NCBI RefSeq assembly: GCF_022811685.1
Contig: NZ_CP094532.1
Location: 1,513,501-1,577,500 of the forward strand
Length of the DNA: 64,000 nt
Direction: 5' to 3'
Origin: Chryseobacterium suipulveris
Lineage (GTDB): Bacteria > Bacteroidota > Bacteroidia > Flavobacteriales > Weeksellaceae
Positions 1 through 64,000 of the stretch are shown in pieces. Under the pieces are notes generated by a model that was given only the letters and a program-made list of their open reading frames with translations, had not been told where the DNA came from and ran no database searches. The translations under genes and the position numbers were made by a program. The stretch's first letter is position 1, and every line of letters starts with the position of its first letter.

Positions 1-585
1 ACGATTGAGGACATTCAGGAGCATCTGAGAAAAATTGCCGATAAAGAAAGCATCAAATACGAAGACGACGCACTTTACCTGATCGCCCAAAAAGCAGACG
101 GCGCGCTTCGTGACGCACTTTCAATCTTCGACCGACTCTCGACTTTTTCGCAGAAAAATATCACGCTCGAAAAAGCAGCGGAAGTTCTCAACATTCTTGA
201 TTACGACCAATATCTCAACATAGTCGATTTGGCGCACGAAAACAAAATTCCCGACGCGCTTTTCGCTTTTAATGAAATCGTGAAAAAAGGTTTTGACCCT
301 CATATTTTTATCGCTGGTTTGGGAAGTCATTTCCGTGATTTAATGATGGCTCAGAATACGCAGACCCTTAGTTTGATCGAGGTCGGTGAAAAGACGAAAG
401 CCAAATTTTCGGAGCAGGCAAAAAAATGGAGTGCCCAACAATTAATCGACGCGGTTGAGATTTGCAATCACGCAGACATTAATTATAAAAATTCCAAAAA
501 CCCGCGATTGACGGTAGAAATCGCATTGATGCAGCTCGCTTCCCTAACTGCAAACGGAACCGATTCTAAAAAAAAAAGTTCCTGA
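1..585 (+). CDS. dnaX: DNA polymerase III subunit gamma/tau, zero-frame part (5' end outside window)
   Basis: Clamp-loader ATPase subunit of the replisome. The open frame enters from the left edge and holds the end of the AAA+ module: a sensor-2-type segment (GALRDALSIFDRL, about residues 34-46 of the visible part), then the alpha-helical collar/oligomerisation domain. The frame ends in KKKSS and TGA right after a run of ten A (568-577). The frame one base back continues from the A-run without a stop to 1184 and encodes a proline/glutamate-rich linker and a tau-like tail. So the zero frame makes a short gamma-like product and the tail needs a -1 slip. A homopolymer sequencing error is the main alternative. 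The identity is clear; the split is the uncertain part. Confidence 0.88.
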   Translation, partial: TIEDIQEHLRKIADKESIKYEDDALYLIAQKADGALRDALSIFDRLSTFSQKNITLEKAAEVLNILDYDQYLNIVDLAHENKIPDALFAFNEIVKKGFDPHIFIAGLGSHFRDLMMAQNTQTLSLIEVGEKTKAKFSEQAKKWSAQQLIDAVEICNHADINYKNSKNPRLTVEIALMQLASLTANGTDSKKKSS

Positions 586-1184
586 TTTTACCACCGTTTC
601 CTGATTCGGGAAAAACCATCGTAGAAAATCAAAAACCAGATGCTCAATCGAACGTCGTAACTGTTGATGTTCAGAAACAATCTGAAGTTTCCAAACCTAT
701 TCAGAAAACTTCCGAACCCATTGCCACAAAGAAAATTCCTTCGAAATTCAGCATTCAGGAGGCACTGAAAAAACCAGTGGAAGAAGAGGAGGAAATCACT
801 TCTGTGAAGGATGAACTTCCTTCCAACCATTTTACGGAAACTGATCTGCAGGAGGAGTGGACGAAATTTCTGGGTGAACTACAGGAAAAAGACACCATTG
901 TTTACAACGCGATCAGTTCCTTCAAATTGACGAAAAAAGACGAAAGCACTGTCGAAATCGTTTATCCGTCAGATTCTGCGAGAAGCGAGTTTGAAAAAAT
1001 ACGTGCGGAATTCTTCAACCATTTTATGCGGAAAGTCAATCATTACAATATCGTAGTGGAGTACCGAAACGATGTTTCCCTGAAAAAAGAAATCATTACC
1101 AAGCGAAAGATTTTCGATAAATTTGCCGAGATTAATCCGCTCCTTCGCGAGATGGATGAAATCTTCAAATTTGATCTGAATTAA
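570..1184 (+). CDS. dnaX: DnaX (tau) C-terminal extension in the -1 frame
   Basis: This frame opens inside the A10 run and has no stop until 1184. It reads KKFLILPPFPDSGK, then a linker rich in Q, K, P and E (about 60 residues), then a folded tail of about 130 residues (ETDLQEEWTKFLGELQEKD onwards) like the C-terminal domains of Bacteroidota gamma/tau subunits. The tail probably contacts DnaB helicase and the polymerase alpha subunit, as in other tau proteins. The first in-frame ATG (777) lies inside the linker, so independent translation from there would give an odd product. It is best read as the second half of one gene joined by programmed slippage, or as one frame split by a base-call error. 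Confidence 0.75.
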   Translation, partial: KKKFLILPPFPDSGKTIVENQKPDAQSNVVTVDVQKQSEVSKPIQKTSEPIATKKIPSKFSIQEALKKPVEEEEEITSVKDELPSNHFTETDLQEEWTKFLGELQEKDTIVYNAISSFKLTKKDESTVEIVYPSDSARSEFEKIRAEFFNHFMRKVNHYNIVVEYRNDVSLKKEIITKRKIFDKFAEINPLLREMDEIFKFDLN

Positions 1185-1223
1185 ATTTTACAAGAATCGG
1201 CCGTAGTTTTGGCCATATCATCA

Positions 1224-2291
1224 ATGACATTAAATAGTTTAGAAAATAACTGGATTACGGAATTCCCAAAACCTTTAATTATCGCAGGTCCTTGCAGCGC
1301 AGAAAGTGAAATGCAGATGCTGGAAACCGCGCAGAGAATAAAAGAAAGCAGCGCCGAAGTTTCACTGTTTCGTGCGGGAATTTGGAAGCCGCGAACCAAG
1401 CCGAACGGTTTCGAAGGAGTAGGAGCAATCGGCCTTAAGTGGCTGAAAAAGGTAAAAGACGAATTCGGCTTTAAAACGACGACGGAAGTCGCAAATGCCC
1501 ATCACGTTGCCGCTGCTCTGGACGCAGATGTAGATGTTTTGTGGATTGGCGCACGTTCCACAGTGAATCCATTTACGGTACAGGAAATTGCTGAAGCATT
1601 GAAGGGCACTGAAAAACCTGTTCTTGTTAAAAATCCCGTAAATCCTGATTTGGCATTATGGATCGGCGCACTGGAACGGCTTTTAAGACAGGATGTGAAA
1701 AATCTTGGGGCGATTCACCGAGGGTTTTCGACCTATCAGAAAACCAAATACCGTAACAATCCGAACTGGCAAATCGCACTGGATTTCAGAAACCAGTTTC
1801 CGCATATTCCGATGATTGTGGATCCGTCGCATATTTGCGGCAACAGAAGGGGATTGGCTGGAATCACTCAGGAAGCTTTAAACCTCGGTTACAACGGAGC
1901 GATGATTGAAACGCACTGCAATCCGGACGACGCGTGGAGCGATGCTTCGCAACAGATTACGCCTGAAGTTTTGGCGGAACTGCTCCGAAATCTTCAGATC
2001 AGAAAATCCGATATTTCAGGTTTTGATGAAGAAATGGGACGTCACCGAACTTTGATTTCTGATCTCGATTTACAGCTGATTGAGCTTCTCGCGCAAAGAA
2101 TGAAGATTTCTGAAAAAATTGGGGCATTAAAGAAAGCAAACAGCATCGAAATCTTTCAACCCGAACGCTGGAAAATCATTAACGAATACGCCTCGCAAAA
2201 AGCAGAAGAAACAGGGATGTCGCAGGAATTCATCGAGAAAGTTTTCAAGGCGATCCACGAAGAATCGATTGAAATTCAGAATAAGGTTTAG
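1224..2291 (+). CDS. bifunctional 3-deoxy-7-phosphoheptulonate synthase / chorismate mutase (type II)
   Basis: Catalyses the first shikimate-pathway step (phosphoenolpyruvate plus erythrose 4-phosphate to DAHP) and, through its C-terminal module, chorismate to prephenate. A KDSA/DAHP-synthase TIM barrel fills about residues 1-255 (IAGPCSAE near residue 20, KPRTKP, IGARS, VKNPVNP, VDPSHICG). A chorismate mutase helix bundle fills about residues 265-355 (RTLISDLDLQLIELLAQRM). This fusion order is typical of Bacteroidota. An in-frame TTG exists at 1209, but the ATG at 1224 gives the usual N-terminus ahead of PLIIAGPCSAE. The gene stands alone, with a 7-bp-period repeat tract right after its stop. 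Confidence 0.93.
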   Translation: MTLNSLENNWITEFPKPLIIAGPCSAESEMQMLETAQRIKESSAEVSLFRAGIWKPRTKPNGFEGVGAIGLKWLKKVKDEFGFKTTTEVANAHHVAAALDADVDVLWIGARSTVNPFTVQEIAEALKGTEKPVLVKNPVNPDLALWIGALERLLRQDVKNLGAIHRGFSTYQKTKYRNNPNWQIALDFRNQFPHIPMIVDPSHICGNRRGLAGITQEALNLGYNGAMIETHCNPDDAWSDASQQITPEVLAELLRNLQIRKSDISGFDEEMGRHRTLISDLDLQLIELLAQRMKISEKIGALKKANSIEIFQPERWKIINEYASQKAEETGMSQEFIEKVFKAIHEESIEIQNKV

Positions 2292-2477
2292 GAAAAGTAA
2301 AAAGATAAAAGGCAAAAGACAAAAGGAAAAGGTGCAAAGTAAGTAGGTAAGTTGTTGAAACTTGAAACGCGAAGCATTCACGAACTCCAATAGGATAAAT
2401 AAATAAAATTGTGAGTAAACTTGAAACTTGAAACCTGGAACTCGGAACTTAAAACCCCAAACCTCAAACTTCAAACA
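2292..2477 (+). repeat. two 7-bp-period repeat tracts in the rsgA leader
   Basis: Tract one (about 2292-2339) is a run of degenerate heptamers of the form NNAAAAG. Tract two (about 2414-2477) is eight heptamers such as TTGAAAC, CTGGAAC and CTCAAAC, ending 5 bases before the rsgA start codon. The second tract matches, in unit type and orientation, the leader of the thioesterase gene that starts at 21130. Confidence 0.75.
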
Positions 2478-2481
2478 TTTA

Positions 2482-3408
2482 ATGAAAGGTCTCATCACAA
2501 AATCCACAGGAAGTTGGTACCAGGTTTTGGATTCCGAAACGGGGAAATTCTTCGAGGCCAGAATCCGCGGAAAATTTAAGCTGATAAAAACTCGGCTTAC
2601 GAATCCGCTTGCTGTGGGAGATCACGTGGAATTTTCCTTGGAACAGGACGATGTCGCATGGATTACTAAAATTGAGCCGCGCAAGAACTACCTGATCCGC
2701 AAATCGGTGAACCTTTCGAAGGAAGCGCACATCATTGCTTCCAATATCGATATTGCGTGCTTTATTTTTACGCTGAAACATCCCGAAACTTCGCTTGGTT
2801 TTCTCGACCGCTTCCTGGTTTGCTGCGAAGCGTACAACATCAAGCCGCTTATTCTCTTCAACAAAATGGATGTTTTGGATGACGAGGAAAAAGAAATGGT
2901 TACCAATATTGAATTACTGTACAACGAACTCGGTTACGATAGTTTGGAGATTTCATCCTATTCAAAATTAAACCTCGAGGTACTGCAGGATATTTTGAAA
3001 GACAAAGTTTCGGTGCTGTTCGGACATTCAGGATCTGGGAAATCGACTTTGGTGAATGCTTTACAGCCCGAACTCAATTTGAAAACTTCTGAAATTTCCG
3101 AAACCCATTTAAAAGGAAAACATACCACGACTTTTGCGCAGATGCATTTCTGGCATTTCGGGGGAAGTGTGATCGATACTCCTGGAGTCCGCGAATTTGC
3201 AATGATTGATGTGGAAAAAGAAGAAATCCAACATTATTTTCCCGAGATTTTCCAAACGGGAAGAAACTGTAAATTCCACAACTGCCTTCATATCAACGAA
3301 CCGAAATGCGCGGTTCAGGAAAAACTCGAAACGGGCGAGATTCTCGAGTCCCGCTACATTACTTATCTAAAGCTCATGGAAGAGGCAGAAGAGAATACTG
3401 CCAAATAA
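2482..3408 (+). CDS. rsgA: ribosome small-subunit-dependent GTPase RsgA
   Basis: Assembly GTPase that releases late factors from maturing 30S subunits. The motif order shows the circularly permuted GTPase: an OB-fold N-terminus (about residues 1-70), G4 FNKMDVLDD, then G1 GHSGSGKSTLVN, then G3 DTPGVREF, and a C-terminal zinc-binding Cys/His cluster (NCKFHNCLHINEPKCAV). At 308 aa it is normal for the family. The frame extends upstream to 2428 but only through heptamer-repeat sequence, so the ATG at 2482 (MKGLITKSTGSW) is chosen. No strong promoter match was seen; the leader is the repeat tract itself. A hairpin follows the stop. Confidence 0.95.
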   Translation: MKGLITKSTGSWYQVLDSETGKFFEARIRGKFKLIKTRLTNPLAVGDHVEFSLEQDDVAWITKIEPRKNYLIRKSVNLSKEAHIIASNIDIACFIFTLKHPETSLGFLDRFLVCCEAYNIKPLILFNKMDVLDDEEKEMVTNIELLYNELGYDSLEISSYSKLNLEVLQDILKDKVSVLFGHSGSGKSTLVNALQPELNLKTSEISETHLKGKHTTTFAQMHFWHFGGSVIDTPGVREFAMIDVEKEEIQHYFPEIFQTGRNCKFHNCLHINEPKCAVQEKLETGEILESRYITYLKLMEEAEENTAK

Positions 3409-3411
3409 AAA

Positions 3412-3429
3412 ACCCAGCCGAAGCTGGGT
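3412..3429 (+). terminator. hairpin after rsgA
   Basis: Perfect 7-bp stem ACCCAGC/GCTGGGT with a CGAA loop. It is flanked by A-runs on both sides, so there is no T-tract on the + strand; the tract would serve only minus-strand transcripts. Called as a hairpin that may act as an RNA 3'-end stabiliser rather than a classical terminator. Confidence 0.45.
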
Positions 3430-3553
3430 AAAAACTAATAACCATGAAAACTCAAATTAAACATGAGAATCGAAAATTAATAAACAATTTCCGTGCCAAA
3501 ATTAATGGCTCTCTTGAAAAGAATTTCCACTGCAAATATAGGAAAAGTTTTCA

Positions 3554-3561
3554 TATTTTTG
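3554..3561 (+). promoter_or_regulatory. -7 element of the ndk promoter
   Basis: TATTTTTG matches the Bacteroidota -7 consensus TAnnTTTG, 21 bp before the ndk ATG. No TTG was found at the expected -33 distance, so only the -7 box is claimed. Confidence 0.55.
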
Positions 3562-3582
3562 CAACACTTTAAAACAAGATAT

Positions 3583-4002
3583 ATGTCAGGTAAAATTACA
3601 TTCACCATGATCAAGCCAGATGCTGTTGCAGATGGTCACATTGGAGCTATTTTGGGGAAGATTGCGGAAGCAGGTTTCAGATTCAAAGCATTGAAACTCA
3701 CCCAACTCACTGTTGCAGATGCTAAGAAATTCTATGAAGTTCATGCAGAGAGACCATTCTACGGAGAATTGGTTGACTTTATGAGTTCCGGGCCAATCGT
3801 TGCTGCAGTTTTGGAAAAGGACAATGCGGTTGAAGATTTCAGAACTTTGATCGGATCTACAAACCCTGCAGATGCTGCGGAAGGAACCATCAGAAAAATG
3901 TATGCGAGAAGCGTTGGCGAAAACGCGGTTCATGGTTCAGATTCAGACGAGAACGCACTGATCGAAGCGCAGTTTCATTTCTCAGGAAGAGAGATTTTCT
4001 AA
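3583..4002 (+). CDS. ndk: nucleoside-diphosphate kinase
   Basis: Transfers gamma-phosphate between NTPs and NDPs through a phosphohistidine. The 139-aa chain is the standard family length. It has the N-terminal [10 protein letters not shown] strand-helix and, near the C-terminus, the catalytic-His motif in the form [10 protein letters not shown] (family NxxHGSDSxxxA), so the phospho-acceptor His is about residue 117. The frame is open upstream to 3493, but the ATG at 3583 ([13 protein letters not shown]) follows the promoter box at 3554-3561 and fits the family N-terminus. It is monocistronic, closed by a strong terminator at 4029-4061. Confidence 0.96.
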
Positions 4003-4028
4003 GAAGCGTCGCTCAAATATTAATAATG

Positions 4029-4061
4029 AATCCCGATTTTTGATCGGGATTTATTTTTTTT
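4029..4061 (+). terminator. Rho-independent terminator of ndk
   Basis: 9-bp perfect stem AATCCCGAT/ATCGGGATT with a 5-base loop, followed by a T-rich tract. It can also serve a minus-strand transcript: a short minus-strand frame ending at 4059 encodes a plausible C-terminal tail (KVDASEDLGEALKNEKK), perhaps a gene relic. Confidence 0.85.
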
Positions 4062-4400
4062 CATTCTTTAGCGCTTCGCCGAGATCTTCGCTGGCATCCA
4101 CTTTTGATATAAAGCTTGTAGGTTCATTTTTTTTGTGGATACTTTAAACTTCAAAAATCTAACCAGCAAGCAGGAAAGTGTAAATAAGAAGGGTTTATAT
4201 AGTCTTTTTTCAAAATATATATACAGACCCTGGTCAGTTACCGGATAAATTAACATCAGGACAAGAACACTCTTGAAGAATGGGTAATATTCTACAATTA
4301 TGAGTAACCTATTATTTCCTATTTAATTGGTACGATTGCAGACCGACGAAAGTGACACTAATTAAATCGATATAAATACTAATCGCAATTCCTAAAAAAA
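4062..4400. other. AT-rich intergenic stretch, no gene recognised
   Basis: No open frame with a recognisable product, no clear promoter and no tandem repeat. The minus strand at 4059-4140 could be the tail of a decayed gene. The right edge is the terminal inverted repeat of the IS982-like element. Confidence 0.4.
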
Positions 4401-4788
4401 ACCTGAATTCGGGATAAGAAATTGAAATAAAATTTGTACAAAAAAGTAACAATTCGTATAATTAAGTTCTTGATTTTCAAGTATTTAAACGAATTATTAC
4501 CTATGATTTTGAAAGACCAAATTACAAATATTTTTGTGAGAGTTGATGATTTTTGTAAAGAATTTGAGCAGCATATCAAACAAATGAAGATAGAGGCGCT
4601 TCCAGACGGTGTAAAAATAAGAAACAGGCAGGTGGAGCATACCAGACACAGAAGTGTCAATAACTTTATAATGAATATTTTGGGGAGCCTTGCCGCATAC
4701 TGCTTCTTTCCAAAAAAACCGTCACTCAACCTGCAAAAGGTAAATGACGGTCAATTATTTTTAAACTTTGCTTAACCCGAATTCAGGT
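4401..4788 (+). mobile_element. internally deleted IS982-family element (388 bp, both ends kept)
   Basis: The termini are inverted repeats: AACCTGAATTCGGGATAAG at 4400-4418 and its inverse at 4771-4789, matching at 18 of 19 positions. The ends begin with ACC, as is usual in the IS982 family. Inside is one open frame that joins the N- and C-terminal pieces of an IS982 transposase. A complete IS982 element is about 1 kb, so roughly 600 bp is missing from the middle. No convincing target-site duplication was seen. It resembles a MITE that a full-length relative could move in trans. Confidence 0.8.
4503..4775 (+). pseudogene. IS982-family transposase, N and C termini fused by an in-frame deletion
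   Basis: From the ATG at 4503 the frame encodes the family N-terminus (ITNIFVRVDDFCKEFEQHI) through KIRNR, then jumps directly to the family C-terminus (QVEHTRHRSVNNFIMNIL, LAAYCFFPKKPSLN). The whole catalytic DDE core is gone: about 90 aa remain of about 290. The deletion kept the reading frame, so a small protein could still be made, but it cannot be an active transposase. The N- and C-terminal similarity is recalled from the family, not searched. Confidence 0.75.
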
Positions 4789-4879
4789 TAATTAAGTCAG
4801 CAGTTTAAATTGCTTTGTATAATGAGTCCATCATTTGTGGATTAGATTACAGTGGCAAAGAAATTGTATCGCTAAAAAT

Positions 4880-5344
4880 ATGTTTCGCAGATTAATAATT
4901 CTTATTTTTGTTTATTCTTTTGGGCTAAGTTTCGCTCAGATTTCGAGTGATGCTGTTTTGGGTAAGTGGATGGCGACCGATAAAAGTGTTGCCGTGGAAG
5001 TTTTTAAGGTAGACGAAAAGTACAGGGCAAAAGTCATCTGGTTCGACGAGAAATTAGGGAGTGGAAAACCAATGCACGAGAGAATCGACGACGAAAATCC
5101 GAATCCGAGTTTGAGAAACAGAAAGATTTTGGGGATGGAAGTGCTGCACGGACTTAGATACGATCCGAAGAATGAAAGTTGGGAAAAAGGCAGGATCTAT
5201 GACGCCACTTCCGGAAGAACTTGGGATTCATCAGCAAAACTTCATAACGGGATTTTGAAAGTTCGTGGTTTCTGGAAGTTCAAATGGATCGGGAAGTCGC
5301 TGGATTTCAAAAAAATAAAAGACGAGAATTACACCAAGAAATAA
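4880..5344 (+). CDS. DUF2147 domain secreted protein
   Basis: A 154-aa exported protein: signal peptide of about 19 residues (RRLIILIFVYSFGLSFAQ), then a DUF2147 lipocalin-like beta-barrel with family signatures GKWMATDK near the start, a LGMEVLHGL segment and a C-terminal LKVRGFWKFKWIGKSLDF strand. The molecular role of the family is not established. ATG 4880 is chosen over the upstream 4835 frame start because it places the signal peptide at the N-terminus. The next gene starts 3 bp after its stop, so the two are co-transcribed. Confidence 0.85.
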   Translation: MFRRLIILIFVYSFGLSFAQISSDAVLGKWMATDKSVAVEVFKVDEKYRAKVIWFDEKLGSGKPMHERIDDENPNPSLRNRKILGMEVLHGLRYDPKNESWEKGRIYDATSGRTWDSSAKLHNGILKVRGFWKFKWIGKSLDFKKIKDENYTKK

Positions 5345-5347
5345 ACT

Positions 5348-5689
5348 ATGAACTTAATTATCCGACTATTGGTAACAGCTGTTGTTGCTTATTTATTGCC
5401 CTACGTTCTCAAAGGAATCAGTTTTGATGGATTTTCAACTGCGGTTGTTTTCTCCATTGTTTTGGCGGTTTTGAACCTGATTGTAAAACCGATTCTCTCT
5501 ATTCTTGGATTGCCTTTGACGATTATCACACTCGGACTTTTCTCATTGGTTATCAATGCGGTGATCATCCTTTTGGCTGCGAAATTTGTCAGCGGAATGC
5601 ATGTTGACGGATTTTGGTGGGCATTAATTTTCAGCATCGCGCTTTCTATCATCACTTCGCTGCTGAACGGTATTTTTACTTCCGATTAA
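5348..5689 (+). CDS. phage-holin-family small membrane protein (DUF360 type)
   Basis: A 113-aa protein made almost entirely of four hydrophobic helices (about residues 5-22, 30-50, 57-80 and 88-108). The segment LNLIVKPILSILGLPLTIITLGLF is the hallmark of the widespread bacterial four-helix holin-like family. Despite the family name these are chromosomal genes in most bacteria, and a lytic role is not shown here because there is no endolysin or phage gene nearby. It lies 3 bp behind the DUF2147 gene and is followed by a bidirectional terminator. Confidence 0.85.
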   Translation: MNLIIRLLVTAVVAYLLPYVLKGISFDGFSTAVVFSIVLAVLNLIVKPILSILGLPLTIITLGLFSLVINAVIILLAAKFVSGMHVDGFWWALIFSIALSIITSLLNGIFTSD

Positions 5690-5711
5690 GTATGAACTTT
5701 AAGATAAAAAT

Positions 5712-5741
5712 AACCCCTTTCGATAATTTTCGGAAGGGGTT
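5712..5741. terminator. bidirectional terminator between convergent genes
   Basis: 11-bp stem with one G-T pair (AACCCCTTTCG paired with CGGAAGGGGTT), A-rich on the left and T-rich on the right. It lies between the holin-like gene and the convergent T9SS gene. Confidence 0.8.
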
Positions 5742-5761
5742 AGTTAATTATTGAAAGCGAC

Positions 5762-6610
5762 TTACTTCTTGATAAAACGCAGGTAGTGATTCACTTTCTC
5801 AGAACTTTTCAGCCGAAGGTAATAGACTCCGCTTTTCAATTTTGAAACATTGATGTTGTTTCCTTCAAGCTGACTTTGTGAGAGTATTCTTCCAGATTCA
5901 TCCAGGATTTCATAGCCAGAAAATTTGATGTCCGAACTGATCTTCAGGAATTCTTGAACCGGATTTGGGAAAACTTTGATGGCGGCAACTTTACCCTGTA
6001 TTTCAGACGAGTTCAAAAGACAAGCAGGTGGATTTGTGATCATGCCGTTGCTATAATCGTAGAAAATATTTTCTGAAAAAAGGAAACCGGGAGTGCTTTG
6101 ATAATTCTGCGACCATGGAATGCAATTGTTGAAACTGATATATCCCACCGCAAATGGAATTGGAACAGTTTTCCATCCTTCGCAAGCATCGTCCATTACC
6201 GGTCCTCCCGACATATCTAAATCCAATAATGTTCTGGGCTCTACAATAGCTCGATTACCACACGAGAGATTCCAGCTTGAAGGTGGTTTGAAGAATGCTT
6301 TCGGCATGCTGTAACTGCCGATATAGTAAGTCATCGTCTCAACCGGAGTCGGTGTTCCATTTCGAACCGCAAAAGCTTTGAAAGTGGTTTGTGTCGAAAT
6401 AGGAACTTCAACAGAATTCGTTGCGGATGGTGAGTTCAGAGTTGGTTCAGATCCGTCCGTGGTGTAGTAGATCACACTTGTTGGAGTGTTAGAAATCGTT
6501 ACGGTCATCGGTCCGCTTGACCATCCTTCGTAAGGTGCAAAGAATGTACCTTGCGAAAATAGCGTCATCGGAAAAAATAATCCCATCAAGAAAAGTAGAA
6601 ATTTTTTCAT
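5762..6610 (-). CDS. T9SS type A sorting-domain protein with chitobiase-type domain
   Basis: A 282-aa secreted protein. It has a signal peptide (residues 1-19, ending TLFSQ), then a beta-sandwich like the chitobiase/beta-hexosaminidase C-terminal domain (VIYYTTDGSEPT is its hallmark), then a middle part with four cysteines. The C-terminal T9SS sorting domain (about residues 210-282) has VFPNPVQEFLKIS and ends in HYLRFIKK. The protein should cross the outer membrane by the Por machinery and be attached or released. No catalytic domain is visible, so it is probably a binding or surface protein. A TATCTTTA box lies about 20 bp upstream of the start. Confidence 0.88.
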   Translation of the reverse strand: MKKFLLFLMGLFFPMTLFSQGTFFAPYEGWSSGPMTVTISNTPTSVIYYTTDGSEPTLNSPSATNSVEVPISTQTTFKAFAVRNGTPTPVETMTYYIGSYSMPKAFFKPPSSWNLSCGNRAIVEPRTLLDLDMSGGPVMDDACEGWKTVPIPFAVGYISFNNCIPWSQNYQSTPGFLFSENIFYDYSNGMITNPPACLLNSSEIQGKVAAIKVFPNPVQEFLKISSDIKFSGYEILDESGRILSQSQLEGNNINVSKLKSGVYYLRLKSSEKVNHYLRFIKK

Positions 6611-6705
6611 AACGTCAGTTTTATTATGCTAAAGATACAAAAAAACCATTCCGCTTTCCTTTTACAATTAAAATCAATAATTTTGGTGCAAATAACTAGA
6701 TTTAA

Positions 6706-8700
6706 ATGAAACTAAAAACAGTTTTAATTGCCACTGCAACGCCGTTTCTTATGAATGCACAGAACGTAATGACTCCCGAAATCCTGTGGACACTCAACCG
6801 GATTGGTGTTTCGGCAGTTTCACCAGATCACTCGTCGGTCATCTATAAAGTGAGTAAAACCGATCTGAAAACAGAAAAATCTAACAGTGAAAATTATTTT
6901 CTGAACCTCAAAAACAATATTCCGGCAGGAATTGATCTGGGTAAGAAATCAATCGTTCAGTGGGATAAGAACGGGCTTTATGCGCAGGAAGGAGAAAAGA
7001 TCTACCTTTCCAAAGATTCAGGGAAAACCTGGACAGAATTCTACACCATCGGTGAAGCCGACAATATTATCATTTCTCCGGACGGGAAGAAAATTGCCTT
7101 CAGCAAAGAAGTTCAGATGGAAAAAATCTTGGGAAAAGACAAGTATAAAGACACCCCGAAATCTACTGCTCAAATCTACACTGACCTGAACCATCGTCAT
7201 TGGGATACGTGGAATACTGGGAAATATAATCACGTGTTTGTTGTGAATGTTTCGGAGAACGTTTCTGCAGCAAAAGATTTATTGGAGGGGAAAATTTGGG
7301 ATTCCCCACTGAAACCTTTCGGCGGAAGCGAAGATTTCGTGTGGAGCCCGGATTCGTCACAATTGCTTTATGTGGTGAAACCAAAATCAGGAAAAGAATA
7401 TGTGACATCGACCAACACTGATATTTTCGCTTATGACTTGGCGACAGGAACCACCAAAAATTTAACCGAAGAAAATAAGGGATACGACAATAATCCTGTA
7501 TTTAGTCCCGATGGGAAATTTCTGTTGTACACCTCGATGAAGAGAGACGGTTTCGAAGCCGACAAAAACGACATTAAAATCATCAACTGGAAAACCGGTG
7601 CAAAAATTAACCTTACCGCAAACTGGGACGAAAGCGTTTCGGGAGGAATTAGCTGGAGCGAAGATTCAAAAATGATCTATTTCTCTTCCGCTTTCCGTGG
7701 AACAAAACAGCTTTTTTCATTAAACCCGAACAACGGCAAAATCACGCAGATTACCAAAGGTGACTTCGATGTGAACGATATTTATTTCGCAGGCAAAAGT
7801 TCTGCGCTGGTTTCAAGAACGGATATGAACCACAATGCCGATCTTTATTCGGTTAACCTGAAAAGTGGAGTAATGGCGAAAGTGACCGACGTGAACCAAG
7901 AAAATTACGCGAAAATCACGTCATCAAAAACTGAACTGAAAATGGTGAAAACCACCGACGGCAAAGAAATGGGAGTTTGGTTCGTGTACCCGCCGAATTT
8001 TGATCCCGCCAAGAAATATCCTACGCTGCTTTATTGTCAAGGAGGGCCGCAATCCGCACTCACACAGTTTTTCAGTACAAGATGGAATTTGGCATTAATG
8101 GCTGCAAACGGCTACATCGTGGTCGCACCAAACCGAAGAGGAATGCCTGGATGGGGAACCGAATGGAATGAAGCCATCTCTAAAGATTGGGGAGGACAGC
8201 CGATTCGTGATTATCTTTCTGCAACGGATTTTGCAAAAACTTTACCTTATGTAGATGGAGACAGAATGGGAGCAGTCGGCGCAAGCTACGGCGGATACAG
8301 CGTTTTGATGCTTGCAGGAGTTCACGGGAACCGTTTCAAAACCTTTATTTCTCATAACGGACTATTCGATATGAAATCCTGGTACGGAACTACGGAAGAA
8401 TTGTTCTTTGCCAACTGGGACATTGGCGCACCGTGGGACAAGCCGACTCCGAAAGCGTACACCGAATTCAACCCAAGTAACTTTACCGATAAATGGAATG
8501 CACCATTAATGATTATTCAGGGAGGTTTAGATTTTAGAGTTCCTTATGAACAGGGAAATCAGGCATTTCAAACTGCAAGATTAAAAGGATTGAAATCGAA
8601 ATTCCTTTACTATCCAAACGAAAATCACTGGGTTCTGAAACCGCACAACGGTCTGGTTTGGCAAAGAGAATTTTTCGATTGGCTGAAGGAAACTTTATAG
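6706..8700 (+). CDS. S9 family peptidase (prolyl oligopeptidase / acylaminoacyl peptidase type)
   Basis: A 664-aa serine peptidase for short peptides, probably periplasmic. The signal peptide is residues 1-18 (ending LMNAQ). A seven-bladed beta-propeller (about 25-410) has WD40-like SPDGK blades. The alpha/beta-hydrolase domain (about 420-664) carries the full triad: Ser527 in GASYGGY, Asp609 in GGLDFRVP and His641 in NENHW. The oxyanion region QGGPQSA is present. It is transcribed alone: a -7 box TAATTTTG lies at 6678-6685 and a terminator at 8729-8758. The substrate preference cannot be read from sequence. Confidence 0.93.
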   Translation: MKLKTVLIATATPFLMNAQNVMTPEILWTLNRIGVSAVSPDHSSVIYKVSKTDLKTEKSNSENYFLNLKNNIPAGIDLGKKSIVQWDKNGLYAQEGEKIYLSKDSGKTWTEFYTIGEADNIIISPDGKKIAFSKEVQMEKILGKDKYKDTPKSTAQIYTDLNHRHWDTWNTGKYNHVFVVNVSENVSAAKDLLEGKIWDSPLKPFGGSEDFVWSPDSSQLLYVVKPKSGKEYVTSTNTDIFAYDLATGTTKNLTEENKGYDNNPVFSPDGKFLLYTSMKRDGFEADKNDIKIINWKTGAKINLTANWDESVSGGISWSEDSKMIYFSSAFRGTKQLFSLNPNNGKITQITKGDFDVNDIYFAGKSSALVSRTDMNHNADLYSVNLKSGVMAKVTDVNQENYAKITSSKTELKMVKTTDGKEMGVWFVYPPNFDPAKKYPTLLYCQGGPQSALTQFFSTRWNLALMAANGYIVVAPNRRGMPGWGTEWNEAISKDWGGQPIRDYLSATDFAKTLPYVDGDRMGAVGASYGGYSVLMLAGVHGNRFKTFISHNGLFDMKSWYGTTEELFFANWDIGAPWDKPTPKAYTEFNPSNFTDKWNAPLMIIQGGLDFRVPYEQGNQAFQTARLKGLKSKFLYYPNENHWVLKPHNGLVWQREFFDWLKETL

Positions 8701-8728
8701 TAATGATACCGTAATTTTGAAAAAATAC

Positions 8729-8758
8729 AAGCAGTCGTATGATCGGCTGCTTTTTTTT
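8729..8758 (+). terminator. terminator of the S9 peptidase gene
   Basis: 9-bp stem AAGCAGTCG/CGGCTGCTT with one G-T pair, a 6-base loop, then eight T. Confidence 0.88.
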
Positions 8759-8793
8759 CTATTCATAAAATACTGCTTGAAACTCATTTTTTA

Positions 8794-8801
8794 TATTTTT
8801 G
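8794..8801 (+). promoter_or_regulatory. -7 element upstream of the DUF6090-like gene
   Basis: TATTTTTG fits TAnnTTTG and lies 19 bp before the ATG. A TTG at 8777-8779 is closer than usual (14 bp). Confidence 0.5.
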
Positions 8802-8819
8802 TACAAATAAAACTTAACT

Positions 8820-9545
8820 ATGGCTGAATTAGAAGTAGCAAAATCTACCAAAAAAATCTTTACCACAGCAAAATCCAAAGAGCATTCGCTTTGGGAGAAA
8901 ATTAAAAAAATAGGGATGGAAGTTGCGATTATCGTTTTTGCGGTTTCACTTTCCATTGGATTACACAGCTGGAGTGAGGCAAGACATGAACAAAATGAAG
9001 TAAAAGTTTTTCTCGAAGGTTTGAGAAATGATCTGCAAAAAGACAGACAGGAAATGTTGGGAGATATAGAAGCATATGAAAACCAGAAAAAGGCATTTAA
9101 TTATCTTTCACAAATTCCCAAGGGAACACAAGCTGATTCCGACAGCATAAATGCACACTCCAAATATTTTTATAGTTTTACCGGCTACGGCGGAAATACA
9201 GGCAGGTACGAAGGGTTCAAGTCATCGGGAAAGATCGGGTATATCGAAAACGATTCGCTGCTCAACAATATTTTGGATCTGTACGAAGAAAAAATTCCTA
9301 TACTTACGATTTCTACAGATTTTTATAAAAATCAAAAGATTCGCTTTGCAGAATATATTACCGAAAATACAGTGGATTACCCTGAAGGCAATTTAACGCA
9401 GGTTTTGGCATCCGATCCGGTGAAAAACCGAAGCAATATTTATTTGAGTTCCGTTAATCAGATTATTGATAATTACAGGAAATGTGTTTCCAAAATTGAT
9501 ATTATTATCGAACAGATTGACAAGGAGCATCCAAAAAAGCATTAA
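8820..9545 (+). CDS. DUF6090-like membrane-anchored protein
   Basis: A 241-aa protein with one transmembrane helix at about residues 36-58 (GMEVAIIVFAVSLSIGLHSW). A conserved segment (SEARHEQNEVKVFLEGLRNDLQKDR) follows it, then a helical domain outside the membrane. This layout (short cytoplasmic start, one helix ending in a W-E motif, then FLxxLxxDL) is shared by an uncharacterised family common in Flavobacteriia, annotated as DUF6090 or similar. The function is unknown. The gene stands alone between terminators. The family assignment is by memory and is the weak part. Confidence 0.7.
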   Translation: MAELEVAKSTKKIFTTAKSKEHSLWEKIKKIGMEVAIIVFAVSLSIGLHSWSEARHEQNEVKVFLEGLRNDLQKDRQEMLGDIEAYENQKKAFNYLSQIPKGTQADSDSINAHSKYFYSFTGYGGNTGRYEGFKSSGKIGYIENDSLLNNILDLYEEKIPILTISTDFYKNQKIRFAEYITENTVDYPEGNLTQVLASDPVKNRSNIYLSSVNQIIDNYRKCVSKIDIIIEQIDKEHPKKH

Positions 9546-9578
9546 AAAATGGTCGGGAAACTTCCTGACCATTTTTTT
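9544..9578. terminator. bidirectional terminator
   Basis: Stem AAAATGGTC/GACCATTTT extended by GGGA/TCCT, with A-run and T-run on either side. It separates the convergent genes ending at 9545 and 9583. Confidence 0.85.
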
Positions 9579-9582
9579 AAAC

Positions 9583-10131
9583 TTAAAGTTGAACCCTGAT
9601 CTTGAATCCGGTGTTGAGTTTCATTTTAATTACGTCGGTTGATGGTCGGCTCGCCATCACTTCGATAATCAGTGAATTTTTGTTGGTTCGGAAGTAGTCA
9701 ATCAATTCTGCATCGTTTGATGAGAAGGTAATGCTGTTCGGATTGGTGTTGTTCTGTACCGAAGCTATGAGCTTTTCTGGCTGATTGGGCGACTTAATGT
9801 ATAAATTGGCGTTCTTAATCACATCCAGTTTGTTCCCAAGTTGTGAACTTACATACTCAACGGTTAGTGCATTAAGCTTTACCGATTTCAGATTATTGAT
9901 CGAAAAATTCTGATTTTGTTCTTTGATTTTGGCATCAAGATCAATATTCATCTCCAGTTCAGGAGCTCGTGTATAAGAAGTTGTGCTTACCGCGGCAAAC
10001 GGAACCTCTATTGTCGTACTAAAAGGTACATCAAACGGTGGGAGCACGTCCAAAACGGTATTTACAACATCTCGGCAACTGCTCACAATAAACAGGAAAA
10101 GCATTCCTGTAAGTAACGTTAATTTTTTCAT
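9583..10131 (-). CDS. hypothetical lipoprotein
   Basis: A 182-aa lipoprotein with a type II signal peptide: the lipobox FIVSSC puts the lipidated Cys at residue 19. The mature part is mostly beta with a repeated pattern (NLKSVKLNALTVEYVSS, LIIEVMASRPSTDVIKMKL) resembling small adhesin-like beta-sandwich lipoproteins of Bacteroidota, but no named domain is recognised. The gene diverges from the secreted-protein gene at 10228, with a 96-bp shared upstream region. The function is unknown. Confidence 0.8.
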   Translation of the reverse strand: MKKLTLLTGMLFLFIVSSCRDVVNTVLDVLPPFDVPFSTTIEVPFAAVSTTSYTRAPELEMNIDLDAKIKEQNQNFSINNLKSVKLNALTVEYVSSQLGNKLDVIKNANLYIKSPNQPEKLIASVQNNTNPNSITFSSNDAELIDYFRTNKNSLIIEVMASRPSTDVIKMKLNTGFKIRVQL

Positions 10132-10166
10132 AGGGTTATTCTTTAATGTTTTTTTATTTGCAGTAA

Positions 10167-10197
10167 TTGTACCAAAAATTATTATTTGGTATTTTTG
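10167..10197 (+). promoter_or_regulatory. Bacteroidota promoter of the gene at 10228
   Basis: TTG at 10167-10169 and TATTTTTG at 10190-10197, separated by 20 bp: a full match to the -33/-7 consensus. Its position shows that the coding start must be downstream, supporting the TTG start at 10228. Confidence 0.75.
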
Positions 10198-10227
10198 TTT
10201 GAATACAAAATTAACAAAAAAAACGCT

Positions 10228-10866
10228 TTGAAAAATATTTTTATTCTGATTTCTGTTTTGTTAGGACATTTTACGTTTTCCCAAGTGTATTCTTTTGATT
10301 TTTTAACAAAATATGTTTTAAAAAGTGCCGATTTAAAGCATCAGGAAACAAGGGAAATCGTAACTTATTTCAATACCGATGATTTTTCTTATTACCTGAA
10401 AATCGGTGGTGAGGGAAAACAGCTTACAGCGCATCTTTATGATATGAATTCACATAAAGTTTATCACTTTACAGTTTTGCAGTCAGGAACTGGGAATGAC
10501 GTACAATTTCAATTCAAATACGTAGATTCCAGCTACAACCCCTTTTCCGACAGAAAACCAGAGAAGCTTCATTTCGCTTTTGTTCAGGACATTAATTCTC
10601 CTCAAAATGGCACCATTAATATATATACTTCCGCTAAGAAGAAAAAACTGATAAGCAGCACCGAAATCACATTCGCCAAAGCCAATAAAAATCTCTTTCC
10701 AATTTTTCGCGCCATTGCTATTCATCCTTATCATTTTGATAAAAAGATGGATATACAAGGAAATCATATTGTTAAGTTTGGGAAATTCAACAACGGAAAA
10801 ATCATTTGCTTTTACCATCTTGAAGAATACAAGAATGTGGAACTCCATCTGGAAATTCCCAAATAA
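10228..10866 (+). CDS. hypothetical secreted protein
   Basis: A 212-aa protein read from a TTG start (MKNIFILISVLLGHFTFSQ, a clean signal peptide of about 19 residues). The open frame reaches back to 10186, but that start would overlap the -7 box at 10190-10197, so TTG 10228 is preferred. The mature region is beta-rich (TDDFSYYLKIGGEGKQLTAHLYD; FVQDINSPQNGTINIYTS) and ends with a strand-rich tail. No family is recognised. It is monocistronic, with its own consensus promoter. Confidence 0.72.
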   Translation: MKNIFILISVLLGHFTFSQVYSFDFLTKYVLKSADLKHQETREIVTYFNTDDFSYYLKIGGEGKQLTAHLYDMNSHKVYHFTVLQSGTGNDVQFQFKYVDSSYNPFSDRKPEKLHFAFVQDINSPQNGTINIYTSAKKKKLISSTEITFAKANKNLFPIFRAIAIHPYHFDKKMDIQGNHIVKFGKFNNGKIICFYHLEEYKNVELHLEIPK

Positions 10867-10899
10867 TTAAATCACGCTGGCTTCTGAATTTTCAGCCAC

Positions 10900-10930
10900 T
10901 TGACAAACCCTTTTTGATGTTGTATATTTG
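10900..10930 (+). promoter_or_regulatory. promoter of queA with a long leader
   Basis: TTG 10900-10902, a 20-bp spacer and TATATTTG 10923-10930. Transcription would start near 10937, giving a leader of about 140 nt. A perfect 9-bp hairpin (GTCCGAAAA/TTTTCGGAC, 10933-10958) and one copy of the CCCCGTCCC repeat lie at its start. Confidence 0.75.
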
Positions 10931-10996
10931 CAGTCCGAAAATTTTGAGGTTTTCGGACATTACACTTCTTAAAATTCTTTCTCGAAAATTTCTTTA

Positions 10997-11024
10997 ACCC
11001 CGTCCCTAAAGGGAGGGAAATTTC
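10997..11024 (+). repeat. dispersed CCCCGTCCCTAAAGGGAG repeat, copy 1
   Basis: CCCCGTCCCTAAAGGGAGGG in the queA leader, flanked by an imperfect palindrome (GAAAATTTC and GAAATTTCC arms). The core recurs at 25298-25318, and related forms lie at 38224, 41007 and 41306. Confidence 0.65.
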
Positions 11025-11079
11025 CTTGAGAATTTAAAAGCAGTAAATCATTTTTAAACCGTAATTTAAAAAATCTTTA

Positions 11080-12129
11080 ATGAAGACATCCGATTTTAAT
11101 TTCCACTTGCCTGAAGAACTATTGGCAGAACACCCAAGTGAACACCGAGACGAGGCAAAACTGATGGTCCTCCACAGAAAGGATCAAACCATCGAACACA
11201 AATTGTTCAAAGACGTCGTAGATTATTTCGATGAGCACGACCTCTTTATCTTTAACAATACCAAAGTTTTCCCTGCGCGTCTTTACGGAAACAAAGAAAA
11301 AACGGGTGCGAAAATCGAAGTTTTCCTTTTGAGGGAACTCGACAAGGAAACCAGAGTTTGGGACGTGTTGGTAGATCCTGCAAGAAAAATAAGAATCGGA
11401 AACAAACTGTTTTTCACTGAAGACGAATCCTTGGTTGCGGAAGTAATCGACAACACCACTTCCAGAGGAAGAACTTTGAGGTTCCTCTACGACGGTTCTT
11501 ACGAAGAGTTCCGTGCAAAGCTGAAAGAATTGGGAGAAACTCCGCTACCGAAATACATCAAAAGATCTGTAGAACCAGAAGATGCAGAACGTTACCAAAC
11601 GATTTATGCAAAACACGAAGGTGCAGTTGCAGCTCCGACTGCAGGTTTACATTTTTCAAGACATTTGATGAAGCGTCTCGAAATCAAGGGAATCGACTTC
11701 GCAGAAATTACGCTGCACGTTGGTTTGGGAACTTTCAACCCGATCGAAGTTGAAGACCTCTCCAAACACAAAATGGAATCGGAAGAAGCCATCATCGACC
11801 AAAAAAACGCAGATATCATCAATAAAGCAGTAGAAGAAAAACGCCGAGTTTGCGCCGTTGGAACCACCACGATGAGAGCTTTGGAAACCTCCGTTTCATC
11901 CAACAAAAAAATCGGACCTTATCACGGTTGGACGAACAAGTTCATTTTCCCGCCACACGATTTTGGAGTTGCCAATGCAATGATCACGAATTTCCACACC
12001 CCGAAATCAACCTTATTAATGATGATCGCGGCATTCGCAGGAAAAGATTTCGTGATGCATGCTTACGAAGAAGCCATCAAGAATGAATATAAGTTTTATT
12101 CTTATGGGGATGCAATGCTAATTCTTTAG
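11080..12129 (+). CDS. queA: S-adenosylmethionine:tRNA ribosyltransferase-isomerase
   Basis: Moves the ribosyl group of SAM onto 7-aminomethyl-7-deazaguanine in tRNA, giving epoxyqueuosine at the wobble position. At 349 aa it is full length. Family motifs are visible: the N-terminal [12 protein letters not shown], the [11 protein letters not shown] segment, the [15 protein letters not shown] substrate loop (about residues 182-196), HVGLGTF, and the C-terminal [18 protein letters not shown]. It is transcribed from the promoter at 10900-10930. No other queuosine gene is adjacent. Confidence 0.96.
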
Positions 12130-12130
12130 T

Positions 12131-12159
12131 AAGAGCCAAGGAAAAAGAGCCAAGAGCCA
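12131..12159 (+). repeat. heptamer repeat tract, left arm of a 29-bp perfect inverted repeat
   Basis: Units AAGAGCC and AAGGAAA, one base after the queA stop. The tract is the exact reverse complement of 12455-12483 (29 of 29). The two arms flank the four-helix-bundle relic. Confidence 0.85.
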
Positions 12160-12387
12160 TCAACATCGCTTGGCGCAAATTACGAAGAGTCACAAGCAGG
12201 ATCTTCAAGACCAGATTTTAGGAATAAAGTTAAAATTGCTTTACGTGAAACGCGGGAATCAAATTATTGGTTACGTGTGATAAAAGCGTTAGACGATATT
12301 CAATCTGATGAACTTGAAAGACTATTAAAAGAAAGTTTTGAATTAAAAAATATTTCTGCAGCTATAGTAAACAATACCAAACTTTAA
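12160..12387 (+). pseudogene. four-helix-bundle protein (23S rRNA-IVP / Avd-like family), N-terminal truncation
   Basis: In-frame reading from 12160 gives STSLGANYEESQAGSSRPDF, then IALRETRESNYWLRVIKAL and a C-terminal helix ending VNNTKL before TAA at 12385-12387. This is the second half of the small four-helix-bundle family found in rRNA intervening sequences and related to the Avd protein of diversity-generating retroelements. About 75 of roughly 120 residues remain. The start codon and first helix are replaced by the heptamer tract, so the break falls exactly at the repeat. Family recognition is from memory of the S(G)TSIGANY and REARETxYWLRL signatures. Confidence 0.75.
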
Positions 12388-12454
12388 AGATTATTAATTG
12401 CCGGGTTTAGTTAAAGCAATTTTACAATGACGGATTATTTTCTCGAATGTAACT

Positions 12455-12507
12455 TGGCTCTTGGCTCTTTTTCCTTGGCTCTTTTCCCTTGGCTCTTGGC
12501 TCTTTAT
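12455..12507 (+). repeat. heptamer repeat tract in the rlmN leader
   Basis: Seven consecutive 7-bp units of two types (TTGGCTC and TTTTTCC/TTTTCCC), ending four bases before the rlmN ATG. The first 29 bp form a perfect inverted repeat with 12131-12159. Confidence 0.85.
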
Positions 12508-12510
12508 AAA

Positions 12511-13545
12511 ATGAAAGACATCCGCACTCTATCTCTGGAACAACTCAAAGACTATTTCGTCACCATTGGCGAAAAGCCATTTCGTGCGAAACAGGTTTAT
12601 GACTGGATCTGGAGCAAGAACCTGCATTCCATCGACGAGATGACCAATCTCTCCAAGGATTTGCGCGATAAAATTTCTCAGGAATTTGAAATCAATCCCG
12701 TTTCTGTTGACCAACTGCAAAAATCAAAAGACGGAACGATTAAGAATGGGGTAAAGCTCCACGACGGACTTTTGGTGGAATCTGTTTTGATTCCAACAGA
12801 AACCAGAACGACGGCGTGTGTTTCTTCGCAAGTCGGCTGTTCGCTGAACTGCGAATTCTGCGCAACCGCCAAACTCAAAAGAATGCGAAACCTGGAAGTT
12901 GCAGAAATTGTGGACCAGGTTGCACTCATCGATCGGCAAAGCAAAATGTATTTCGACCGACCGCTTTCCAACATCGTTTTTATGGGAATGGGTGAGCCGA
13001 TGATGAACTACAAAAACGTGGTTGAAGCGATTCGGAAAATCACGAAACCTGAAGGTTTGGGAATGTCGCCGCGAAGGATTACTGTTTCCACTTCCGGTAT
13101 TCCGAAGATGATCAAAATGTTGGCGGATGAAGATTTGAAGGTGAAACTGGCGCTTTCGCTGCATTCAGCGATTGAGAAGACGCGAAACGAAATTATGCCT
13201 TTTTCGGAGAAATTTCCATTGACCGAAATTATGGAATCGCTACAGTATTGGTACGAAAAAACTGGAAACGTCATCACTTTCGAATACTGCGTTTGGGGCG
13301 GAATTAATGATGACGACGAACATATTAAGGCATTAATCAAGTTCTGTCGAAAAGTTCCGAGCAAGGTCAATCTCATCCAATATAATCCAATTGGTGAAGG
13401 AAAATTTGACCACCGAAGCATTAAAGCCGAAGAAAAATATGTCCGTGAATTGACCAAAGCAGGAGTTACCGTGATGGTGCGCCGAAGCAGAGGAGGAGAC
13501 ATCGACGCCGCTTGCGGACAGTTGGCGAACAAAACTGCGGAATAA
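12511..13545 (+). CDS. rlmN: 23S rRNA (adenine(2503)-C(2))-methyltransferase RlmN
   Basis: Radical-SAM enzyme that methylates A2503 of 23S rRNA and A37 of some tRNAs. At 344 aa it is full length. The [4Fe-4S] cysteines are Cys110, Cys114 and Cys117 (CSLNCEFC). The two catalytic cysteines match Cys103 (TACVSS) and Cys335 (DAACGQ). GMGEPMMNY is the SAM-binding GGE-like motif. The open frame reaches back to 12427 but only through translated heptamer repeat, so ATG 12511 (MKDIRTLSLEQL) is the start. The whole leader is repeat sequence, a good place to look for expression changes caused by repeat-number slippage. Confidence 0.96.
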   Translation: MKDIRTLSLEQLKDYFVTIGEKPFRAKQVYDWIWSKNLHSIDEMTNLSKDLRDKISQEFEINPVSVDQLQKSKDGTIKNGVKLHDGLLVESVLIPTETRTTACVSSQVGCSLNCEFCATAKLKRMRNLEVAEIVDQVALIDRQSKMYFDRPLSNIVFMGMGEPMMNYKNVVEAIRKITKPEGLGMSPRRITVSTSGIPKMIKMLADEDLKVKLALSLHSAIEKTRNEIMPFSEKFPLTEIMESLQYWYEKTGNVITFEYCVWGGINDDDEHIKALIKFCRKVPSKVNLIQYNPIGEGKFDHRSIKAEEKYVRELTKAGVTVMVRRSRGGDIDAACGQLANKTAE

Positions 13546-13626
13546 ACTTCTGAACAAATCTGCAGCAATCGAATTTCAGTTTGTTCTCAGTTGTAAACTC
13601 TTATTTACCATCCACGATAAATTTTG

Positions 13627-13634
13627 TATTTTTG
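13627..13634 (+). promoter_or_regulatory. -7 element of the toxin-antitoxin operon
   Basis: TATTTTTG matches TAnnTTTG, 20 bp before the antitoxin ATG. No -33 TTG at normal spacing. Confidence 0.45.
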
Positions 13635-13653
13635 AACGTAAATCTTATCGAAA

Positions 13654-13890
13654 ATGCGAACCATAAAAGTAAGATATCGAACACGAAAACAGCTTTCAAC
13701 ACCAAAAAAAGTATTGGAGGCACTCGACTTTGAAATAGAGGAGGACTTCCAGATTCCAAGTCCAAGCGGCGACAAATGGTTTGAAAATCCTGAAAACCTG
13801 AAGCTCATCGACAAAGGAATAAGTGATTTGAAAGAAGGTCGGAAAACTATATTCACGAAAGAACTTCAAAAAGAACTGTTGGGATTATGA
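13654..13890 (+). CDS. antitoxin-like protein of a Txe/YoeB-type module
   Basis: A 78-aa basic-then-acidic protein (MRTIKVRYRTRKQ; IDKGISDLKEGR) of the DUF2683-like group of short antitoxins found upstream of YoeB/Txe toxins in Flavobacteriia. Its stop overlaps the toxin ATG by four bases (ATGA, 13887-13890), the usual coupling in such operons. The C-terminal LIDKGISDLKEGRKTIFTKELQKE helix would be the toxin-binding part. Because the toxin is broken, this is now an orphan antitoxin. No named DNA-binding domain was recognised. Confidence 0.65.
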   Translation: MRTIKVRYRTRKQLSTPKKVLEALDFEIEEDFQIPSPSGDKWFENPENLKLIDKGISDLKEGRKTIFTKELQKELLGL

Positions 13891-14082
13891 CCTTCGAATT
13901 GGTAATATCTGATGAAGCAAAAGCTCATTTAAAACTCCACAGAAAGTCGGGTCAAAAATTACTTCTGCAAAAAATTGACAGAATCTTTGACGAGCTTCGA
14001 GTTACACCTTATTTATCAGGTTTTTGAACAACAAGTTCTCGTTGAAGTAATCGCTGCAAATGGTCATTATGACGACAGATAA
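13887..14082 (+). pseudogene. Txe/YoeB-family toxin, internally deleted and frameshifted
   Basis: The first frame reads MTFELVISDEAKAHLKLHRK and goes on to FDELRV, as in the N-terminal half of YoeB-type mRNA interferases, then stops at 14025. The second frame continues the family: HLIYQVFEQQVLVEVIAANG followed by HYDDR, ending at 14082. The central segment with the SGxWSRRIN core is missing, about 25 residues, and the two sides are out of frame. No active toxin can be made, so it is a decayed addiction module. Confidence 0.72.
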
Positions 14083-14954
14083 ATGAAGAAATTACTTTTC
14101 TTTTTCCTGCTATTTTTTTCCAGTTCGGTTTTTCGCAACAAGCCGATTTTCTGAAAATACACCGATACAAAGTTTCCACTTTGAGTGATTCGCTTCGGGA
14201 AACTTCTGGTCTCAATTTCTTTAAAGACCAACTTTACACTTTCAATGACGGTGGAAATACTTCCGAGATTTTTGAGGTCGATAAAATTTCCGGGAAGATA
14301 TTGAATGTTATCAAATCAAATCTTGAGAACAAAGACTGGGAAGCAATTACCAGCGATTCTGTAAATGTATATGTCGGCGATTTCGGCAACAATTTGGGAA
14401 CGAGAAAGGATCTGAAAATCTACAAGATTCCTTTGAATGATGCGCCAAAAAAAGATTCCATTCAGACAATTCCGTTTTTCTATCCCGAACAAAAAGATTT
14501 TACTCCCAAAAACATTAACAACGATTTCGATGCGGAAGCGATGATTTTCCTCAATGGAAAAATCCACCTTTTTACCAAAGAGTGGGTTTCAAGAGCGACT
14601 TCGCATTACATCATTAATCCGGAAATTAATGAAAACCAACCTGCGCAAAAAGTGGAAACTTTTCCGACTGGTTTTATGGTGACCGACGCTTCGTATTTTC
14701 AGGGTAAACTTTATTTGGTGGGCTATACCAAAAAGACAGAAGTTTTTCTTTCCATTTTTAATGAAACAGAATCTGGAATTTTCTTTCAAGAAAAACCGAA
14801 GAAATATTTCCTTGGATCAGCTTTATCTATCGGACAAATCGAAGGAATTGCAGTAAATGAAAATGGGATCTTTATTTCAGGTGAAGAATTCCGTTCACCG
14901 TTCGGTAAAGTTCCGCAAAGCTTTTATTTTATTCCTAAAAAAGCGCTGGATTAG
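14083..14954 (+). CDS. secreted protein of unknown function, frameshift within the signal peptide
   Basis: ATG 14083 directly follows the toxin relic and starts a good signal peptide (MKKLLFFFLLFFSSSVF) in frame 1. The mature protein lies in frame 3: FSQQADFLKIHRYKV, then SLRETSGLNFF onwards to 14954. One T too few in the T5 run at 14129-14133 (or the T7 run at 14112-14118) would explain the break. The mature 257 aa look like a beta-propeller (repeated ITSDSVNVYVGDFGNN, FLNGKIHLF, FQGKLYLVGYT, IAVNENGIFISG). Starting at TTG 14181 would give an unexported product. Either a recent null mutation, phase variation or a base-call error. Confidence 0.65.
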
Positions 14955-14990
14955 ACAGGAAGTTTATTCGTAACTCTCCCTATTTTTAAT

Positions 14991-15037
14991 TATATTTGTC
15001 CACCAAATTACTTATCACTCATCACCATCACTCATAA
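14991..15037 (+). promoter_or_regulatory. -7 box and repeat-bearing leader of the polyprenyl synthase gene
   Basis: TATATTTG at 14991-14998 fits the -7 consensus. The leader from 15009 holds near-heptamers (ACTTATC, ACTCATC, one 6-mer ACCATC, ACTCATA), ending a few bases before the GTG start. Confidence 0.5.
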
Positions 15038-15040
15038 CAA

Positions 15041-16018
15041 GTGGCGAATATTGTAGAAGAAATCAAGAAACCGATTACATCTGAAATGAAACTTTTTGAA
15101 CAGAAGTTTTATGAATCGATGCAGAGCAATGTTCCGCTATTGGACAAAGTCACCCGATTTATCGTAACCACAAAAGGAAAACAGATGCGACCGATGTTTG
15201 TTTTTCTGTGTTCGAAACTCGTGGGAAACGTCAATGAAAAATCTTTTCGCGGTGCATCGATGATCGAGCTGATCCATACCGCAACTTTGGTGCACGACGA
15301 TGTGGTGGATGAAAGTTTCAAGAGACGTAATTTCTTCTCTATCAACGCTTTGTGGAAAAACAAGATTGCGGTTTTAGTAGGAGATTATCTTCTTTCGAAA
15401 GCAGTTTTGCTTTCTACCGACCACAAGGATTTTGATTTGCTCGCAGTGATTTCTAGAACAATCCGTGAAATGGCGGAAGGTGAATTGCTTCAATTGGAAA
15501 AAGCACGTAAACTGGACATTACCGAGGATGTTTATTACGAAATCATCCGACAGAAAACGGCGACGCTCATCGCGGCGTGTTGTGAAATCGGTGTGCTTTC
15601 TAACGGTGCCGATGAAAATTTGGCCAAGAAAATGAAGGAGTTCGGAACCTATACCGGAATGGCTTTCCAGATCAAGGACGACCTTTTCGATTACCTGACT
15701 TCAAACATTATCGGAAAACCTGTGGGAATCGACATCAAAGAGCAGAAAATGACTTTGCCGCTGATTCACACGCTGAAAACTTCCAAAGAGAAAGACCGCA
15801 AATATTACTACGACACGATCAAGCGCTACAACAACAATACGAAACGGGTGAAAGAACTGGTGGAGTTCGTGAAAAAATCTGGCGGATTGGATTACGCAAT
15901 CGGTGTGATGAAGGATTATCAGCAAAAAGCCAAAAACATCCTCGACGAATTCCCAGATTCCGACGCGAAACAGTCGCTCCATCTAATGCTGGATTACGTG
16001 ATTGAAAGGAAGTTCTAA
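15041..16018 (+). CDS. polyprenyl synthetase family protein (octaprenyl/solanesyl-diphosphate synthase type)
   Basis: Makes the long trans-isoprenoid chain for menaquinone and similar lipids by adding isopentenyl diphosphate. The 325-aa all-helical protein has the first aspartate-rich motif in LVHDDVVDESFKRR (about residues 85-97), the upstream GKQMRPMFVFL, and the second aspartate motif in FQIKDDLFDYL. The start is a GTG at 15041 (MANIVEEIKKPI). The small residues upstream of the first motif suggest a long-chain product, but length is not certain from sequence. A thioesterase gene follows after 26 bp and is probably co-transcribed. Confidence 0.92.
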   Translation: MANIVEEIKKPITSEMKLFEQKFYESMQSNVPLLDKVTRFIVTTKGKQMRPMFVFLCSKLVGNVNEKSFRGASMIELIHTATLVHDDVVDESFKRRNFFSINALWKNKIAVLVGDYLLSKAVLLSTDHKDFDLLAVISRTIREMAEGELLQLEKARKLDITEDVYYEIIRQKTATLIAACCEIGVLSNGADENLAKKMKEFGTYTGMAFQIKDDLFDYLTSNIIGKPVGIDIKEQKMTLPLIHTLKTSKEKDRKYYYDTIKRYNNNTKRVKELVEFVKKSGGLDYAIGVMKDYQQKAKNILDEFPDSDAKQSLHLMLDYVIERKF

Positions 16019-16044
16019 AACCAATTTCCTCAAAATTTCAAAAA

Positions 16045-16431
16045 ATGGAACCGTTTTACCAAAAACAGATTACCGTTTCCGAAGAACATCTCGACGAACT
16101 GAACCACGTCAATAATGTTCAGTTTGTGCATTGGGTAGAAGAAATGGCGAAAGAACACTGGGAAATCCTTAAAAACTTCACGCCTTACAAAAACGATTTT
16201 TGGATGCTGCACGATCACCACATCCAATACCGAAAGCAGGTTTACAAAGGCGATCTTCTTACCATAAAAACTTATCCCCAAAATCCCGAAGGTTTGAAAC
16301 AGCCACGAAAAGTCGAGTTCTACCGGGACGGAGATTTAGTCGTAGATTCGCGTACACTTTGGATAATGTTTGACCACGACACAGGAAAAATAAAGCGGAT
16401 TGATAAAGATTGGCTCGATTTCATCAAGTAG
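16045..16431 (+). CDS. acyl-CoA thioesterase, 4HBT hotdog family
   Basis: A 128-aa single hotdog domain. The helix motif DELNHVNNVQFVHWVEEMAKEHW carries the Asp/His/Asn-N pattern of 4-hydroxybenzoyl-CoA thioesterase-like enzymes, followed by strands VYKGDLLTIKTYP and DGDLVVDSRTLWIMFD. It hydrolyses some acyl-CoA or acyl-ACP; the substrate is unknown. It sits 26 bp behind the polyprenyl synthase gene and converges on the DUF72 gene with only 8 bp between stops. Confidence 0.85.
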   Translation: MEPFYQKQITVSEEHLDELNHVNNVQFVHWVEEMAKEHWEILKNFTPYKNDFWMLHDHHIQYRKQVYKGDLLTIKTYPQNPEGLKQPRKVEFYRDGDLVVDSRTLWIMFDHDTGKIKRIDKDWLDFIK

Positions 16432-16439
16432 TTATTCCA

Positions 16440-17168
16440 TTATTTCTTGAGAATTTTTTCTAAGAACAAGGCATTTTTTATCCCTGCAGTTCCAAAGGTA
16501 TTGTTGAAAAACACGAAAGAAGTTCCCTTGAAATTCTCAATTTTCTTTGCTAAAGCTTTTAGGAAGTCTTCAGAATATTCTGACTTAAATAAAATGGGAT
16601 CGCCGTGAAGTCTGTAATAGCAATATTTTTCGTTATTAATGATAAAGTCATCCGCGATATTTTTCGGAAAACTGACGCCGCTGAAAATGATGTTTTTCTT
16701 TTTTAACGCTTCAAAAACCTTTTCATTCCACCAAGACTGATGACGAAATTCCACTACATTTAGGAAATCTTGATCGATAGTGTTGAAAACTTGCCCTAAA
16801 TTTTCTTCATTAAAAACATAAGATGGCTGAAGCTGGAACAGAAATCCCGCGAGTTTATCTTTCAAACCCGTTTTGATGTAGGTGCAAAATTCTGCAGTTT
16901 CTGTTTTGGTGTCGGATAGTTTCTTGAAGTGAGTGATTGTTTTTGGAATTTTGATGAAAAATTTGAAATCTGCATTGGTTTGTAAATACCAATTTTCCAG
17001 AGTTTTCTGCAATGGTCTGCGATAAAAAGTAGAATTAATTTCAACGGAATTCAGGTACTCGGAATAGAATCTCAGATAATCTTTTGTAGCCAACGATTCA
17101 GGATAGAAAAATCCCTTCCACAATTTTTCTGAAAATCCTGAACAGCCGATGTAAGTTTTATTCTTCAT
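16440..17168 (-). CDS. DUF72 domain-containing protein (YecE-like)
   Basis: A 242-aa TIM-barrel-like protein of the DUF72 family, whose reaction is unknown. Family signatures are visible: the N-terminal IGCSGFSEKLWKGFFYP, the SVEINSTFYRRP strand, FKFFIKIPKTITH, VVEFRHQSWW near the middle, YYRLHGDP and the C-terminal FVFFNNTFG. The 5' end overlaps the upstream gene by 11 bp, so the two minus-strand genes form an operon. Confidence 0.9.
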   Translation of the reverse strand: MKNKTYIGCSGFSEKLWKGFFYPESLATKDYLRFYSEYLNSVEINSTFYRRPLQKTLENWYLQTNADFKFFIKIPKTITHFKKLSDTKTETAEFCTYIKTGLKDKLAGFLFQLQPSYVFNEENLGQVFNTIDQDFLNVVEFRHQSWWNEKVFEALKKKNIIFSGVSFPKNIADDFIINNEKYCYYRLHGDPILFKSEYSEDFLKALAKKIENFKGTSFVFFNNTFGTAGIKNALFLEKILKK

Positions 17169-17760
17169 TTTTGATTAATCCTTCTGTTAAAGATTTCCAT
17201 TGGAATTTGCTACCTGCAACCATTCCGCCAACTGCGACCAAAAAGTTCCTCGCTTTTTCCAACAAACTCAAATTTTCGGTATTGGGTTCTTCGTTTCTGC
17301 CGTGAACTTCCGCCGAAATTTCGGTCAGTTTTCTTTGAATCAAAAAATTGGAAGTCGCCTTTGAATCAAAAAAGTGTGAAACTTTATCATTGGGCTTTGT
17401 CGGATCAGATGTGGGACGAACGCGCACGTAAACACTTTCAAAATGTGGTTGCTCATCCATCTTGATCTCCTCGACAATCACCCAGTCAAATCCATCTCCT
17501 GTTGGATTATGAAGTCCAGGGATTTTAATTCTGAAATAATCTCCCACCTCAGGATTTTCAAGAAGAAGATTTCCAAACGAATCTTGCAACGAAAACGACG
17601 CTTTTTCTTCACCTGCAAATAGTTCCCACGAATTCACATCAAAGAAGCGCTTCTTCACTACTTCAAAATGCTGAATCGCTTTGTGTTCTGTGTCAAAATT
17701 GATAGTTGAAACGGTGTCGTTGTAACCACCTTCCTGCTGTTGTGGTATGTGTTCTTTCAT
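17158..17760 (-). CDS. hypothetical protein
   Basis: A 200-aa soluble protein. The frame runs from 17793 but MKEHIPQQQEGG at 17760 is the better start. The middle part (GDYFRIKIPGLHNPTGDGFDWVIVEEI; SVYVRVRPTSDP; FFDSKATSNFLIQRK) is conserved-looking beta-rich sequence. The C-terminus (LLEKARNFLVAVGGMVAGSKFQWKSLTEGL) is helical and weakly hydrophobic, resembling a tail seen in Flavobacteriia proteins of unknown role. The gene overlaps the DUF72 gene by 11 bp. No function is proposed. Confidence 0.75.
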   Translation of the reverse strand: MKEHIPQQQEGGYNDTVSTINFDTEHKAIQHFEVVKKRFFDVNSWELFAGEEKASFSLQDSFGNLLLENPEVGDYFRIKIPGLHNPTGDGFDWVIVEEIKMDEQPHFESVYVRVRPTSDPTKPNDKVSHFFDSKATSNFLIQRKLTEISAEVHGRNEEPNTENLSLLEKARNFLVAVGGMVAGSKFQWKSLTEGLIKNEE

Positions 17761-17890
17761 ATCAACTTTAGAATAAAAACTTTGCCAAAACAAAGAAACT
17801 CGGCAAAATCCAAAAACTAAATTGTGAATCGTCGAGAAACTTTATGGCTAATTGCACTTCATCGCTTGGTTAAAAAGTGTAAATCCTGTT

Positions 17891-20560
17891 TCAGTTGATA
17901 TTTAAGTTGGCTCCATTTAATCTCAAAGAATTCAAAATTACTGAAACCGAAGAGAAACTCATTGCCGCAGCTGCAATCATCGGACTCAAAAGAATTCCAA
18001 AGAAAGGGTAGAGCAAGCCAGCTGCAACGGGAATTCCCAAAGTATTGTAGATAAAGGCGAAGAACAGATTCTGTTTGATATTTCTTAATAATTTCTCGCT
18101 TAATATTTTCGATTTCGCAACGCCTAAAATATCGCCTTTAACCAAAGTAATTGCCGCGCTTTCGATCGCCACATCGCTTCCGGTTCCCATTGCAATTCCC
18201 ACGTTGGATTGCGCCAAAGCTGGAGCGTCATTGATTCCGTCACCGGTCATCGCGACGATTTTTCCCTGGTTCTGGAGATTTTTTACTTCCTCCATTTTAT
18301 CCTGCGGAAGACAGTTGGCTTTAAAGTTTCTAATCCCAAGTTCGTGCGCAACAGCTTTCGCGGTGTGTTCGTTGTCGCCCGTCATCATCATTACCTCGAT
18401 TCCTTCTTTTTGCAGGAATTCTATGGCTTTCTTGGAGGTGGATTTTATTTGGTCTGAAAAGGTGAGGAATCCAAGAACTTCATTTCCTTTTGCAAGGTAA
18501 GAAACGGTTTTTGCCTGATTCTGCATTTCCGTAGCTTTCGATTTTAAAGGTTCTGGAATGTGGATGTCAAACTGATTCAAAAGCGCTTCGTTTCCTAATA
18601 AGACAGTATCGCTGCCGATTTTTCCCTTAACGCCTTTGCCTGAAATATTCTCGAAGTTTTCAATTTTTGGAATATCACGAACGCACGATTCATCCTTCTT
18701 ACATTCATCTAAAACAGCTTTAGATAAAGGGTGTTCCGAGTTTTGGTTTAATGATGCTGCAAGTTTTAAGATCTCTTCCTTATTAAAGTTTCCAAAAGCT
18801 TCAATATGTTCCAGTGATGGTTTTCCTTCCGTTAAAGTTCCCGTTTTGTCGGTGATCAGCACATTTACTTTATGCATTTCCTCGAGTGCTTCTGCATTTT
18901 TGATGAGGATTCCGTTTTTTGCACCTTTCCCGATTCCGACCATCAAACTCATCGGAGTCGCCAAACCAAGCGCACACGGACAAGCCACGATCAGAACCGC
19001 GACAGCGTTTACAAAAGCGTAGATCATCTTATTTTCACCGCCGAAAATCATCCATAAAGCAAATGTCAAAATAGAGATTCCGATGACGACGGGAACAAAG
19101 ATCGCAGAAATCTTATCCACCAATTTTTGTATCGGAGCGCGACTTCTGCTCGCATTGTCTACCATTTTGATGATCTGTGAAAGCAATGTTTCGTCGCCTA
19201 CTTTTTCAGCTTTCATCGTGAAAACACCGTTTCCGTTGATGGTTCCGGAAGTTACTTTTTCGCCCTGATTTTTTTCTGCAGGAATGGGTTCTCCGGTAAT
19301 CATACTTTCATCCACCGTGGAGTTTCCTTCGGTAATGGTTCCGTCAACGGGAATTTTCTCGCCTGGTTTTACTCTTAGCAAATCGCCGATCTTTACATGT
19401 GAAAGTGGAACTCTTCTTTCATTTCCATTTTCGATGAGATTGGCTTCGTCGGGTGAAAGATTCATCAGTTCCTCGATGGCTTTTCCGGTTCGCTGATGAG
19501 CACCCGCTTCCAACATTTGACCCATAATCACCAAAGTCAGAATTACGCAAACCGACTCGAAGTAGAGTGGTGCTTTTCCGTCGTGCGAAAGTTCGTGCGG
19601 AAGAATTCCCGGTAAAAACAAGCCCACCAAACTGAAGACAAACGCCGCAGCAACTCCCAATGCGATCAACGAAAACATATTGAGGTTCCAGGTCTTGAAT
19701 GAGTTATAGCCACGCTTCATCAGAAACCAGCCAGCATAAAAAATGACCGGAATTGAGAGTGCCAATTCTAAAAATCCCTGATCACGGTGAGAGAACGGGA
19801 ATTCAATCCACATTCCACCCATCGAAAGAATAAAAACCGGAATGGTAAAGATGAGCGCAATCAGGAATTTTCTTTTCAGTTTTTTATAGGTGTCATCTTC
19901 ACTGGAACTATTCTTGGAAGGAATTGGAACCAAATCCATCCCGCAAATCGGGCAGCTTCCCGGTTCGTCGCGAAAGATTTCCGGATGCATCGGACAGGTG
20001 TATTGCGTTGCAGTTTTCTTCTCCGGAATTTTTACCAGATCCATTCCGCAAACGGGACAACCGACATTGGAATCATAAACCTTGTCGCCTTCGCAGAACA
20101 TCGGGCAGTAGTATTTTCCCGCACGGGATTCGAGATTCGAGATTCGAGATTCGAGATTTTCCGTTTTAGTGTGATGGTGATGACTTCGATCTTCCACCTT
20201 CCCGCTTCCTGCCAGTTTTTCCTCAGATATCTCATCCAAATGCATATGGCAAACCGGACAACCAATATCGCTGTCATAAACTTTGTCGCCTTCGCAAAAC
20301 ATTGGACAAAAATATTTCCCAATTTTGGATTCGGGACTCGAAATTTCGTTCTCAAAAGATTTTACATTGCTTTTGAATCCCGCTTTTTCCTCGATAGGAA
20401 CCAGGTACATATTGCAAACCGGGCATCTTTCTCCCTGCTTGAAATAAACTTTCTCTCCTTCACATTCCATCGGGCAATAATACACGGAACTCGGTGAGAC
20501 ACGGTCTTTCGGTGGAATTTGGTTTTGGTTGGAGTGATTATGGTGATGATGATTTTCCAT
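17891..20560 (-). CDS. copA: copper-type heavy-metal P1B ATPase with four N-terminal metal-binding domains
   Basis: Exports Cu(I), or a related soft metal, from the cytoplasm. The His-rich start ([14 protein letters not shown]) is followed by four copies of a CPM-x(n)-CPVC/CPICxM domain at about residues 28-55, 82-108, 147-174 and 188-212. Then come the usual core helices and ATPase motifs: TGEPIP, CPC in [22 protein letters not shown] and [12 protein letters not shown]. At 889 aa it is longer than a typical CopA, because of the duplicated domains and their linkers. The linker before domain 3 is encoded by a GATTCGA heptamer tract. No CopZ, CopY or CusF partner is adjacent. Confidence 0.92.
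20128..20160. repeat. GATTCGA heptamer tract inside copA
   Basis: Four tandem GATTCGA units inside the coding region. On the protein they read as NLESRIS-type repeats in the linker between metal-binding domains 2 and 3. A decayed version lies at about 20331-20356 in the linker between domains 1 and 2. Confidence 0.8.
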
Positions 20561-20616
20561 TATTGAATTATTTTATGAGGAGCAGATTTTAATAAATAAT
20601 CAGACCATTACACATT

Positions 20617-20680
20617 GCGCTCCTACGGAGCGCCCTTAAAGCGGTGATTAATTTTCTACAAACTTTTCGCTCCTACGAAG
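20617..20680. repeat. CTCCTACGGAG palindromic repeats
   Basis: GCGCTCCTACGGAGCGC at 20617-20633 is a perfect palindrome apart from its centre. A partial copy, GCTCCTACGAAG, follows at 20669-20680. The same core recurs at 41115-41129 and 41165-41179. Confidence 0.65.
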
Positions 20681-20734
20681 TTCAATTGTGTTTTTGTCTT
20701 CTTTAACTCATTCGTTCTATTCTCAAAAAGTCAG

Positions 20735-21130
20735 CTACTGATTTTCGTTAAGCCGATCCTTTACAAACTCGATCTTCGTTTTTCCGTGACGGGTCGGTTT
20801 TCCGGATTCGTCTACTCCGACAAAGATGATTTTATCAATGGTGATAATGGTTTGCCGCGTCATCATATTTCGAACTTCGCAGGTTAAGGTGATGGAAGTG
20901 TTTCCAAAATCCGTCGCCTCGATTCCGATCTCGATGATATCGCCCTGCTTTGCAGAACTGACAAAATTGATTTCAGAAATGTATTTGGTGACACATCTCG
21001 GTGTTTCCAATTGTACAATCGCATACAGTGCAGCTTCTTCGTCAATCCACTGAAGGAGTCGCCCTCCGAAAAGCGTGTGGTTCGGATTGAGGTCTTCAGG
21101 TTTGATCCATTTGCGGGTATGGTAATTCAT
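20735..21130 (-). CDS. acyl-CoA thioesterase (hotdog, YciA-like)
   Basis: A 131-aa hotdog-fold enzyme. The motif NPNHTLFGGRLLQWIDEEAALYA is the catalytic helix of the acyl-CoA hydrolase group; its Asp in WIDE is the likely general base. The core strands CVTKYISEINFVSSAKQGDIIEI and IGIEATDFGNTSITLTCEV follow. The leader is a tract of heptamers (TTGAAAC, CTCAAAC) ending 3 bases before the ATG, parallel to that of rsgA. The substrate is not known. Confidence 0.87.
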   Translation of the reverse strand: MNYHTRKWIKPEDLNPNHTLFGGRLLQWIDEEAALYAIVQLETPRCVTKYISEINFVSSAKQGDIIEIGIEATDFGNTSITLTCEVRNMMTRQTIITIDKIIFVGVDESGKPTRHGKTKIEFVKDRLNENQ

Positions 21131-21132
21131 GG

Positions 21133-21192
21133 AGTTTGAGGTTTGAGGTTTGAGGTTTCAATTTTCGGGTTCCAAGTTTCAAGTTTCAGGTT
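21133..21192 (-). repeat. heptamer repeat leader of the thioesterase gene
   Basis: Read on the minus strand: units such as CTGAAAC, TTGAAAC, TTGGAAC and three CTCAAAC, ending 3 bases before the start codon at 21130. Confidence 0.8.
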
Positions 21193-21230
21193 AATCTAGA
21201 TTCGTGGGAATTGATATTTCTTAAAACGTA

Positions 21231-21989
21231 TTACCGCGTAAAAACCAATTTTGTCTTAGTTGACATCGATTCGTCGATTCGGTAACCTTCGAGGTTGAAC
21301 GCTTTTACATCGTTCAGCGTTTTTGCCTTCGTTTGTGCGCAGAATCTCACGACCAAACCTCTTGCGTGTTTGGTGTAAACCACGATGGTTTTAGGTTTTC
21401 CGCTTTTCATTTCATAAAAATCGAAATCGATAACCGGGGCGTTGAGTTTCTTTTTGTCAAGGACTTTAAAATATTCTGTACTTGCGAGATTCAGGATGAT
21501 GTCTTTGGCTTTCAGCTCGTAATTAAGTTGTTCCGTGATTTTTTCGCGCCAGAATTCGTACAGGTTTTGGTATTGATCGAACTCAAAATTTCTGCCCATT
21601 TCCAATCGGTAAGGCATCACTTTATCCGATGGTTTTAGCAATCCGTATAATCCGGAAAGCATTCTGTAATTCTTCTGAAGATAGGCGACTTCGTCCTTAT
21701 CAAGTGTATTGGCATCCAATCCGCGGTACACTTCACCGGTAAATGCAAACATTGCGGGAGCCGAATCTTTCGCGGTAGGTTTCGGCTTCCATTTTTGGTT
21801 TCTTTCCCAGTTTTCGTCGGCCAATTTCGGCGAAATATCCATTAATTCAGAAAGATATTTTGGGGATTTTTCTTTTAAATAAGATTGAATAAATGCCGCT
21901 TCCTCGATGAACTTTGGAGTTGTCGCTTTTAAAAATTCCGTGGAATTTTCAATATTCATCAGTTTTGCAGGCGAGGTGATAATCTTCAT
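21231..21989 (-). CDS. yaaA: peroxide stress protein YaaA
   Basis: A 252-aa member of the YaaA/DUF328 family, which lowers free iron and limits Fenton damage during peroxide stress in E. coli. Family signatures: MKIITSPAKLMN at the start, SPKLADENWERNQ, FTGEVYRGLDA, RMLSGLYGLLKPSDKVMPYRLEMG and the C-terminal HARGLVVRFC. The length is normal. A long 7-bp-period repeat (21991-22102) lies directly upstream of the start codon. Confidence 0.94.
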   Translation of the reverse strand: MKIITSPAKLMNIENSTEFLKATTPKFIEEAAFIQSYLKEKSPKYLSELMDISPKLADENWERNQKWKPKPTAKDSAPAMFAFTGEVYRGLDANTLDKDEVAYLQKNYRMLSGLYGLLKPSDKVMPYRLEMGRNFEFDQYQNLYEFWREKITEQLNYELKAKDIILNLASTEYFKVLDKKKLNAPVIDFDFYEMKSGKPKTIVVYTKHARGLVVRFCAQTKAKTLNDVKAFNLEGYRIDESMSTKTKLVFTR

Positions 21990-21990
21990 T

Positions 21991-22102
21991 TCTACTTTTA
22001 TCTTGTTTCTTTTTCCTTTTATCTTGTTTCTTTTTCCTTTTATCTTGTTTCTTTTTTCTTTTGCCTTTCGTCTTGGTTCTTTTTCCTTGGTTCTTGGCTC
22101 TT
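21991..22102 (-). repeat. long heptamer repeat tract between yaaA and the Sua5-type gene
   Basis: About fifteen consecutive 7-bp units, written on the + strand as TTGTTTC, TTTTTCC and TTTTATC (repeated as a 21-bp block nearly three times), then drifting to TTGGTTC and TTGGCTC. This is the longest tract in the window and fills the whole intergenic gap. Confidence 0.85.
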
Positions 22103-22714
22103 CTACAACACCCCTTTTCCCTGTCTCATTACCTCCGGTTCACCCGAAGTTAAATCAACAATAGTAGAGGCAATATTATCACCATAACCGGAATCAATCA
22201 CGATATCGACAAGGTGGTCGTATTTCTCGGCAATCAGTTCAGGATCGGTGGAATACTCGATTACTTCATCGTCGTCTTTAATGGAAGTTGACGCAATCGG
22301 ATGTCCAAGCTTTTCCACAATCATTTTGGGGATCGGGTGGTCTGGAACGCGGATTCCGACTGTTTTGTTTCCTTTGTAGGCAAGTGGAAGATTTTTGTTG
22401 GCCTCCATAATAAAGGTGAAAGGACCCGGAATTCTGTTCTTCAGAAATCTGAAAGTCGCCGTATCGATCGGTCGCGTAAATTCTGAGAGGTGGCTCAAAT
22501 CGTTGCAGATAATGGAAAACTGAGCTTTTTCGAGCTTGATTTTTTTCAGTTGCGCCAGTTTCTCCATCGCGCGGATATCGAAAATATTGCAGCCCAAAGC
22601 ATAAACCGTGTCTGAAGGATAAATAATCAGTCCACCATTTTTCAGGGTTTTCACCACCTCGTCAATAAGGTCTTCTCTTGGGTTATCGGGATAAATTTTC
22701 AGAATTTTAGCCAT
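22103..22714 (-). CDS. L-threonylcarbamoyladenylate synthase (Sua5/YciO/YrdC family)
   Basis: Makes threonylcarbamoyl-AMP for the t6A37 modification of ANN-decoding tRNAs. The 203-aa protein has the family KNGGLIIYPSDTVYALGCN entry (about residues 22-40), the KIKLEKAQF loop in place of the KxR motif, SRIPGPFTF-like NRIPGPFTFIME, and VGIRVPDHPI. The frame runs far upstream through the antisense of the tRNA, so the start is taken at MAKILKIYPDNP (22714). The KxR variation suggests it may belong to the YciO branch rather than being the essential TsaC. Confidence 0.88.
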   Translation of the reverse strand: MAKILKIYPDNPREDLIDEVVKTLKNGGLIIYPSDTVYALGCNIFDIRAMEKLAQLKKIKLEKAQFSIICNDLSHLSEFTRPIDTATFRFLKNRIPGPFTFIMEANKNLPLAYKGNKTVGIRVPDHPIPKMIVEKLGHPIASTSIKDDDEVIEYSTDPELIAEKYDHLVDIVIDSGYGDNIASTIVDLTSGEPEVMRQGKGVL

Positions 22715-22760
22715 ACACAAATTTAGTAAAATTCTATGACAAAAGATTTTCCGAAAAAAT

Positions 22761-22790
22761 TTGCAGATTTGCACAGAATTTGTATCTTTG
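22761..22790 (+). promoter_or_regulatory. promoter of the initiator tRNA gene
   Basis: TTG 22761-22763, a 19-bp spacer and TATCTTTG 22783-22790, 11 bp before the tRNA: a full Bacteroidota consensus promoter. Confidence 0.8.
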
Positions 22791-22801
22791 CACCACAATA
22801 T

Positions 22802-22874
<73 letters not shown>

Positions 22875-22880
22875 CTAAGT

Positions 22881-22911
22881 AGAGAATCACAAAAGTGGTT
22901 CTCTTTTTTTA
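22881..22911 (+). terminator. terminator of the tRNA transcript
   Basis: 10-bp stem AGAGAATCAC/GTGGTTCTCT with one G-T pair, loop AAAA, then T7. Confidence 0.9.
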
Positions 22912-22922
22912 TCATTAAGAAT

Positions 22923-23615
22923 ATGACCGACCTTCCCGGAAAAGCCATTTACGATTTCCATTTCAACAAAAGCAAAAAGAAGCTTTTTATCCACGATACT
23001 TTCGGGCCGAAAGTGGAGATGCCGGTTTCCTATTATTTCAGAAGCTTTGCAAAAATGCCGGAATTGGAGAAGATTGCTTTGGAAAATTGGAGGGGAAAAA
23101 TTCTCGATATCGGTGCTGCTGCAGGTTCCCACGCTCTTGAACTTCAGAAAAAAGGTTCTGATGTAGCCGCACTCGAAATTTCTCCTTCCGCTTGTGAAGT
23201 CATTAAAGACAGGGGAGTAGAGAATGTTATTAATGAAGATTATTTCAAATTCTCTGGTGAAAAATTCGATACTTTGCTTTTGCTGATGAACGGTGTCGGA
23301 ATTTCTTCAACACTCGATGGATTCAGAAGATTTCTAAAAAAATCTGAATCACTATTAAGTGATGGCGGACAAATTATTTTTGATTCCTGCGACGTTGATT
23401 ATATGTATGAAGACGGAGCGCGACAGTTCAACGAATATTATGGCGAAATCAACTTCCGGTACGAGTATGGCGGAGAATTGACCGATTGGTTTACCTGGCT
23501 TTATATGGATCAGGAAACAATGATCCGAATCGCGAACGAATCAGGATTTGACTGTGAGATTCTATTCGAGGACGAAAACAGCCAGTATTTGGCAAAACTG
23601 TCACGTAAGTCCTAA
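22923..23615 (+). CDS. class I SAM-dependent methyltransferase
   Basis: A 230-aa protein with a Rossmann methyltransferase core: motif I ILDIGAAAGSHALEL (about residues 60-74), the acidic end of strand 2 in VAALEISPSA, and FDTLLLLMNGVGISS at strand 4. The N-terminal 45 residues (MTDLPGKAIYDFHF; VSYYFRSFAKMPELE) are conserved in Flavobacteriia. The acceptor is unknown. The frame extends into the tRNA terminator, so ATG 22923 is the real start. It converges on the GHL10 lipoprotein gene with 4 bp between stops. Confidence 0.85.
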   Translation: MTDLPGKAIYDFHFNKSKKKLFIHDTFGPKVEMPVSYYFRSFAKMPELEKIALENWRGKILDIGAAAGSHALELQKKGSDVAALEISPSACEVIKDRGVENVINEDYFKFSGEKFDTLLLLMNGVGISSTLDGFRRFLKKSESLLSDGGQIIFDSCDVDYMYEDGARQFNEYYGEINFRYEYGGELTDWFTWLYMDQETMIRIANESGFDCEILFEDENSQYLAKLSRKS

Positions 23616-23619
23616 AATC

Positions 23620-25185
23620 CTAATGAATCTCCACCGCCACGTAATCGCTTTCGTTCCCTAATCTGTCCACCGCTTTTAAGGCAAGATCCGTTAAATGGAC
23701 GCCGGATTTCACCAAAGGTAATTTCAATGAATGTTCGTCGCCATTCAGGATTTCGGTTTCCCATCGGTTGCCGTATTTTGAATAAAGAATGAAATGTTTT
23801 GGCTGTTGCGGATTTCTGGAAAGCCAGTGGATTTCGGCGTTGTTGCCGCTTTTTCTTGCTGTGAGTTCGGGTTGCAGAACGGGTTCCGTCTTAATCCACG
23901 TTGAAGCGGGAACCAGCGCTTTTTCGCGGTACAGATTTTTCACCGCATTCAGCATTGCCGGATTTTTCGTCAATCCATCGATGCTGTAATGGATTTCGCC
24001 TGCTGTGTTTTTCGGCAGCGTTCGTCGGATGGTGTTCATTTGTCCCATAATTTCAGAGGGTTTGTCGGAAACTTTTACGCCCACGGTATTTAAACCCGGC
24101 CACAAATGAATGTTCTTAATGTTTTCGTCTTTCCACCATTTCAGGAGCGAGGAGAAACTTTGCGGTCCGCCTTCCTTCCAGTAAAGCTGTGGCGAATAAT
24201 AATCGCACCAACCTTCATTAAGCCAAAGTTTTGCATCGGCATAAAGTTCGTCGTACTGCGAACTTCCGGTAATTCCCGCAGGAAATCCGGGTTTCCAGAT
24301 TCCGAAAGGAGAGATCCCGAACCGAACATACGATTTCTCTTTTTTGATCTCGTCGTGGATTCGCTTGATGAATTTATTCACATTGGCTCTTCTCCAATCC
24401 GCTCTGGAAAGTTGGCCACCCGAATTTTTGTAGCTGTTCCAGGTTTTTGAGTCGGGGAAATCTGCACCGCCGTTGTATTCTTTGTACGGATAAAAGTAAT
24501 CGTCGATATGGATTGCATCGATGTCGTAGCGTTTCACAATGTCCTTGATCACATTCGAAACATGATCCTGCGTTTTCTGATCGGAAGGATCCATCCAGTA
24601 CATCCCGTTTCGGAGGCGGTAGGTTTGCTCCCTCATTTTGCTCGCCATACTTTCCGAAGTCACTGCACCTCCCGTCGTGTGATGCGCGCGATACGGATTC
24701 AGCCACACGTGAAGTTCCATCCCGCGTTTGTGCGCCTCGGAAATCCAGAATTCCAAAGGATCGTAATAAGGTGATGGAGATTTGCCGATACTTCCAGTCA
24801 GGAAATAAGACCAAGGTTCCAAATCACTTTTGTACAGCGCATCCGCAGAAGGTCGCGCCTGAAAAATCACCGCATTGAAATTGGCTTTCTGTAGCATATC
24901 CAGAATTCTCACCGCTTCTGCCTTCTGCTGTTCGGTAGAAAGATTATTTTTCGATGGCCAGTTGATATTTGCCACCGTCGCGATCCACGCTGCACGAAAT
25001 TCGCGGTTGACTTCAGGAAGAACAAGCTTCTTGGTTTGTGCGTTCTCAGAAGTCGGTTTTACAACGGGTTTCGTCGCAACTCTCGGCTCTTGGCTTTTTT
25101 TACTTGGTTCTTGGCTCTTTTGGGAAGCACAGGAAGCGATTAAGATTCCTGAAAATATGGTGAGGGTGAGTTTGCGGATGTTCAT
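23620..25185 (-). CDS. family 10-like glycosyl hydrolase lipoprotein (GHL10/YngK-like)
   Basis: A 521-aa lipoprotein: signal MNIRKLTLTIFSGILIASC with the lipid-bearing Cys at residue 19. A 7-residue repeat (SQEPSKK, SQEPRVA) encoded by a heptamer DNA tract follows, then the hydrolase barrel (about 50-420): FRAAWIATVANINWPS, FNAVIFQARPSADALY, HVWLNPYRAHH, IDAIHIDDYFYPY, FGISPFGIW, DYYSPQLYW. The C-terminal fibronectin-like domain runs from about 430. The substrate is probably a peptidoglycan or surface polysaccharide, but this is not proven for the family. The upstream start at 25239 is rejected because it buries the signal peptide. Confidence 0.9.
   Translation of the reverse strand: MNIRKLTLTIFSGILIASCASQKSQEPSKKSQEPRVATKPVVKPTSENAQTKKLVLPEVNREFRAAWIATVANINWPSKNNLSTEQQKAEAVRILDMLQKANFNAVIFQARPSADALYKSDLEPWSYFLTGSIGKSPSPYYDPLEFWISEAHKRGMELHVWLNPYRAHHTTGGAVTSESMASKMREQTYRLRNGMYWMDPSDQKTQDHVSNVIKDIVKRYDIDAIHIDDYFYPYKEYNGGADFPDSKTWNSYKNSGGQLSRADWRRANVNKFIKRIHDEIKKEKSYVRFGISPFGIWKPGFPAGITGSSQYDELYADAKLWLNEGWCDYYSPQLYWKEGGPQSFSSLLKWWKDENIKNIHLWPGLNTVGVKVSDKPSEIMGQMNTIRRTLPKNTAGEIHYSIDGLTKNPAMLNAVKNLYREKALVPASTWIKTEPVLQPELTARKSGNNAEIHWLSRNPQQPKHFILYSKYGNRWETEILNGDEHSLKLPLVKSGVHLTDLALKAVDRLGNESDYVAVEIH
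25081..25132. repeat. heptamer repeat tract inside the GHL10 lipoprotein gene
   Basis: TTGGCTC-type units in the coding sequence just after the lipobox. Three units make 21 nt, so the protein shows a 7-residue repeat (SQEPSKK). Confidence 0.8.
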
Positions 25186-25247
25186 GGAGGCAAAAATAGG
25201 GGAAATAAAATAAAAAAATAATTGTGACCGATCAGCCACAATTACTT

Positions 25248-25408
25248 AGAGCTTGTTTAAATTTTATTCAAAAAAAAATTATATCGGAAATTTTCTTTAC
25301 CCCGTCCCTAAAGGGAGGAAAATTTCCTTCCAAATAAACCTGAATTTGCTCCTTTTAGGGTTGGGGAAAACAAATTCAGGTTTATTTGGTAAAATTTAAA
25401 CAGGCTCT
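25248..25408. mobile_element. 161-bp inverted-repeat element (MITE-like)
   Basis: Outer arms AGAGCTTGTTTAAATTTTA (25248-25266) and its inverse (25390-25408) match at 18 of 19. Inside is a perfect 18-bp stem (CCAAATAAACCTGAATTT, 25330-25347, with 25372-25389) and the CCCCGTCCCTAAAGGGAG repeat core. There is no coding capacity. It may be a MITE or an insertion-sequence end pair; the parent element is not recognised. Confidence 0.65.
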
Positions 25409-25529
25409 TAATCAATATTTAATCTATGAAAATATGCAGTGAAATTATATCTTTTCTACTAAAGATTCATAAAGTTTAATTCTCCAATAATCCCTAGAAA
25501 CAACATCTTCATTTTCAAACAATTCTTCT

Positions 25530-25855
25530 GACCTCATCAGCAAAAGAACCATTGCTGCACTTCAGGAACTCAAAGCCAAAGGTGTGAAATTGAGAACTCC
25601 ACATAATTTAACTGCCAAAGCCAGAAAAATGGGAAGCGAGGCGATGAGGTTGAAGGCTCTTCAAAATGAGAATAACCAGAAAGCAACTGCCCTCATTGTT
25701 TCATTACGAAATGCCGGAAACAGTTACGGGAAGATTGCGGATGAGTTGAACAAAAGCGGATTCAAAACCAGCAGAGCTGTGAATTTACCTCGTCTCAGGT
25801 TTTGATTTTGTATGATAGATTTTACAACCCAAATAGAGGCTTAAAATCCCTTTAA
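25530..25855 (+). pseudogene. serine recombinase (resolvase/invertase) C-terminal relic
   Basis: Reading from 25530: DLISKRTIAALQELKAKGVK, then LRTPHNLTAKARKMG and IVSLRNAGNSYGKIADELNK, then SGFKTSR. This is the end of the catalytic domain and the helix-turn-helix of a Bacteroidota serine recombinase. The first frame ends at 25805; the sequence resumes one frame over (QVLILYDRFYNPNRG) to 25855. The N-terminal catalytic Ser region is absent. It marks an old mobile-element insertion at the edge of the accessory region. Positions 25856-26052 hold only AT-rich leader. Confidence 0.72.
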
Positions 25856-26052
25856 ACTTTAAAGGCAAAGATATCGTGCCGTTAAACTGAAAAACCTAAC
25901 TTTTGTTCGAAAAAAATTTGACAGATAGATATAGAAAGTTTCCACTTTTTTCTACCGATTCCGTACCAGATCAAAAATCAAAATTTTGAATTTTCATCGA
26001 AACCAATTACTTTAATTCTTTTCTTTCTGTATATTTAAGCATTCATTATAAT

Positions 26053-28620
26053 ATGTTTTCCAGGTTCTGTATTTTTTATTTGCTGTTTTTTAATCTATTT
26101 ACTGTTTTTTCGCAGCAGAATAATTTTATTCTATTTTCACAATTAGAAAAAATGATTTCAAACGGAGATTGCGAAAAGGTATTATCAGTTATGGATTCCT
26201 ATAAAATTCCGGAAGATAATCTTTTACAGAAAGCAAAATTTTACTATTATAAAGCAACCGCACTCAACCAGTGTGAGGATTATAAAGCAGCAGAAAAAAT
26301 ATTGCAAAATCTTTTAAAAAATCATAAAAATCTGCTTATAAAAAACAGGAAACTGCTGGGTAAAACCTATTTTCAGCTCGCTTATTCCGCCAGCGGAAAT
26401 TACAATCAGAAACACGAAATTTATTACACGCAGAAAGCGTTGGAAGTAATGGAGAAGTCGCCCAATCTTTTTGAGAAGGCCGAGATCATCTCTACATACA
26501 ATGATCTTTTTTATTACCAGAATAACTACAATGATCATAATGGCTTAGACAGAACAGAAAGGAAATTCCGGGAAATGGTTAAAAAAATCCCTGCTACAGA
26601 CAAAAATTTTCCACACGCAAGAAGAGTCTTCAGAAAAATGCAGATCATTATTGCTTTGATGAATAAAAAACCTGACGAAGCCATTGCTATGCTGAACATT
26701 TTCCTGAAAGAAACTGCTTCCGCAACTGAAGAAGACCAAAATTACATCAATTCCTGCTATTCAGAGATCGCAGGATTTTATTACAATGAGCAGGATTTTT
26801 TAAAATGCATCAACGCTTCGGAAAGATCAGCAAGTTATGCTCTGAAAACCAATTATCCGCATTATAGGATGATTGCCTTTTCCAAAATCGCAGCATCTTA
26901 TCTGAAGCTGGGAAAATATGAAAAAGCGCTTATGTATATCAACTCATCTCTGGATTTGATAAAACAGAAAAAAGACTTCAACTCCAGCATTTATTCTTTG
27001 AATACGATGAAAGCATTGGCTTTTGCAGGTTTGGGAGAATATCAGAAAGCAGCTATTCTTGTCGAAAAGAACATTACGGAAATCATTCTGAAAAAAACAG
27101 GAAAGCAAACAAGAATAGAAGATTTGGATTTTAGGGAGTTCAATGATCTCAATTCTAATTATTTCATCAATATTTTTGCTACCTCGGGACATATTTTTCT
27201 GAATAAATACAAAAAAGAATACAACAAAAGCGATTTGCAAAAAGCGGAGAATTTATTTCTGATCTCATCAGAAATGTTTCAGGAATTTTATCTCAAAGGC
27301 GAGTTTAACCCTTTGTTGCATAGTCTTCATACTAAAATTGCGGAAGGACTTCTGAATATTGCTTTTGAAAAATACCCGAATAACCAAGGCAAAACAACAG
27401 AAATTATCGGTCTTATAGAGCGTAATTCTTCTAAACATCTTTATAAAGAATTCATTCGGAAGAGAAATATTCCGGATGATGTTTCTGCAAGTTTTCGGAT
27501 CTTAACCGAAGACAAATACGGCATTCAAAATATAGTCAACAATTTGGAAAACGACCATCAAATTTTGAAATTTTATGTAGGCACAGAAGATATTTTTCAA
27601 GTATTGATCGAAAATGAGAAAATAGAATTGCTGAAACTGGGAAAAACCAATGCTATAAAAAAATTAACGGCTGATTTTATCGGGAAAATTAAAACGCCTC
27701 TGGAGTTTCCGAAAAATTCCGAAGCACTCAAAAAAATCCTTCTTCCGAAGATATCCGCCAAAAAGATCATCTTGATTTCCGACGACTTCCTGAATTATCT
27801 GCCTTTTGAATCTTTGCAAAAAAATGGAAAATATCTGTCTGAAAATTTCGATCTTTCTTATCATTATTCTCTCGCTCTCTGGCAGATGAAATATTCTGAA
27901 AGACGAAAAACATACAGTAAGATTTCTGTATTCACCCCTTTTTATCAGGCAGGATCCTCATTTAATGGTTTCGAAACGCCGTCTTTGAAGTTTTCTAAAA
28001 AAGAAGCACAAGAGATCCTTACGCGATATTCTGGGAAATTATTTTCCGGCAAAGATGCTAACAAAACCAATTTTTACAAGCAAGCCAAAACTTCGAATAT
28101 TCTTCATCTTTCGATGCACTCTATTTTGGATGAGAACAACTTCCGAAGATCCTGTCTACTATTTCAGGATAACGTTCCGCTTTATTTCGAGGAGCTTTAT
28201 AATGAAAATATTCCTGCTGAAATGGTCGTTTTAGGCGCTTGCAATACAGGGAATGGCTACTTGAAGAACGGCGAAGGAATTATGAGTATCTCTCACGCTT
28301 TCATGTTTGCAGGAAGCAAAAGCAACGTTTTCAGCTTATGGGAAATCCCGGACAGGGAAACCTCTGAATTAATGGGATATTTCTACAAATTTCTAAAAAA
28401 AGGACAGCAAAAAGATGAAGCACTTGCGAATGCAAAACGTGAATTTATAAAAAACAATCCGTTGAAAGTTCATCCCTATTTCTGGGCTGGATTTATCGTG
28501 AACGGAAATACAGATCCGATTTCGGGGAATGGTTATCAATGGGTTCTCTGGACTTTCTCAGGAATCGTTTTTATAGTTTTATTGGGTTTGATGGTTAATC
28601 GTAAAATTAGAAAAACTTAA
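26053..28620 (+). CDS. TPR-CHAT domain protein (predicted caspase-like protease, membrane-anchored)
   Basis: An 855-aa exported protein. Signal peptide (residues 1-20, ending VFSQQ); TPR-like helical repeats at about 35-450 (LLQKAKFYYYKATALNQCEDYKAAEKI; AASYLKLGKYEKALMYINSSLDL); CHAT domain at about 500-820 with a candidate catalytic dyad, His689 (LHLSMHS) and Cys730 (LGACNTGNG). A transmembrane helix lies at about 828-848 (WTFSGIVFIVLLGLMV), then a short basic tail. The dyad is complete, so protease activity is plausible. It converges on the sigma/anti-sigma pair with stops overlapping by 4 bp. A TATATTTA box lies at 26030-26037. The substrate is unknown. Confidence 0.88.
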   Translation: MFSRFCIFYLLFFNLFTVFSQQNNFILFSQLEKMISNGDCEKVLSVMDSYKIPEDNLLQKAKFYYYKATALNQCEDYKAAEKILQNLLKNHKNLLIKNRKLLGKTYFQLAYSASGNYNQKHEIYYTQKALEVMEKSPNLFEKAEIISTYNDLFYYQNNYNDHNGLDRTERKFREMVKKIPATDKNFPHARRVFRKMQIIIALMNKKPDEAIAMLNIFLKETASATEEDQNYINSCYSEIAGFYYNEQDFLKCINASERSASYALKTNYPHYRMIAFSKIAASYLKLGKYEKALMYINSSLDLIKQKKDFNSSIYSLNTMKALAFAGLGEYQKAAILVEKNITEIILKKTGKQTRIEDLDFREFNDLNSNYFINIFATSGHIFLNKYKKEYNKSDLQKAENLFLISSEMFQEFYLKGEFNPLLHSLHTKIAEGLLNIAFEKYPNNQGKTTEIIGLIERNSSKHLYKEFIRKRNIPDDVSASFRILTEDKYGIQNIVNNLENDHQILKFYVGTEDIFQVLIENEKIELLKLGKTNAIKKLTADFIGKIKTPLEFPKNSEALKKILLPKISAKKIILISDDFLNYLPFESLQKNGKYLSENFDLSYHYSLALWQMKYSERRKTYSKISVFTPFYQAGSSFNGFETPSLKFSKKEAQEILTRYSGKLFSGKDANKTNFYKQAKTSNILHLSMHSILDENNFRRSCLLFQDNVPLYFEELYNENIPAEMVVLGACNTGNGYLKNGEGIMSISHAFMFAGSKSNVFSLWEIPDRETSELMGYFYKFLKKGQQKDEALANAKREFIKNNPLKVHPYFWAGFIVNGNTDPISGNGYQWVLWTFSGIVFIVLLGLMVNRKIRKT

Positions 28621-29318
28621 TCCAGACCCGATAACAATTCCGCCGCTTTTTCTTTATAAATCCCGTTATTTTTCAGTAATTTAAGATTCTCTTTTATTTT
28701 TTTCACATTCCCGGTTTTTAAATAATTTAACGCTTCATACCAGATAAGATGCTCTCTGAGCGGGAAATTTTCTTTATTGATTTTAGCAAAATCGCTGGCT
28801 GCGTTTTGATGATTTCCTATGGTCATTTCTGAAATCCCTTTGTAAAAAAGAGCTTCATCGTTCCCGATCTTTGAGAACCATACGACCGCATTTTTATAAT
28901 CTTTTTTATCATATACCGAAAAAGCTTTATCGATCTCGTTTTCTACAGTTCCACTTCTTACAACAGGATGCGAAAGATTCGGGAATTCCCGGAAATTTTC
29001 CGTGTACAGCTTTTCATAATTCGGCTTCTCATTATAAAAGAATAGGCTTCCCAAAGTAACCAAAAGAATGAATGAAGCTGCGACAGCAATCCATTTCATT
29101 GGGAATGCTCTTGCAGGAGATTTTTTATCAAAAGATTCAAGCTGTTTTTTAAGAGCGGCTCTTTCTTCTGCTATAATCGCTTTTTTCAGGTTTTTGTGAA
29201 ATGTAAATTCTTGCAAAAAAACGGCATCGGATCTAAGAAGCTTCTGAAATTCCAAATATTGCTCATCAGTTAGACTACCTTCGAAATAAGCGTTTATCAG
29301 GTTTTGTTTTTCCATCAC
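28617..29318 (-). CDS. anti-sigma-like membrane protein with TPR-type C-terminus
   Basis: A 233-aa protein: a cytoplasmic N-terminal part (NLINAYFEGSLTDEQYLEFQKLL, an anti-sigma-like start without zinc ligands), one transmembrane helix at about residues 75-92 (WIAVAASFILLVTLGSLFFY), and an outer part with TPR-like helices (AFSVYDKKDYKNAVVWFSKI; YKGISEMTIGNHQNAASDFAKI). Its start overlaps the sigma-factor stop by 4 bp, so the two are translationally coupled. This is the usual layout of an ECF sigma and its membrane partner. It is inferred to hold the sigma factor until a signal from outside arrives. Confidence 0.8.
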   Translation of the reverse strand: MMEKQNLINAYFEGSLTDEQYLEFQKLLRSDAVFLQEFTFHKNLKKAIIAEERAALKKQLESFDKKSPARAFPMKWIAVAASFILLVTLGSLFFYNEKPNYEKLYTENFREFPNLSHPVVRSGTVENEIDKAFSVYDKKDYKNAVVWFSKIGNDEALFYKGISEMTIGNHQNAASDFAKINKENFPLREHLIWYEALNYLKTGNVKKIKENLKLLKNNGIYKEKAAELLSGLD

Positions 29319-29857
29319 TTTGTTTTTAGTATTTCTTTTAATTTTTTCAAACAGCGGGATTTTTGACTTTTCAGCACATCTTTGCTACTGTAATTAAGGA
29401 TATGTAAAATTTCATCCAGATTTTTCTCTTCATAATAGAACAATCTCAAAACCTCTTTGCATTGACTTCCCAATTTCAGAAAGGCTTCCTGCAGATTTAG
29501 GATCTCTGTATCGTTATTGCCATCATCAAAATCCCAATCTGTAAGATCCATGATCTTATCAAGAGATCCGTCTGCATACAATGTATTTTTCTTTTTCAGC
29601 CTCCGGAAAATCATAAACTTTCCTACAGAAAAAAGATAAGTAGAGGGCTTTGCTTCCAGATTATCAAGCTTTCCTTTTTGTGCATTTTCATATACCGCAA
29701 TCACAGCATCCTGATAGATATCTTTCGCTTCCGTCTCTTCCAAATTAAACTGCTGGGAAAACCGCAGAAAAGAAGACCGGTTTTCTTTATAAAAAAATTC
29801 CAGAGCAACATTATCTTTTGCTTTTAGTTTTCGGATGAGATCTTGCTCATTGCTCAT
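29315..29857 (-). CDS. ECF-type RNA polymerase sigma factor
   Basis: A 180-aa sigma-70 family protein with region 2 (FFYKENRSSFLRFSQQFNLEE; AKDIYQDAVIAVYENAQ) and region 4 (LNLQEAFLKLGSQCKEVLRLFYYEEKNLDEILHILNYSS; VLKSQKSRCLKKLKEIL). There is no region 1 or 3. It probably drives genes for an envelope response together with the coupled anti-sigma-like protein. A TAGTTTTG box on the minus strand (29884-29891) lies 26 bp upstream of the start. Close linkage with a CHAT gene is common in Bacteroidota (from memory). Confidence 0.9.
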   Translation of the reverse strand: MSNEQDLIRKLKAKDNVALEFFYKENRSSFLRFSQQFNLEETEAKDIYQDAVIAVYENAQKGKLDNLEAKPSTYLFSVGKFMIFRRLKKKNTLYADGSLDKIMDLTDWDFDDGNNDTEILNLQEAFLKLGSQCKEVLRLFYYEEKNLDEILHILNYSSKDVLKSQKSRCLKKLKEILKTK

Positions 29858-29969
29858 TAGTGTAAAAATATTTTAGAAGTAAACAAAACTAAAAAAAATC
29901 CGCCAATGTTTACTTTCCGGAATGTTCTGCACTAATTGTAAATAATGAATCAAAATAAATATTTTTCTT

Positions 29970-30475
29970 ATGAAAAAATTATCTCTGCTTTTTATCCTGT
30001 TTTCTTTGTCTGGAACATCACAGGTTACACAGATCGCTGATTTTCCTTTTCGTCCGGATGTTATTATAAACGGGAAAGATCTGGAAACATTACAGATTAG
30101 AATAATTGCCGACATTAATCCGGGGACTGGCTCATCATCTTCCGCCGAATTTTTGAACTGAACGGCGATGTTTACTTTATTGGATCTGTTGATGGAACTA
30201 TGAATGGAGATAAGACCTTCCGTATAGATTCATCTGCTCTTTCGGTAGCGACTGATAAAAAACCTGATATTACAATTTATCCCAATCCCGTTTCCGACAT
30301 CCTGAATCTTTCCGAAAAGGCAGACAAAATAGAAGTTACCGACCAAAGCGGAAGATTATTGAAAATGCAAAAGAATTGCAATTCAATAAATGTGGAGAAC
30401 CTTGAATGGGGAATGTATTATCTCAAAATTACCAACAGACAAAAAACGAAACTCAAAAAATTCATTAAAAAATAA
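29970..30475 (+). pseudogene. ELWxxDGT-repeat T9SS protein, frameshifted and shortened
   Basis: The first frame gives a signal peptide (MKKLSLLFILFSLSGTSQ) and IADINPGTGSSSSAEFLN, then stops at 30161. The next frame (from about 30145) continues RIFELNGDVYFIGSVDGT, MNGDKTF and then a T9SS type A tail (YPNPVSDILNLS; ending KLKKFIKK). ADINPGTGSSSP followed by ELNGxVYF is the opening of ELWxxDGT proteins, which normally run to several hundred residues. So this copy has lost its repeat body and is frameshifted near 30140. It is probably not exported in functional form. Confidence 0.68.
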
Positions 30476-30485
30476 AAATATTGTT

Positions 30486-31793
30486 ATGAAAAAAACATTA
30501 CTTGGATCACTGCTATTGTTTGGTATATTTATTGGCAATGCGCAGATTTTTGACCGGATAAAAAATGCAGCAAAAAATGCGGCAGAAAGAAAAATAGAAA
30601 ATAAAAGCGGGGATGTTGTCGACAAAGGCCTGGAAAAGGTGGAAGAAGGTATAGGCGATATCTTTAAGAAAAAGGATAAACAGACCGATGCTAAAAACAA
30701 CAATCCCCAAACCAACCAGCAGACCAGTCCGCAAAGCGGGAACACAGATTACAGCCAATATAAAGGCTCGACGTTTATTCCGGGGAAAAATTTATTGTTC
30801 TATGAAGATTTCTCTACTGCCAGAATAGGTTCGGGCAATGCCAATTGGCATTTATACGAATACGACCCTTCTGATGATGTAGAGAAACCAAGTGTAAGAA
30901 CTATATCTTCAGCAAGCGGAAACTGGCTGAAAATGCCACGAAAAGGATTTGTATTCCCGAACAGCTTTAAAAATCTACCCGAGCAGTTTACTCTTGAGTT
31001 TGACCTCTACGCCGACCCGCAAAAGATGTCTGAAATGGAGGGCGGTTTCCGCACAAATTTTGTTGTACTGGACGACCGCAGCGAGTACAGTATGTATTGG
31101 GCTGCCGAGCCCTCAATAGAACTGGATGTGCATCCGCACGGAAGTACAAAAGTGGTGTATGTTTCAGCACAGTCCGAGTACAATTCCAATCTGTCCGGCA
31201 AAAAACTGCTGTTTGAGAATACCTTTAAATCCAACTGGAACCCAGGTGCAGTAAACCGTGTATCTATCTACCGCAACGGCAATCAAGTTGCTCTTTATCT
31301 TAACGGAAAAGAAATGCTTAATCTTGCGAATGGACTTTCCAAAAAAGCACAATACAATCTTATCTTTTCCACCAATATGTGGGGAGATGGAATGTATTTG
31401 AGTAATATCCGTATTGCCGGAAACGTGCCTAATGCCACGAATGAAATGAAATTCGAAGGCAAATTCGTCACTAATTCCATTTACTTTGATGTAAATTCTT
31501 CCCGCATCAAGCCCGAAAGCTGGGCAACGCTTAACAATACCGCACAGGCTATTAGAGCCACATCAGGAAATATTCTGATTGTAGGATATACGGACAGTGA
31601 CGGTGCTGATGAAGCCAACCTAAAACTATCCCAAAGCCGTGCCGCTTCGGTAAAAAATGCTTTGGTAAAAGAGTTTGGGATAGATGCTTCAAGGTTGATT
31701 ACAGATGGTAAAGGAGAAACACAGCCAATAACCTCAAATAACACCGCTTCGGGCAAAGCACAGAACCGTCGGGTTGAATTTATCAAACTATAA
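30486..31793 (+). CDS. OmpA-family outer-membrane/peptidoglycan-binding protein
   Basis: A 435-aa protein: signal peptide (residues 1-19, ending IGNAQ), an amphipathic lysine-rich stretch (FDRIKNAAKNAAERKIENK), a beta-sandwich resembling a laminin-G/concanavalin-like fold (about 95-310, LLFYEDFSTARIGSGNANWHLYEYD), and a C-terminal OmpA/Pal domain (about 318-435) with SIYFDVNSSRIKPES, GYTDSDGADEANLKLSQSRAASV and GKGETQPI. The OmpA part should bind peptidoglycan. It is the first gene of an eight-gene set with the same orientation; ATG 30486 is chosen for the signal peptide. Confidence 0.87.
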   Translation: MKKTLLGSLLLFGIFIGNAQIFDRIKNAAKNAAERKIENKSGDVVDKGLEKVEEGIGDIFKKKDKQTDAKNNNPQTNQQTSPQSGNTDYSQYKGSTFIPGKNLLFYEDFSTARIGSGNANWHLYEYDPSDDVEKPSVRTISSASGNWLKMPRKGFVFPNSFKNLPEQFTLEFDLYADPQKMSEMEGGFRTNFVVLDDRSEYSMYWAAEPSIELDVHPHGSTKVVYVSAQSEYNSNLSGKKLLFENTFKSNWNPGAVNRVSIYRNGNQVALYLNGKEMLNLANGLSKKAQYNLIFSTNMWGDGMYLSNIRIAGNVPNATNEMKFEGKFVTNSIYFDVNSSRIKPESWATLNNTAQAIRATSGNILIVGYTDSDGADEANLKLSQSRAASVKNALVKEFGIDASRLITDGKGETQPITSNNTASGKAQNRRVEFIKL

Positions 31794-31804
31794 AAATTGT
31801 GGTA

Positions 31805-32452
31805 ATGAATAACGCAATAAAAATACTCATTGCATCCTTTCTTTTTGCTTCCTGCGGTGGCAATACCGAAAGCGTGAGCATCCCCAATGACTTTAATCCG
31901 GAAGTAATTATTTCTAATCAAAACAGCCTGCAAAAAATCCTTACCAAAGAAATGGTTGCCGAAATAGCAAACATACCTGCGGATAATATTAAAGTACACG
32001 TTGAAAGCAATGTTAACCAGCAAGGGCAATACAGGGTACTTTATAGCTGGACTACCGGAAAAAAGAAAAAAATAGGTGGCGGCAAACACGAGATTGATGA
32101 TTACAACAGTTTTAGCATAGGCTTTATAAAAAAGATGACCGTAGCAGAATTTGAGAAATACTACGGTACGAATGATGGGTTGCAAGTGCAAGTAGATGAA
32201 ATGGCAAAGCAGGAGCATTTCAACAAAGAAACAGGAATTATAGAAGCAAAATACATTGCGGATTATGCAGACAGGCGCAAAACGGAAAAGCTCGAAAACG
32301 TAGCTACAATGGCGTTTTGGGAAACTCCTATGAATGCACTTCACGTATTGGCAAAAGATGCAGCCTTTACCCTTACTGCCAACTTTGGCGAAAATGAGGC
32401 ATTGGCAAAGGATAAATCAGTTGAATTGACAAACGCTATTTTGAACCCTTAA
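31805..32452 (+). CDS. hypothetical lipoprotein of the OmpA/DUF4870 cluster
   Basis: A 215-aa lipoprotein with lipobox FASC (Cys17; KILIASFLFASCGGN). The mature region begins with a helical part (LQKILTKEMVAEIANIPADNI), then KVHVESNVNQQGQYRVLYSWTTGKKKK strands and a C-terminal helix (AFTLTANFGENEALAKDKSVELTNAIL). It resembles no named domain. The start is set at ATG 31805 rather than GTG 31799. The gap to the preceding gene is 11 bp and to the next is also 11 bp. Confidence 0.75.
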   Translation: MNNAIKILIASFLFASCGGNTESVSIPNDFNPEVIISNQNSLQKILTKEMVAEIANIPADNIKVHVESNVNQQGQYRVLYSWTTGKKKKIGGGKHEIDDYNSFSIGFIKKMTVAEFEKYYGTNDGLQVQVDEMAKQEHFNKETGIIEAKYIADYADRRKTEKLENVATMAFWETPMNALHVLAKDAAFTLTANFGENEALAKDKSVELTNAILNP

Positions 32453-32463
32453 ATCTACTCGTT

Positions 32464-33378
32464 ATGAAAACATATTTTTTAATCATTGCAATGTTTATTT
32501 CAGTATCGGCATTTGCCGAAAAAGTAATCATCGCAAACTGCTCGGAAGGCGGCGGCTGTACATTTGAACTTTCAGATTTTGAAGCCGATTTGTTTGAAAA
32601 GGACTTTGGCAGGGATATACAATCCGATGACATCATCGTATTGGGCAAGAAGAAAGACGGCGAAGTCATTACTTATTTAGAAAAGAAATCAAGAGAAGAT
32701 ATTGACAGAGAATGGGGAGGCGACGGCTATACACAAATTGGTCTATTCAATCCTTATCTGCAACCCATAGATGGTGTTTGGAATGCATCATACGGAGCTT
32801 CATCAGGAAACGATTGTTATGGTATCGGTAATATTGGTTCATTCATCCGAAGCAAAATCACGCCGGGAACAGCCGGAAACGGAACTGTCAACTTTCAATA
32901 TCCATTTAATCCGACACAGCTCTTTCCATCTAACGAAATGCGATGGGTAAAAACTGGATATAATACTTACAAAGGCTTGCTCGATTTTAATAACAGTAAA
33001 TCTGCCGGAATGAAGATGTATTATAATATTACCATCGTGAACCGGAAAAAAATAGAAACATTTTATACCATAGAAATAAAAGTGCCTACCAAAGAACTTT
33101 GTATAGGAAAAGTTCCGGTAATATTTACACTCGTTAAAGCGAAACAATCAGAAGACCCTTTTGGAAATGACGAGCTTGCCGATGACGATTTATTGCCGGT
33201 AAAGCCGAAAGGAAATGAAGATGATTTGCTCCCGATTAACCCCAATGATGACCTGCTTCCCGTAGAACCTGGCAACAATCCAAAACCCAAAGTACCAAGA
33301 TTGGAAGATAACAAAAAGCCCAACGTACCACGGTTGGAAGATAAGCCCAAACCTAACGTACCCCGCTTAAACGACTAA
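32464..33378 (+). CDS. exported cysteine-motif protein with DDLLP and PRLED repeats
   Basis: A 304-aa protein with a signal peptide (residues 1-19, ending SAFAE). Its N-terminal module (about 20-95: ANCSEGGGCTFELSDFEAD; REDIDREWGGDGYTQ) is paralogous to that of the gene at 35178. A central domain (about 100-240) has two more cysteines. The tail is low-complexity: three copies of DDLLPxxP and three copies of KPxVPRLED/N. Such tails often cross the cell wall or bind partners, but no role is known. It sits 11 bp behind the lipoprotein gene. Confidence 0.78.
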   Translation: MKTYFLIIAMFISVSAFAEKVIIANCSEGGGCTFELSDFEADLFEKDFGRDIQSDDIIVLGKKKDGEVITYLEKKSREDIDREWGGDGYTQIGLFNPYLQPIDGVWNASYGASSGNDCYGIGNIGSFIRSKITPGTAGNGTVNFQYPFNPTQLFPSNEMRWVKTGYNTYKGLLDFNNSKSAGMKMYYNITIVNRKKIETFYTIEIKVPTKELCIGKVPVIFTLVKAKQSEDPFGNDELADDDLLPVKPKGNEDDLLPINPNDDLLPVEPGNNPKPKVPRLEDNKKPNVPRLEDKPKPNVPRLND

Positions 33379-33391
33379 AACTATAATTAAT

Positions 33392-33736
33392 ATGGAACCA
33401 AATACATCGCATAGCAATATTGCAGATGGTAAAAGCACCGCCATTATTGCTTACATCACATTAATCGGGCTGATTGTTGCGTTTGTGCAAAACTCCGAAA
33501 AGAAAAACGCCTATGCCAATTTTCATATCCGCCAGAGTTTAGGGCTGATGTGTACCGGATTAGCATTGAGCTTAATCAACATCATTCCGCTCTTAGGTTG
33601 GATAATCTGTATCGTTGGAATGTTTGTCCTCCTTGTCCTTTGGATTAAAGGATTGCTCAATGCCATTAACGGCAAAGAATTGCCTGTGCCTGTAATGGGC
33701 AATCTATATGACAAATGGTTTTCAGGTATTCAATAA
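33392..33736 (+). CDS. DUF4870-type small membrane protein
   Basis: A 114-aa inner-membrane protein: a short polar N-terminus, then helices at about residues 17-33 (STAIIAYITLIGLIVAFVQ), 48-66 and 70-92. It has the signature YANFHIRQSLGLM, the FHxRQ motif of the DUF4870/Tic20-like family. The function is unknown. It is the only predicted inner-membrane protein in a cluster of otherwise exported proteins, so it could be the membrane partner of the set. Confidence 0.82.
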   Translation: MEPNTSHSNIADGKSTAIIAYITLIGLIVAFVQNSEKKNAYANFHIRQSLGLMCTGLALSLINIIPLLGWIICIVGMFVLLVLWIKGLLNAINGKELPVPVMGNLYDKWFSGIQ

Positions 33737-33764
33737 TTTTCAAAACATTTAAAACAAGTAGAAG

Positions 33765-34547
33765 ATGAAATCAATAAAACTATCAGCCGCAGCAGCAGTA
33801 CTTAGTCTTATCCTGTTTTCTTGCGGAAACAGTGACAATAAAAAACAAAACGGCAATGATATTAATTTAGATGCTGTCATCAACAGTAAATCCAATGACC
33901 CCAACGCCAAAGGCGATAACAAATGCCTGTTGGACTATCAGAGCAAATACGATGCTTTACTTTCGGAAGAAGACGTTTTAGCCGCTACGGGATTTTCAAA
34001 AGACGTGATGGAAACGAAGTACAATAAGGTTCTGAAGAACCCCGAAAACCACGAGTTTGTGTACATATTCGAAAATGGAAGAATGGGGAAAATTCCCGGT
34101 ATTAAAAGTGAAATGGCAGTACCTGACTTGGTAGCTATACGCTCTATAAAGCCTATGTCGCTCACTACTTTTAACCAAAGTTACCAAGCCGCGACTGATG
34201 AACAAGTGCAGGCAGCAAACGATGCACTGAATGATATTGCAGATGGTAACTCCGGGGATGCGGATGCTGATGAAGCAATGAAAAAAGCGAAAGAGCAAAA
34301 TATCAGCAAAGACGAAATCAAGAAAACAGGCGGTGCATTAACCGATGTTTTCAAAGAAGTATCAAAAGGTTACAGGGCGGTGGAAGGTCTTGGCGATGCA
34401 GCTTGCTGGAATATCGTTACAAACGAGCTTTATGTACTGCAAAACGGTGTAAAGTTTGAAATCAGAACCGATATCAGTAACGACACGGAAAAGAACAAAT
34501 CGGTAGCTGTAAAATTAGCCGAAATCGTATTGAACAAATGTAAATAG
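33765..34547 (+). CDS. hypothetical lipoprotein of the OmpA/DUF4870 cluster
   Basis: A 260-aa lipoprotein with lipobox LFSC (Cys20) and a polar linker (GNSDNKKQNGND). The mature part has KCLLDYQSKYDALLSEEDVLAATGFSKDVM, which resembles part of the KaiC-independent DUF3558-like 'ability to change between alleles' lipoproteins only superficially. It then has a long helical segment and a C-terminal GLGDAACWNIVTNELYVLQNGVKFEI strand pair. No family is assigned with confidence. It follows the DUF4870 gene by 28 bp. Confidence 0.72.
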   Translation: MKSIKLSAAAAVLSLILFSCGNSDNKKQNGNDINLDAVINSKSNDPNAKGDNKCLLDYQSKYDALLSEEDVLAATGFSKDVMETKYNKVLKNPENHEFVYIFENGRMGKIPGIKSEMAVPDLVAIRSIKPMSLTTFNQSYQAATDEQVQAANDALNDIADGNSGDADADEAMKKAKEQNISKDEIKKTGGALTDVFKEVSKGYRAVEGLGDAACWNIVTNELYVLQNGVKFEIRTDISNDTEKNKSVAVKLAEIVLNKCK

Positions 34548-34554
34548 CAACGGT

Positions 34555-35157
34555 ATGAGGAATCTAATATTGTTTGTCATTGTCTTTGGTGTTGCCGGAT
34601 GCAATAGTAATGAGGAAAAGAAAGCGTCCGCATGGGAAACTGTACTGAAAAAAACAACAGGCATAGATACCGATATGGATAATCTCAAAAACAGCGAAAA
34701 GAACAAAGTTGAAATTGACATTGCTGATGACGGATTGAACCTGAAAGAACGGTTTAAAAACGGTTTCGCCACCATTACCGCTGCCAAAGAAGTCATATCC
34801 CTGACGATTACCAATGAAGAAAACGGACAGGATCATATCCTCATTGGCTTTACAGGTACAGACCTCACGCAAATGCGTCCGATAAAAGGCAGAATGAATA
34901 CCAACGGAGAAAATTCGATGAGCTTTTCAATGGCAAACTACAAAAATAATGAAGCCGATATGATGATGGCTTTTGATGTAGAAGGAGAAATCATATCATT
35001 AAAACCCGAAAAAGCCGTCATCAGACTCAAAGGAAATATAGGATATATGGCCGATGACCAACACCCCGAAAAATGGAAAGCATTTGAAGGTACGCTCACC
35101 TTGAATTACCCGGTTTTTCAAGTCTTGGGAAAGGATAGAAAAGACTTTGTTTATTAA
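34555..35157 (+). CDS. hypothetical lipoprotein of the OmpA/DUF4870 cluster
   Basis: A 200-aa lipoprotein with lipobox VAGC (Cys16; LFVIVFGVAGCNSNEEKK). The mature protein is a single beta-rich domain (ISLTITNEENGQDHILIGFTG; MRPIKGRMNTN; MMMAFDVEGEIISLKPEKAVIRLKG) closed by TLTLNYPVFQVLG. It starts 7 bp after the preceding stop. It is not recognised as any named family. The context suggests it works with the other envelope proteins encoded here. Confidence 0.72.
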   Translation: MRNLILFVIVFGVAGCNSNEEKKASAWETVLKKTTGIDTDMDNLKNSEKNKVEIDIADDGLNLKERFKNGFATITAAKEVISLTITNEENGQDHILIGFTGTDLTQMRPIKGRMNTNGENSMSFSMANYKNNEADMMMAFDVEGEIISLKPEKAVIRLKGNIGYMADDQHPEKWKAFEGTLTLNYPVFQVLGKDRKDFVY

Positions 35158-35177
35158 TCCTGTAAAAAGTAAAATTT

Positions 35178-36134
35178 ATGTTTAAATCAATAATGATGAA
35201 AAATATTCTCTTTCTGTTCCTTCTTATTCAGTTTGCATCCTGTACTAATGCTCAGGATAAAAAGGAAAAACAAACGCTTGCCATTTGTACGGATGGAAAA
35301 GGTTGTGAATTTTCAGAAATAACGCTTTCAGCCGTCGAAGTAGATAAACTTTTAGGAAAAAGCAATTTTTGGACTTCTGCCACAGTCAATGCCACATTAA
35401 TATTGGATAAATGCGATAGCAAAAAAGACGAAAAGCAAACTTTGGAAGAAATTGACCGCAGCTATGGCGGGAGTGGTAAAGCAGTAGTACTTAAAAAGCT
35501 TGATTTAGAAAAATACCTCAAGGAAAAAGGTTGTTTTGCCTGCCCGAATGAAACTAAAAAAATATCATTTTATGCAAGTGGCAACGGACAGTCGGGCAAT
35601 GGCTATTTCTTTCTAAACCTCAAAGCCGGAGAAGCCTATATGCCCAATGCTGCTTTTCAACAATTTATGTCAGGACAGGAAGGGAGCAATGCGGTAACAG
35701 TTGACCAGTTTATCCGCAATAACGAAATGGAAACCTATACAATTGCTGAAGGACAAAAGTATCGTACAAAAATGGCTTTGGGAACTACGGTGTCGGTTAT
35801 CCAAAATGATGCTATAAATGAGAAACGCTTTAAAAATGATTTCAAAAAAACAGGTAAAACCCGCAAGCATCTCAACACCGCTAACACGGAAACCGAATAC
35901 ACCGGAAAGGACGACGAAAACAGAACCATTAGTTTTTGGATTGTACCATCTCCGGACGTATGTCTGCCGCCGGGCAAGTTTGATGCTTATGGGTTTTATA
36001 ATCTGGGCTATATTTCAGTAGATGGAATTACGTATTTGGTTACTGAAATTTCCGGTTCAGGCTTTCAGATAAAACTTACAGGTATTTCTGACGGCTCGTA
36101 CAGCTTCAAGCCTGCGGGTTATCAATCTTATTAA
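35178..36134 (+). CDS. lipoprotein with the cluster's cysteine motif
   Basis: A 318-aa lipoprotein (lipobox FASC). ATG 35178 is given; ATG 35196 (MKNILFLFLLIQFASC) would give a more compact signal peptide. The N-terminal module (LAICTDGKGCEFSEITLSA; LEEIDRSYGGSGKA) is paralogous to that of the protein at 32464: both have C-x2-G-x-GC-x-F and xIDRxxGGxG. A middle domain has a CxxC pair (GCFACPNE). A C-terminal domain (ISFWIVPSPDVCLPPGKFDAYGFYNLGYI) resembles one shared by several Bacteroidota lipoproteins. The function is unknown. Confidence 0.75.
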   Translation: MFKSIMMKNILFLFLLIQFASCTNAQDKKEKQTLAICTDGKGCEFSEITLSAVEVDKLLGKSNFWTSATVNATLILDKCDSKKDEKQTLEEIDRSYGGSGKAVVLKKLDLEKYLKEKGCFACPNETKKISFYASGNGQSGNGYFFLNLKAGEAYMPNAAFQQFMSGQEGSNAVTVDQFIRNNEMETYTIAEGQKYRTKMALGTTVSVIQNDAINEKRFKNDFKKTGKTRKHLNTANTETEYTGKDDENRTISFWIVPSPDVCLPPGKFDAYGFYNLGYISVDGITYLVTEISGSGFQIKLTGISDGSYSFKPAGYQSY

Positions 36135-36146
36135 TATACAAATACT

Positions 36147-36863
36147 ATGAACAGGTTTGTCAAAAAAATGGTAACGTGCTTTCTGCTGTTTCCACTTTTT
36201 GTTGCGGCACAGCAAAAGAAAACGGTAAAGAGTACCACGAAATACAATTTTTCCGAAATGTGGATTTGGGAATACACGGATGCCAACGGTAAAAAGGCAC
36301 AAATGGGCATTTATCGTGAGCCGAAATTGAATTATTGGTTGCTTACTCCAGATGATGCTGGTTTCCGTGATGTCGACGAAATGACCTTGTGGTTTATATT
36401 GAAACCTAACGGAGAAGTATTACAGGCTTATCAAGACGGAGAAAAGAACAACAGAAAAAAACTGATAAAACACCGATTACATCCCAATAAAAAAATCAAA
36501 TTGCCCGATTATTGGAAAGCTACAGGTAAGAGCAAATATTTTGGAGATACTTATTCCGGCTTCTCTAAGATAAAAGGACTGGAATACATAGTCAGCTATG
36601 AAAATACTGATGATAAATCCACGTTTTATCTGGCGACTACAAAGGCGAATTTATCTGCGTTATCTCTTTTCAACGATTTGAATATTGATGCGAAACTTCC
36701 AATTCGTTTTCCAAAGGACATACCGGGCAATTTCATCACGTTAAGCGAAAATACAGTATTTCCCGGCGGTGCGGTACAGTATGCTTTTAGGTATATTTCA
36801 CAAACAGAATATTATATAGACCTGTCAGATTTTAAAATAAAATATTTAAACATCAGTCAATAA
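36147..36863 (+). CDS. hypothetical secreted protein, last gene of the cluster
   Basis: A 238-aa protein with signal peptide [22 protein letters not shown]. The mature part has [38 protein letters not shown] and a C-terminal beta region ([39 protein letters not shown]). No family is recognised. It follows the lipoprotein gene by 12 bp. After its stop, sequence quality drops into decayed DNA and an IS3 element, so the cluster ends here. Confidence 0.72.
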
Positions 36864-37264
36864 AGCTCAATGCAGGAGCTGATTAATTCCATTTTAAAAA
36901 TAGTTTTTATATCACACAGAGATTGACAGTTAAATTTTCAGTGTAAGAGAAAAGTATCGAATCTTCACCTAATCAAGAAAGACTTGTTTTAAGCCGAGAA
37001 TACATCGAGTTTGAGTTGGAAAACTTTAATACGATGAGTGACAGTATTATTGCTTGATAAGTTCATAACATTCGATTTTCTTGCGTTGCTGAAAAATGTC
37101 GAAGTCAGTAAGATTGCTCCGGAAAACAATACCTGAATTAGTTTCTGCTGGCTAAAAAAGTAGCAAAACTAATGGGTGTCATTGACTCATCACTTAAACT
37201 TACCTTTTGGATTTAAAGCTATTCAGGCTATATTAGTAAAAACTGGACTCAGATAAATATATTC
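36864..37264. other. non-coding stretch between the envelope cluster and the IS3 element
   Basis: No recognised gene. One 40-codon frame (about 36953-37060, QERLVLSREYIEFELENFNT) may be a relic. No tandem repeat and no promoter match was seen. Confidence 0.4.
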
Positions 37265-37322
37265 TGTCCCCCAAATCTTGGACCACTGTTAAGCTGATTT
37301 AAGTTGATTGGTAGGTTCAAAT

Positions 37323-37685
37323 TCATATAGCTTGCCAGACCTGGTTGCTGACGGTAATCTTCATATTTCTCAGCAAGTAGGGGCGAATGTATTTTGCCAG
37401 TCCTAATTTGCTTAGGTTCCTTTTCGGGTAAATCGTGGCAATGCCCATGGTTTTCATCGGCCTGCATACCCTTTTCCGATTTACTGTGATGCCAAGTTCC
37501 TTCAGCTCGTTGATGATTCTCCGAATCCCGAAACTGGGGCACTTTACCTGGATTTCATCAATCTGCCTCATTATTTCAAGGTTGTAGCCGCTCTCTTTTT
37601 TCGGACTATAATACAAGCTGCTCCGGCTGATGCACAATAGGTCGCACTGTCTCCGGACGCTTAATTCATAATTCTTGTCCACCAT
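37323..37685 (-). pseudogene. IS3 transposase OrfB, truncated by internal deletion
   Basis: The open part (MVDKNYELSVRRQCDLLCIS onwards) is the N-terminal HTH_21 region up to MKITVSNQVWQAI and stops where the DDE integrase core should begin. Upstream in the same frame the reading reaches the A8 run at 37722-37729, so OrfAB would be made by -1 frameshifting. It has no catalytic residues and so is inactive. Confidence 0.8.
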
Positions 37686-37716
37686 TCCCTCACGCTCTTT
37701 TACCGGCTGTCCATCC

Positions 37717-37986
37717 CTAAGTTTTTTTTAGAAAATTAATCTCTACCTGCAGCTGGCCAATCTTCTGATAGAGCTTTTTCGCAGGCTGGGCGGAAGTTTC
37801 TTTTTTCTTTTCTAAAGCAAAAACCTGGTCCGCGTTGTTCAAAAACTCCCTTTTCCAGGCAAGGATTTGATTGGGGTGGAGTTCGAAACGGCTTGCTAGT
37901 TCAGAAAGTGTCTCTCTCTCCTTTAATGCTTCAATGGCGATCTGGACCTTAAAAGCTGCCCCAAATTTTCTTCTTGTTTTTTTCAT
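37717..37986 (-). CDS. IS3 transposase OrfA (helix-turn-helix protein)
   Basis: An 89-aa protein with [39 protein letters not shown], the transposase HTH_8 region, and a C-terminal leucine-zipper-like part ([13 protein letters not shown]). It ends in the slippery sequence CTAAAAAAAAC followed by TAG. It is intact but OrfB is not, so the element cannot move itself; OrfA alone could bind the IS ends. Confidence 0.85.
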
Positions 37987-38124
37987 ATTTTACGAGTTAA
38001 AATTAATGATTATTTTAACTTAACTCGTGGTCTGAATTTCGGGGAACATTATATCATATGGGAAGACTGAAAGGGCAAAGCGTGTGAAATTAATCTGCTT
38101 TTGATAAAAATCCCGAATCGTAAC

Positions 38125-38217
38125 TAGCCCTGATTGCAGCGGTACCCCACAGTGAAGTCGCGAGCGCAGCGAGCGCCGAAACGAGGAGTATGAGCCGAAA
38201 GCAGATTCCCGGCTCCT
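38125..38217 (+). ncRNA. GC-rich candidate structured RNA (Flavo-1-like)
   Basis: A GC-rich island in AT-rich DNA. It opens TAGCCCTGATTGCAGCGG and closes GAGCCGAAAGCAG then GGCTCCT, with an internal stem (AGCGAGCG type). Elements with this AGCCCnGATnGnAGnGG ... GnAnAGCnG ... GCTCCT pattern occur between genes in many Flavobacteriia; I recall them as conserved and possibly the Flavo-1 RNA motif. The identity is from memory and not confirmed. Confidence 0.45.
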
Positions 38218-38220
38218 GAA

Positions 38221-38322
38221 CCACCCCGTCCGCAACAAGTTGCTGACACCCCTCCAAAGGAGGGGAAGAAAACTTCGTCTTCCTCACTCCGTTCGGAATC
38301 CACCCCTCTGAAAGAGGGGAAT
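38221..38322. repeat. CACCCCGTC ... CCCCTCyrAAAGAGGGGAA dispersed repeat, two sub-copies
   Basis: CACCCCGTCCGCAACAAG with its inverse GTTGC, CCCCTCCAAAGGAGGGGAA, and then CCCCTCTGAAAGAGGGGAA. Related to 41007-41060, 41306-41357 and the cores at 10997 and 25298. Confidence 0.7.
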
Positions 38323-38324
38323 TA

Positions 38325-38354
38325 TAAAAAAAGACACTCCGTAAAGTGTCTTTT
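38325..38354 (-). terminator. terminator of typA
   Basis: 10-bp stem AAAAGACACT/AGTGTCTTTT with loop CCGTAA. The A-run on the left is a T-tract on the minus strand, as needed for typA. Confidence 0.85.
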
Positions 38355-38417
38355 GTCTTTATTCTTTGTTCTGTTTGTCTTACGATTTTGAACGCGCCAA
38401 AGGGGCAGTTCCTACAG

Positions 38418-40226
38418 TTATTCCGCTTTTGCCATTCTTTCAGCACGTTTTCTGTCTTCTTCGGCAAGGATTTTCTTACGCATACGGATGAAGTTTGGCG
38501 TCACCTCGATCGCTTCATCGGCTTGGATGTATTCCATGCATTCTTCGAGCGACATCTGGATTTTCGGGGCGATGCTTCCATCTTTGTCTTTTCCGGCAGC
38601 ACGCATATTGTTCAGCTGTTTTCCTTCAACAATGTTCACAACCAAATCGCCGGGTTTGTTTTGTTCACCCACGATCATTCCTGCGTAAACTTCCTCACCC
38701 GGATCTACGAAGAAACGACCTCTATCCTGAAGTTTTTCAATGGAATACGCAGTTCCTTGACCTTGGTTTTTGGCAATCAGAACACCGTTGTTTCTTCCGG
38801 GAATTGCACCTTTGAACGGTTTGTATTCTGAGAAACGGTGCGCCATAATCGCTTCACCAGCAGTTGCAGTCAACATTTGCGAACGTAGTCCGATCAATCC
38901 TCTTGAAGGGATTTCGAATTCCATGTGCTGCATTTCGCCTTTGGTCTCCATAATGTGTAGGTCACCTTTTCTCTGGGTGGTCAAATCGATAACTCTCGAT
39001 GCGTATTCTTCAGGAACATCCACCACCATTGATTCGTATGGTTCACATTTTTCACCATCGATGTCTCTCAAAATTACCTGCGGTTGACCGATCGTCATTT
39101 CGTAACCTTCTCTTCTCATGGTTTCAATCAAAACTGAAAGGTGCAGAATTCCACGACCGAAAACGAGGAAAGTGTTCGCGTCGTCGGTTTGCTCAACTCG
39201 CAATGCGAGGTTTTTTTCCAGTTCCTTTTCTAATCTTTCTTTCAGATGGTTTGAGGTTACATATTTCCCGTCTTTCCCGAAGAAAGGGGAGTTGTTGATG
39301 GAGAAAGTCATGTTCAAAGTCGGCTCGTCGATTGAAAGTCGGCTCAATGGTTCCGGATTTTCAAAGTCCACAAAGGTGTCACCAATCTGGAATGCGTCGA
39401 AACCTACGATGGCACAAATATCTCCCGCGAAAACTTCCTGTACTTTTTTCTTGCCCAGTCCTTCGAAAACGTAGAGCTCCTTTACTTTGCCTTTTACAAT
39501 TTTTCCGTCTTCCTGCGCCAAACCGATCCACTGCGATTCCTTCACGGATCCTCTCGCAACTTTACCTACCGCGATCCTGCCAAGGAAGGAGGAGTAGTCC
39601 AAAGAAGTGATCTGCATCTGAAGGTTTCCTTCTTCCACTTTCGGTTCAGGAACGTATTGCAGGATTCCGTCTAACAAAGGAAGTATTGAATTTGCCGGCT
39701 CTAAACTGGTATTGAACCAACCCTGTTTTGAAGAACCGTAGAAAGTCGGGAAATCCAGCTGTTCCTCGGTTGCATCAAGGTTGAAGAACAAATCGAAAAC
39801 ATTGTCGTGAACTTCTTCCGGACGACAGTTGGGTTTATCTACTTTATTGATAACCACTATGGGTTTCAGACCGAGTTCCAACGCTTTATGCAAAACGAAT
39901 CGTGTTTGCGGCATCGGTCCTTCGAAAGCATCGACCAACAGAATTACACCATCCGCCATTTTCAGAACTCTTTCCACTTCACCACCGAAATCGGCGTGAC
40001 CGGGAGTGTCGATCACGTTAATTTTCGTGTCTTTGTAAGTTACGGAAATGTTTTTAGAAAGGATGGTAATTCCACGTTCGCGTTCCAGGTCGTTGTTGTC
40101 CATAATCAGTTCGCCTGATTCCTGGTTTTCCCTGAAAACGCTTGTCGCGTGGATAATTTTGTCGACCAAAGTGGTTTTACCGTGGTCAACGTGTGCGATA
40201 ATCGCAATATTTCTAATGTTTTGCAT
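38418..40226 (-). CDS. typA: translational GTPase TypA/BipA
   Basis: A ribosome-binding GTPase of the EF-G-like class, needed for growth at low temperature and stress and for 50S assembly in other bacteria. The 602-aa protein has G1 [10 protein letters not shown]2 ERERGITI, G3 DTPGHADF and G4 NKVDKP, then domains II, III and V and the TypA-specific C-terminal domain ([47 protein letters not shown]). ATG 40226 ([16 protein letters not shown]) is chosen over upstream in-frame starts. The -7 box TACTTTTG lies on the minus strand at 40245-40252. Confidence 0.96.
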
Positions 40227-40244
40227 AATCATTTTTTGACGGTG

Positions 40245-40252
40245 CAAAAGTA
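40245..40252 (-). promoter_or_regulatory. -7 element of the typA promoter
   Basis: TACTTTTG on the minus strand, 18 bp before the typA start. No clear -33 TTG. Confidence 0.5.
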
Positions 40253-40362
40253 ATGATTTTTAGTGAATTGATAATAAAATATAGATAAATTCACTTTCCT
40301 TTAATGTTAATAGAAAACCCTTGATTTTTCGTAAATTTTTTAAATCAAACATGAATTTTTTA

Positions 40363-40965
40363 TTAATCGATTACCGAAATCGCTTTCACAAATCTTGCGG
40401 AATAGTGTGGTTCAGAAAGCGAAGAGACTGTAACGCCATTCGCTTTTCCGCTGGATGAGTGAATGAATTCGGAGTTGGTTCCATTTACATTTAGGACAAT
40501 TCCCACATGTCCGATCTCCGGTGAATTTAGATCCGTCCCATTGAAAATCAATAAATCTCCTTTTCGAACATTTTCAACTGAAATCTCTTTTCCGAAATCA
40601 AAAAAATCTTTGGAAGAGCGAGGAACTTCATACCCGAAATGGCGATAAACATAATTGATAAAACCGGAACAGTCGAAACCGTTTTCAGGATCTGCAGAAC
40701 CGTATAAATAGGGGACTCCCAGAAATTTCTGTGCGAAATCTACAATTTGCTGACGCTCTTTATTTGAATTGCTGATGACATTTGGTTTCTCAACTTTAGA
40801 TGGATCTCTGTTAGAATTACATGAAAACTCTGCTGAATCTTTGGTTGAAACTAAAATCTCCTTCTTCCGGAAAATTAATTCAGAATATTGGTTTTTCAGA
40901 TTGCTCTGATCAGTTTTTGAACAGGATAGAAGTGATAGGATTAATAAAAAACCAAGATTTTTCAT
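40363..40965 (-). CDS. NlpC/P60 (C40) peptidase lipoprotein
   Basis: A 200-aa lipoprotein with lipid Cys15 (LSLLSC). The C-terminal NlpC/P60 domain (about residues 72-200) has Cys99 in FDCSGFINYVYRHFG, His in IGHVGIVLN and a third polar residue in FIHSSSG, the Cys-His-His triad of D,L-endopeptidases. It should cleave peptide stems of peptidoglycan. The 10 extra upstream residues from 40995 are ignored, because ATG 40965 fits the signal peptide. The gene is followed by intergenic repeat DNA. Confidence 0.92.
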   Translation of the reverse strand: MKNLGFLLILSLLSCSKTDQSNLKNQYSELIFRKKEILVSTKDSAEFSCNSNRDPSKVEKPNVISNSNKERQQIVDFAQKFLGVPYLYGSADPENGFDCSGFINYVYRHFGYEVPRSSKDFFDFGKEISVENVRKGDLLIFNGTDLNSPEIGHVGIVLNVNGTNSEFIHSSSGKANGVTVSSLSEPHYSARFVKAISVID

Positions 40966-41383
40966 CGACAATATTTTCAAAAAATTTGAAAACATTATGC
41001 CAAGAACACCCCGTATTTTTTCCTGCGGAAAAAATCCACCCCTCTGGAAGAGGGGAATAACGCTTCTTTGGAAATTTCTAGGAACAAAGCTCGATACTTT
41101 GGGCTTTCCTTATAAACTCCATAGGAGTTTTATCTGTGTAGCAATATTAAGTGCAGTTACATAGAACTCCGTAGGAGTTCAATCTATTTTATTAAAAAAT
41201 TGTTTGCGATTCCGAATGATAAAAATAATACATTTAAATATTTGCGATTAATAATGGTTAGTTGTGAGTCATCAAGAAATTAATTGAAAACATTTGGTTA
41301 AAAAACACCCCGTCTTTTTTCCTGCGGAAAAAATCCACGCCTCTGAAAGAGGGGAATCATGTTTCCTTAAAAATTTCTTGCAA
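40966..41383. other. repeat-rich intergenic region
   Basis: Contains two direct copies of a CACCCCGT...TTTTTTCCTGCGGAAAAAAT...GAGGGGAAT module (41007-41060 and 41306-41357). Between them lie two palindromes of the CTCC(G/A)TAGGAG family (41115-41129, 41165-41179). No gene was seen. Confidence 0.7.
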
Positions 41384-41408
41384 CAAAAAAGCGGCTTTTC
41401 AACCGCTT
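41384..41408 (-). terminator. terminator of the DUF465 gene
   Basis: Minus-strand reading: stem AAGCGG/CCGCTT with an 8-base loop, followed by T6. Confidence 0.8.
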
Positions 41409-41433
41409 AGAAATTATTATCGAAAAAATATTC

Positions 41434-41670
41434 TTAACCTTCCATTAGAAACGAATAAATTTCATCTTTCAGGTGTACTCTCTTTTTTCTGAGGTCGTTT
41501 AAGTGTTCATCAGTTGTGTGGTTAAAACCGTCTTCTTCGTAATGCTGAATGAGCGCGTTCACTTCCTCATAATTTACATACAGTTTTCTAAACGCTTCGT
41601 CATTCAGCTTGAGCTCCCCGATTTTTGTAACAAATTCTGGGAATTCGTGGGTTAAAGTATGATTTTCCAT
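41434..41670 (-). CDS. DUF465 family protein (YdcH-like)
   Basis: A 78-aa helical protein of the DUF465/YdcH group. The signatures are HEFPEFVTKIGELKLNDEAFRKLYVNYEEVN and the second helix LRKKRVHLKDEIYSFL. Its function is unknown. The leader on the minus strand (41676-41702) has TTAATCC/CATTAAA-type units that may be a weak heptamer repeat. It is closed by the terminator at 41384-41408. Confidence 0.88.
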   Translation of the reverse strand: MENHTLTHEFPEFVTKIGELKLNDEAFRKLYVNYEEVNALIQHYEEDGFNHTTDEHLNDLRKKRVHLKDEIYSFLMEG

Positions 41671-41791
41671 GACTTTAAGATTAATGGGTTTAATGGATTA
41701 AAGGTAGGAAAATTCAGGGGTGAAATCAATATGAAAAAAATCAGAATTTTTTTGTTGAAACAGTAATCGTGTTATTAGCGATCAATAGGAG

Positions 41792-41805
41792 CGGGCTTTA
41801 GCCCG
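41792..41805. repeat. CGGGCTTTAGCCCG palindrome
   Basis: A 14-bp near-perfect palindrome with flanks AGGAG and TTTAGA. Such GGGCTTTAGCCC units are dispersed in many Bacteroidota genomes. A decayed partner (GGCTTTAGCC) follows at 41830-41839. Confidence 0.55.
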
Positions 41806-41860
41806 TTTAGATTAGGTTAATCTCAGATGGCTTTAGCCAAAACGTAAATCGAAAAATCAA

Positions 41861-42718
41861 TTATTTAATCATATCCAACTCCAGAATATTATTGTTTTTT
41901 GCCCTCAGTTCTTTTCCCTGAGTTTCCCGCTTTCTAAGGATTTCAGCGATGTCCACTTCCTTTCCGTCTTCGCCGATCACTTTTACCGCTTCATTTTGGT
42001 TCAAAAGTTCACGCAACGTTTTTCCGGGATCGTTTCTAAGTTCAACATACAATTTTTGGAACTGTTTCTGATTAATGACGACTTCGGTTGGAGCTATTAT
42101 TCGTGGGTCGGTTTTCAATTTTTGCTTTTCCGGAATTTTAGCGATCCCTTTAAGCTCAAAAGCGTGGGTTTCATTTTTGTCGGAAAGTTTTAATATCAAT
42201 CCAGGTAAACCTTGAAACTTATACGGACCATCCTGAATCGGGATTTCTGCGGTAAACCAAGCCGTCCACTTTCGACCGAAGATTTCAGTTTCTGCTTTTT
42301 GAGTGTGAAACTCCCCAATTTTTTCTTTTTCGGGTAGAATCTTCCAGACAGGTTTTCTGTCGTCGGAAACCTTGTATTCGTTGGAACCCATAAAAGTTTT
42401 GAAATAAGTCTCAAACGAAGGATAAATTTTCGATACTGTATAATTGATTTTCCCGCGGTAAATATGTTTGGTGTTAATGATATCGGAATCATCGAACTGT
42501 TGTTTTTCCGCGTCGATGGAAGCAAGGGAATCCATCTTGAATTTCTGGTAACTGTAAAACTCCGAACCTTTTGAAGTCACATCCAGAACCGTAAGTTCTT
42601 TCTCCAAATTGCTTCGGTCGGTTGAGTCGATGATGAATTTGTATTCGTAAATGAAGCGCTGGTTTTGTGCGTTTAATGCAGTGAAAATGAAAATAAAGAA
42701 TGGGAGGAATTTGTTCAT
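41861..42718 (-). CDS. GLPGLI family protein
   Basis: A 285-aa exported protein with signal peptide (MNKFLPFFIFIFTALNAQ). The hallmark GLPGLILKLSD sits at about residues 171-181, preceded by RKWTAWFTAEIPIQDGPYKF. This family is widespread in Bacteroidota and often lies near TonB-dependent receptors, but its function is unknown; it may be a porin-gated peptide or surface protein. The C-terminus (VDIAEILRKRETQGKELRA) is charged and helical. There is no TonB receptor in this window. Confidence 0.9.
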   Translation of the reverse strand: MNKFLPFFIFIFTALNAQNQRFIYEYKFIIDSTDRSNLEKELTVLDVTSKGSEFYSYQKFKMDSLASIDAEKQQFDDSDIINTKHIYRGKINYTVSKIYPSFETYFKTFMGSNEYKVSDDRKPVWKILPEKEKIGEFHTQKAETEIFGRKWTAWFTAEIPIQDGPYKFQGLPGLILKLSDKNETHAFELKGIAKIPEKQKLKTDPRIIAPTEVVINQKQFQKLYVELRNDPGKTLRELLNQNEAVKVIGEDGKEVDIAEILRKRETQGKELRAKNNNILELDMIK

Positions 42719-43146
42719 GATCAATTTTTTGTGAAGTTAAAAAAAAAACTTTGCCAAAGTTTCAAATCTTTGAACGTTAATATTTCGACCTCGGAGATTT
42801 TTGCGTTAAGAAAAATTGAAGTTTCTTCGGGATGAATCTTTCAACTTGTCCTGTATAAAAATCTCCACTGTTCGAAGCGCGGGAGAAAATTTCAATTCGA
42901 AGACAAAGCTTGCTTCCGCGAAAGTTTGGAGATTTTCTTGGAAGAAACTTCAATTTTTTAGCAAAAAGATCCAGTCTTGATTTTTGGTTACTTTTGCATC
43001 AAGGCAAAAGTAAAAGAATTGAAGAAGTTTGCTCAATTGTGTGATTTTTTTTCGCCGATTACCAAATTACGTAGATATTTTTTTGCAATTAATTCATGAA
43101 CACAACTTTGCCAAAGATTTCAAACTTTGGCAAAGTTGGGAAGCGG
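42719..43146. repeat. nested palindromic element and hairpins downstream of the M56 gene
   Basis: An 18-bp perfect inverted repeat (AAAAATTGAAGTTTCTTC, 42811-42828, with 42941-42958) encloses a second 10-bp pair (AAAATCTCCA, 42857-42866, with 42927-42936). Next is a TACTTTTGC/GCAAAAGTA hairpin (42989-43012). Two copies of a CTTTGCCAAAG-type hairpin flank the block (42749-42772 and 43104-43137; the second has a 13-bp perfect stem). No gene was seen. Confidence 0.75.
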
Positions 43147-45015
43147 TTATTTTCTAGTGTAAATACGAATCTCTGAATTTGCATTGCCGTTAAATCCTTT
43201 TTTGTTCACTTCCATTCTTTCGATTTTGTCGGATGGAAATCTGTTCATTTCTGATTTTGTAATCGGTTTCCCGTCGAGGAAGATTTTGATTTCATCGTCC
43301 GTTGCAATACTTTTTCCCGTACCGTTAAGAATGATGATGTTTGATTTTCCGAATAGGGAAGCATTTTTCGCGGCGAGTTCCGCAGCTTTTTTTGAGTCTT
43401 CGATACTTTGTTTGAATGCTTTTGAATTCACGAGCTTTTCTGCGTCCTTAGAAGCTTGCTCTGCAAGTTTAGCCATTTGTTCTGCACTTTTTGCAGTGAA
43501 TTCAGAATTCCTGATTATTTCCTTAAACTGTGGAGAGTTCACCAAATCGTCAAAGTGGATCACTTTCGTGTTTGTTTGCTTCAGCATTTCTTCAAACTCT
43601 TTTTGGCTAAAGAAATATTTATCGGCATTGGCGTAAACTCTATCCAAATCGCTATATTTGCTTTCTAAAGATTTCAGATTTTTCTGGTATTCGTCGGATT
43701 TGAAGATGCCGTCAATTTTGCTGCCAAGTTCGTTCATCTGCTTTTCCAGACGCTTCAATTTCGGGTTGTCGAAATCCTTTTTCTTGGCAAGTTCGCGGAA
43801 TTCTTCACCCTTTTTGCGGAGTTCCTCGCTGATTTTTTTTGCTTCGGTTTCCTTTAATCTCATCGCTTCACGGTGGGGCTCGATTTCTTTTCTTTTTGCA
43901 TCGATTTCCTTTCTGATTTTTTCTCTATCGACGAAAACGTCTGGATTTTCTTTGTACAGTTCAATTTTATCTTTGTGCAAACCGGTTTCTTCTTCCACAT
44001 AACCGATTTTTCCATTTGCTGAATCCAAATTGATTGTTTGAGGTTCGCTAAATTTCTTGGGAGAAATTGTGTCCTGTGTGAAGATTTGATTTGATTGATC
44101 AACTTTTAATTCAGTTACGAGCTTTTCAATTTCGCGGTTCGTTTCCTTTATTTCTCTATTTTTCGCATTTACCAAATACACGAAACCGATCGCGAAGAGC
44201 AGCGGCAATGCAAAAATCTTTCGCGCATAACCGTATTTTGTTTTTGATTTTTTGAGCATTTTCAGTCTTTTTTTTAGGTTGGAATTAAGGAACGGACTCG
44301 TTGCAGGCAACTGTTTTCCGGAAAAGTGACTTGCCAAAAGCATCTGCGCAAATGCTTTCGTGTCCGAGTTTTTTATGGCTTTCTTGTCGGCGAGGTATTC
44401 GTGGACAAGGTTGATTTCTTTTTTAACAAGGTAGAAAAACGGGTTGAACCAAAACAGGGAAGTGGTGATTTCTACCAGAATTTTGTCCCAGGAATGTTTT
44501 TGCTCGATATGGACCATTTCGTGTTTCAGGATCTGTCTTCCCAAATCGGAATGGAGGTGGATGGAGTTCTTCCAGAACAGGTTTCTGAAAAACGAGAACG
44601 GCGCTTCTTCTAAGTTGGTTTGGTAAAAATGGATCCCCTCAAAGTTTTCCTGCGGAAACTGTTTTTTGAACCGATGGATTTTAATTAGACCGAAAATTAG
44701 TTTAGTCAGAAAAAAGACAGCAACCAGTCCAAAAGCGAGAGCAATATGTTGAAGATAAAGTAAATCATGATTTTGGGAATTTTCAGAGTTAATACTTTGC
44801 AACTTGTTTAATATTAAATAAATATTACTGTTTACCTCAAGTGTAAAATAGTTCACTTTCAGCAAAGGAATTAAAATGCTGACCACCAGAACCGACAGCA
44901 AATAGAAGCGGTTATAGTGGTGGAAAGTCCTGTCTTTAAGAAACAACCGATAGTACAGAAACATTACACCGGAGCATAAAATAACTTTACCGAAATAGAT
45001 GAAAATGGTTTCCAT
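43147..45015 (-). CDS. M56 family metallopeptidase, BlaR1-type signal transducer
   Basis: A 622-aa membrane protein. It has four transmembrane helices (about residues 4-24, 38-54, 88-110 and 268-286). The zinc-protease motif HEMVH (165-169) plus NLVHEYLAD (third ligand region) marks the cytoplasmic peptidase. A long periplasmic coiled coil (about 290-530, EIDAKRKEIEPHREAMRL) follows. The C-terminal TonB/carboxypeptidase-like SIATDDEIKIFLDGKPITKSE segment closes it. It pairs with the BlaI-type repressor 11 bp upstream; peptidase action probably inactivates the repressor after a cell-wall signal. No beta-lactamase gene is near, so the targets are elsewhere. Confidence 0.87.
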   Translation of the reverse strand: METIFIYFGKVILCSGVMFLYYRLFLKDRTFHHYNRFYLLSVLVVSILIPLLKVNYFTLEVNSNIYLILNKLQSINSENSQNHDLLYLQHIALAFGLVAVFFLTKLIFGLIKIHRFKKQFPQENFEGIHFYQTNLEEAPFSFFRNLFWKNSIHLHSDLGRQILKHEMVHIEQKHSWDKILVEITTSLFWFNPFFYLVKKEINLVHEYLADKKAIKNSDTKAFAQMLLASHFSGKQLPATSPFLNSNLKKRLKMLKKSKTKYGYARKIFALPLLFAIGFVYLVNAKNREIKETNREIEKLVTELKVDQSNQIFTQDTISPKKFSEPQTINLDSANGKIGYVEEETGLHKDKIELYKENPDVFVDREKIRKEIDAKRKEIEPHREAMRLKETEAKKISEELRKKGEEFRELAKKKDFDNPKLKRLEKQMNELGSKIDGIFKSDEYQKNLKSLESKYSDLDRVYANADKYFFSQKEFEEMLKQTNTKVIHFDDLVNSPQFKEIIRNSEFTAKSAEQMAKLAEQASKDAEKLVNSKAFKQSIEDSKKAAELAAKNASLFGKSNIIILNGTGKSIATDDEIKIFLDGKPITKSEMNRFPSDKIERMEVNKKGFNGNANSEIRIYTRK

Positions 45016-45026
45016 AGCTAATCTTT

Positions 45027-45443
45027 TTATTGTTTTGAACTCGAATCTTGGCTCTTCTTACTTGGCTCTTGGCTCTTTCCACTTGGTTCTTTCAATTCAT
45101 TCAGCAACATTTCCAAATCTTCCACACTCATCTCGTTTTTCTCGACAAGGAAGGAGACCGCATTTTTGTAGGAACCTTCAAAGTAGTTTTTCACCAAACT
45201 CTTGATCGATTTTCCGCTGTATTTATCTTTAGAGATCAGTGCGAAATATTCGTGCTGCCTCCCGAAAACTTTGTAGTCTACAAAATCCTTTTCCTTTAAT
45301 ACCTTTAAAATAGTAGAAACAGTGTTGGTATGGGGTTTCGGTTCGGGGAATTTCTCGAGGATGTCTTTCAGGAAAGCTTTTTCAAGATCCCATAAATACT
45401 GCATAACCTGTTCTTCTGCTTTGGTGAGTTGCTGGATTTTCAT
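45027..45443 (-). CDS. BlaI/MecI/CopY family transcriptional repressor
   Basis: A 138-aa winged-helix repressor: TKAEEQVMQYLWDLEKAFLKDILEKFPEPKPHTNTVSTILKVLKEKDFVDY is the DNA-binding domain, followed by the dimer helix. Its stop lies 11 bp before the M56 gene start, so they form one operon. The last 21 residues (KEPSGKSQEPSKKSQ tail) are encoded by a heptamer-repeat tract and are not part of the normal fold. A dyad over the start codon is the likely autoregulatory operator. Confidence 0.9.
   Translation of the reverse strand: MKIQQLTKAEEQVMQYLWDLEKAFLKDILEKFPEPKPHTNTVSTILKVLKEKDFVDYKVFGRQHEYFALISKDKYSGKSIKSLVKNYFEGSYKNAVSFLVEKNEMSVEDLEMLLNELKEPSGKSQEPSKKSQDSSSKQ
45046..45093. repeat. heptamer repeat tract at the 3' end of the blaI-like gene
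   Basis: TTGGCTC-type units on the + strand. On the protein they give a KSQEPSK-like 7-residue repeat appended to the repressor C-terminus. Confidence 0.82.
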
Positions 45444-45464
45444 ATCACTATCTGTTTAGTGATA
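45443..45464 (-). promoter_or_regulatory. BlaI-type operator
   Basis: Perfect dyad TATCACTA-N6-TAGTGATA directly upstream of the repressor start codon, sharing its first base. It lies between the -7 box (45465-45472) and the start, covering the transcription start point, a classical repressor position. Confidence 0.75.
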
Positions 45465-45494
45465 CAAATGTAGGGATTAATTTTAATGATACAA
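45465..45494 (-). promoter_or_regulatory. promoter of the blaI-M56 operon
   Basis: On the minus strand: TTG (45494-45492), a 19-bp spacer, and TACATTTG (45472-45465). A full Bacteroidota consensus promoter, with the dyad immediately downstream. Confidence 0.8.
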
Positions 45495-45692
45495 CTATTT
45501 TTTTAGTTATAAAATAAAATTTAATTTAACGAATTGATAATCAGCAACTAAAATTTTATTCCTGACTTTTTCTTTAGGTATCAAACTGAACACAAACGAA
45601 AAAATGTAATGTTAAATATTTTATAAACCAAGTTATCAAGGGTAAATCGGAACTATTCTTGCTACTTTTCTGGCACACCAAAAAATATCATT

Positions 45693-46244
45693 ATGAACAC
45701 AAAAAGACTTTCCACCAAAATGGAAAAAGCACTGAGCGACCAAATGAATGTTGAAGATTTGCAGTCGCATGTTTATCTTTCCTACGGAATTTGGGCGACC
45801 GATAAAGGTTACCAAGGAATCGGGAATTTCCTTTTCCGTCATGCGCAGGAAGAGCGCAACCATGCCATCAAGTTTATGCGTTATATTCTCGACAGGGGAG
45901 GAAAACCGGTCATCACTGCAATTCCGAAACCGGGAGCTGATCCGAAAAGTTTAACCGATTGTTTTAATAAAGTCTTCAAACACGAAGTTGATAACACCAC
46001 CGCGATCTACAAACTCGTGGATTTGGCACTGGAAGAAAAAGATTGGGCAACCTGGAATTTCCTGCAATGGTTTGTGAAAGAACAGATCGAGGAAGAAACT
46101 TTGGCAATGGACCTGATCGACAAGCTGAAAATCGCAGGAGGAGACCAAGCGACCGACGAATCGCTTTTCACGCTCGACAAAACTTTGGAAAGCGCTCCGG
46201 ATGACGCCGAAGATGCGAGAAATGCGACCGCGGAAAATCCGTAA
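45693..46244 (+). CDS. ftnA: ferritin
   Basis: Iron-storage protein that forms 24-mers and oxidises Fe(II) at a diiron site. The 183-aa chain has ferritin helices with ferroxidase ligands: Glu in MNVEDLQSHVYLSYG, the FRHAQEERNHAIKF helix (E-E-x-x-H), and KEQIEEETLAMDLI. The acidic C-terminal tail (DDAEDARNATAENP) is unusual in length. A copy of the last codons and the following bases lies 2.3 kb downstream after the kinase gene. The promoter is not well defined; TACTTTTC at 45662-45669 is a weak -7 box. Confidence 0.94.
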   Translation: MNTKRLSTKMEKALSDQMNVEDLQSHVYLSYGIWATDKGYQGIGNFLFRHAQEERNHAIKFMRYILDRGGKPVITAIPKPGADPKSLTDCFNKVFKHEVDNTTAIYKLVDLALEEKDWATWNFLQWFVKEQIEEETLAMDLIDKLKIAGGDQATDESLFTLDKTLESAPDDAEDARNATAENP

Positions 46245-46272
46245 ATTATCAATACCTCAATACCTTCATTAC

Positions 46273-46300
46273 CCGCAGAAAAATTTTCTGCGGTTTTTTT
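46273..46300 (+). terminator. terminator of the ferritin gene
   Basis: 10-bp perfect stem CCGCAGAAAA/TTTTCTGCGG with a one-base centre, then T7. Confidence 0.85.
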
Positions 46301-46639
46301 GGCTTTTTGATAAAGCTGGATCATAAAAGTAAATCTGTATGTACCTGTTGTGCATTTAAGACAAAATTTGTTCTCAGCGAATAATAGGCCTTTTGCAAAT
46401 ATTTGTTTGTCTTGGCTAAATGAAATGCCTTTGCGCTCTTGATGCAGTCATTTTGTCAAAATTTTCTTTGCGAACCTTTGCGAGAAAAAAAATCGTAAAG
46501 GGCTAGACAAAGCTAAATTAATTTTTTTGCTCTGTTTTTAAGATAAACAAAGGCGCTATAGGTTATTAATAATACACAAAGATACAAATGCACAACCGGT
46601 CTGTATATCAATTTTTACAGCATTTCAACTGGGTTAAAA
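46301..46639. other. intergenic region between ferritin and the kinase gene
   Basis: AT-rich, with no open frame of note and no relic recognised. It ends in the regulatory dyad at 46640. Confidence 0.4.
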
Positions 46640-46685
46640 TACCCAAATCACGGTATTGAAAGTAAACTACTTCTTACTATTTTTA
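46640..46685 (+). promoter_or_regulatory. variant regulon operator and -7 box of the histidine kinase gene
   Basis: TACCCAAATCACGGTA (46640-46655) is a degenerate form of the dyad found at four other units. It lies 22 bp before TATTTTTA (46678-46685). The spacing is identical in all five cases. It suggests autoregulation of the kinase gene. Confidence 0.7.
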
Positions 46686-46701
46686 CAAAAAATAACCTTA
46701 A

Positions 46702-48480
46702 ATGAAAAAACGCTTACTATTTTGTTTTTTGGTAGTTTGCCAATTCTATTTAGCTCAAGATACGGATACTGTTTTTACAAACCTTGATAAAGAAAAAGTT
46801 GCCGCCAAAAAAATAACTCTCTATAGCCATTATATTGACATTCTTAAAACTAAGGATGTTTCAAAGTCCCTAAAACTATCAAGCAAGGCAATTGCGTTCG
46901 CAAAAGAGCAGAAGGATCCAATTTCAGAGGCGGACTTTATTAGACTTAGAGGGCTGACTCATTACCTCGGTGGCAATCTCGACAGTGCCAATAATTATTA
47001 CCATCGGTCGCTTTCTATTCTCGAAAGCCATAGCGACAGCAAGCAGCTTGCAAACCTTTATAACAATTTGGGACAACTCAATAGAAAAATCCAGAACTAT
47101 CCTAAATCAATCGAATATTATGACAAATCCATGCAAATATTTACGAGTATTAAGGATGACGAAGGTATTGCCACCATCTACAATGAAAGTGGTGTGGTTT
47201 ACGAATACATGAAGAATTACGAGGAAGCCAAATCCCGATACATAAAATCGCTGAATATCCAGAAAAAAAGAGGGGATTTGGTAGGACAGGGTTACTCTCT
47301 CGAGTTCATCGGGGGCGTTAGTATGCTGCAGAAAAAGTATGCGGAAGCCGAAAAATACCTCACGGAGTCATTGAGTATCAGGAAAAAAACAAAGGACAAT
47401 TTTGCGATAGCGCTCAACTACAATGTATTGGGGCATCTTTTTCTCGAAAAAAAAGAGTACCGAACCGCTGCGGAAAATTTCATAAAAAGCAATCAGATTG
47501 CCACGACTATTCCGTACATGGATTTAATGAGAGACAATTACTTGCAGCTCTCGAATGTCGATAAAGAAATAGGTAATTATAAGGGAGCTTACGAAAACCA
47601 GGAGCTTTTCGTACAATATAATGACAGCATCTTCACCGCTGAAAAAATGAAGCAGATTGAAGAAATCTCGGTGAAATATGAAACGGAAAAAAAAGACAAA
47701 GAAATCCTTATTCACAAATCGAAAATTTTCAAGAGGAACGTCGCCCTGCTTTCGTTGTCAGGTCTTTTAATTTTCGGTTTCGGCTACTATAAAAACTTTA
47801 GGCACCGCCAGAAAATAAAATTCCAGAAAGAAATCCTACACCAGCAGGATTTGGCGACGAAGGCCGCAATGAGCGCGGAAGACAATGAACGGAAAAGAAT
47901 GGCAATGCACCTGCACGACGGAGTCGGGCAAATGCTCAACGCAACAAATATGAATCTTCAGGTATTGGAAGAATACCAAAACAACAAGGAGGGTTTCGAA
48001 ATGGTGATGAACAAAACAAGAAATATCCTTACCGACGCAATGACTGAAGTGCGGACACTTTCGCACCAGATTATGCCAAACATGCTAGTGAAAAACAGTC
48101 TTAGCAATGCACTTAGAGAGCTAATCGACAAAAGCAATTCGCCGAAACTACACATTAATCTTACTATCGACGGACTACAAGAAGACCTCGCAGAAAATGT
48201 TCAGATTGTGATGTTCCGCATAATACAGGAATGCATCAATAACACCATCAAACATGCAAATGCCTCCGAAATTGACATTGCCGTAAAACAAGATTCCAAT
48301 GAAATATCCGCATCATTCCGCGACAACGGCAGAGGATTCGATCCGACTTTATACCAGTCGAAATCTGAGGGAATGGGATTGGAAAACATTAAATCAAGAA
48401 TTGAATTTCTGAAAGGGTATTTCCAGCTGGACAGCGAAAAATCGAAAGGCACCTCTATTACCGTAAAAATCCCCATATAA
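46702..48480 (+). CDS. TPR-domain sensor histidine kinase (HisKA_3 type)
   Basis: A 592-aa kinase: signal peptide (1-19, ending YLAQ), periplasmic TPR repeats (about 65-300: ADFIRLRGLTHYLGGNLDSANNYYHRSL; LANLYNNLGQLNRKIQNYPKSIEYYDKS), one transmembrane helix (about 348-364, VALLSLSGLLIFGFGYY), HisKA_3 with His405 in MHLHDGVGQ, and an HATPase domain (NNTIKHANASEIDIAV; FRDNGRGFDP; SEGMGLENIKSRI). Such kinases signal to NarL/LuxR-type response regulators. No regulator gene is in the window, so it is an orphan here. Its own promoter has the regulon dyad. Confidence 0.92.
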   Translation: MKKRLLFCFLVVCQFYLAQDTDTVFTNLDKEKVAAKKITLYSHYIDILKTKDVSKSLKLSSKAIAFAKEQKDPISEADFIRLRGLTHYLGGNLDSANNYYHRSLSILESHSDSKQLANLYNNLGQLNRKIQNYPKSIEYYDKSMQIFTSIKDDEGIATIYNESGVVYEYMKNYEEAKSRYIKSLNIQKKRGDLVGQGYSLEFIGGVSMLQKKYAEAEKYLTESLSIRKKTKDNFAIALNYNVLGHLFLEKKEYRTAAENFIKSNQIATTIPYMDLMRDNYLQLSNVDKEIGNYKGAYENQELFVQYNDSIFTAEKMKQIEEISVKYETEKKDKEILIHKSKIFKRNVALLSLSGLLIFGFGYYKNFRHRQKIKFQKEILHQQDLATKAAMSAEDNERKRMAMHLHDGVGQMLNATNMNLQVLEEYQNNKEGFEMVMNKTRNILTDAMTEVRTLSHQIMPNMLVKNSLSNALRELIDKSNSPKLHINLTIDGLQEDLAENVQIVMFRIIQECINNTIKHANASEIDIAVKQDSNEISASFRDNGRGFDPTLYQSKSEGMGLENIKSRIEFLKGYFQLDSEKSKGTSITVKIPI

Positions 48481-48519
48481 TTGTTGGAAATTGTGGGCGC
48501 CCAAAACATAATTATTGGC

Positions 48520-48576
48520 AATGACACGGAAGGCGCTAGAAATGCGGCGACAGAAAATCCATAAATAATCAATACC
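48520..48576 (+). pseudogene. relic of a ferritin 3' end
   Basis: The reading DTEGARNAATENP and stop, plus the next 12 bases, match the ferritin tail at 46200-46256 at about 45 of 57 positions. It sits just after the kinase stop and is followed by a ferritin-like terminator. Only the last codons remain, so a second ferritin gene was probably replaced or lost. Confidence 0.7.
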
Positions 48577-48585
48577 GTTACGATA

Positions 48586-48617
48586 AAAACCCGCAGAAAA
48601 TTTTTTTGCGGGTTTTT
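48586..48617 (+). terminator. terminator after the kinase gene
   Basis: Stem AACCCGCA/TGCGGGTT extended by A-T pairs, with T5 after it. It resembles the ferritin terminator at 46273-46300. Confidence 0.82.
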
Positions 48618-48630
48618 CATCACCAAAATT

Positions 48631-48668
48631 TACGCAGTTTTACGTATGCGATTACGTAGGAATACGTA
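48631..48668 (+). promoter_or_regulatory. phased TACGTA hexamer array
   Basis: TACGCA at 48631, then TACGTA at 48641, 48653 and 48663: starts 10, 12 and 10 bp apart, about one DNA turn each. It lies about 75 bp upstream of the regulon operator for the SUMF-fold gene, so it may bind another regulator on one face of the helix. Confidence 0.5.
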
Positions 48669-48741
48669 TTTGCTCGATCACTTTTCTGTAGGAATTTTGA
48701 AGAGTTAACCAATTACTTACTTTCGTTTTTAAAGTAAAAAA

Positions 48742-48787
48742 TACCCAATTCGGGGTATATGAAATTTTGATGTTCCGCATAATTTTG
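48742..48787 (+). promoter_or_regulatory. regulon operator and -7 box of the SUMF-fold/T9SS unit
   Basis: TACCCAATTCGGGGTA (48742-48757), a 22-bp spacer, TAATTTTG (48780-48787). There is no -33 TTG, as expected if a bound activator replaces it. Confidence 0.78.
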
Positions 48788-48914
48788 AACAGTAAGAAAA
48801 ATGAAAAATGAAAAAGCTCGCCCAATTTTTTAACCGGATAAAGACTGTAATTAGATCCTTTGTCATTATCGACCGAAATATCATTTGAAAAACAACCTTT
48901 AAATATCTTATTTT

Positions 48915-50402
48915 ATGAAAACAAGAAAATTACTTGTGAGAGCACTTTACAGTGCAGCGTTCTCGTTATTTGCCACAGCGATGCAGGCAAATAACCTGCA
49001 AATCAGCGGGACATCTGTAGATACAACTACAGGAGAAGTTACCTTTAACATTAAGTGGGACAACAGCTGGCGCACCAATATCGCACCGGCAAACCACGAC
49101 GCAGTTTGGGTATTCATCAAATATCAGGACTGTACCGACAAGCTTTGGAAACACGCAAATCTTAGTGTGACTTCGGCAGATCATTCCGCAGCTTCGCCGT
49201 TAAAGGTGGATGCGGTTACCGATGGAAAAGGAGCGTTTGTTTACCGCAGCGCAAACGGTGGCGGAAATATCGGGAATACTTCCGTAACCTTGAAGCTCAA
49301 CATCGCGGGAGCCAACTATGCAAATCTCAACTTTAAAGTTTTTGGGGTGGAAATGGTGAACATTCCACAGGGAAGTTTTACAGTGGGTGATGGTGCTTCA
49401 ACCAGTGCATTTACCCAATATACCGTGCTCAATGAAAATGCGCTTACCTCATCGACAATCGGGACAGGGAATGCCGCACCTGCAGCTTTTCCAAAAGGTT
49501 ACAAAGCTTTCTACAGCATGAAGTACGAAATCACCCAGGAGCAGTATGTGGATTTCCTGAACACGCTTACTTACGGACAGCAGGCGAGAAGATCTGTTGC
49601 AAGTCCAGACGGAGCGGTGGGAACTTTTGCGTTCGCAAATACGTACAGAAACGGTATCAAGATTAAAGTACCGGGAAACAACGCAGCGGTTCCTGCGGTT
49701 TATGGATGTGATTTAACAGCGAACGATTTTGATGATTTAAATGATGGTCAGAACATTGCAATGAACCATTTAAGTTGGGGTGATCTTACCGCATATCTGG
49801 ACTGGGCAGCACTACGACCAATGACAGAAATGGAATTTGAAAAAATCACACGTGGTCCTTTAGCTCCCGTTGCGAACGAATATGCATGGGGTACAACTAC
49901 TCTTAACGGTTTTACAGCTGCAATGTTACAGAATGCGAATTCACCAAATGAAGGATTGTCAGTCGTTGCAAGTGGAAGAGCAAATTACGGACTGTGTTCT
50001 GGTTGGGGAGCAGGAGGAACTTATTCAAACCCTGTTAAAGTCGGTTTTACCGCTACCGCATCTTCAGGAAGAGAGTCCGCGGCGGCGGCTTATTACGGTG
50101 TAATGGAAATGAGTGGTAATGCAGTCGAATTGGCAATTTCTGCCAAAACAGCTGGTGGAAGTACATTTACAGGTGTATTAGGTGATGGGCAATTATCAAC
50201 TACTACCGCAACCGATGGCGATTCCGATCAGGCAAACTGGCCAGATAATACTGGAGCAATTGAAAGAGGAGGAGGATTTTTTGTAGCTTGTGGTACTGTC
50301 TTTAACAATACTAACTCATCAACATTAAGAATATCTGATCGATCTTCTGGAGCATTGGGTGCTGCAAGAAGCTTGAATTATGGTGGTCGCGGTGTGAGAT
50401 AA
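48915..50402 (+). CDS. secreted SUMF1/FGE-fold (C-type lectin-like) protein
   Basis: A 495-aa exported protein: signal peptide to about residue 25 (FATAMQA), an N-terminal beta domain (about 28-145), then a formylglycine-generating-enzyme-like C-type lectin fold (about 150-495): VEMVNIPQGSFTVGD, FYSMKYEITQEQYVDFLNTL, MNHLSWGDLTAYLDWAALRPMTEMEFEKITRG, GVMEMSGNAVELAIS, ERGGGFF and GGRGVR. The two catalytic cysteines of true FGE are not evident at the expected place, so it is likelier a surface or binding protein. It has the regulon operator and probably forms an operon with the T9SS gene 67 bp downstream. Confidence 0.85.
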   Translation: MKTRKLLVRALYSAAFSLFATAMQANNLQISGTSVDTTTGEVTFNIKWDNSWRTNIAPANHDAVWVFIKYQDCTDKLWKHANLSVTSADHSAASPLKVDAVTDGKGAFVYRSANGGGNIGNTSVTLKLNIAGANYANLNFKVFGVEMVNIPQGSFTVGDGASTSAFTQYTVLNENALTSSTIGTGNAAPAAFPKGYKAFYSMKYEITQEQYVDFLNTLTYGQQARRSVASPDGAVGTFAFANTYRNGIKIKVPGNNAAVPAVYGCDLTANDFDDLNDGQNIAMNHLSWGDLTAYLDWAALRPMTEMEFEKITRGPLAPVANEYAWGTTTLNGFTAAMLQNANSPNEGLSVVASGRANYGLCSGWGAGGTYSNPVKVGFTATASSGRESAAAAYYGVMEMSGNAVELAISAKTAGGSTFTGVLGDGQLSTTTATDGDSDQANWPDNTGAIERGGGFFVACGTVFNNTNSSTLRISDRSSGALGAARSLNYGGRGVR

Positions 50403-50469
50403 TCAATTCTAATTTGAAGAGGCAGCGTCCTTTTAAGAATTATTCCATTAATATTAAAATCAAATTAGA

Positions 50470-51999
50470 ATGAAGACAATCATATCAACCACAAAAACAG
50501 CGGTGCTGGGTTTCGTCTTACTGTTTTCATCTTTCCTGAAAGCTCAGGATGAAGCGTACGCCTACCGCGGAGGAATTGCGGACGGACACACGATGGAAGC
50601 CGTGGAAAACAACACCTGCGGAACTCCGTTCCACCAGTTTGCCTATTTCGGCGGGATTGGTGACGGGAGCTCCTTTGAACTGCTCGAAAACTCACCGTGT
50701 ACAGCAACTCCGTTTCATCAGTTTGCTTACTACGGCGGCAACGGCGACGGTTATGCTCTGGAATTTATGAGGGTGTGTCCGGTAACGCCGCCTGCTCCGG
50801 TGATCGGTGCGAGTTCAGACAATATCTGCCTGAACCAGACGGTAACTTTCAGCGATACATCGAATACCGCGGTTATCTGGAAATGGACTTTCCCAGGAGG
50901 AACATTGGTGGCGCCATCAACCATTAACAGCAAAAATCCGGTAGTGAGATACACCACTGCAGGAACCTACTCTGTAACTTTGGAGGCGACGAATGCAGAT
51001 GGAACATCCACGGTAACAGAAACCAACTTCATTACCGTAAATGCAACTGCATCTATTACTGCGACTACGCCCGGATCAAGATGTGGAGCAGGAAGTGTCA
51101 CTATTTCTGCAACGCCGAACACGGGAACCGTAAAATGGTATAATGCGGCAACTGGAGGTACATTACTGTTTACAGGAAATTCCTTCAACACGCCGAGTAT
51201 CAGTACGACTACAACGTATTATGCTGAAGCATTCAACGGATGCGTATCTGCGACCAGAACGGCGGTAACTGCGACAATCAATACTGTGCCTACAATCACC
51301 GGAACCGGCTCTACAAGCTGCACCGGAGGAACATTTACGCTCACTGCGACACCAAGCGCGGGAACCGTAAGTTGGTACGATGCAGCATCCGGCGGAAACC
51401 TTCTGGGAACAGGAACAGTTTTCAACACACCTAATATTACCGCAACCACAAGTTACTATGCAGAAACTTCCACAGCAACGTGTACTTCGACAAGGATTGA
51501 AGTGAAGGCAGTAGTGAACAATACCGCCGCTCCAACAGGAGATGCAACCCAGGTATTGTGCGGACCTAAAACGCTTGCCGATTTGGTAGTAACCGGAACA
51601 GCCATCAAGTGGTACGACGCGGCAACCGGAGGAAATCTTCTGCCGCCTTCAACGCCAATTGTTTATGGCACTACCTATTACGCATCGCAGACTGCAAACG
51701 GATGTGAAAGTGCATCAAGATTAGCGGTGACCGTAGAAGCTTGCTTGGCAACTTCAAACGTAGGTGGAAGAGAGGCGGTGCTTTATCCGAACCCGGTATC
51801 CGATATTTTAAATGTGAAATATCCATCGGAGATTGCAAGCATAGAAATCTACAGCATGACCGGACAGTTGATTTCAAAACATCATGAGAATTCGTCTCAC
51901 TACAGAATGAATGTGCAAAAACTTACTTCAGGCGTTTACCTGTTGAAAGTTCATACTAAAGACGGCAAAACCGAGACGTATAAAATCATCAAGAAGTAG
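50470..51999 (+). CDS. T9SS type A sorting-domain protein with PKD and Ig-like repeats
   Basis: A 509-aa secreted protein. The signal peptide ends near SSFLKAQ. It has three near-identical N-terminal motifs (Y-GG-GDG-E repeats: AYRGGIADGHTMEAVENN; AYFGGIGDGSSFELLENS; AYYGGNGDGYALEFM), a PKD domain (about 103-190), and three Ig-like SprB-type repeats with the signature TGTVKWYNAATGG/GTVSWYDAASGG (about 192-425). The C-terminal T9SS tail has LYPNPVSDILNVK and YKIIKK. It is probably surface-attached. It is read together with the SUMF-fold gene and ends at the terminator 52021-52056. Confidence 0.9.
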   Translation: MKTIISTTKTAVLGFVLLFSSFLKAQDEAYAYRGGIADGHTMEAVENNTCGTPFHQFAYFGGIGDGSSFELLENSPCTATPFHQFAYYGGNGDGYALEFMRVCPVTPPAPVIGASSDNICLNQTVTFSDTSNTAVIWKWTFPGGTLVAPSTINSKNPVVRYTTAGTYSVTLEATNADGTSTVTETNFITVNATASITATTPGSRCGAGSVTISATPNTGTVKWYNAATGGTLLFTGNSFNTPSISTTTTYYAEAFNGCVSATRTAVTATINTVPTITGTGSTSCTGGTFTLTATPSAGTVSWYDAASGGNLLGTGTVFNTPNITATTSYYAETSTATCTSTRIEVKAVVNNTAAPTGDATQVLCGPKTLADLVVTGTAIKWYDAATGGNLLPPSTPIVYGTTYYASQTANGCESASRLAVTVEACLATSNVGGREAVLYPNPVSDILNVKYPSEIASIEIYSMTGQLISKHHENSSHYRMNVQKLTSGVYLLKVHTKDGKTETYKIIKK

Positions 52000-52020
52000 T
52001 TTTCATGTAGTTATTTTATG

Positions 52021-52056
52021 AAGGGTTCCTGGAGTATTTCGGGGATCCTTTTTTTT
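52021..52056 (+). terminator. terminator after the T9SS gene
   Basis: 9-bp stem AAGGGTTCC/GGGATCCTT with two G-T pairs, a 12-base loop, then T8. Confidence 0.8.
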
Positions 52057-52117
52057 GAACTGTTAGAATTTCTGAATTCATAGAGAAACGGAAAAAATAA
52101 CGGTTTACCCTCAAAAA

Positions 52118-52163
52118 TACCCAATTCAGGGTATATCAAAAATTTACTACAAAAGTATCTTTG
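52118..52163 (+). promoter_or_regulatory. regulon operator and -7 box of the 613-aa protein gene
   Basis: TACCCAATTCAGGGTA (52118-52133), a 22-bp spacer, TATCTTTG (52156-52163), 31 bp before the ATG. Confidence 0.8.
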
Positions 52164-52194
52164 AACTAATAAAAAACCTAAAAACTTTATTAAT

Positions 52195-54036
52195 ATGAAA
52201 ATTAAAAAACTACTTGTTGCCCTCGCAGTTGGAACTGCCGCACAGGTTTACGCACAGCAAACCGGAATCAATATTCTGGAAAAAGACTACGAAATATCCC
52301 GAAAAGCCAAAAAAGGGTATCTCGGTGGAGTGGAAGCTAAAGAAAATGGCAATTTCGACATGGTGTATTTTCTGCCTTCAAGCAGAAGAAAAGTGAAGAT
52401 TGAAGTGTATAGTTTTGATAAGGACGCCAATCTTTTAGACACCAAAAAAGATGAATGGGATGTGGAAAAGGTTAAGAAAAAATGGAAATGGTTCAACTTT
52501 AAGGGTGACGAATATTCTACAACAGCAGCATCGTTAAGTACCAATCTTAGTGGCAAAATGATGTTTAAGAAAAGACTCATCAAAGCCAAATACAATTGGT
52601 TAGTTGGTGGATATTTGAAAAGTATAAAAATGCTTGATCGGCAAAAACTTACAAGTGAAAACGGTGAAGAATATCTTTTCAGCGGCGCTTATGAAGTAGA
52701 AAGAGACAGCACTATTTTAGCTTTGGCGTATCCTTATACAAAAGGTTCTTCCTACTCGAATTTGGATTTGATTAAAGTGAATAATGAAGGCGTTTCAAAA
52801 AAATTGGCTTCGGTTCCAACTTCAAGCCCAATGAAACCTATCTTTTCTAAACCCTTGTTGGACGACAACAGTAGGGATGTAGATAACGATGATTTTCCGC
52901 GAGATTGGGTTGTAGTTTTAGCTCCAACAAAAGCCTATGGAAAAAGCAATACAGGAACTCCAAACCAATTTACCTATTTGAGGATTTCCCCAGAAGGAAA
53001 CTTAAAGGAAAATTTTACGTTTAATTCTCCTGATGCAGGTTACAGGATTTTGAACGTCTACGAAAAAAACGGAACTGTACTACTTTATGGCATGAGTATA
53101 AAGAAAGATGGCAAATATGCGGATGAAGTTTTAGGACAAACCGTGTCACCTTCAAGTATGGATGATCAGGAAAAAGCTGCAACATCTTCAAGTGGAGGTA
53201 TGCTTGGCGGATTGGGAAAAATGGCAGGAATGATTTCTGGCAAAGAAGAATTGGCGCCATCACAAGCAAGTTTAGATAACGCATTAGACGAAAAAAAGTA
53301 TGATAATTTCGTGATTACCAAAATCCAGAACGGAAATGCGGTCTATGTGAGACCTACCGCAATGCCTGAACTCAACCAAAAAGCAGTTGCAGGATCAGAC
53401 ATGAAAAAACCTTTGGAATTTGACGGAAAAAAATTCACAGCCAACAATTTTCAGATCCTGAAAGATGGTTCATTTGTTCTGTGTCTTCAAGATTTCAAAC
53501 CAAGCAGTGGAGGAATTGGTGGAAATAAACTTTTAGGAGTTTCCAGATCGGGAAGTAGCTATGACAGAGTTTACAAAGGAATGTACATGCTACATTTTTC
53601 ACCAGAAGGTAGTTTGGTAAGAAACTATACCGTTCTTCTTGATCAGAAGAATAAAAAGGGATTCTTCAATAATTCTCCAATGACTGCAGATAACTTTCCG
53701 GCAACAAGTTATGTGATTGAAAGTAAAGACGGCAAGTCGATAAACTGGATAATGGAAATGGTAAAAGCTATTGACAAAGATACAAGTGTAAGTACATTCT
53801 TGGATACTACCACAACTACAACAACCTATTCTCCGTTTTATAGTATTGAATATGGTAAATTGGATCTATCCACCGGAAAATCTTCCGAATTCAGAACTTT
53901 GGGAGATTTAGAAAAGAAAAAATATTACCTGTACGAAAAACACAACCGAATCCAGATTGGTGATTATACCTACTTCTTCAGCGAAACACCTAACGGAGGT
54001 CGCCTGCTGGTATCAAGAATCAATATTAATGATTAG
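52195..54036 (+). CDS. large exported protein of unknown function
   Basis: A 613-aa protein with signal peptide (1-20, ending QVYAQ). The mature chain looks beta-propeller-like (SRRKVKIEVYSFDKDANLLDTKKDEWDVEKVKKKW; KGMYMLHFSPEGSLVRNYTVLLD; YYLYEKHNRIQIGDYTYFFSET). A low-complexity glycine/methionine stretch near residue 340 (SSSGGMLGGLGKMAGM) interrupts it. No enzyme motif is visible and there is no T9SS tail, so it is probably periplasmic. It is a single-gene unit of the regulon. Its family is not recognised. Confidence 0.8.
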   Translation: MKIKKLLVALAVGTAAQVYAQQTGINILEKDYEISRKAKKGYLGGVEAKENGNFDMVYFLPSSRRKVKIEVYSFDKDANLLDTKKDEWDVEKVKKKWKWFNFKGDEYSTTAASLSTNLSGKMMFKKRLIKAKYNWLVGGYLKSIKMLDRQKLTSENGEEYLFSGAYEVERDSTILALAYPYTKGSSYSNLDLIKVNNEGVSKKLASVPTSSPMKPIFSKPLLDDNSRDVDNDDFPRDWVVVLAPTKAYGKSNTGTPNQFTYLRISPEGNLKENFTFNSPDAGYRILNVYEKNGTVLLYGMSIKKDGKYADEVLGQTVSPSSMDDQEKAATSSSGGMLGGLGKMAGMISGKEELAPSQASLDNALDEKKYDNFVITKIQNGNAVYVRPTAMPELNQKAVAGSDMKKPLEFDGKKFTANNFQILKDGSFVLCLQDFKPSSGGIGGNKLLGVSRSGSSYDRVYKGMYMLHFSPEGSLVRNYTVLLDQKNKKGFFNNSPMTADNFPATSYVIESKDGKSINWIMEMVKAIDKDTSVSTFLDTTTTTTTYSPFYSIEYGKLDLSTGKSSEFRTLGDLEKKKYYLYEKHNRIQIGDYTYFFSETPNGGRLLVSRININD

Positions 54037-54099
54037 AAACACAAACCGTGAGAATCAATTTCGCAACAAATAATGTTTTCATTATTCGTTTTTAGGGGT

Positions 54100-54128
54100 G
54101 GCCGGGAGAAATTCCGGTCATTTCTTTT
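54100..54128 (+). terminator. terminator after the 613-aa protein gene
   Basis: 8-bp stem GGCCGGGA/TTCCGGTC with two G-T pairs and a 4-base loop, followed by a T-rich run. Confidence 0.65.
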
Positions 54129-54223
54129 ATCGGTTGGTGAGGAATTGCTGCAAACTTGTATAAATTTTACGCTGAATTAAGTATTTCGAAACGCACCAAA
54201 GATTTTTAGTTTTAGATGAAAAA

Positions 54224-54269
54224 TACCCAATTCAGGGTATATCGATTTGAAATGGCTGAAATACTTTTA
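54224..54269 (+). promoter_or_regulatory. regulon operator and -7 box of the 54299 lipoprotein unit
   Basis: TACCCAATTCAGGGTA (54224-54239), a 22-bp spacer, TACTTTTA (54262-54269). The block from here to the coding start is nearly identical to 57353-57431. Confidence 0.8.
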
Positions 54270-54298
54270 CCTCAATATTAACCCCTAAAATTTTTATT

Positions 54299-54757
54299 AT
54301 GAAAACAATTTTCAAATCTATCGCTGTTTTAGCTGTATGCGCAGTTCTTTTTATTTCATGCAACAGAAGTGAAGATCCTGCCCCGAATAATCCGCTTCCT
54401 GCAGCTGCAGGATTCACTTGGAGAGAGAACGATCCCAATGGAGCGGTAAAGACGGCCGGCTCGTCAGAAGTCAGAACCCAATACAAATCCATTTTCGCCT
54501 TCGCAGGTCCTACAGCAACTTCGGGTACTATCTTTGAAATTAATCTAACAGGAACTGTACCTGCAACCTACGATTTGGCAACATCGGGAAATGCATTGTA
54601 TTACGGTGGCTTTGGACCGGGGGGAACCATCACTGGCAAAGTGATCATCACCAAAAACGATGGGTCGAAAGCAAGCGGAACATTGGAGGCGTTTACCACA
54701 GCTTCAGGAAATATCACGAAAGTTTACGGAACCTTCACCGATATCCCCGTAAAATAA
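54299..54757 (+). CDS. small lipoprotein of the regulon
   Basis: A 152-aa lipoprotein with lipobox FISC (Cys21), then a linker RSEDPAPNNPLPAAAG. The mature domain of about 115 residues is beta-rich (SIFAFAGPTATSGTIFEINLTGTVPATYDLATSG; GKVIITKNDGSKASGTLEAF). The signal sequence start and the SCNRSEDPAPNNP linker are shared with the otherwise unrelated lipoprotein at 57429. A terminator (54765-54791) separates it from the ELWxxDGT gene, which would then be read through only in part. Confidence 0.8.
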   Translation: MKTIFKSIAVLAVCAVLFISCNRSEDPAPNNPLPAAAGFTWRENDPNGAVKTAGSSEVRTQYKSIFAFAGPTATSGTIFEINLTGTVPATYDLATSGNALYYGGFGPGGTITGKVIITKNDGSKASGTLEAFTTASGNITKVYGTFTDIPVK

Positions 54758-54764
54758 TTTAACG

Positions 54765-54791
54765 AAGCCGGCGTATCACCGGTTTTTTTTC
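54765..54791 (+). terminator. intra-unit terminator or attenuator
   Basis: 7-bp stem AAGCCGG/CCGGTTT with one G-T pair, a 7-base loop, then T-run. It lies 19 bp before the ELWxxDGT gene start. Confidence 0.75.
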
Positions 54792-54809
54792 TTTAAAAAA
54801 ATCAACGAC

Positions 54810-57218
54810 ATGAAAAAATTTTACTTATTAGCATTTCTTTCCTTGTCATTTTTGGGAAATGCGCAGTTTACGAAAATAATGGATTTATCCGGTGATGTAA
54901 AACCTGGAATGTATGACATTATTAATAATTATAACATCTGGAACAACAAGCTCTTCACTTTCACTATAGAAGACGGTACAAACGATTTGCTGGTAAAAGT
55001 TACCGACGGAACTGTTGCCGGAACAAAGCTTGTCAAGAGAATCTCAAAACCTGCCGCCTATTCTTCCTGGTCTCCATACGCAACAAAGCCTGCCGGAAAC
55101 GGACTGTATTTTAAAATAGGAACTGTGGATAATGCAGGAAACAATATATGTGAACTATGGTTTACCGACGGTACAGAAGCCAACACAAGACTCATCAGCA
55201 ACAACAGTTATCTGGAAATTGGAGGATCGCATATGGTTACCGTAATTAAGCATCGGGATGTGCAGCCCTCAAATATTGGAGACCTGTTTTTCTTCTGGAA
55301 AGCGACGGGAACAACTTCCAACACCCCTATGACGCTTTGGAAAACCGACGGAACTTCGGCGGGAACTTCACAGGTTTCTTCATCCATCTTTAATTTAGCT
55401 AACAACCTGGAGGAATTTGATTATGGGATTACGTTTAATGGTTATTACTATTTCAGAGGCGGAAACGGCACCACCAACTATAACCATCTTTACAGAACCG
55501 ACGGAACTGCTGTCGAAACCATTAAACAATTTCCTCTAACACTTTCAGGCACCGGAATAGACAGAATGGGAACGGTTTTCAAAAATAAACTGTTCTTCGT
55601 CGCCACTACCGAAGTAGGTGTTAATGGAAGCAGCTATACTCAAACAGAAGTGTGGGAAACCGACGGAACGGAGGTAGGAACCAAAATGTTCTATAATTTT
55701 AAAGGGAATGATAGTGGAATGGAAAAATTTGAAGTCAACGACAGATTTAGCTTCAGAAAAACCGATCACCTGATGTTGCTCAAATCGCTGGAAAACACAT
55801 CAACTGTTTATTATACAGACGGAACTTCTGCCGGGACCGCAATAGCTTTTAGCGGTGTTGACGCTCAACCTGCAAGAGTAATTACAGGCAATAATTCAGC
55901 TTATTTTTTAAGGTTGAATAGCAACAACGATACCCCAAAAAGAGTGAATGCCCTCATTGGATTTCCTCCTGTCGCGTATTCTTTCGACAAAAAAATATTT
56001 TCAGAAGAAGGCAAAGTCCTCAACAACACGCTTTGGTTTATGAATAAGGACACTTATAGTTCTTACAATGTGATACCATGGCGCTCCACAGGAACCGACA
56101 CTACTACTTTTGCCACAGCCAATTCTAATTTTGGTATGGGTGGTTTCGGAGCGAAAACCTTTATATTGAATAACGAGCTTTATTTCATCACCAATTACTT
56201 AGGGTTTATGAATATGTCGCTGTACAAATTCAATCCCGATTATACCTTTACTAATGCAGCGGGAGACAACAACTGGTCCAACGTAAATAACTGGGTTGCG
56301 AAAAATATTCCTTTAAACAATGATAATGTAACGATTCCTGCTGCTTTTTCTCCAAATATCAATGGAGCAGCTTTTGCAAATGACCTTACCGTAAATTCGC
56401 CATTAAACATTTCCACCGGAAGTCTCAATATTTCAGGAAATTTAAATTTAGGCGCAAACATTACCTTAAACAACAACAATCTTAATTTAAAGGGCGGAAG
56501 TTCAAACGTTTCAAGAACTGCCATGGCTTCAGGTCACTACATCGTCACCAACGGAACCGGAACCGTAAACATCGAAAACCTCGATGCAGCAAGAGGTACG
56601 GTAAATCTGCCAATCGGAACGGCAACCAATTACAATCCAATTTCAATTTCAAATTCAGGGACTTCCGACACTTTTTCGGCAAGAGTTTCTGACGGAATCT
56701 CAAACACGACAAACGGTGCGGTAAATTCCACCTGGGAAATCTCTGAAGCAACCGCGGGCGGAAGCAACGTCAATCTGTCTTTGGGATGGAACGCTTCCCA
56801 GGAAAATTCGTCCTTCTCAAGAAATTCCGCAAAAGTCGGTCATTATTTAAACGGAAGCTGGAACGAAGAAAATTCGGGAACAGTTTCAGGAACGGATCCG
56901 TTTACAATCTCAGCAACGGGAATTACCAGTTTCTCGCCATTTTCTGTGATGAATTTCGGGGCGTTGGCAACACATAATTCCATAAAAAATGGAGTAGAAG
57001 TTTATCCGAATCCATTCAGTGAATTGCTGAATATTTCTTGCTTAGAAAACGGAACAGTAAGTTTCTATGACATGTCCGGAAAACTGGTTTCCACAGAATT
57101 TTTGGTTAAAGGAACGAACCTTTTAAACAAATCTAACTTACAAAAAGGAATCTACATTTATCAGATTAAAGGAAAAGATGGAAACGTAGTTGCAAACGGG
57201 AAAATTATTAAAAAATAG
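54810..57218 (+). CDS. ELWxxDGT-repeat T9SS type A protein, copy 1
   Basis: An 802-aa surface protein: signal peptide (1-19, ending LGNAQ); ELWxxDGT beta-propeller repeats (about 25-470: ELWFTDGTEANTRLIS, LWKTDGTSAGTSQVSS, VWETDGTEVGTKMF); a bridge with NNNWSNVNNW-like carbohydrate-associated sequence (about 485-500); a right-handed beta-repeat (INGAAFANDLTVNSPLNIS; about 510-570); a conserved domain (about 575-720) shared almost unchanged with copies 2 and 3; and a T9SS type A tail (VYPNPFSELLNIS; ending GKIIKK). Its role is unknown; such proteins are probably adhesins or binding proteins. Confidence 0.9.
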   Translation: MKKFYLLAFLSLSFLGNAQFTKIMDLSGDVKPGMYDIINNYNIWNNKLFTFTIEDGTNDLLVKVTDGTVAGTKLVKRISKPAAYSSWSPYATKPAGNGLYFKIGTVDNAGNNICELWFTDGTEANTRLISNNSYLEIGGSHMVTVIKHRDVQPSNIGDLFFFWKATGTTSNTPMTLWKTDGTSAGTSQVSSSIFNLANNLEEFDYGITFNGYYYFRGGNGTTNYNHLYRTDGTAVETIKQFPLTLSGTGIDRMGTVFKNKLFFVATTEVGVNGSSYTQTEVWETDGTEVGTKMFYNFKGNDSGMEKFEVNDRFSFRKTDHLMLLKSLENTSTVYYTDGTSAGTAIAFSGVDAQPARVITGNNSAYFLRLNSNNDTPKRVNALIGFPPVAYSFDKKIFSEEGKVLNNTLWFMNKDTYSSYNVIPWRSTGTDTTTFATANSNFGMGGFGAKTFILNNELYFITNYLGFMNMSLYKFNPDYTFTNAAGDNNWSNVNNWVAKNIPLNNDNVTIPAAFSPNINGAAFANDLTVNSPLNISTGSLNISGNLNLGANITLNNNNLNLKGGSSNVSRTAMASGHYIVTNGTGTVNIENLDAARGTVNLPIGTATNYNPISISNSGTSDTFSARVSDGISNTTNGAVNSTWEISEATAGGSNVNLSLGWNASQENSSFSRNSAKVGHYLNGSWNEENSGTVSGTDPFTISATGITSFSPFSVMNFGALATHNSIKNGVEVYPNPFSELLNISCLENGTVSFYDMSGKLVSTEFLVKGTNLLNKSNLQKGIYIYQIKGKDGNVVANGKIIKK

Positions 57219-57352
57219 ACTCTTTAATTTTTAAATCATACTGTAATAAAATAATTATACCAATACTACTTTTTTCAGATAGATTAATGAATATGGAAGA
57301 ATAACAGGTGCTGGATTTTGGCAAAATTCGATTATCGATATTTTCTTAAAAA

Positions 57353-57398
57353 TACCCAATTCAGGGTATATCGATTTGAAATGGCTGAAATACTTTTA
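57353..57398 (+). promoter_or_regulatory. regulon operator and -7 box of the 57429 lipoprotein unit
   Basis: TACCCAATTCAGGGTA (57353-57368), a 22-bp spacer, TACTTTTA (57391-57398), 30 bp before the ATG. Confidence 0.8.
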
Positions 57399-57428
57399 CC
57401 TCAATATTAGCCCCTAAAAATTTTTATT

Positions 57429-58199
57429 ATGAAAACAATTTTCAAAATTGCAACCGCAACAGTAATCGCAGCATCACTTGTTTCATGCAACAGATCGGAA
57501 GATCCTGCCCCGAATAATCCGCCCTCTTCTGGAGTTTTGCCAAAAAAAATGGTAAGTACTTACTCTAATTATCCAAATAATCCTAGAACTGTAACTTACA
57601 CTTATGACGGAAACAAAATTTCCGAGATCAACATTTTTCCTCAAGAAGACGTAAGTAAAATTAAATATACTTATACTGGAGATAATATCACTAAAATTGA
57701 AAAATTTACAGGTTCCAATTTTTCTTCATACTACATTTCAAATCTTGAATATCAGAATGATAAATTAGTAAAAGTTTCATCACCATCGGGTTACAACGAA
57801 ACCACGTTTGTGCACAATCCGGATGGGACAGTAATTCAGACCTATAAATATTCATCTACTTCGAGCAGCCAACAAAGTAAGCTTTATTTCACTGGTGGCA
57901 ATATGGTAAAAAGAGAAAACCTTGATGCCAACGGAGCTGTCGTACAAACAATAAATTATAGCTATGACACAGCCAAAAATGGAATGCTGAAAAACGTTAC
58001 CGGTTTAACAAAGGTGTTATCGGGATTTTCTGCGTATGACGAAGGCGACACCGGTGTTAATGCTTTGACTGGAATTACTGATACAGGAGTCGCAAGTAAC
58101 AACAGTACTTATACTTATGAGTACAACAGTGATTCTTTTCCAACAAAAAGAGTAAGAAATAGAAACAATGTTACAGCTACAGCAGTGATCAGTTATTAA
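57429..58199 (+). CDS. YD-repeat-like lipoprotein of the regulon
   Basis: A 256-aa lipoprotein with lipobox LVSC (Cys20), then the same linker as the 54299 protein (CNRSEDPAPNNP). The mature part has alternating strands with YD/RHS-like character (VTYTYDGNKISEINIF; IKYTYTGDNITKIEKFTG; YEYNSDSFPTKRV), similar to the DUF4595-type lipoproteins of Bacteroidota. It heads a unit with copies 2 and 3 of the ELWxxDGT genes. The promoter and first codons are a duplicate of the 54299 gene while the mature domain is unrelated. Confidence 0.82.
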   Translation: MKTIFKIATATVIAASLVSCNRSEDPAPNNPPSSGVLPKKMVSTYSNYPNNPRTVTYTYDGNKISEINIFPQEDVSKIKYTYTGDNITKIEKFTGSNFSSYYISNLEYQNDKLVKVSSPSGYNETTFVHNPDGTVIQTYKYSSTSSSQQSKLYFTGGNMVKRENLDANGAVVQTINYSYDTAKNGMLKNVTGLTKVLSGFSAYDEGDTGVNALTGITDTGVASNNSTYTYEYNSDSFPTKRVRNRNNVTATAVISY

Positions 58200-58206
58200 A
58201 AAACAA

Positions 58207-58237
58207 AATTCCTGTGAAGTATTTCTTTACAGGAATT
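58207..58237 (+). terminator. hairpin after the 57429 gene
   Basis: Perfect 9-bp stem AATTCCTGT/ACAGGAATT with a 13-base loop, then an AT-rich run with T4. Confidence 0.6.
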
Positions 58238-58245
58238 AAAATTTT

Positions 58246-58327
58246 CGCTCCAGAAATAATCTACATTTATCTGATCAAGGGAAAAGTTGGAAATTTGGTT
58301 TCATCTGGGAAAATTATTAAAAAGTAA
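58246..58327 (+). pseudogene. relic of a T9SS sorting-tail 3' end
   Basis: Reads in frame as IIYIYLIKGKVGNLVSSGKI and IKK-stop. It matches the last codons of the ELWxxDGT genes (compare YFYQIKGKDGNMVSSGKIIKK at 60600-60671). It is a leftover of a deleted or recombined family member, just upstream of copy 2. Confidence 0.75.
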
Positions 58328-58370
58328 TTATTAGCTAATAAAAAACATTAAAACATAAAAAAAACATTTT

Positions 58371-60671
58371 ATGAAATATATTTATACAGCATTTTTAGTC
58401 TTATGTTATTCTCTAGTTAGCTCTCAAACTAAGCTTATCCAATATATGACTAGGGTACCAGACGCAAGTCATTTTATAAATTATAAGACGGATATTTGGC
58501 AAAATAAAGTATTTTATAAGTCACAAGGATACTTAATGTATTTTGATGGCATTAATTTACCTAAAGTTGTAAAAAAGACAAATGATAATGCTTTTTATTC
58601 TAACCAGTTTAAATCTACAACAAACTGGATGTACTTTACTGATAAAAATCCTACAACGAATCTTATTGAATTATGGAGAACTGATGGTACCGATGCTAAT
58701 ACAATAAAACTTGATGAGGCCACATCGATTATTATAAATCAAGTTGGTTCAGGTTATTCGTATCAAACCGCAATTTTATACGATTCAGAACTAAACGGAC
58801 AATTTTTCTATTTTAAAAATAATTCATTGTATAAAACAGATGGGTCCGTTTCTACACTTATAAAAAGTAATCTTTATAGACAAGGAACTTATTTTATTTG
58901 TAACAATGCATTTTATTTTTACAATTATAATAGTAGTACAAATACAGAGCACGGAATTTATAAATATGACGGTGCAGTGCTTGAAAATATCTATCCAGTA
59001 GTTATGGATTATACTGTAGTTGCTAATTCAATAAGTTACTTGCTTGGTAAATTTGGTAATAAAATATTATTTGCGGGTATATATAATAAAGTAAAAGGTT
59101 TCTATAGTATAGATACAGTGACAGGCAGTGTTGTATTGGAATTGCCTACAGAGTACTTGTCAGATGCAGATTGGAACAATGTTTCAGGATCAATCTCAAA
59201 AGATGGCATCTATCTTAAACTTTCTGTAACTAAAAATAATGCAACAACATATGGTATCTATCGTTTTGGAGCGGATGGTTTAATAAAAATTATAGATACA
59301 TATGATTTAAATGTTAAACAATTTGTGTGCAATGATAATTTGATCTATTTAGTTTACACAAAAAATAGTGAATCTAATACCTCTTTGTATTTTAGGAAAA
59401 TGACTTTATCAGGAAATTTAATTTCAGAATCCAGAATAAAGGACATTTCAAATATGAATACGAGTGCAAAATTTGGATTTTTTAGAGATTCCTACTGGTT
59501 TCAATATTCATTACCAAATATTGCAGATTTTGAATTATGGAGAACGGATGGAACAAATGAAAATACAGTGCAGGTACAAAATATTGACGAAAGCCAAAAT
59601 ATGAGTTCTGGGCCAACAAATTTTTTTGTTCTAAACGACAGGCTGTATTTCTTTGGCTCTAAAAGCTATATGCCGTGCCTTTATGAATTTGCTGGGGATT
59701 TTACATTCAACAATAATAAGCAGGATAATAATTGGAATAACAAAGAAAATTGGAATAGCTTGTTATTGCCTTCATCTGTAGACGATGCAAATATCCCTAA
59801 CTCTCAAAATTTGCAAATTAACGGAAGTGCTTTTGCTAAAAATCTTAACGTTTCTTCACCCATTGATATATCTTCTGGCTCACTCAACATTTCTGGAAAT
59901 ATAGATTTAGGAGCAAAAATCACCCTAAATGGAAACAATCTAAACCTAAAAGGCAGCGATTCTAAAATTACAAATGCCAATTCCACCAACTACATCATTA
60001 CCAACGGAACAGGAACGGTAAACGTAGAAAACCTCGACGCAGCAAGAGGAACAGTAAATCTGCCAATCGGAACAGCAACTAATTACAACCCAATTTCAAT
60101 TTCCAATTCGGGAACTTCCGATACTTTTTCTGCAAGAGTTTCAGATGGAATTCAGAACACGACAAACGGCGCAGTAAATTCCACCTGGGAAATCTCTGAA
60201 GCAACTGCAGGCGGAAGCAACGTAAATGTAACTTTGGGATGGAATGCTTCACAGGAAAATTCATCCTTCTCAAGAAATTCCGCGAAAGTGGGACATTATC
60301 TAAACGGAACCTGGAATGAAGAAAACTCGGGATCAGTTTCAGGAACCGATTCGTTTACAATCTCTGCAACCGGAATCACAAGTTTCTCGCCATTTTCTGT
60401 GATGAATTTTGGGGCGTTGGCTGCGAATAATATTTCTAAAAATCAGGTTTCTGTTTATCCGAATCCATTTTCTGATAATTTAAATATTTCTACAGATGAA
60501 AATGCATCAATTTATTTGTATGATTTATCAGGCAAGTTGATTTCAAAAGAATTTTTGGTGAAGGGAAGCAACTCATTGAACAAATCTTCACTCCAGAAGG
60601 GAATCTACTTTTATCAGATTAAAGGTAAAGATGGTAATATGGTTTCATCAGGGAAAATTATTAAAAAATAA
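58371..60671 (+). CDS. ELWxxDGT-repeat T9SS type A protein, copy 2
   Basis: A 766-aa protein with signal peptide (1-19, ending LVSSQ). The N-terminal propeller is divergent and clearly more AT-rich than its neighbours (LIELWRTDGTDANTIKLDE; FELWRTDGTNENTVQVQN). From about residue 455 on it becomes alike to copies 1 and 3, with the near-identical NGTGTVNVENLDAARGTVNLP block, and ends with the T9SS tail (VYPNPFSDNLNIS, GKIIKK). The GC step between its halves suggests recombination. It stops 5 bp before copy 3, so they are co-translated. Confidence 0.9.
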   Translation: MKYIYTAFLVLCYSLVSSQTKLIQYMTRVPDASHFINYKTDIWQNKVFYKSQGYLMYFDGINLPKVVKKTNDNAFYSNQFKSTTNWMYFTDKNPTTNLIELWRTDGTDANTIKLDEATSIIINQVGSGYSYQTAILYDSELNGQFFYFKNNSLYKTDGSVSTLIKSNLYRQGTYFICNNAFYFYNYNSSTNTEHGIYKYDGAVLENIYPVVMDYTVVANSISYLLGKFGNKILFAGIYNKVKGFYSIDTVTGSVVLELPTEYLSDADWNNVSGSISKDGIYLKLSVTKNNATTYGIYRFGADGLIKIIDTYDLNVKQFVCNDNLIYLVYTKNSESNTSLYFRKMTLSGNLISESRIKDISNMNTSAKFGFFRDSYWFQYSLPNIADFELWRTDGTNENTVQVQNIDESQNMSSGPTNFFVLNDRLYFFGSKSYMPCLYEFAGDFTFNNNKQDNNWNNKENWNSLLLPSSVDDANIPNSQNLQINGSAFAKNLNVSSPIDISSGSLNISGNIDLGAKITLNGNNLNLKGSDSKITNANSTNYIITNGTGTVNVENLDAARGTVNLPIGTATNYNPISISNSGTSDTFSARVSDGIQNTTNGAVNSTWEISEATAGGSNVNVTLGWNASQENSSFSRNSAKVGHYLNGTWNEENSGSVSGTDSFTISATGITSFSPFSVMNFGALAANNISKNQVSVYPNPFSDNLNISTDENASIYLYDLSGKLISKEFLVKGSNSLNKSSLQKGIYFYQIKGKDGNMVSSGKIIKK

Positions 60672-60676
60672 AAGTC

Positions 60677-63073
60677 ATGAAAAAGATATACACAATTTTA
60701 GCTTTGGCACTGACATTTTTTTGCAGTGCGCAATTGTCGCAAGTTTTACCGTACACCAGTACAAACGGTTTCGGCACAACACAGACCGACGACACGATGA
60801 TTTATAACAACGAGTTTTACGGATCAACTGCCGGAACTGTATCTTCGGTAGAACTCCGAAAATTCAACGGCACCACGATAACGGAAATAAAAAGTTTTCC
60901 AGGGTATTATTCCGGAAGCTTAGCCTCTACCATGATGTTGGGTAGTTTCAATAAAACGGAGAGCAAACTATATTTCATCACTACGCAAACGCTCTACAAC
61001 ACTAATTATACGGTGAACGAAAGCACAAGCGAGTTATGGGTTACAGACGGTAGTGCGGCAGGAACGCTGAAATTGTTAACGGTGACCAGACCTGGCAATT
61101 TTGCTTTCAACATTATTTTAACAGATACTCATTATGGTGCGTTCAAAACAAACAGCAATTATGTAGGCGACAAACTTATTTTCTCAACCTACAATACCAC
61201 AATGGTTACAGACGGTACTGTGGCGGGAACAAAACCTTTAACTGCTAATGGAATTCCTATCCCTATGTTGTCAATGCCGGGACCAAAACTCAACGGGAAG
61301 TATTATTTTTCAGCTACAGACGGAACTTTGCACAGTACAGACGGTACAGATGAAGGCACCCAGAACATCGTCTCGAATTCAGTAGTTTCAGTTTACAGTC
61401 CTATGAGTATGCCGCTGAATGGAAAATTCATGTTCTGGGGCAACAATTCCGAAAGCGGAACCGAACTTTGGGAATCCGACGGAACTGCTGCCGGAACCAA
61501 ACTTTTCTATGAGACCGTACCCGGACCTGAAACCGGAAAAATAATTTATGGAAATTCCATCGACATGGCTAATGACGGAAAACACATCTACTTCATGCTT
61601 GCTAATGGAACAGACCGCGAAGTGTGGTCAACGGATTTAACGGTAGCAAATACAAAAAAAATAAAAGATGCCAATAATTATCTGCCACAACTTAGTGTTT
61701 TAGGCAATGGTATCATTTATTTTCAGGAAAACACTATATCACCGCCTTATTTAAGTAAAATCTGGAAAAGTGATGGAACACCGGAAGGAACTAAACAGAT
61801 TTCAGATGTCTTCAAAAGCAACTCCATGGCTCTTTATCAAAATTCACTCTACTTTCAAAGAGCTGAAAACAAAACCACTATTGGTAGTAATCAAGTGGAT
61901 AATAATATTGAACTATGGAAATCCGATGGCGAACCTGAGAATACAAGAATGATTTTTGACATTTATCCTGGCGGATTGACTTCTCCTTATGTCGTAGCGA
62001 ATAAATCCGAACCAGGTATGTTTTTCGTGCTGAATGATGTACTATACTTTGTTGCAAAAAACGCCTCAGGAAAATTTATCTACAAATTTAAAGGAGATTA
62101 TACATTTAACGGTGTAACCAACAACAACTGGAGCAATCCTAACAACTGGAATTCTGGCGTGGCTCCAGGAATTCAGGATCTGGTAAACATTCCTGCAGGA
62201 TTTAATTTAAATATAGACACCAACTCTTTTGGTAAGGATGTTAACGTAAGTTCTCCGCTCAATCTTTCTTCTGGAAACCTAAATATTGGCGGATATTTAA
62301 ACCTCGGCGCGAACATTACATTAAACAACAACAATCTTAATTTAAAAGGCGGAAATTCAAACATATCAAGAAGCACATTGGCTTCAGGTCACTACATCGT
62401 CACCAACGGAACCGGAACCGTAAACATCGAAAACCTCGACGCAGCAAGAGGAACAGTAAATCTGCCAATCGGAACTGCTACAAATTACAACCCGATTTCC
62501 ATTTCAAATTCAGGGACTTCCGATACTTTTTCGGCAAGAGTTTCCGACGGAATCTCGAACACCACAAACGGCGCGGTAAATTCCACCTGGGAAATTTCGG
62601 AAGCAACTGCAGGCGGAAGCAACGTCAATCTGTCTTTGGGATGGAACGCTTCCCAGGAAAATTCGTCCTTCTCAAGAAATTCCGCGAAAGTGGGACATTA
62701 TCTAAACGGAAGCTGGAATGAAGAAAACTCGGGATCAGTTTCAGGAACCGATCCGTTTACAATCTCTGCAACGGGAATCACAAGTTTTTCGCCATTTTCT
62801 GTGATGAATTTCGGGGCGTTGGCTTCGAATAATATTTCTAAAAATCAGGTTTTAGTTTATCCGAATCCGTTTAATGAGAACTTTACTATTTCCTTAAATG
62901 AAAATTCGGTGGTGAATTTCTATGACATTTCCGGAAAATTGGTTTCTTCTTCCATTTTATTGAAAGGAAATAATACGCTCAACAAGTCCGACCTTCAGAA
63001 AGGAGTTTATATTTATCAGGTAAAAGGAAACTCTGGAAACGTGATTGCAAACGGGAAAATTATAAAGAAATAA
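60677..63073 (+). CDS. ELWxxDGT-repeat T9SS type A protein, copy 3
   Basis: A 798-aa protein: signal peptide (1-18, ending FCSAQ), ELWxxDGT propeller repeats (SELWVTDGSAAGTLKLL, TELWESDGTAAGTKLFYE, IELWKSDGEPENTRMIFD), the FNGVTNNNWSNPNNW bridge, the shared conserved domain, and a T9SS tail (VYPNPFNENFTIS, ending GKIIKK). The N-terminal half differs from copies 1 and 2, while the shared block is nearly the same at DNA level. It is the last gene of the unit; the terminator at 63112-63137 follows. Confidence 0.9.
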   Translation: MKKIYTILALALTFFCSAQLSQVLPYTSTNGFGTTQTDDTMIYNNEFYGSTAGTVSSVELRKFNGTTITEIKSFPGYYSGSLASTMMLGSFNKTESKLYFITTQTLYNTNYTVNESTSELWVTDGSAAGTLKLLTVTRPGNFAFNIILTDTHYGAFKTNSNYVGDKLIFSTYNTTMVTDGTVAGTKPLTANGIPIPMLSMPGPKLNGKYYFSATDGTLHSTDGTDEGTQNIVSNSVVSVYSPMSMPLNGKFMFWGNNSESGTELWESDGTAAGTKLFYETVPGPETGKIIYGNSIDMANDGKHIYFMLANGTDREVWSTDLTVANTKKIKDANNYLPQLSVLGNGIIYFQENTISPPYLSKIWKSDGTPEGTKQISDVFKSNSMALYQNSLYFQRAENKTTIGSNQVDNNIELWKSDGEPENTRMIFDIYPGGLTSPYVVANKSEPGMFFVLNDVLYFVAKNASGKFIYKFKGDYTFNGVTNNNWSNPNNWNSGVAPGIQDLVNIPAGFNLNIDTNSFGKDVNVSSPLNLSSGNLNIGGYLNLGANITLNNNNLNLKGGNSNISRSTLASGHYIVTNGTGTVNIENLDAARGTVNLPIGTATNYNPISISNSGTSDTFSARVSDGISNTTNGAVNSTWEISEATAGGSNVNLSLGWNASQENSSFSRNSAKVGHYLNGSWNEENSGSVSGTDPFTISATGITSFSPFSVMNFGALASNNISKNQVLVYPNPFNENFTISLNENSVVNFYDISGKLVSSSILLKGNNTLNKSDLQKGVYIYQVKGNSGNVIANGKIIKK

Positions 63074-63111
63074 AATAGCCAAGAATCTTCGAACAACATC
63101 GAGATGTTTTT

Positions 63112-63137
63112 AAGCCGGAATTTTTTCCGGCTTTTTT
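63112..63137 (+). terminator. terminator of the ELWxxDGT unit
   Basis: 9-bp stem AAGCCGGAA/TTCCGGCTT with a 4-base loop, then T6. Confidence 0.88.
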
Positions 63138-63149
63138 GCGAAAGCTATG

Positions 63150-63178
63150 TTGTAAATAATATTTTTAATTTATATTTG
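63150..63178 (+). promoter_or_regulatory. promoter of the acyl-ACP desaturase gene
   Basis: TTG 63150-63152, an 18-bp spacer, TATATTTG 63171-63178: full consensus, 19 bp before the ATG. Confidence 0.78.
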
Positions 63179-63197
63179 TACCTCTGAAAAAGAAAGA

Positions 63198-64000
63198 ATG
63201 TACAATAAATTAGTAAGGATTGAAGTGATGAGAACGCTGGGAAAAGAGGTTGGAAACTTTATTTCTTCCTATTTAACCCCGGTTGAGAAAATTTGGCAAC
63301 CTACTGATTTTCTTCCTGATCCATCTGCGGATTCTTTCAAACATGATGTTGAGGAACTCCAAACTTATGCTCAGGAAATGGGTTATGACCTTTTTGTAAC
63401 ATTAATTGGCGACTGTATTACCGAAGAAGCGTTACCAAGCTACGAATCCTGGATCATGGGAATCGATGGAGTAGAACAGGAAAACCGCACCGGTTGGTCG
63501 CAATGGGTGCGAAGTTGGACCGCCGAAGAAAACCGCCATGGAGATTTGCTCAATAAATATCTTTATCTATGCGGTAGAGTAAACATGCGTGAAATTGAAA
63601 TCACCACGCAATATTTAATTCAGGACGGGTTTGATTTGGGAACTTCCTTGGATCCGTACCGAAACTTTGTTTACACAAGTTTTCAGGAAACGGCAACCAA
63701 TATTTCCCACAGAAGAGTGGGGACTTTCGCAAAACAAAGCGGGAACATAAAACTTGCCAAAATGTGCGGTGTAATCGCAGCTGACGAAGCACGACACGCA
63801 AAAGCTTACAAACATTTTGTCACCAAAATCTTCGAACTCGATCCATCGGAAATGATGCTCGCTTTTGAGGATATGATGAAAAAGAAAATCGTGATGCCTG
63901 CACATTTGATGCGGGAAAGCGGCCAAAAAGCCGGCGAACTTTGGGCACATTTTTCTGATGCGGCGCAAAGAGCAATGGTTTACACCGGACAGGACTACAT
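63198..64000 (+). CDS. acyl-ACP desaturase (3' end outside window)
   Basis: Soluble diiron desaturase that inserts a double bond into acyl-ACP for unsaturated membrane lipids. The visible 267 residues show the plant-type stearoyl-ACP desaturase pattern: VEKIWQPTDFLPD, a first ligand helix ITEEALPSYES, the WTAEENRHGDLL motif (E-E-x-x-H), YTSFQETATNISHRR, and the second IAADEARHAKAY motif. About 60 residues are cut off by the window edge. The gene is independent of the upstream regulon: it has its own promoter and follows a strong terminator. Confidence 0.94.
   Translation, partial: MYNKLVRIEVMRTLGKEVGNFISSYLTPVEKIWQPTDFLPDPSADSFKHDVEELQTYAQEMGYDLFVTLIGDCITEEALPSYESWIMGIDGVEQENRTGWSQWVRSWTAEENRHGDLLNKYLYLCGRVNMREIEITTQYLIQDGFDLGTSLDPYRNFVYTSFQETATNISHRRVGTFAKQSGNIKLAKMCGVIAADEARHAKAYKHFVTKIFELDPSEMMLAFEDMMKKKIVMPAHLMRESGQKAGELWAHFSDAAQRAMVYTGQDY

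Follow-up and report, generated by a model that had tools for sequence, protein, structure and literature searches.

LuxR-type regulators are common in the Bacteroidota and, to our knowledge, few of their operators are known. FimR, which works with the kinase FimS in Porphyromonas gingivalis, is a regulator of this type. According to the accessible parts of two reports, FimS has TPRs in its periplasmic sensor, the FimS/FimR system raises the expression of exported surface proteins, and the mfa1 promoter is retarded by FimR in EMSA; these parts give no operator for FimR (PMC11053733, PMC1974823). The authors of one report proposed that the FimS sensor reads protein or peptide (PMC11053733). For NarL, the accessible part of another study describes an engineered high-affinity site, TACCCCTAAAGGGGTA, and 7-2-7 sites at −40 to −49 in the napF and −38 to −47 in the yeaR promoter of Escherichia coli, and states that NarL acts as a repressor and as an activator (PMC4549865). 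The housekeeping −7 box of Flavobacterium psychrophilum, TAnnTTTG, spans −12 to −5, and the accessible text of that study contains nothing on LuxR or palindromes (PMC9723704).

The window (the whole stretch of 64,000 nucleotides that was analyzed, positions 1513501-1577500 of the host genome, G000, a single 3.04-Mb contig of 3,037,983 bases) contains five NarL-like dyads, one of them upstream of a gene for a TPR kinase, HKw. On comparison with relatives, the dyads appear to define a real regulon governed by a two-component system of the FimS/FimR kind, in which the operator is NarL-like and the sensors are exchangeable. The operator, the promoter geometry, the likely regulator, and the regulon are all readable from sequence here, and one signal would act over several sets of T9SS cargo. 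Among published titles, none concerned this operator, regulator, regulon, or such kinases, but this is a weak absence, as subscription papers were little covered.

HKw resembles FimS in having a TPR sensor together with HisKA_3 and HATPase_c domains, and its candidate response regulator (RR) is of the LuxR type, like FimR; the targets are again exported proteins. However, they are SUMF, PKD/Ig, p613, and ELWxxDGT proteins, with no fimbrial families among the Pfam and NCBIfam matches behind the five sites, and there are two kinases per RR. Against the NCBIfam FimS model, HKw aligns over residues 5-546 (E 2.9e-29) and scores 101.8 bits, below the curated cut-off of 600; by analogy it would work like FimS without being filed as FimS. 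It is also distinct from NarX (61.2 bits, cut-off 578) and NarQ (70.6 bits, cut-off 553). The dyads have the form of TACCCCTAAAGGGGTA, with which they share the 16-bp inverted repeat TACCC-N6-GGGTA, in agreement with the 7-2-7 geometry of NarL sites that the original prediction had recognized (accessible part of PMC4549865). RR aligns end to end with NarL of E. coli (E 2.3e-18), but has the helix ESTVETHRKN where NarL has ESTVKVHVKH, and the sites differ in having an A-tract on one side only and a Bacteroidota promoter.

Putative Operators and Promoter Geometry

The pattern used to define the sites was a TACCC-N6-GGGTA dyad, N22, and then TAnnTTTR. All five dyad positions in the original prediction were recovered on the + strand (Table 1), and the 22-bp gap from dyad to TAnnTTTR that it had claimed is exact at each. 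When the window was scanned for the dyad with ≤3 mismatches, 14 matches were obtained, as compared with 4.7 (S.D. 2.28) in 100 shuffles. TACCCAANNCRNGGTA occurs five times in the whole G000 genome, every copy being in the window, and its reversed control 0 times. The full pattern has 5 matches across G000 at ≤1 mismatch, 0 at 2 mismatches, and 21 at 3 mismatches, compared with 40 at 3 mismatches in the reversed control; the gap at 2 and the sub-control count at 3 separate the five sites cleanly from background. It should be noted that operators 4 and 5 lie within a duplicated stretch (54219-54395 and 57348-57522; 178 alignment columns, the first 68 with 1 mismatch) and, being duplicates, reduce the number of independent promoters to four. 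The duplication starts exactly at the AAAAA preceding the dyad and extends into the lipoprotein leader; the duplicated piece consists of operator, promoter, and lipoprotein leader, placed before two different mature proteins.

Table 1. Putative operators in the window and the genes behind them
Feature	Position	Strand	Description
Operator 1	46640..46655	+	TACCCAAATCACGGTA, 1 mismatch; upstream of kinase gene HKw; −7 box TATTTTTA at 46678-46685
HKw	46702..48480	+	592-aa histidine kinase; N-terminal leader, TPR sensor, HisKA_3, HATPase_c
Operator 2	48742..48757	+	TACCCAATTCGGGGTA; −7 box TAATTTTG at 48780-48787
SUMF/FGE-sulfatase-fold exported protein	48915..50402	+	495 aa; behind operator 2
PKD/Ig_7 protein with T9SS sorting domain	50470..51999	+	509 aa; operator 2 unit
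Operator 3	52118..52133	+	TACCCAATTCAGGGTA; −7 box TATCTTTG at 52156-52163
p613	52195..54036	+	Exported; behind operator 3
Operator 4	54224..54239	+	TACCCAATTCAGGGTA; −7 box TACTTTTA at 54262-54269
p152	54299..54757	+	Small protein, lipoprotein-type leader (read from sequence); behind operator 4
T9SS protein with ELWxxDGT repeats	54810..57218	+	802 aa; operator 4 unit
Operator 5	57353..57368	+	TACCCAATTCAGGGTA; copy of operator 4 including flanks; −7 box TACTTTTA at 57391-57398
p256	57429..58199	+	Leader as in p152, rest different; behind operator 5
T9SS protein with ELWxxDGT repeats	58371..60671	+	766 aa; operator 5 unit
T9SS protein with ELWxxDGT repeats	60677..63073	+	798 aa; operator 5 unit

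The dyad of operator 1 is imperfect and its box is only 16 bp from the start codon; its CGGTA half-site also precedes the SUMF gene of a relative, G002. An extra half-site-like sequence, GGGTTAAAATACCC, lies ahead of operator 1 (window 46628-46655) and may compensate for its weak half-site. A second minor feature is a group of ACGTA/TACGTA-like repeats (window 48628-48672), about 70-110 bp upstream of operator 2, which may form a further binding element of the SUMF promoter.

For the consensus, 36 sites at 22 bp were reduced to 27 by dropping those ≥80% alike, and the 23-bp sites, a site from Flavipsychrobacter, and the sites of three genomes without RR were left out. The five bases directly 5′ of the dyad are A in 21, 22, 27, 23, and 27 of the 27 non-redundant sites. 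This A-tract, which lay outside the pattern searched, belongs to the conserved element, AAAAA-TACCC-N6-GGGTA. When the spacing was left free (8 to 38 bp), the 36 congeneric genomes gave 33 exact matches, compared with 6 in the control. Twenty-five of these are at 22 bp, all in genomes with RR, whereas the other eight are at 15, 18, 18, 19, 19, 23, 23, and 30 bp, six of them in RR-less genomes. The random placement and loose spacing that, by the original prediction, would speak against a functional site are therefore not what is found. Exact TACCC-N6-GGGTA dyads shared by the RR-less genomes G008 and G017 (L144, L146) lie 19 bp from a −7 box, and those of G011 and G029, also RR-less, at 18 and 23 bp (L145, L147-L149); these perhaps belong to other LuxR regulons with a similar half-site.

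As in Bacteroidota housekeeping promoters, a −7 box is present at all five promoters, but the −33 element is not conserved and the dyad lies just upstream of its position. No TTTG between dyad and box is conserved in the 27 non-redundant sites, which bears out the earlier remark that this element is missing. With the box at its F. psychrophilum position (−12 to −5), the dyad would extend from −50 to −35 with its center near −42.5. Class II activators use such a place upstream of promoters without a −33 element; assignment to this class (site near −41.5, no −33/−35 element) agrees with the lack of a conserved TTTG and, for position, assumes a start of the F. psychrophilum type. A dyad adjoining the −33 region could also allow RR to repress by covering that region, and NarL, in the accessible text, both represses and activates (PMC4549865). 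Repression appears distinctly unlikely, however, since promoters with no conserved −33 element would be weak without help, and the nearly rigid distance is as expected from contact with polymerase. Activation is the preferred reading of the same geometry.

It has also to be considered that A-tract and dyad form an intrinsic terminator for the opposite strand and no protein site, because on the − strand the dyad reads as a hairpin followed by a T-run and two of the five are listed as terminator-like by a scan. That scan is at chance level (15 matches, compared with 15.0 in shuffles, as is the σ70 scan with 45 compared with 46.2), so single terminator-like matches are weak evidence. The three hairpin-forming sites have stems of no more than −6.2 to −7.5 kcal/mol and the other two prefer another fold, operator 1 folding on the − strand with the GGGTTAAAATACCC half instead of its own dyad; by comparison, a hairpin at 48575-48625, between HKw and operator 2, has −20.6 kcal/mol (z −7.36). 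Moreover, the spacing between dyad and −7 box and the confinement of the sites to genomes with RR are left unexplained by a terminator, and this reading, which is extremely improbable, was rejected.

Genes behind the Putative Operators

HKw has one membrane helix, as read from its sequence. p613, p152, and p256 have no Pfam or NCBIfam match; the predicted structure of p613 is all-β and propeller-like (pLDDT 77.7). The regulon of exported proteins that had been proposed agrees with the gene content, there being four such units behind sites, and exported proteins are predicted behind sites in relatives also. The window p613 shares 97% identity with its G002 counterpart (L122, 5864-7717), while the neighboring PKD/Ig and SUMF proteins are about 51% identical, and p613 of G000 and G002 appears to be the product of a recent transfer or recombination.

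Kinase, RR, site, and target are directly in line in 17 of the 20 genomes of the family that carry RR. The target in line is mostly p613, but SUMF in G038 and G284 and a DUF5122 protein in G021; the p613 site of G015 has 23-bp spacing and one dyad mismatch, and in G004 what we take to be a transposase-like frame stands between RR and site. A unit of site and SUMF is also found in G002, G004, G007, G010, G013, G022, G038, and G284. Further exported-looking targets are a TPR protein (G004), a 171-aa protein without a Pfam match (G010), and propeller proteins of the DUF5122/Rax2 type with T9SS tails (G015, G021).

The Candidate Response Regulator

No RR gene follows HKw in G000, and the interval from HKw to operator 2 shows no recognizable trace of a former one. 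The candidate RR is a 217-aa protein encoded at G000:C1:1646854-1647504(−), 85 kb downstream. The original prediction of a regulator encoded elsewhere is supported in that respect, but RR is not without a partner, being beside a second kinase, HKpar (647 aa). The Response_reg domain of RR scores 72.5 bits (cut-off 30.2) and its GerE domain 67.3 bits (cut-off 23.5), which gives RR the receiver followed by a GerE/LuxR HTH of the NarL/FixJ (LuxR-type) regulators. A second gene, at C1:806690 (L008, 1477-1866), was considered as an orphan RR candidate and rejected; it encodes only a receiver end and HTH, with no open N-terminal half in frame, is probably a relic of a LuxR-like gene, and adjoins what we presume to be a tyrosyl-tRNA synthetase-like gene.

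Among 36 congeneric genomes, sites at ≤1 mismatch are present in 13 (29 sites, 24 in relatives and 5 in G000, compared with 4 in the control). The same 13 genomes have HKw homologues at E < 1e-100, the best match in the other 23 being 1.9e-44, and an RR homologue at E < 1e-70, the other 23 having no match at 1e-30; both lines were set after the gaps were visible, and the presence profiling covered the candidate RR alone among the LuxR regulators of G000. In 320 genomes of the family, where 9 RR candidates were scored per genome, the exact site is present in 21 (3 matches in the control), RR at E ≤ 1e-45 in 20, and both in 18; with this scoring, all 20 carriers are at 1e-74 or better, and the exact site occurs in 18/20 carriers compared with 3/300 RR-less genomes. 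The two other carriers have near-exact sites beside RR: in G038 a dyad with one mismatch and 22-bp spacing, upstream of the SUMF gene, and in G288 a dyad without mismatch but with 23-bp spacing, upstream of p613. Fisher's exact test, in which genomes were counted ignoring kinship, gives p = 4e-10 for the genus, p = 2e-24 for the family, and p = 8e-8 for genomes outside the genus, and some promoters in the comparison are alike through recent common descent or transfer. The exact sites in RR-less genomes (G045, G247, G296) are at about the control rate: one has what we take to be a radical-SAM-like protein 95 bp downstream, the second an exported protein 28 bp downstream, and the third lacks any open frame of 60 aa over the next 370 bp. 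A scan of named genomes with the kinase found no relative.

These comparisons support the NarL/LuxR type that was predicted for the regulator, and the dyads are likely to be operators of RR, through which HKw and the four exported-protein units would be activated in a class II manner. The recognition helix of RR, TVETHRKN, is identical in all 20 homologues and present in other LuxR regulators also, so the argument for specificity rests on co-occurrence and not on the helix. That helix, and the fact that RR adjoins a target in most carriers, would permit a different regulator to bind the operators, with RR co-occurring because it travels in the same transferred neighborhood. Likewise, in Flavipsychrobacter a one-mismatch dyad (L188, 7931-7946) lies exactly 22 bp before TACATTTG, upstream of a distant p613 (48%), and the best RR match, located elsewhere in the genome, is 40% identical; this type of operator may predate the family. 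However, the sites are on contigs other than that of RR in six genomes (G004, G007, G010, G013, G015, and G022) and RR is unlinked from them in G000 and G002, with no dyad at ≤1 mismatch near RR in 20 kb and 19 kb, respectively. Moreover, Chryseobacterium sp. HSC-36S06 has a p613 (75% identity) with an RR2-type system just upstream, no dyad at ≤1 mismatch in 17.9 kb around it, and RR matches ≤31% identical. Binding by another regulator is thus very unlikely, and RR is retained as the probable regulator.

Two Kinases and a Probable Shared Output

HKw and HKpar are only 25% identical in the sensor but 81% identical in the catalytic part, whereas the catalytic part of HKw is 26% identical to those of HK2 and HK3; the combination of dissimilar sensors and similar catalytic domains indicates that HKw and HKpar probably share RR. 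The original prediction that HKw controls its own gene and four units holds insofar as the HKw gene has a site, but HKw is probably one of two sensors and not the sole one. G000 and G002 are alone among the 13 genus genomes in having two kinases at E < 1e-100, and those of G002 are 28% (sensor) and 83% (catalytic) identical. HKw groups with G015 and G021 when the sensors are compared, but with HKpar and G022 when the tree is built from the catalytic domains. The opposite grouping is rejected in each tree by the AU test (p 0.004 and 0.003), but long branches are present and the groups tested were named after the first tree was seen; a catalytic pair of HKw and HKpar is neither supported nor rejected (p 0.34). 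Such chimerism would result from gene conversion or from an exchange of sensors, and either route suggests a catalytic domain constrained to a single partner.

The location of RR away from HKw in G000 and the missing remnant after HKw could mean that HKw, as an orphan, has some other RR as its partner and that only HKpar serves the regulator of these sites. This is unlikely in view of the catalytic identities, and because kinases with HKw-like sensors adjoin this RR in G015, G021, and G038 and RR distance follows catalytic distance (ρ 0.77) more closely than sensor distance (ρ 0.44) over 78 dependent pairs.

The binding of RR, activation, phosphotransfer from HKw, feedback, and a signal are what we infer from the sites, their spacing and uniqueness, the co-occurrence with RR, the gene order, and the kinase chimerism, all of which are sequence-based. 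The periplasmic TPR sensor would read protein or peptide, as suggested for FimS, and the kinase, probably both HKw and HKpar, would phosphorylate RR. RR would then occupy both half-sites, at about −50 to −35, as a dimer, and the lack of a conserved −33 element suggests that it acts as a class II activator, bringing RNA polymerase to the TAnnTTTR promoter. HKw and the four units of exported proteins would make up the regulon. With HKw itself a member, there would be a positive loop, one sensor inducing another: HKw would be made along with the exported proteins, and the cell would gain a second sensor after the regulon has been turned on. The earlier interpretation appears to be largely right and is supported in part, activation and dependence on the kinase being the portions that we infer.

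More broadly, a conserved output module (catalytic domain, RR, and operator at fixed distance) may carry exchangeable TPR sensors, the first switching on the second in a relay that leaves the output unchanged; this is a tentative reading, which we place slightly on the doubtful side of even. If true, the cell would alter what is sensed and retain the same output, the first sensor inducing one of different specificity. Among the relatives, nature provides a set of kinases in which sensors have been swapped and the output retained, and these bear on how kinases stay specific as what they sense changes. Five sensor groups with ≤35% identity are found on this output, and G284 has a further sensor, ≤35% identical to the six compared (partial sequence). 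In G038, an HKw-like sensor (57%) is beside RR and SUMF, which is the layout of the window with RR still in place.
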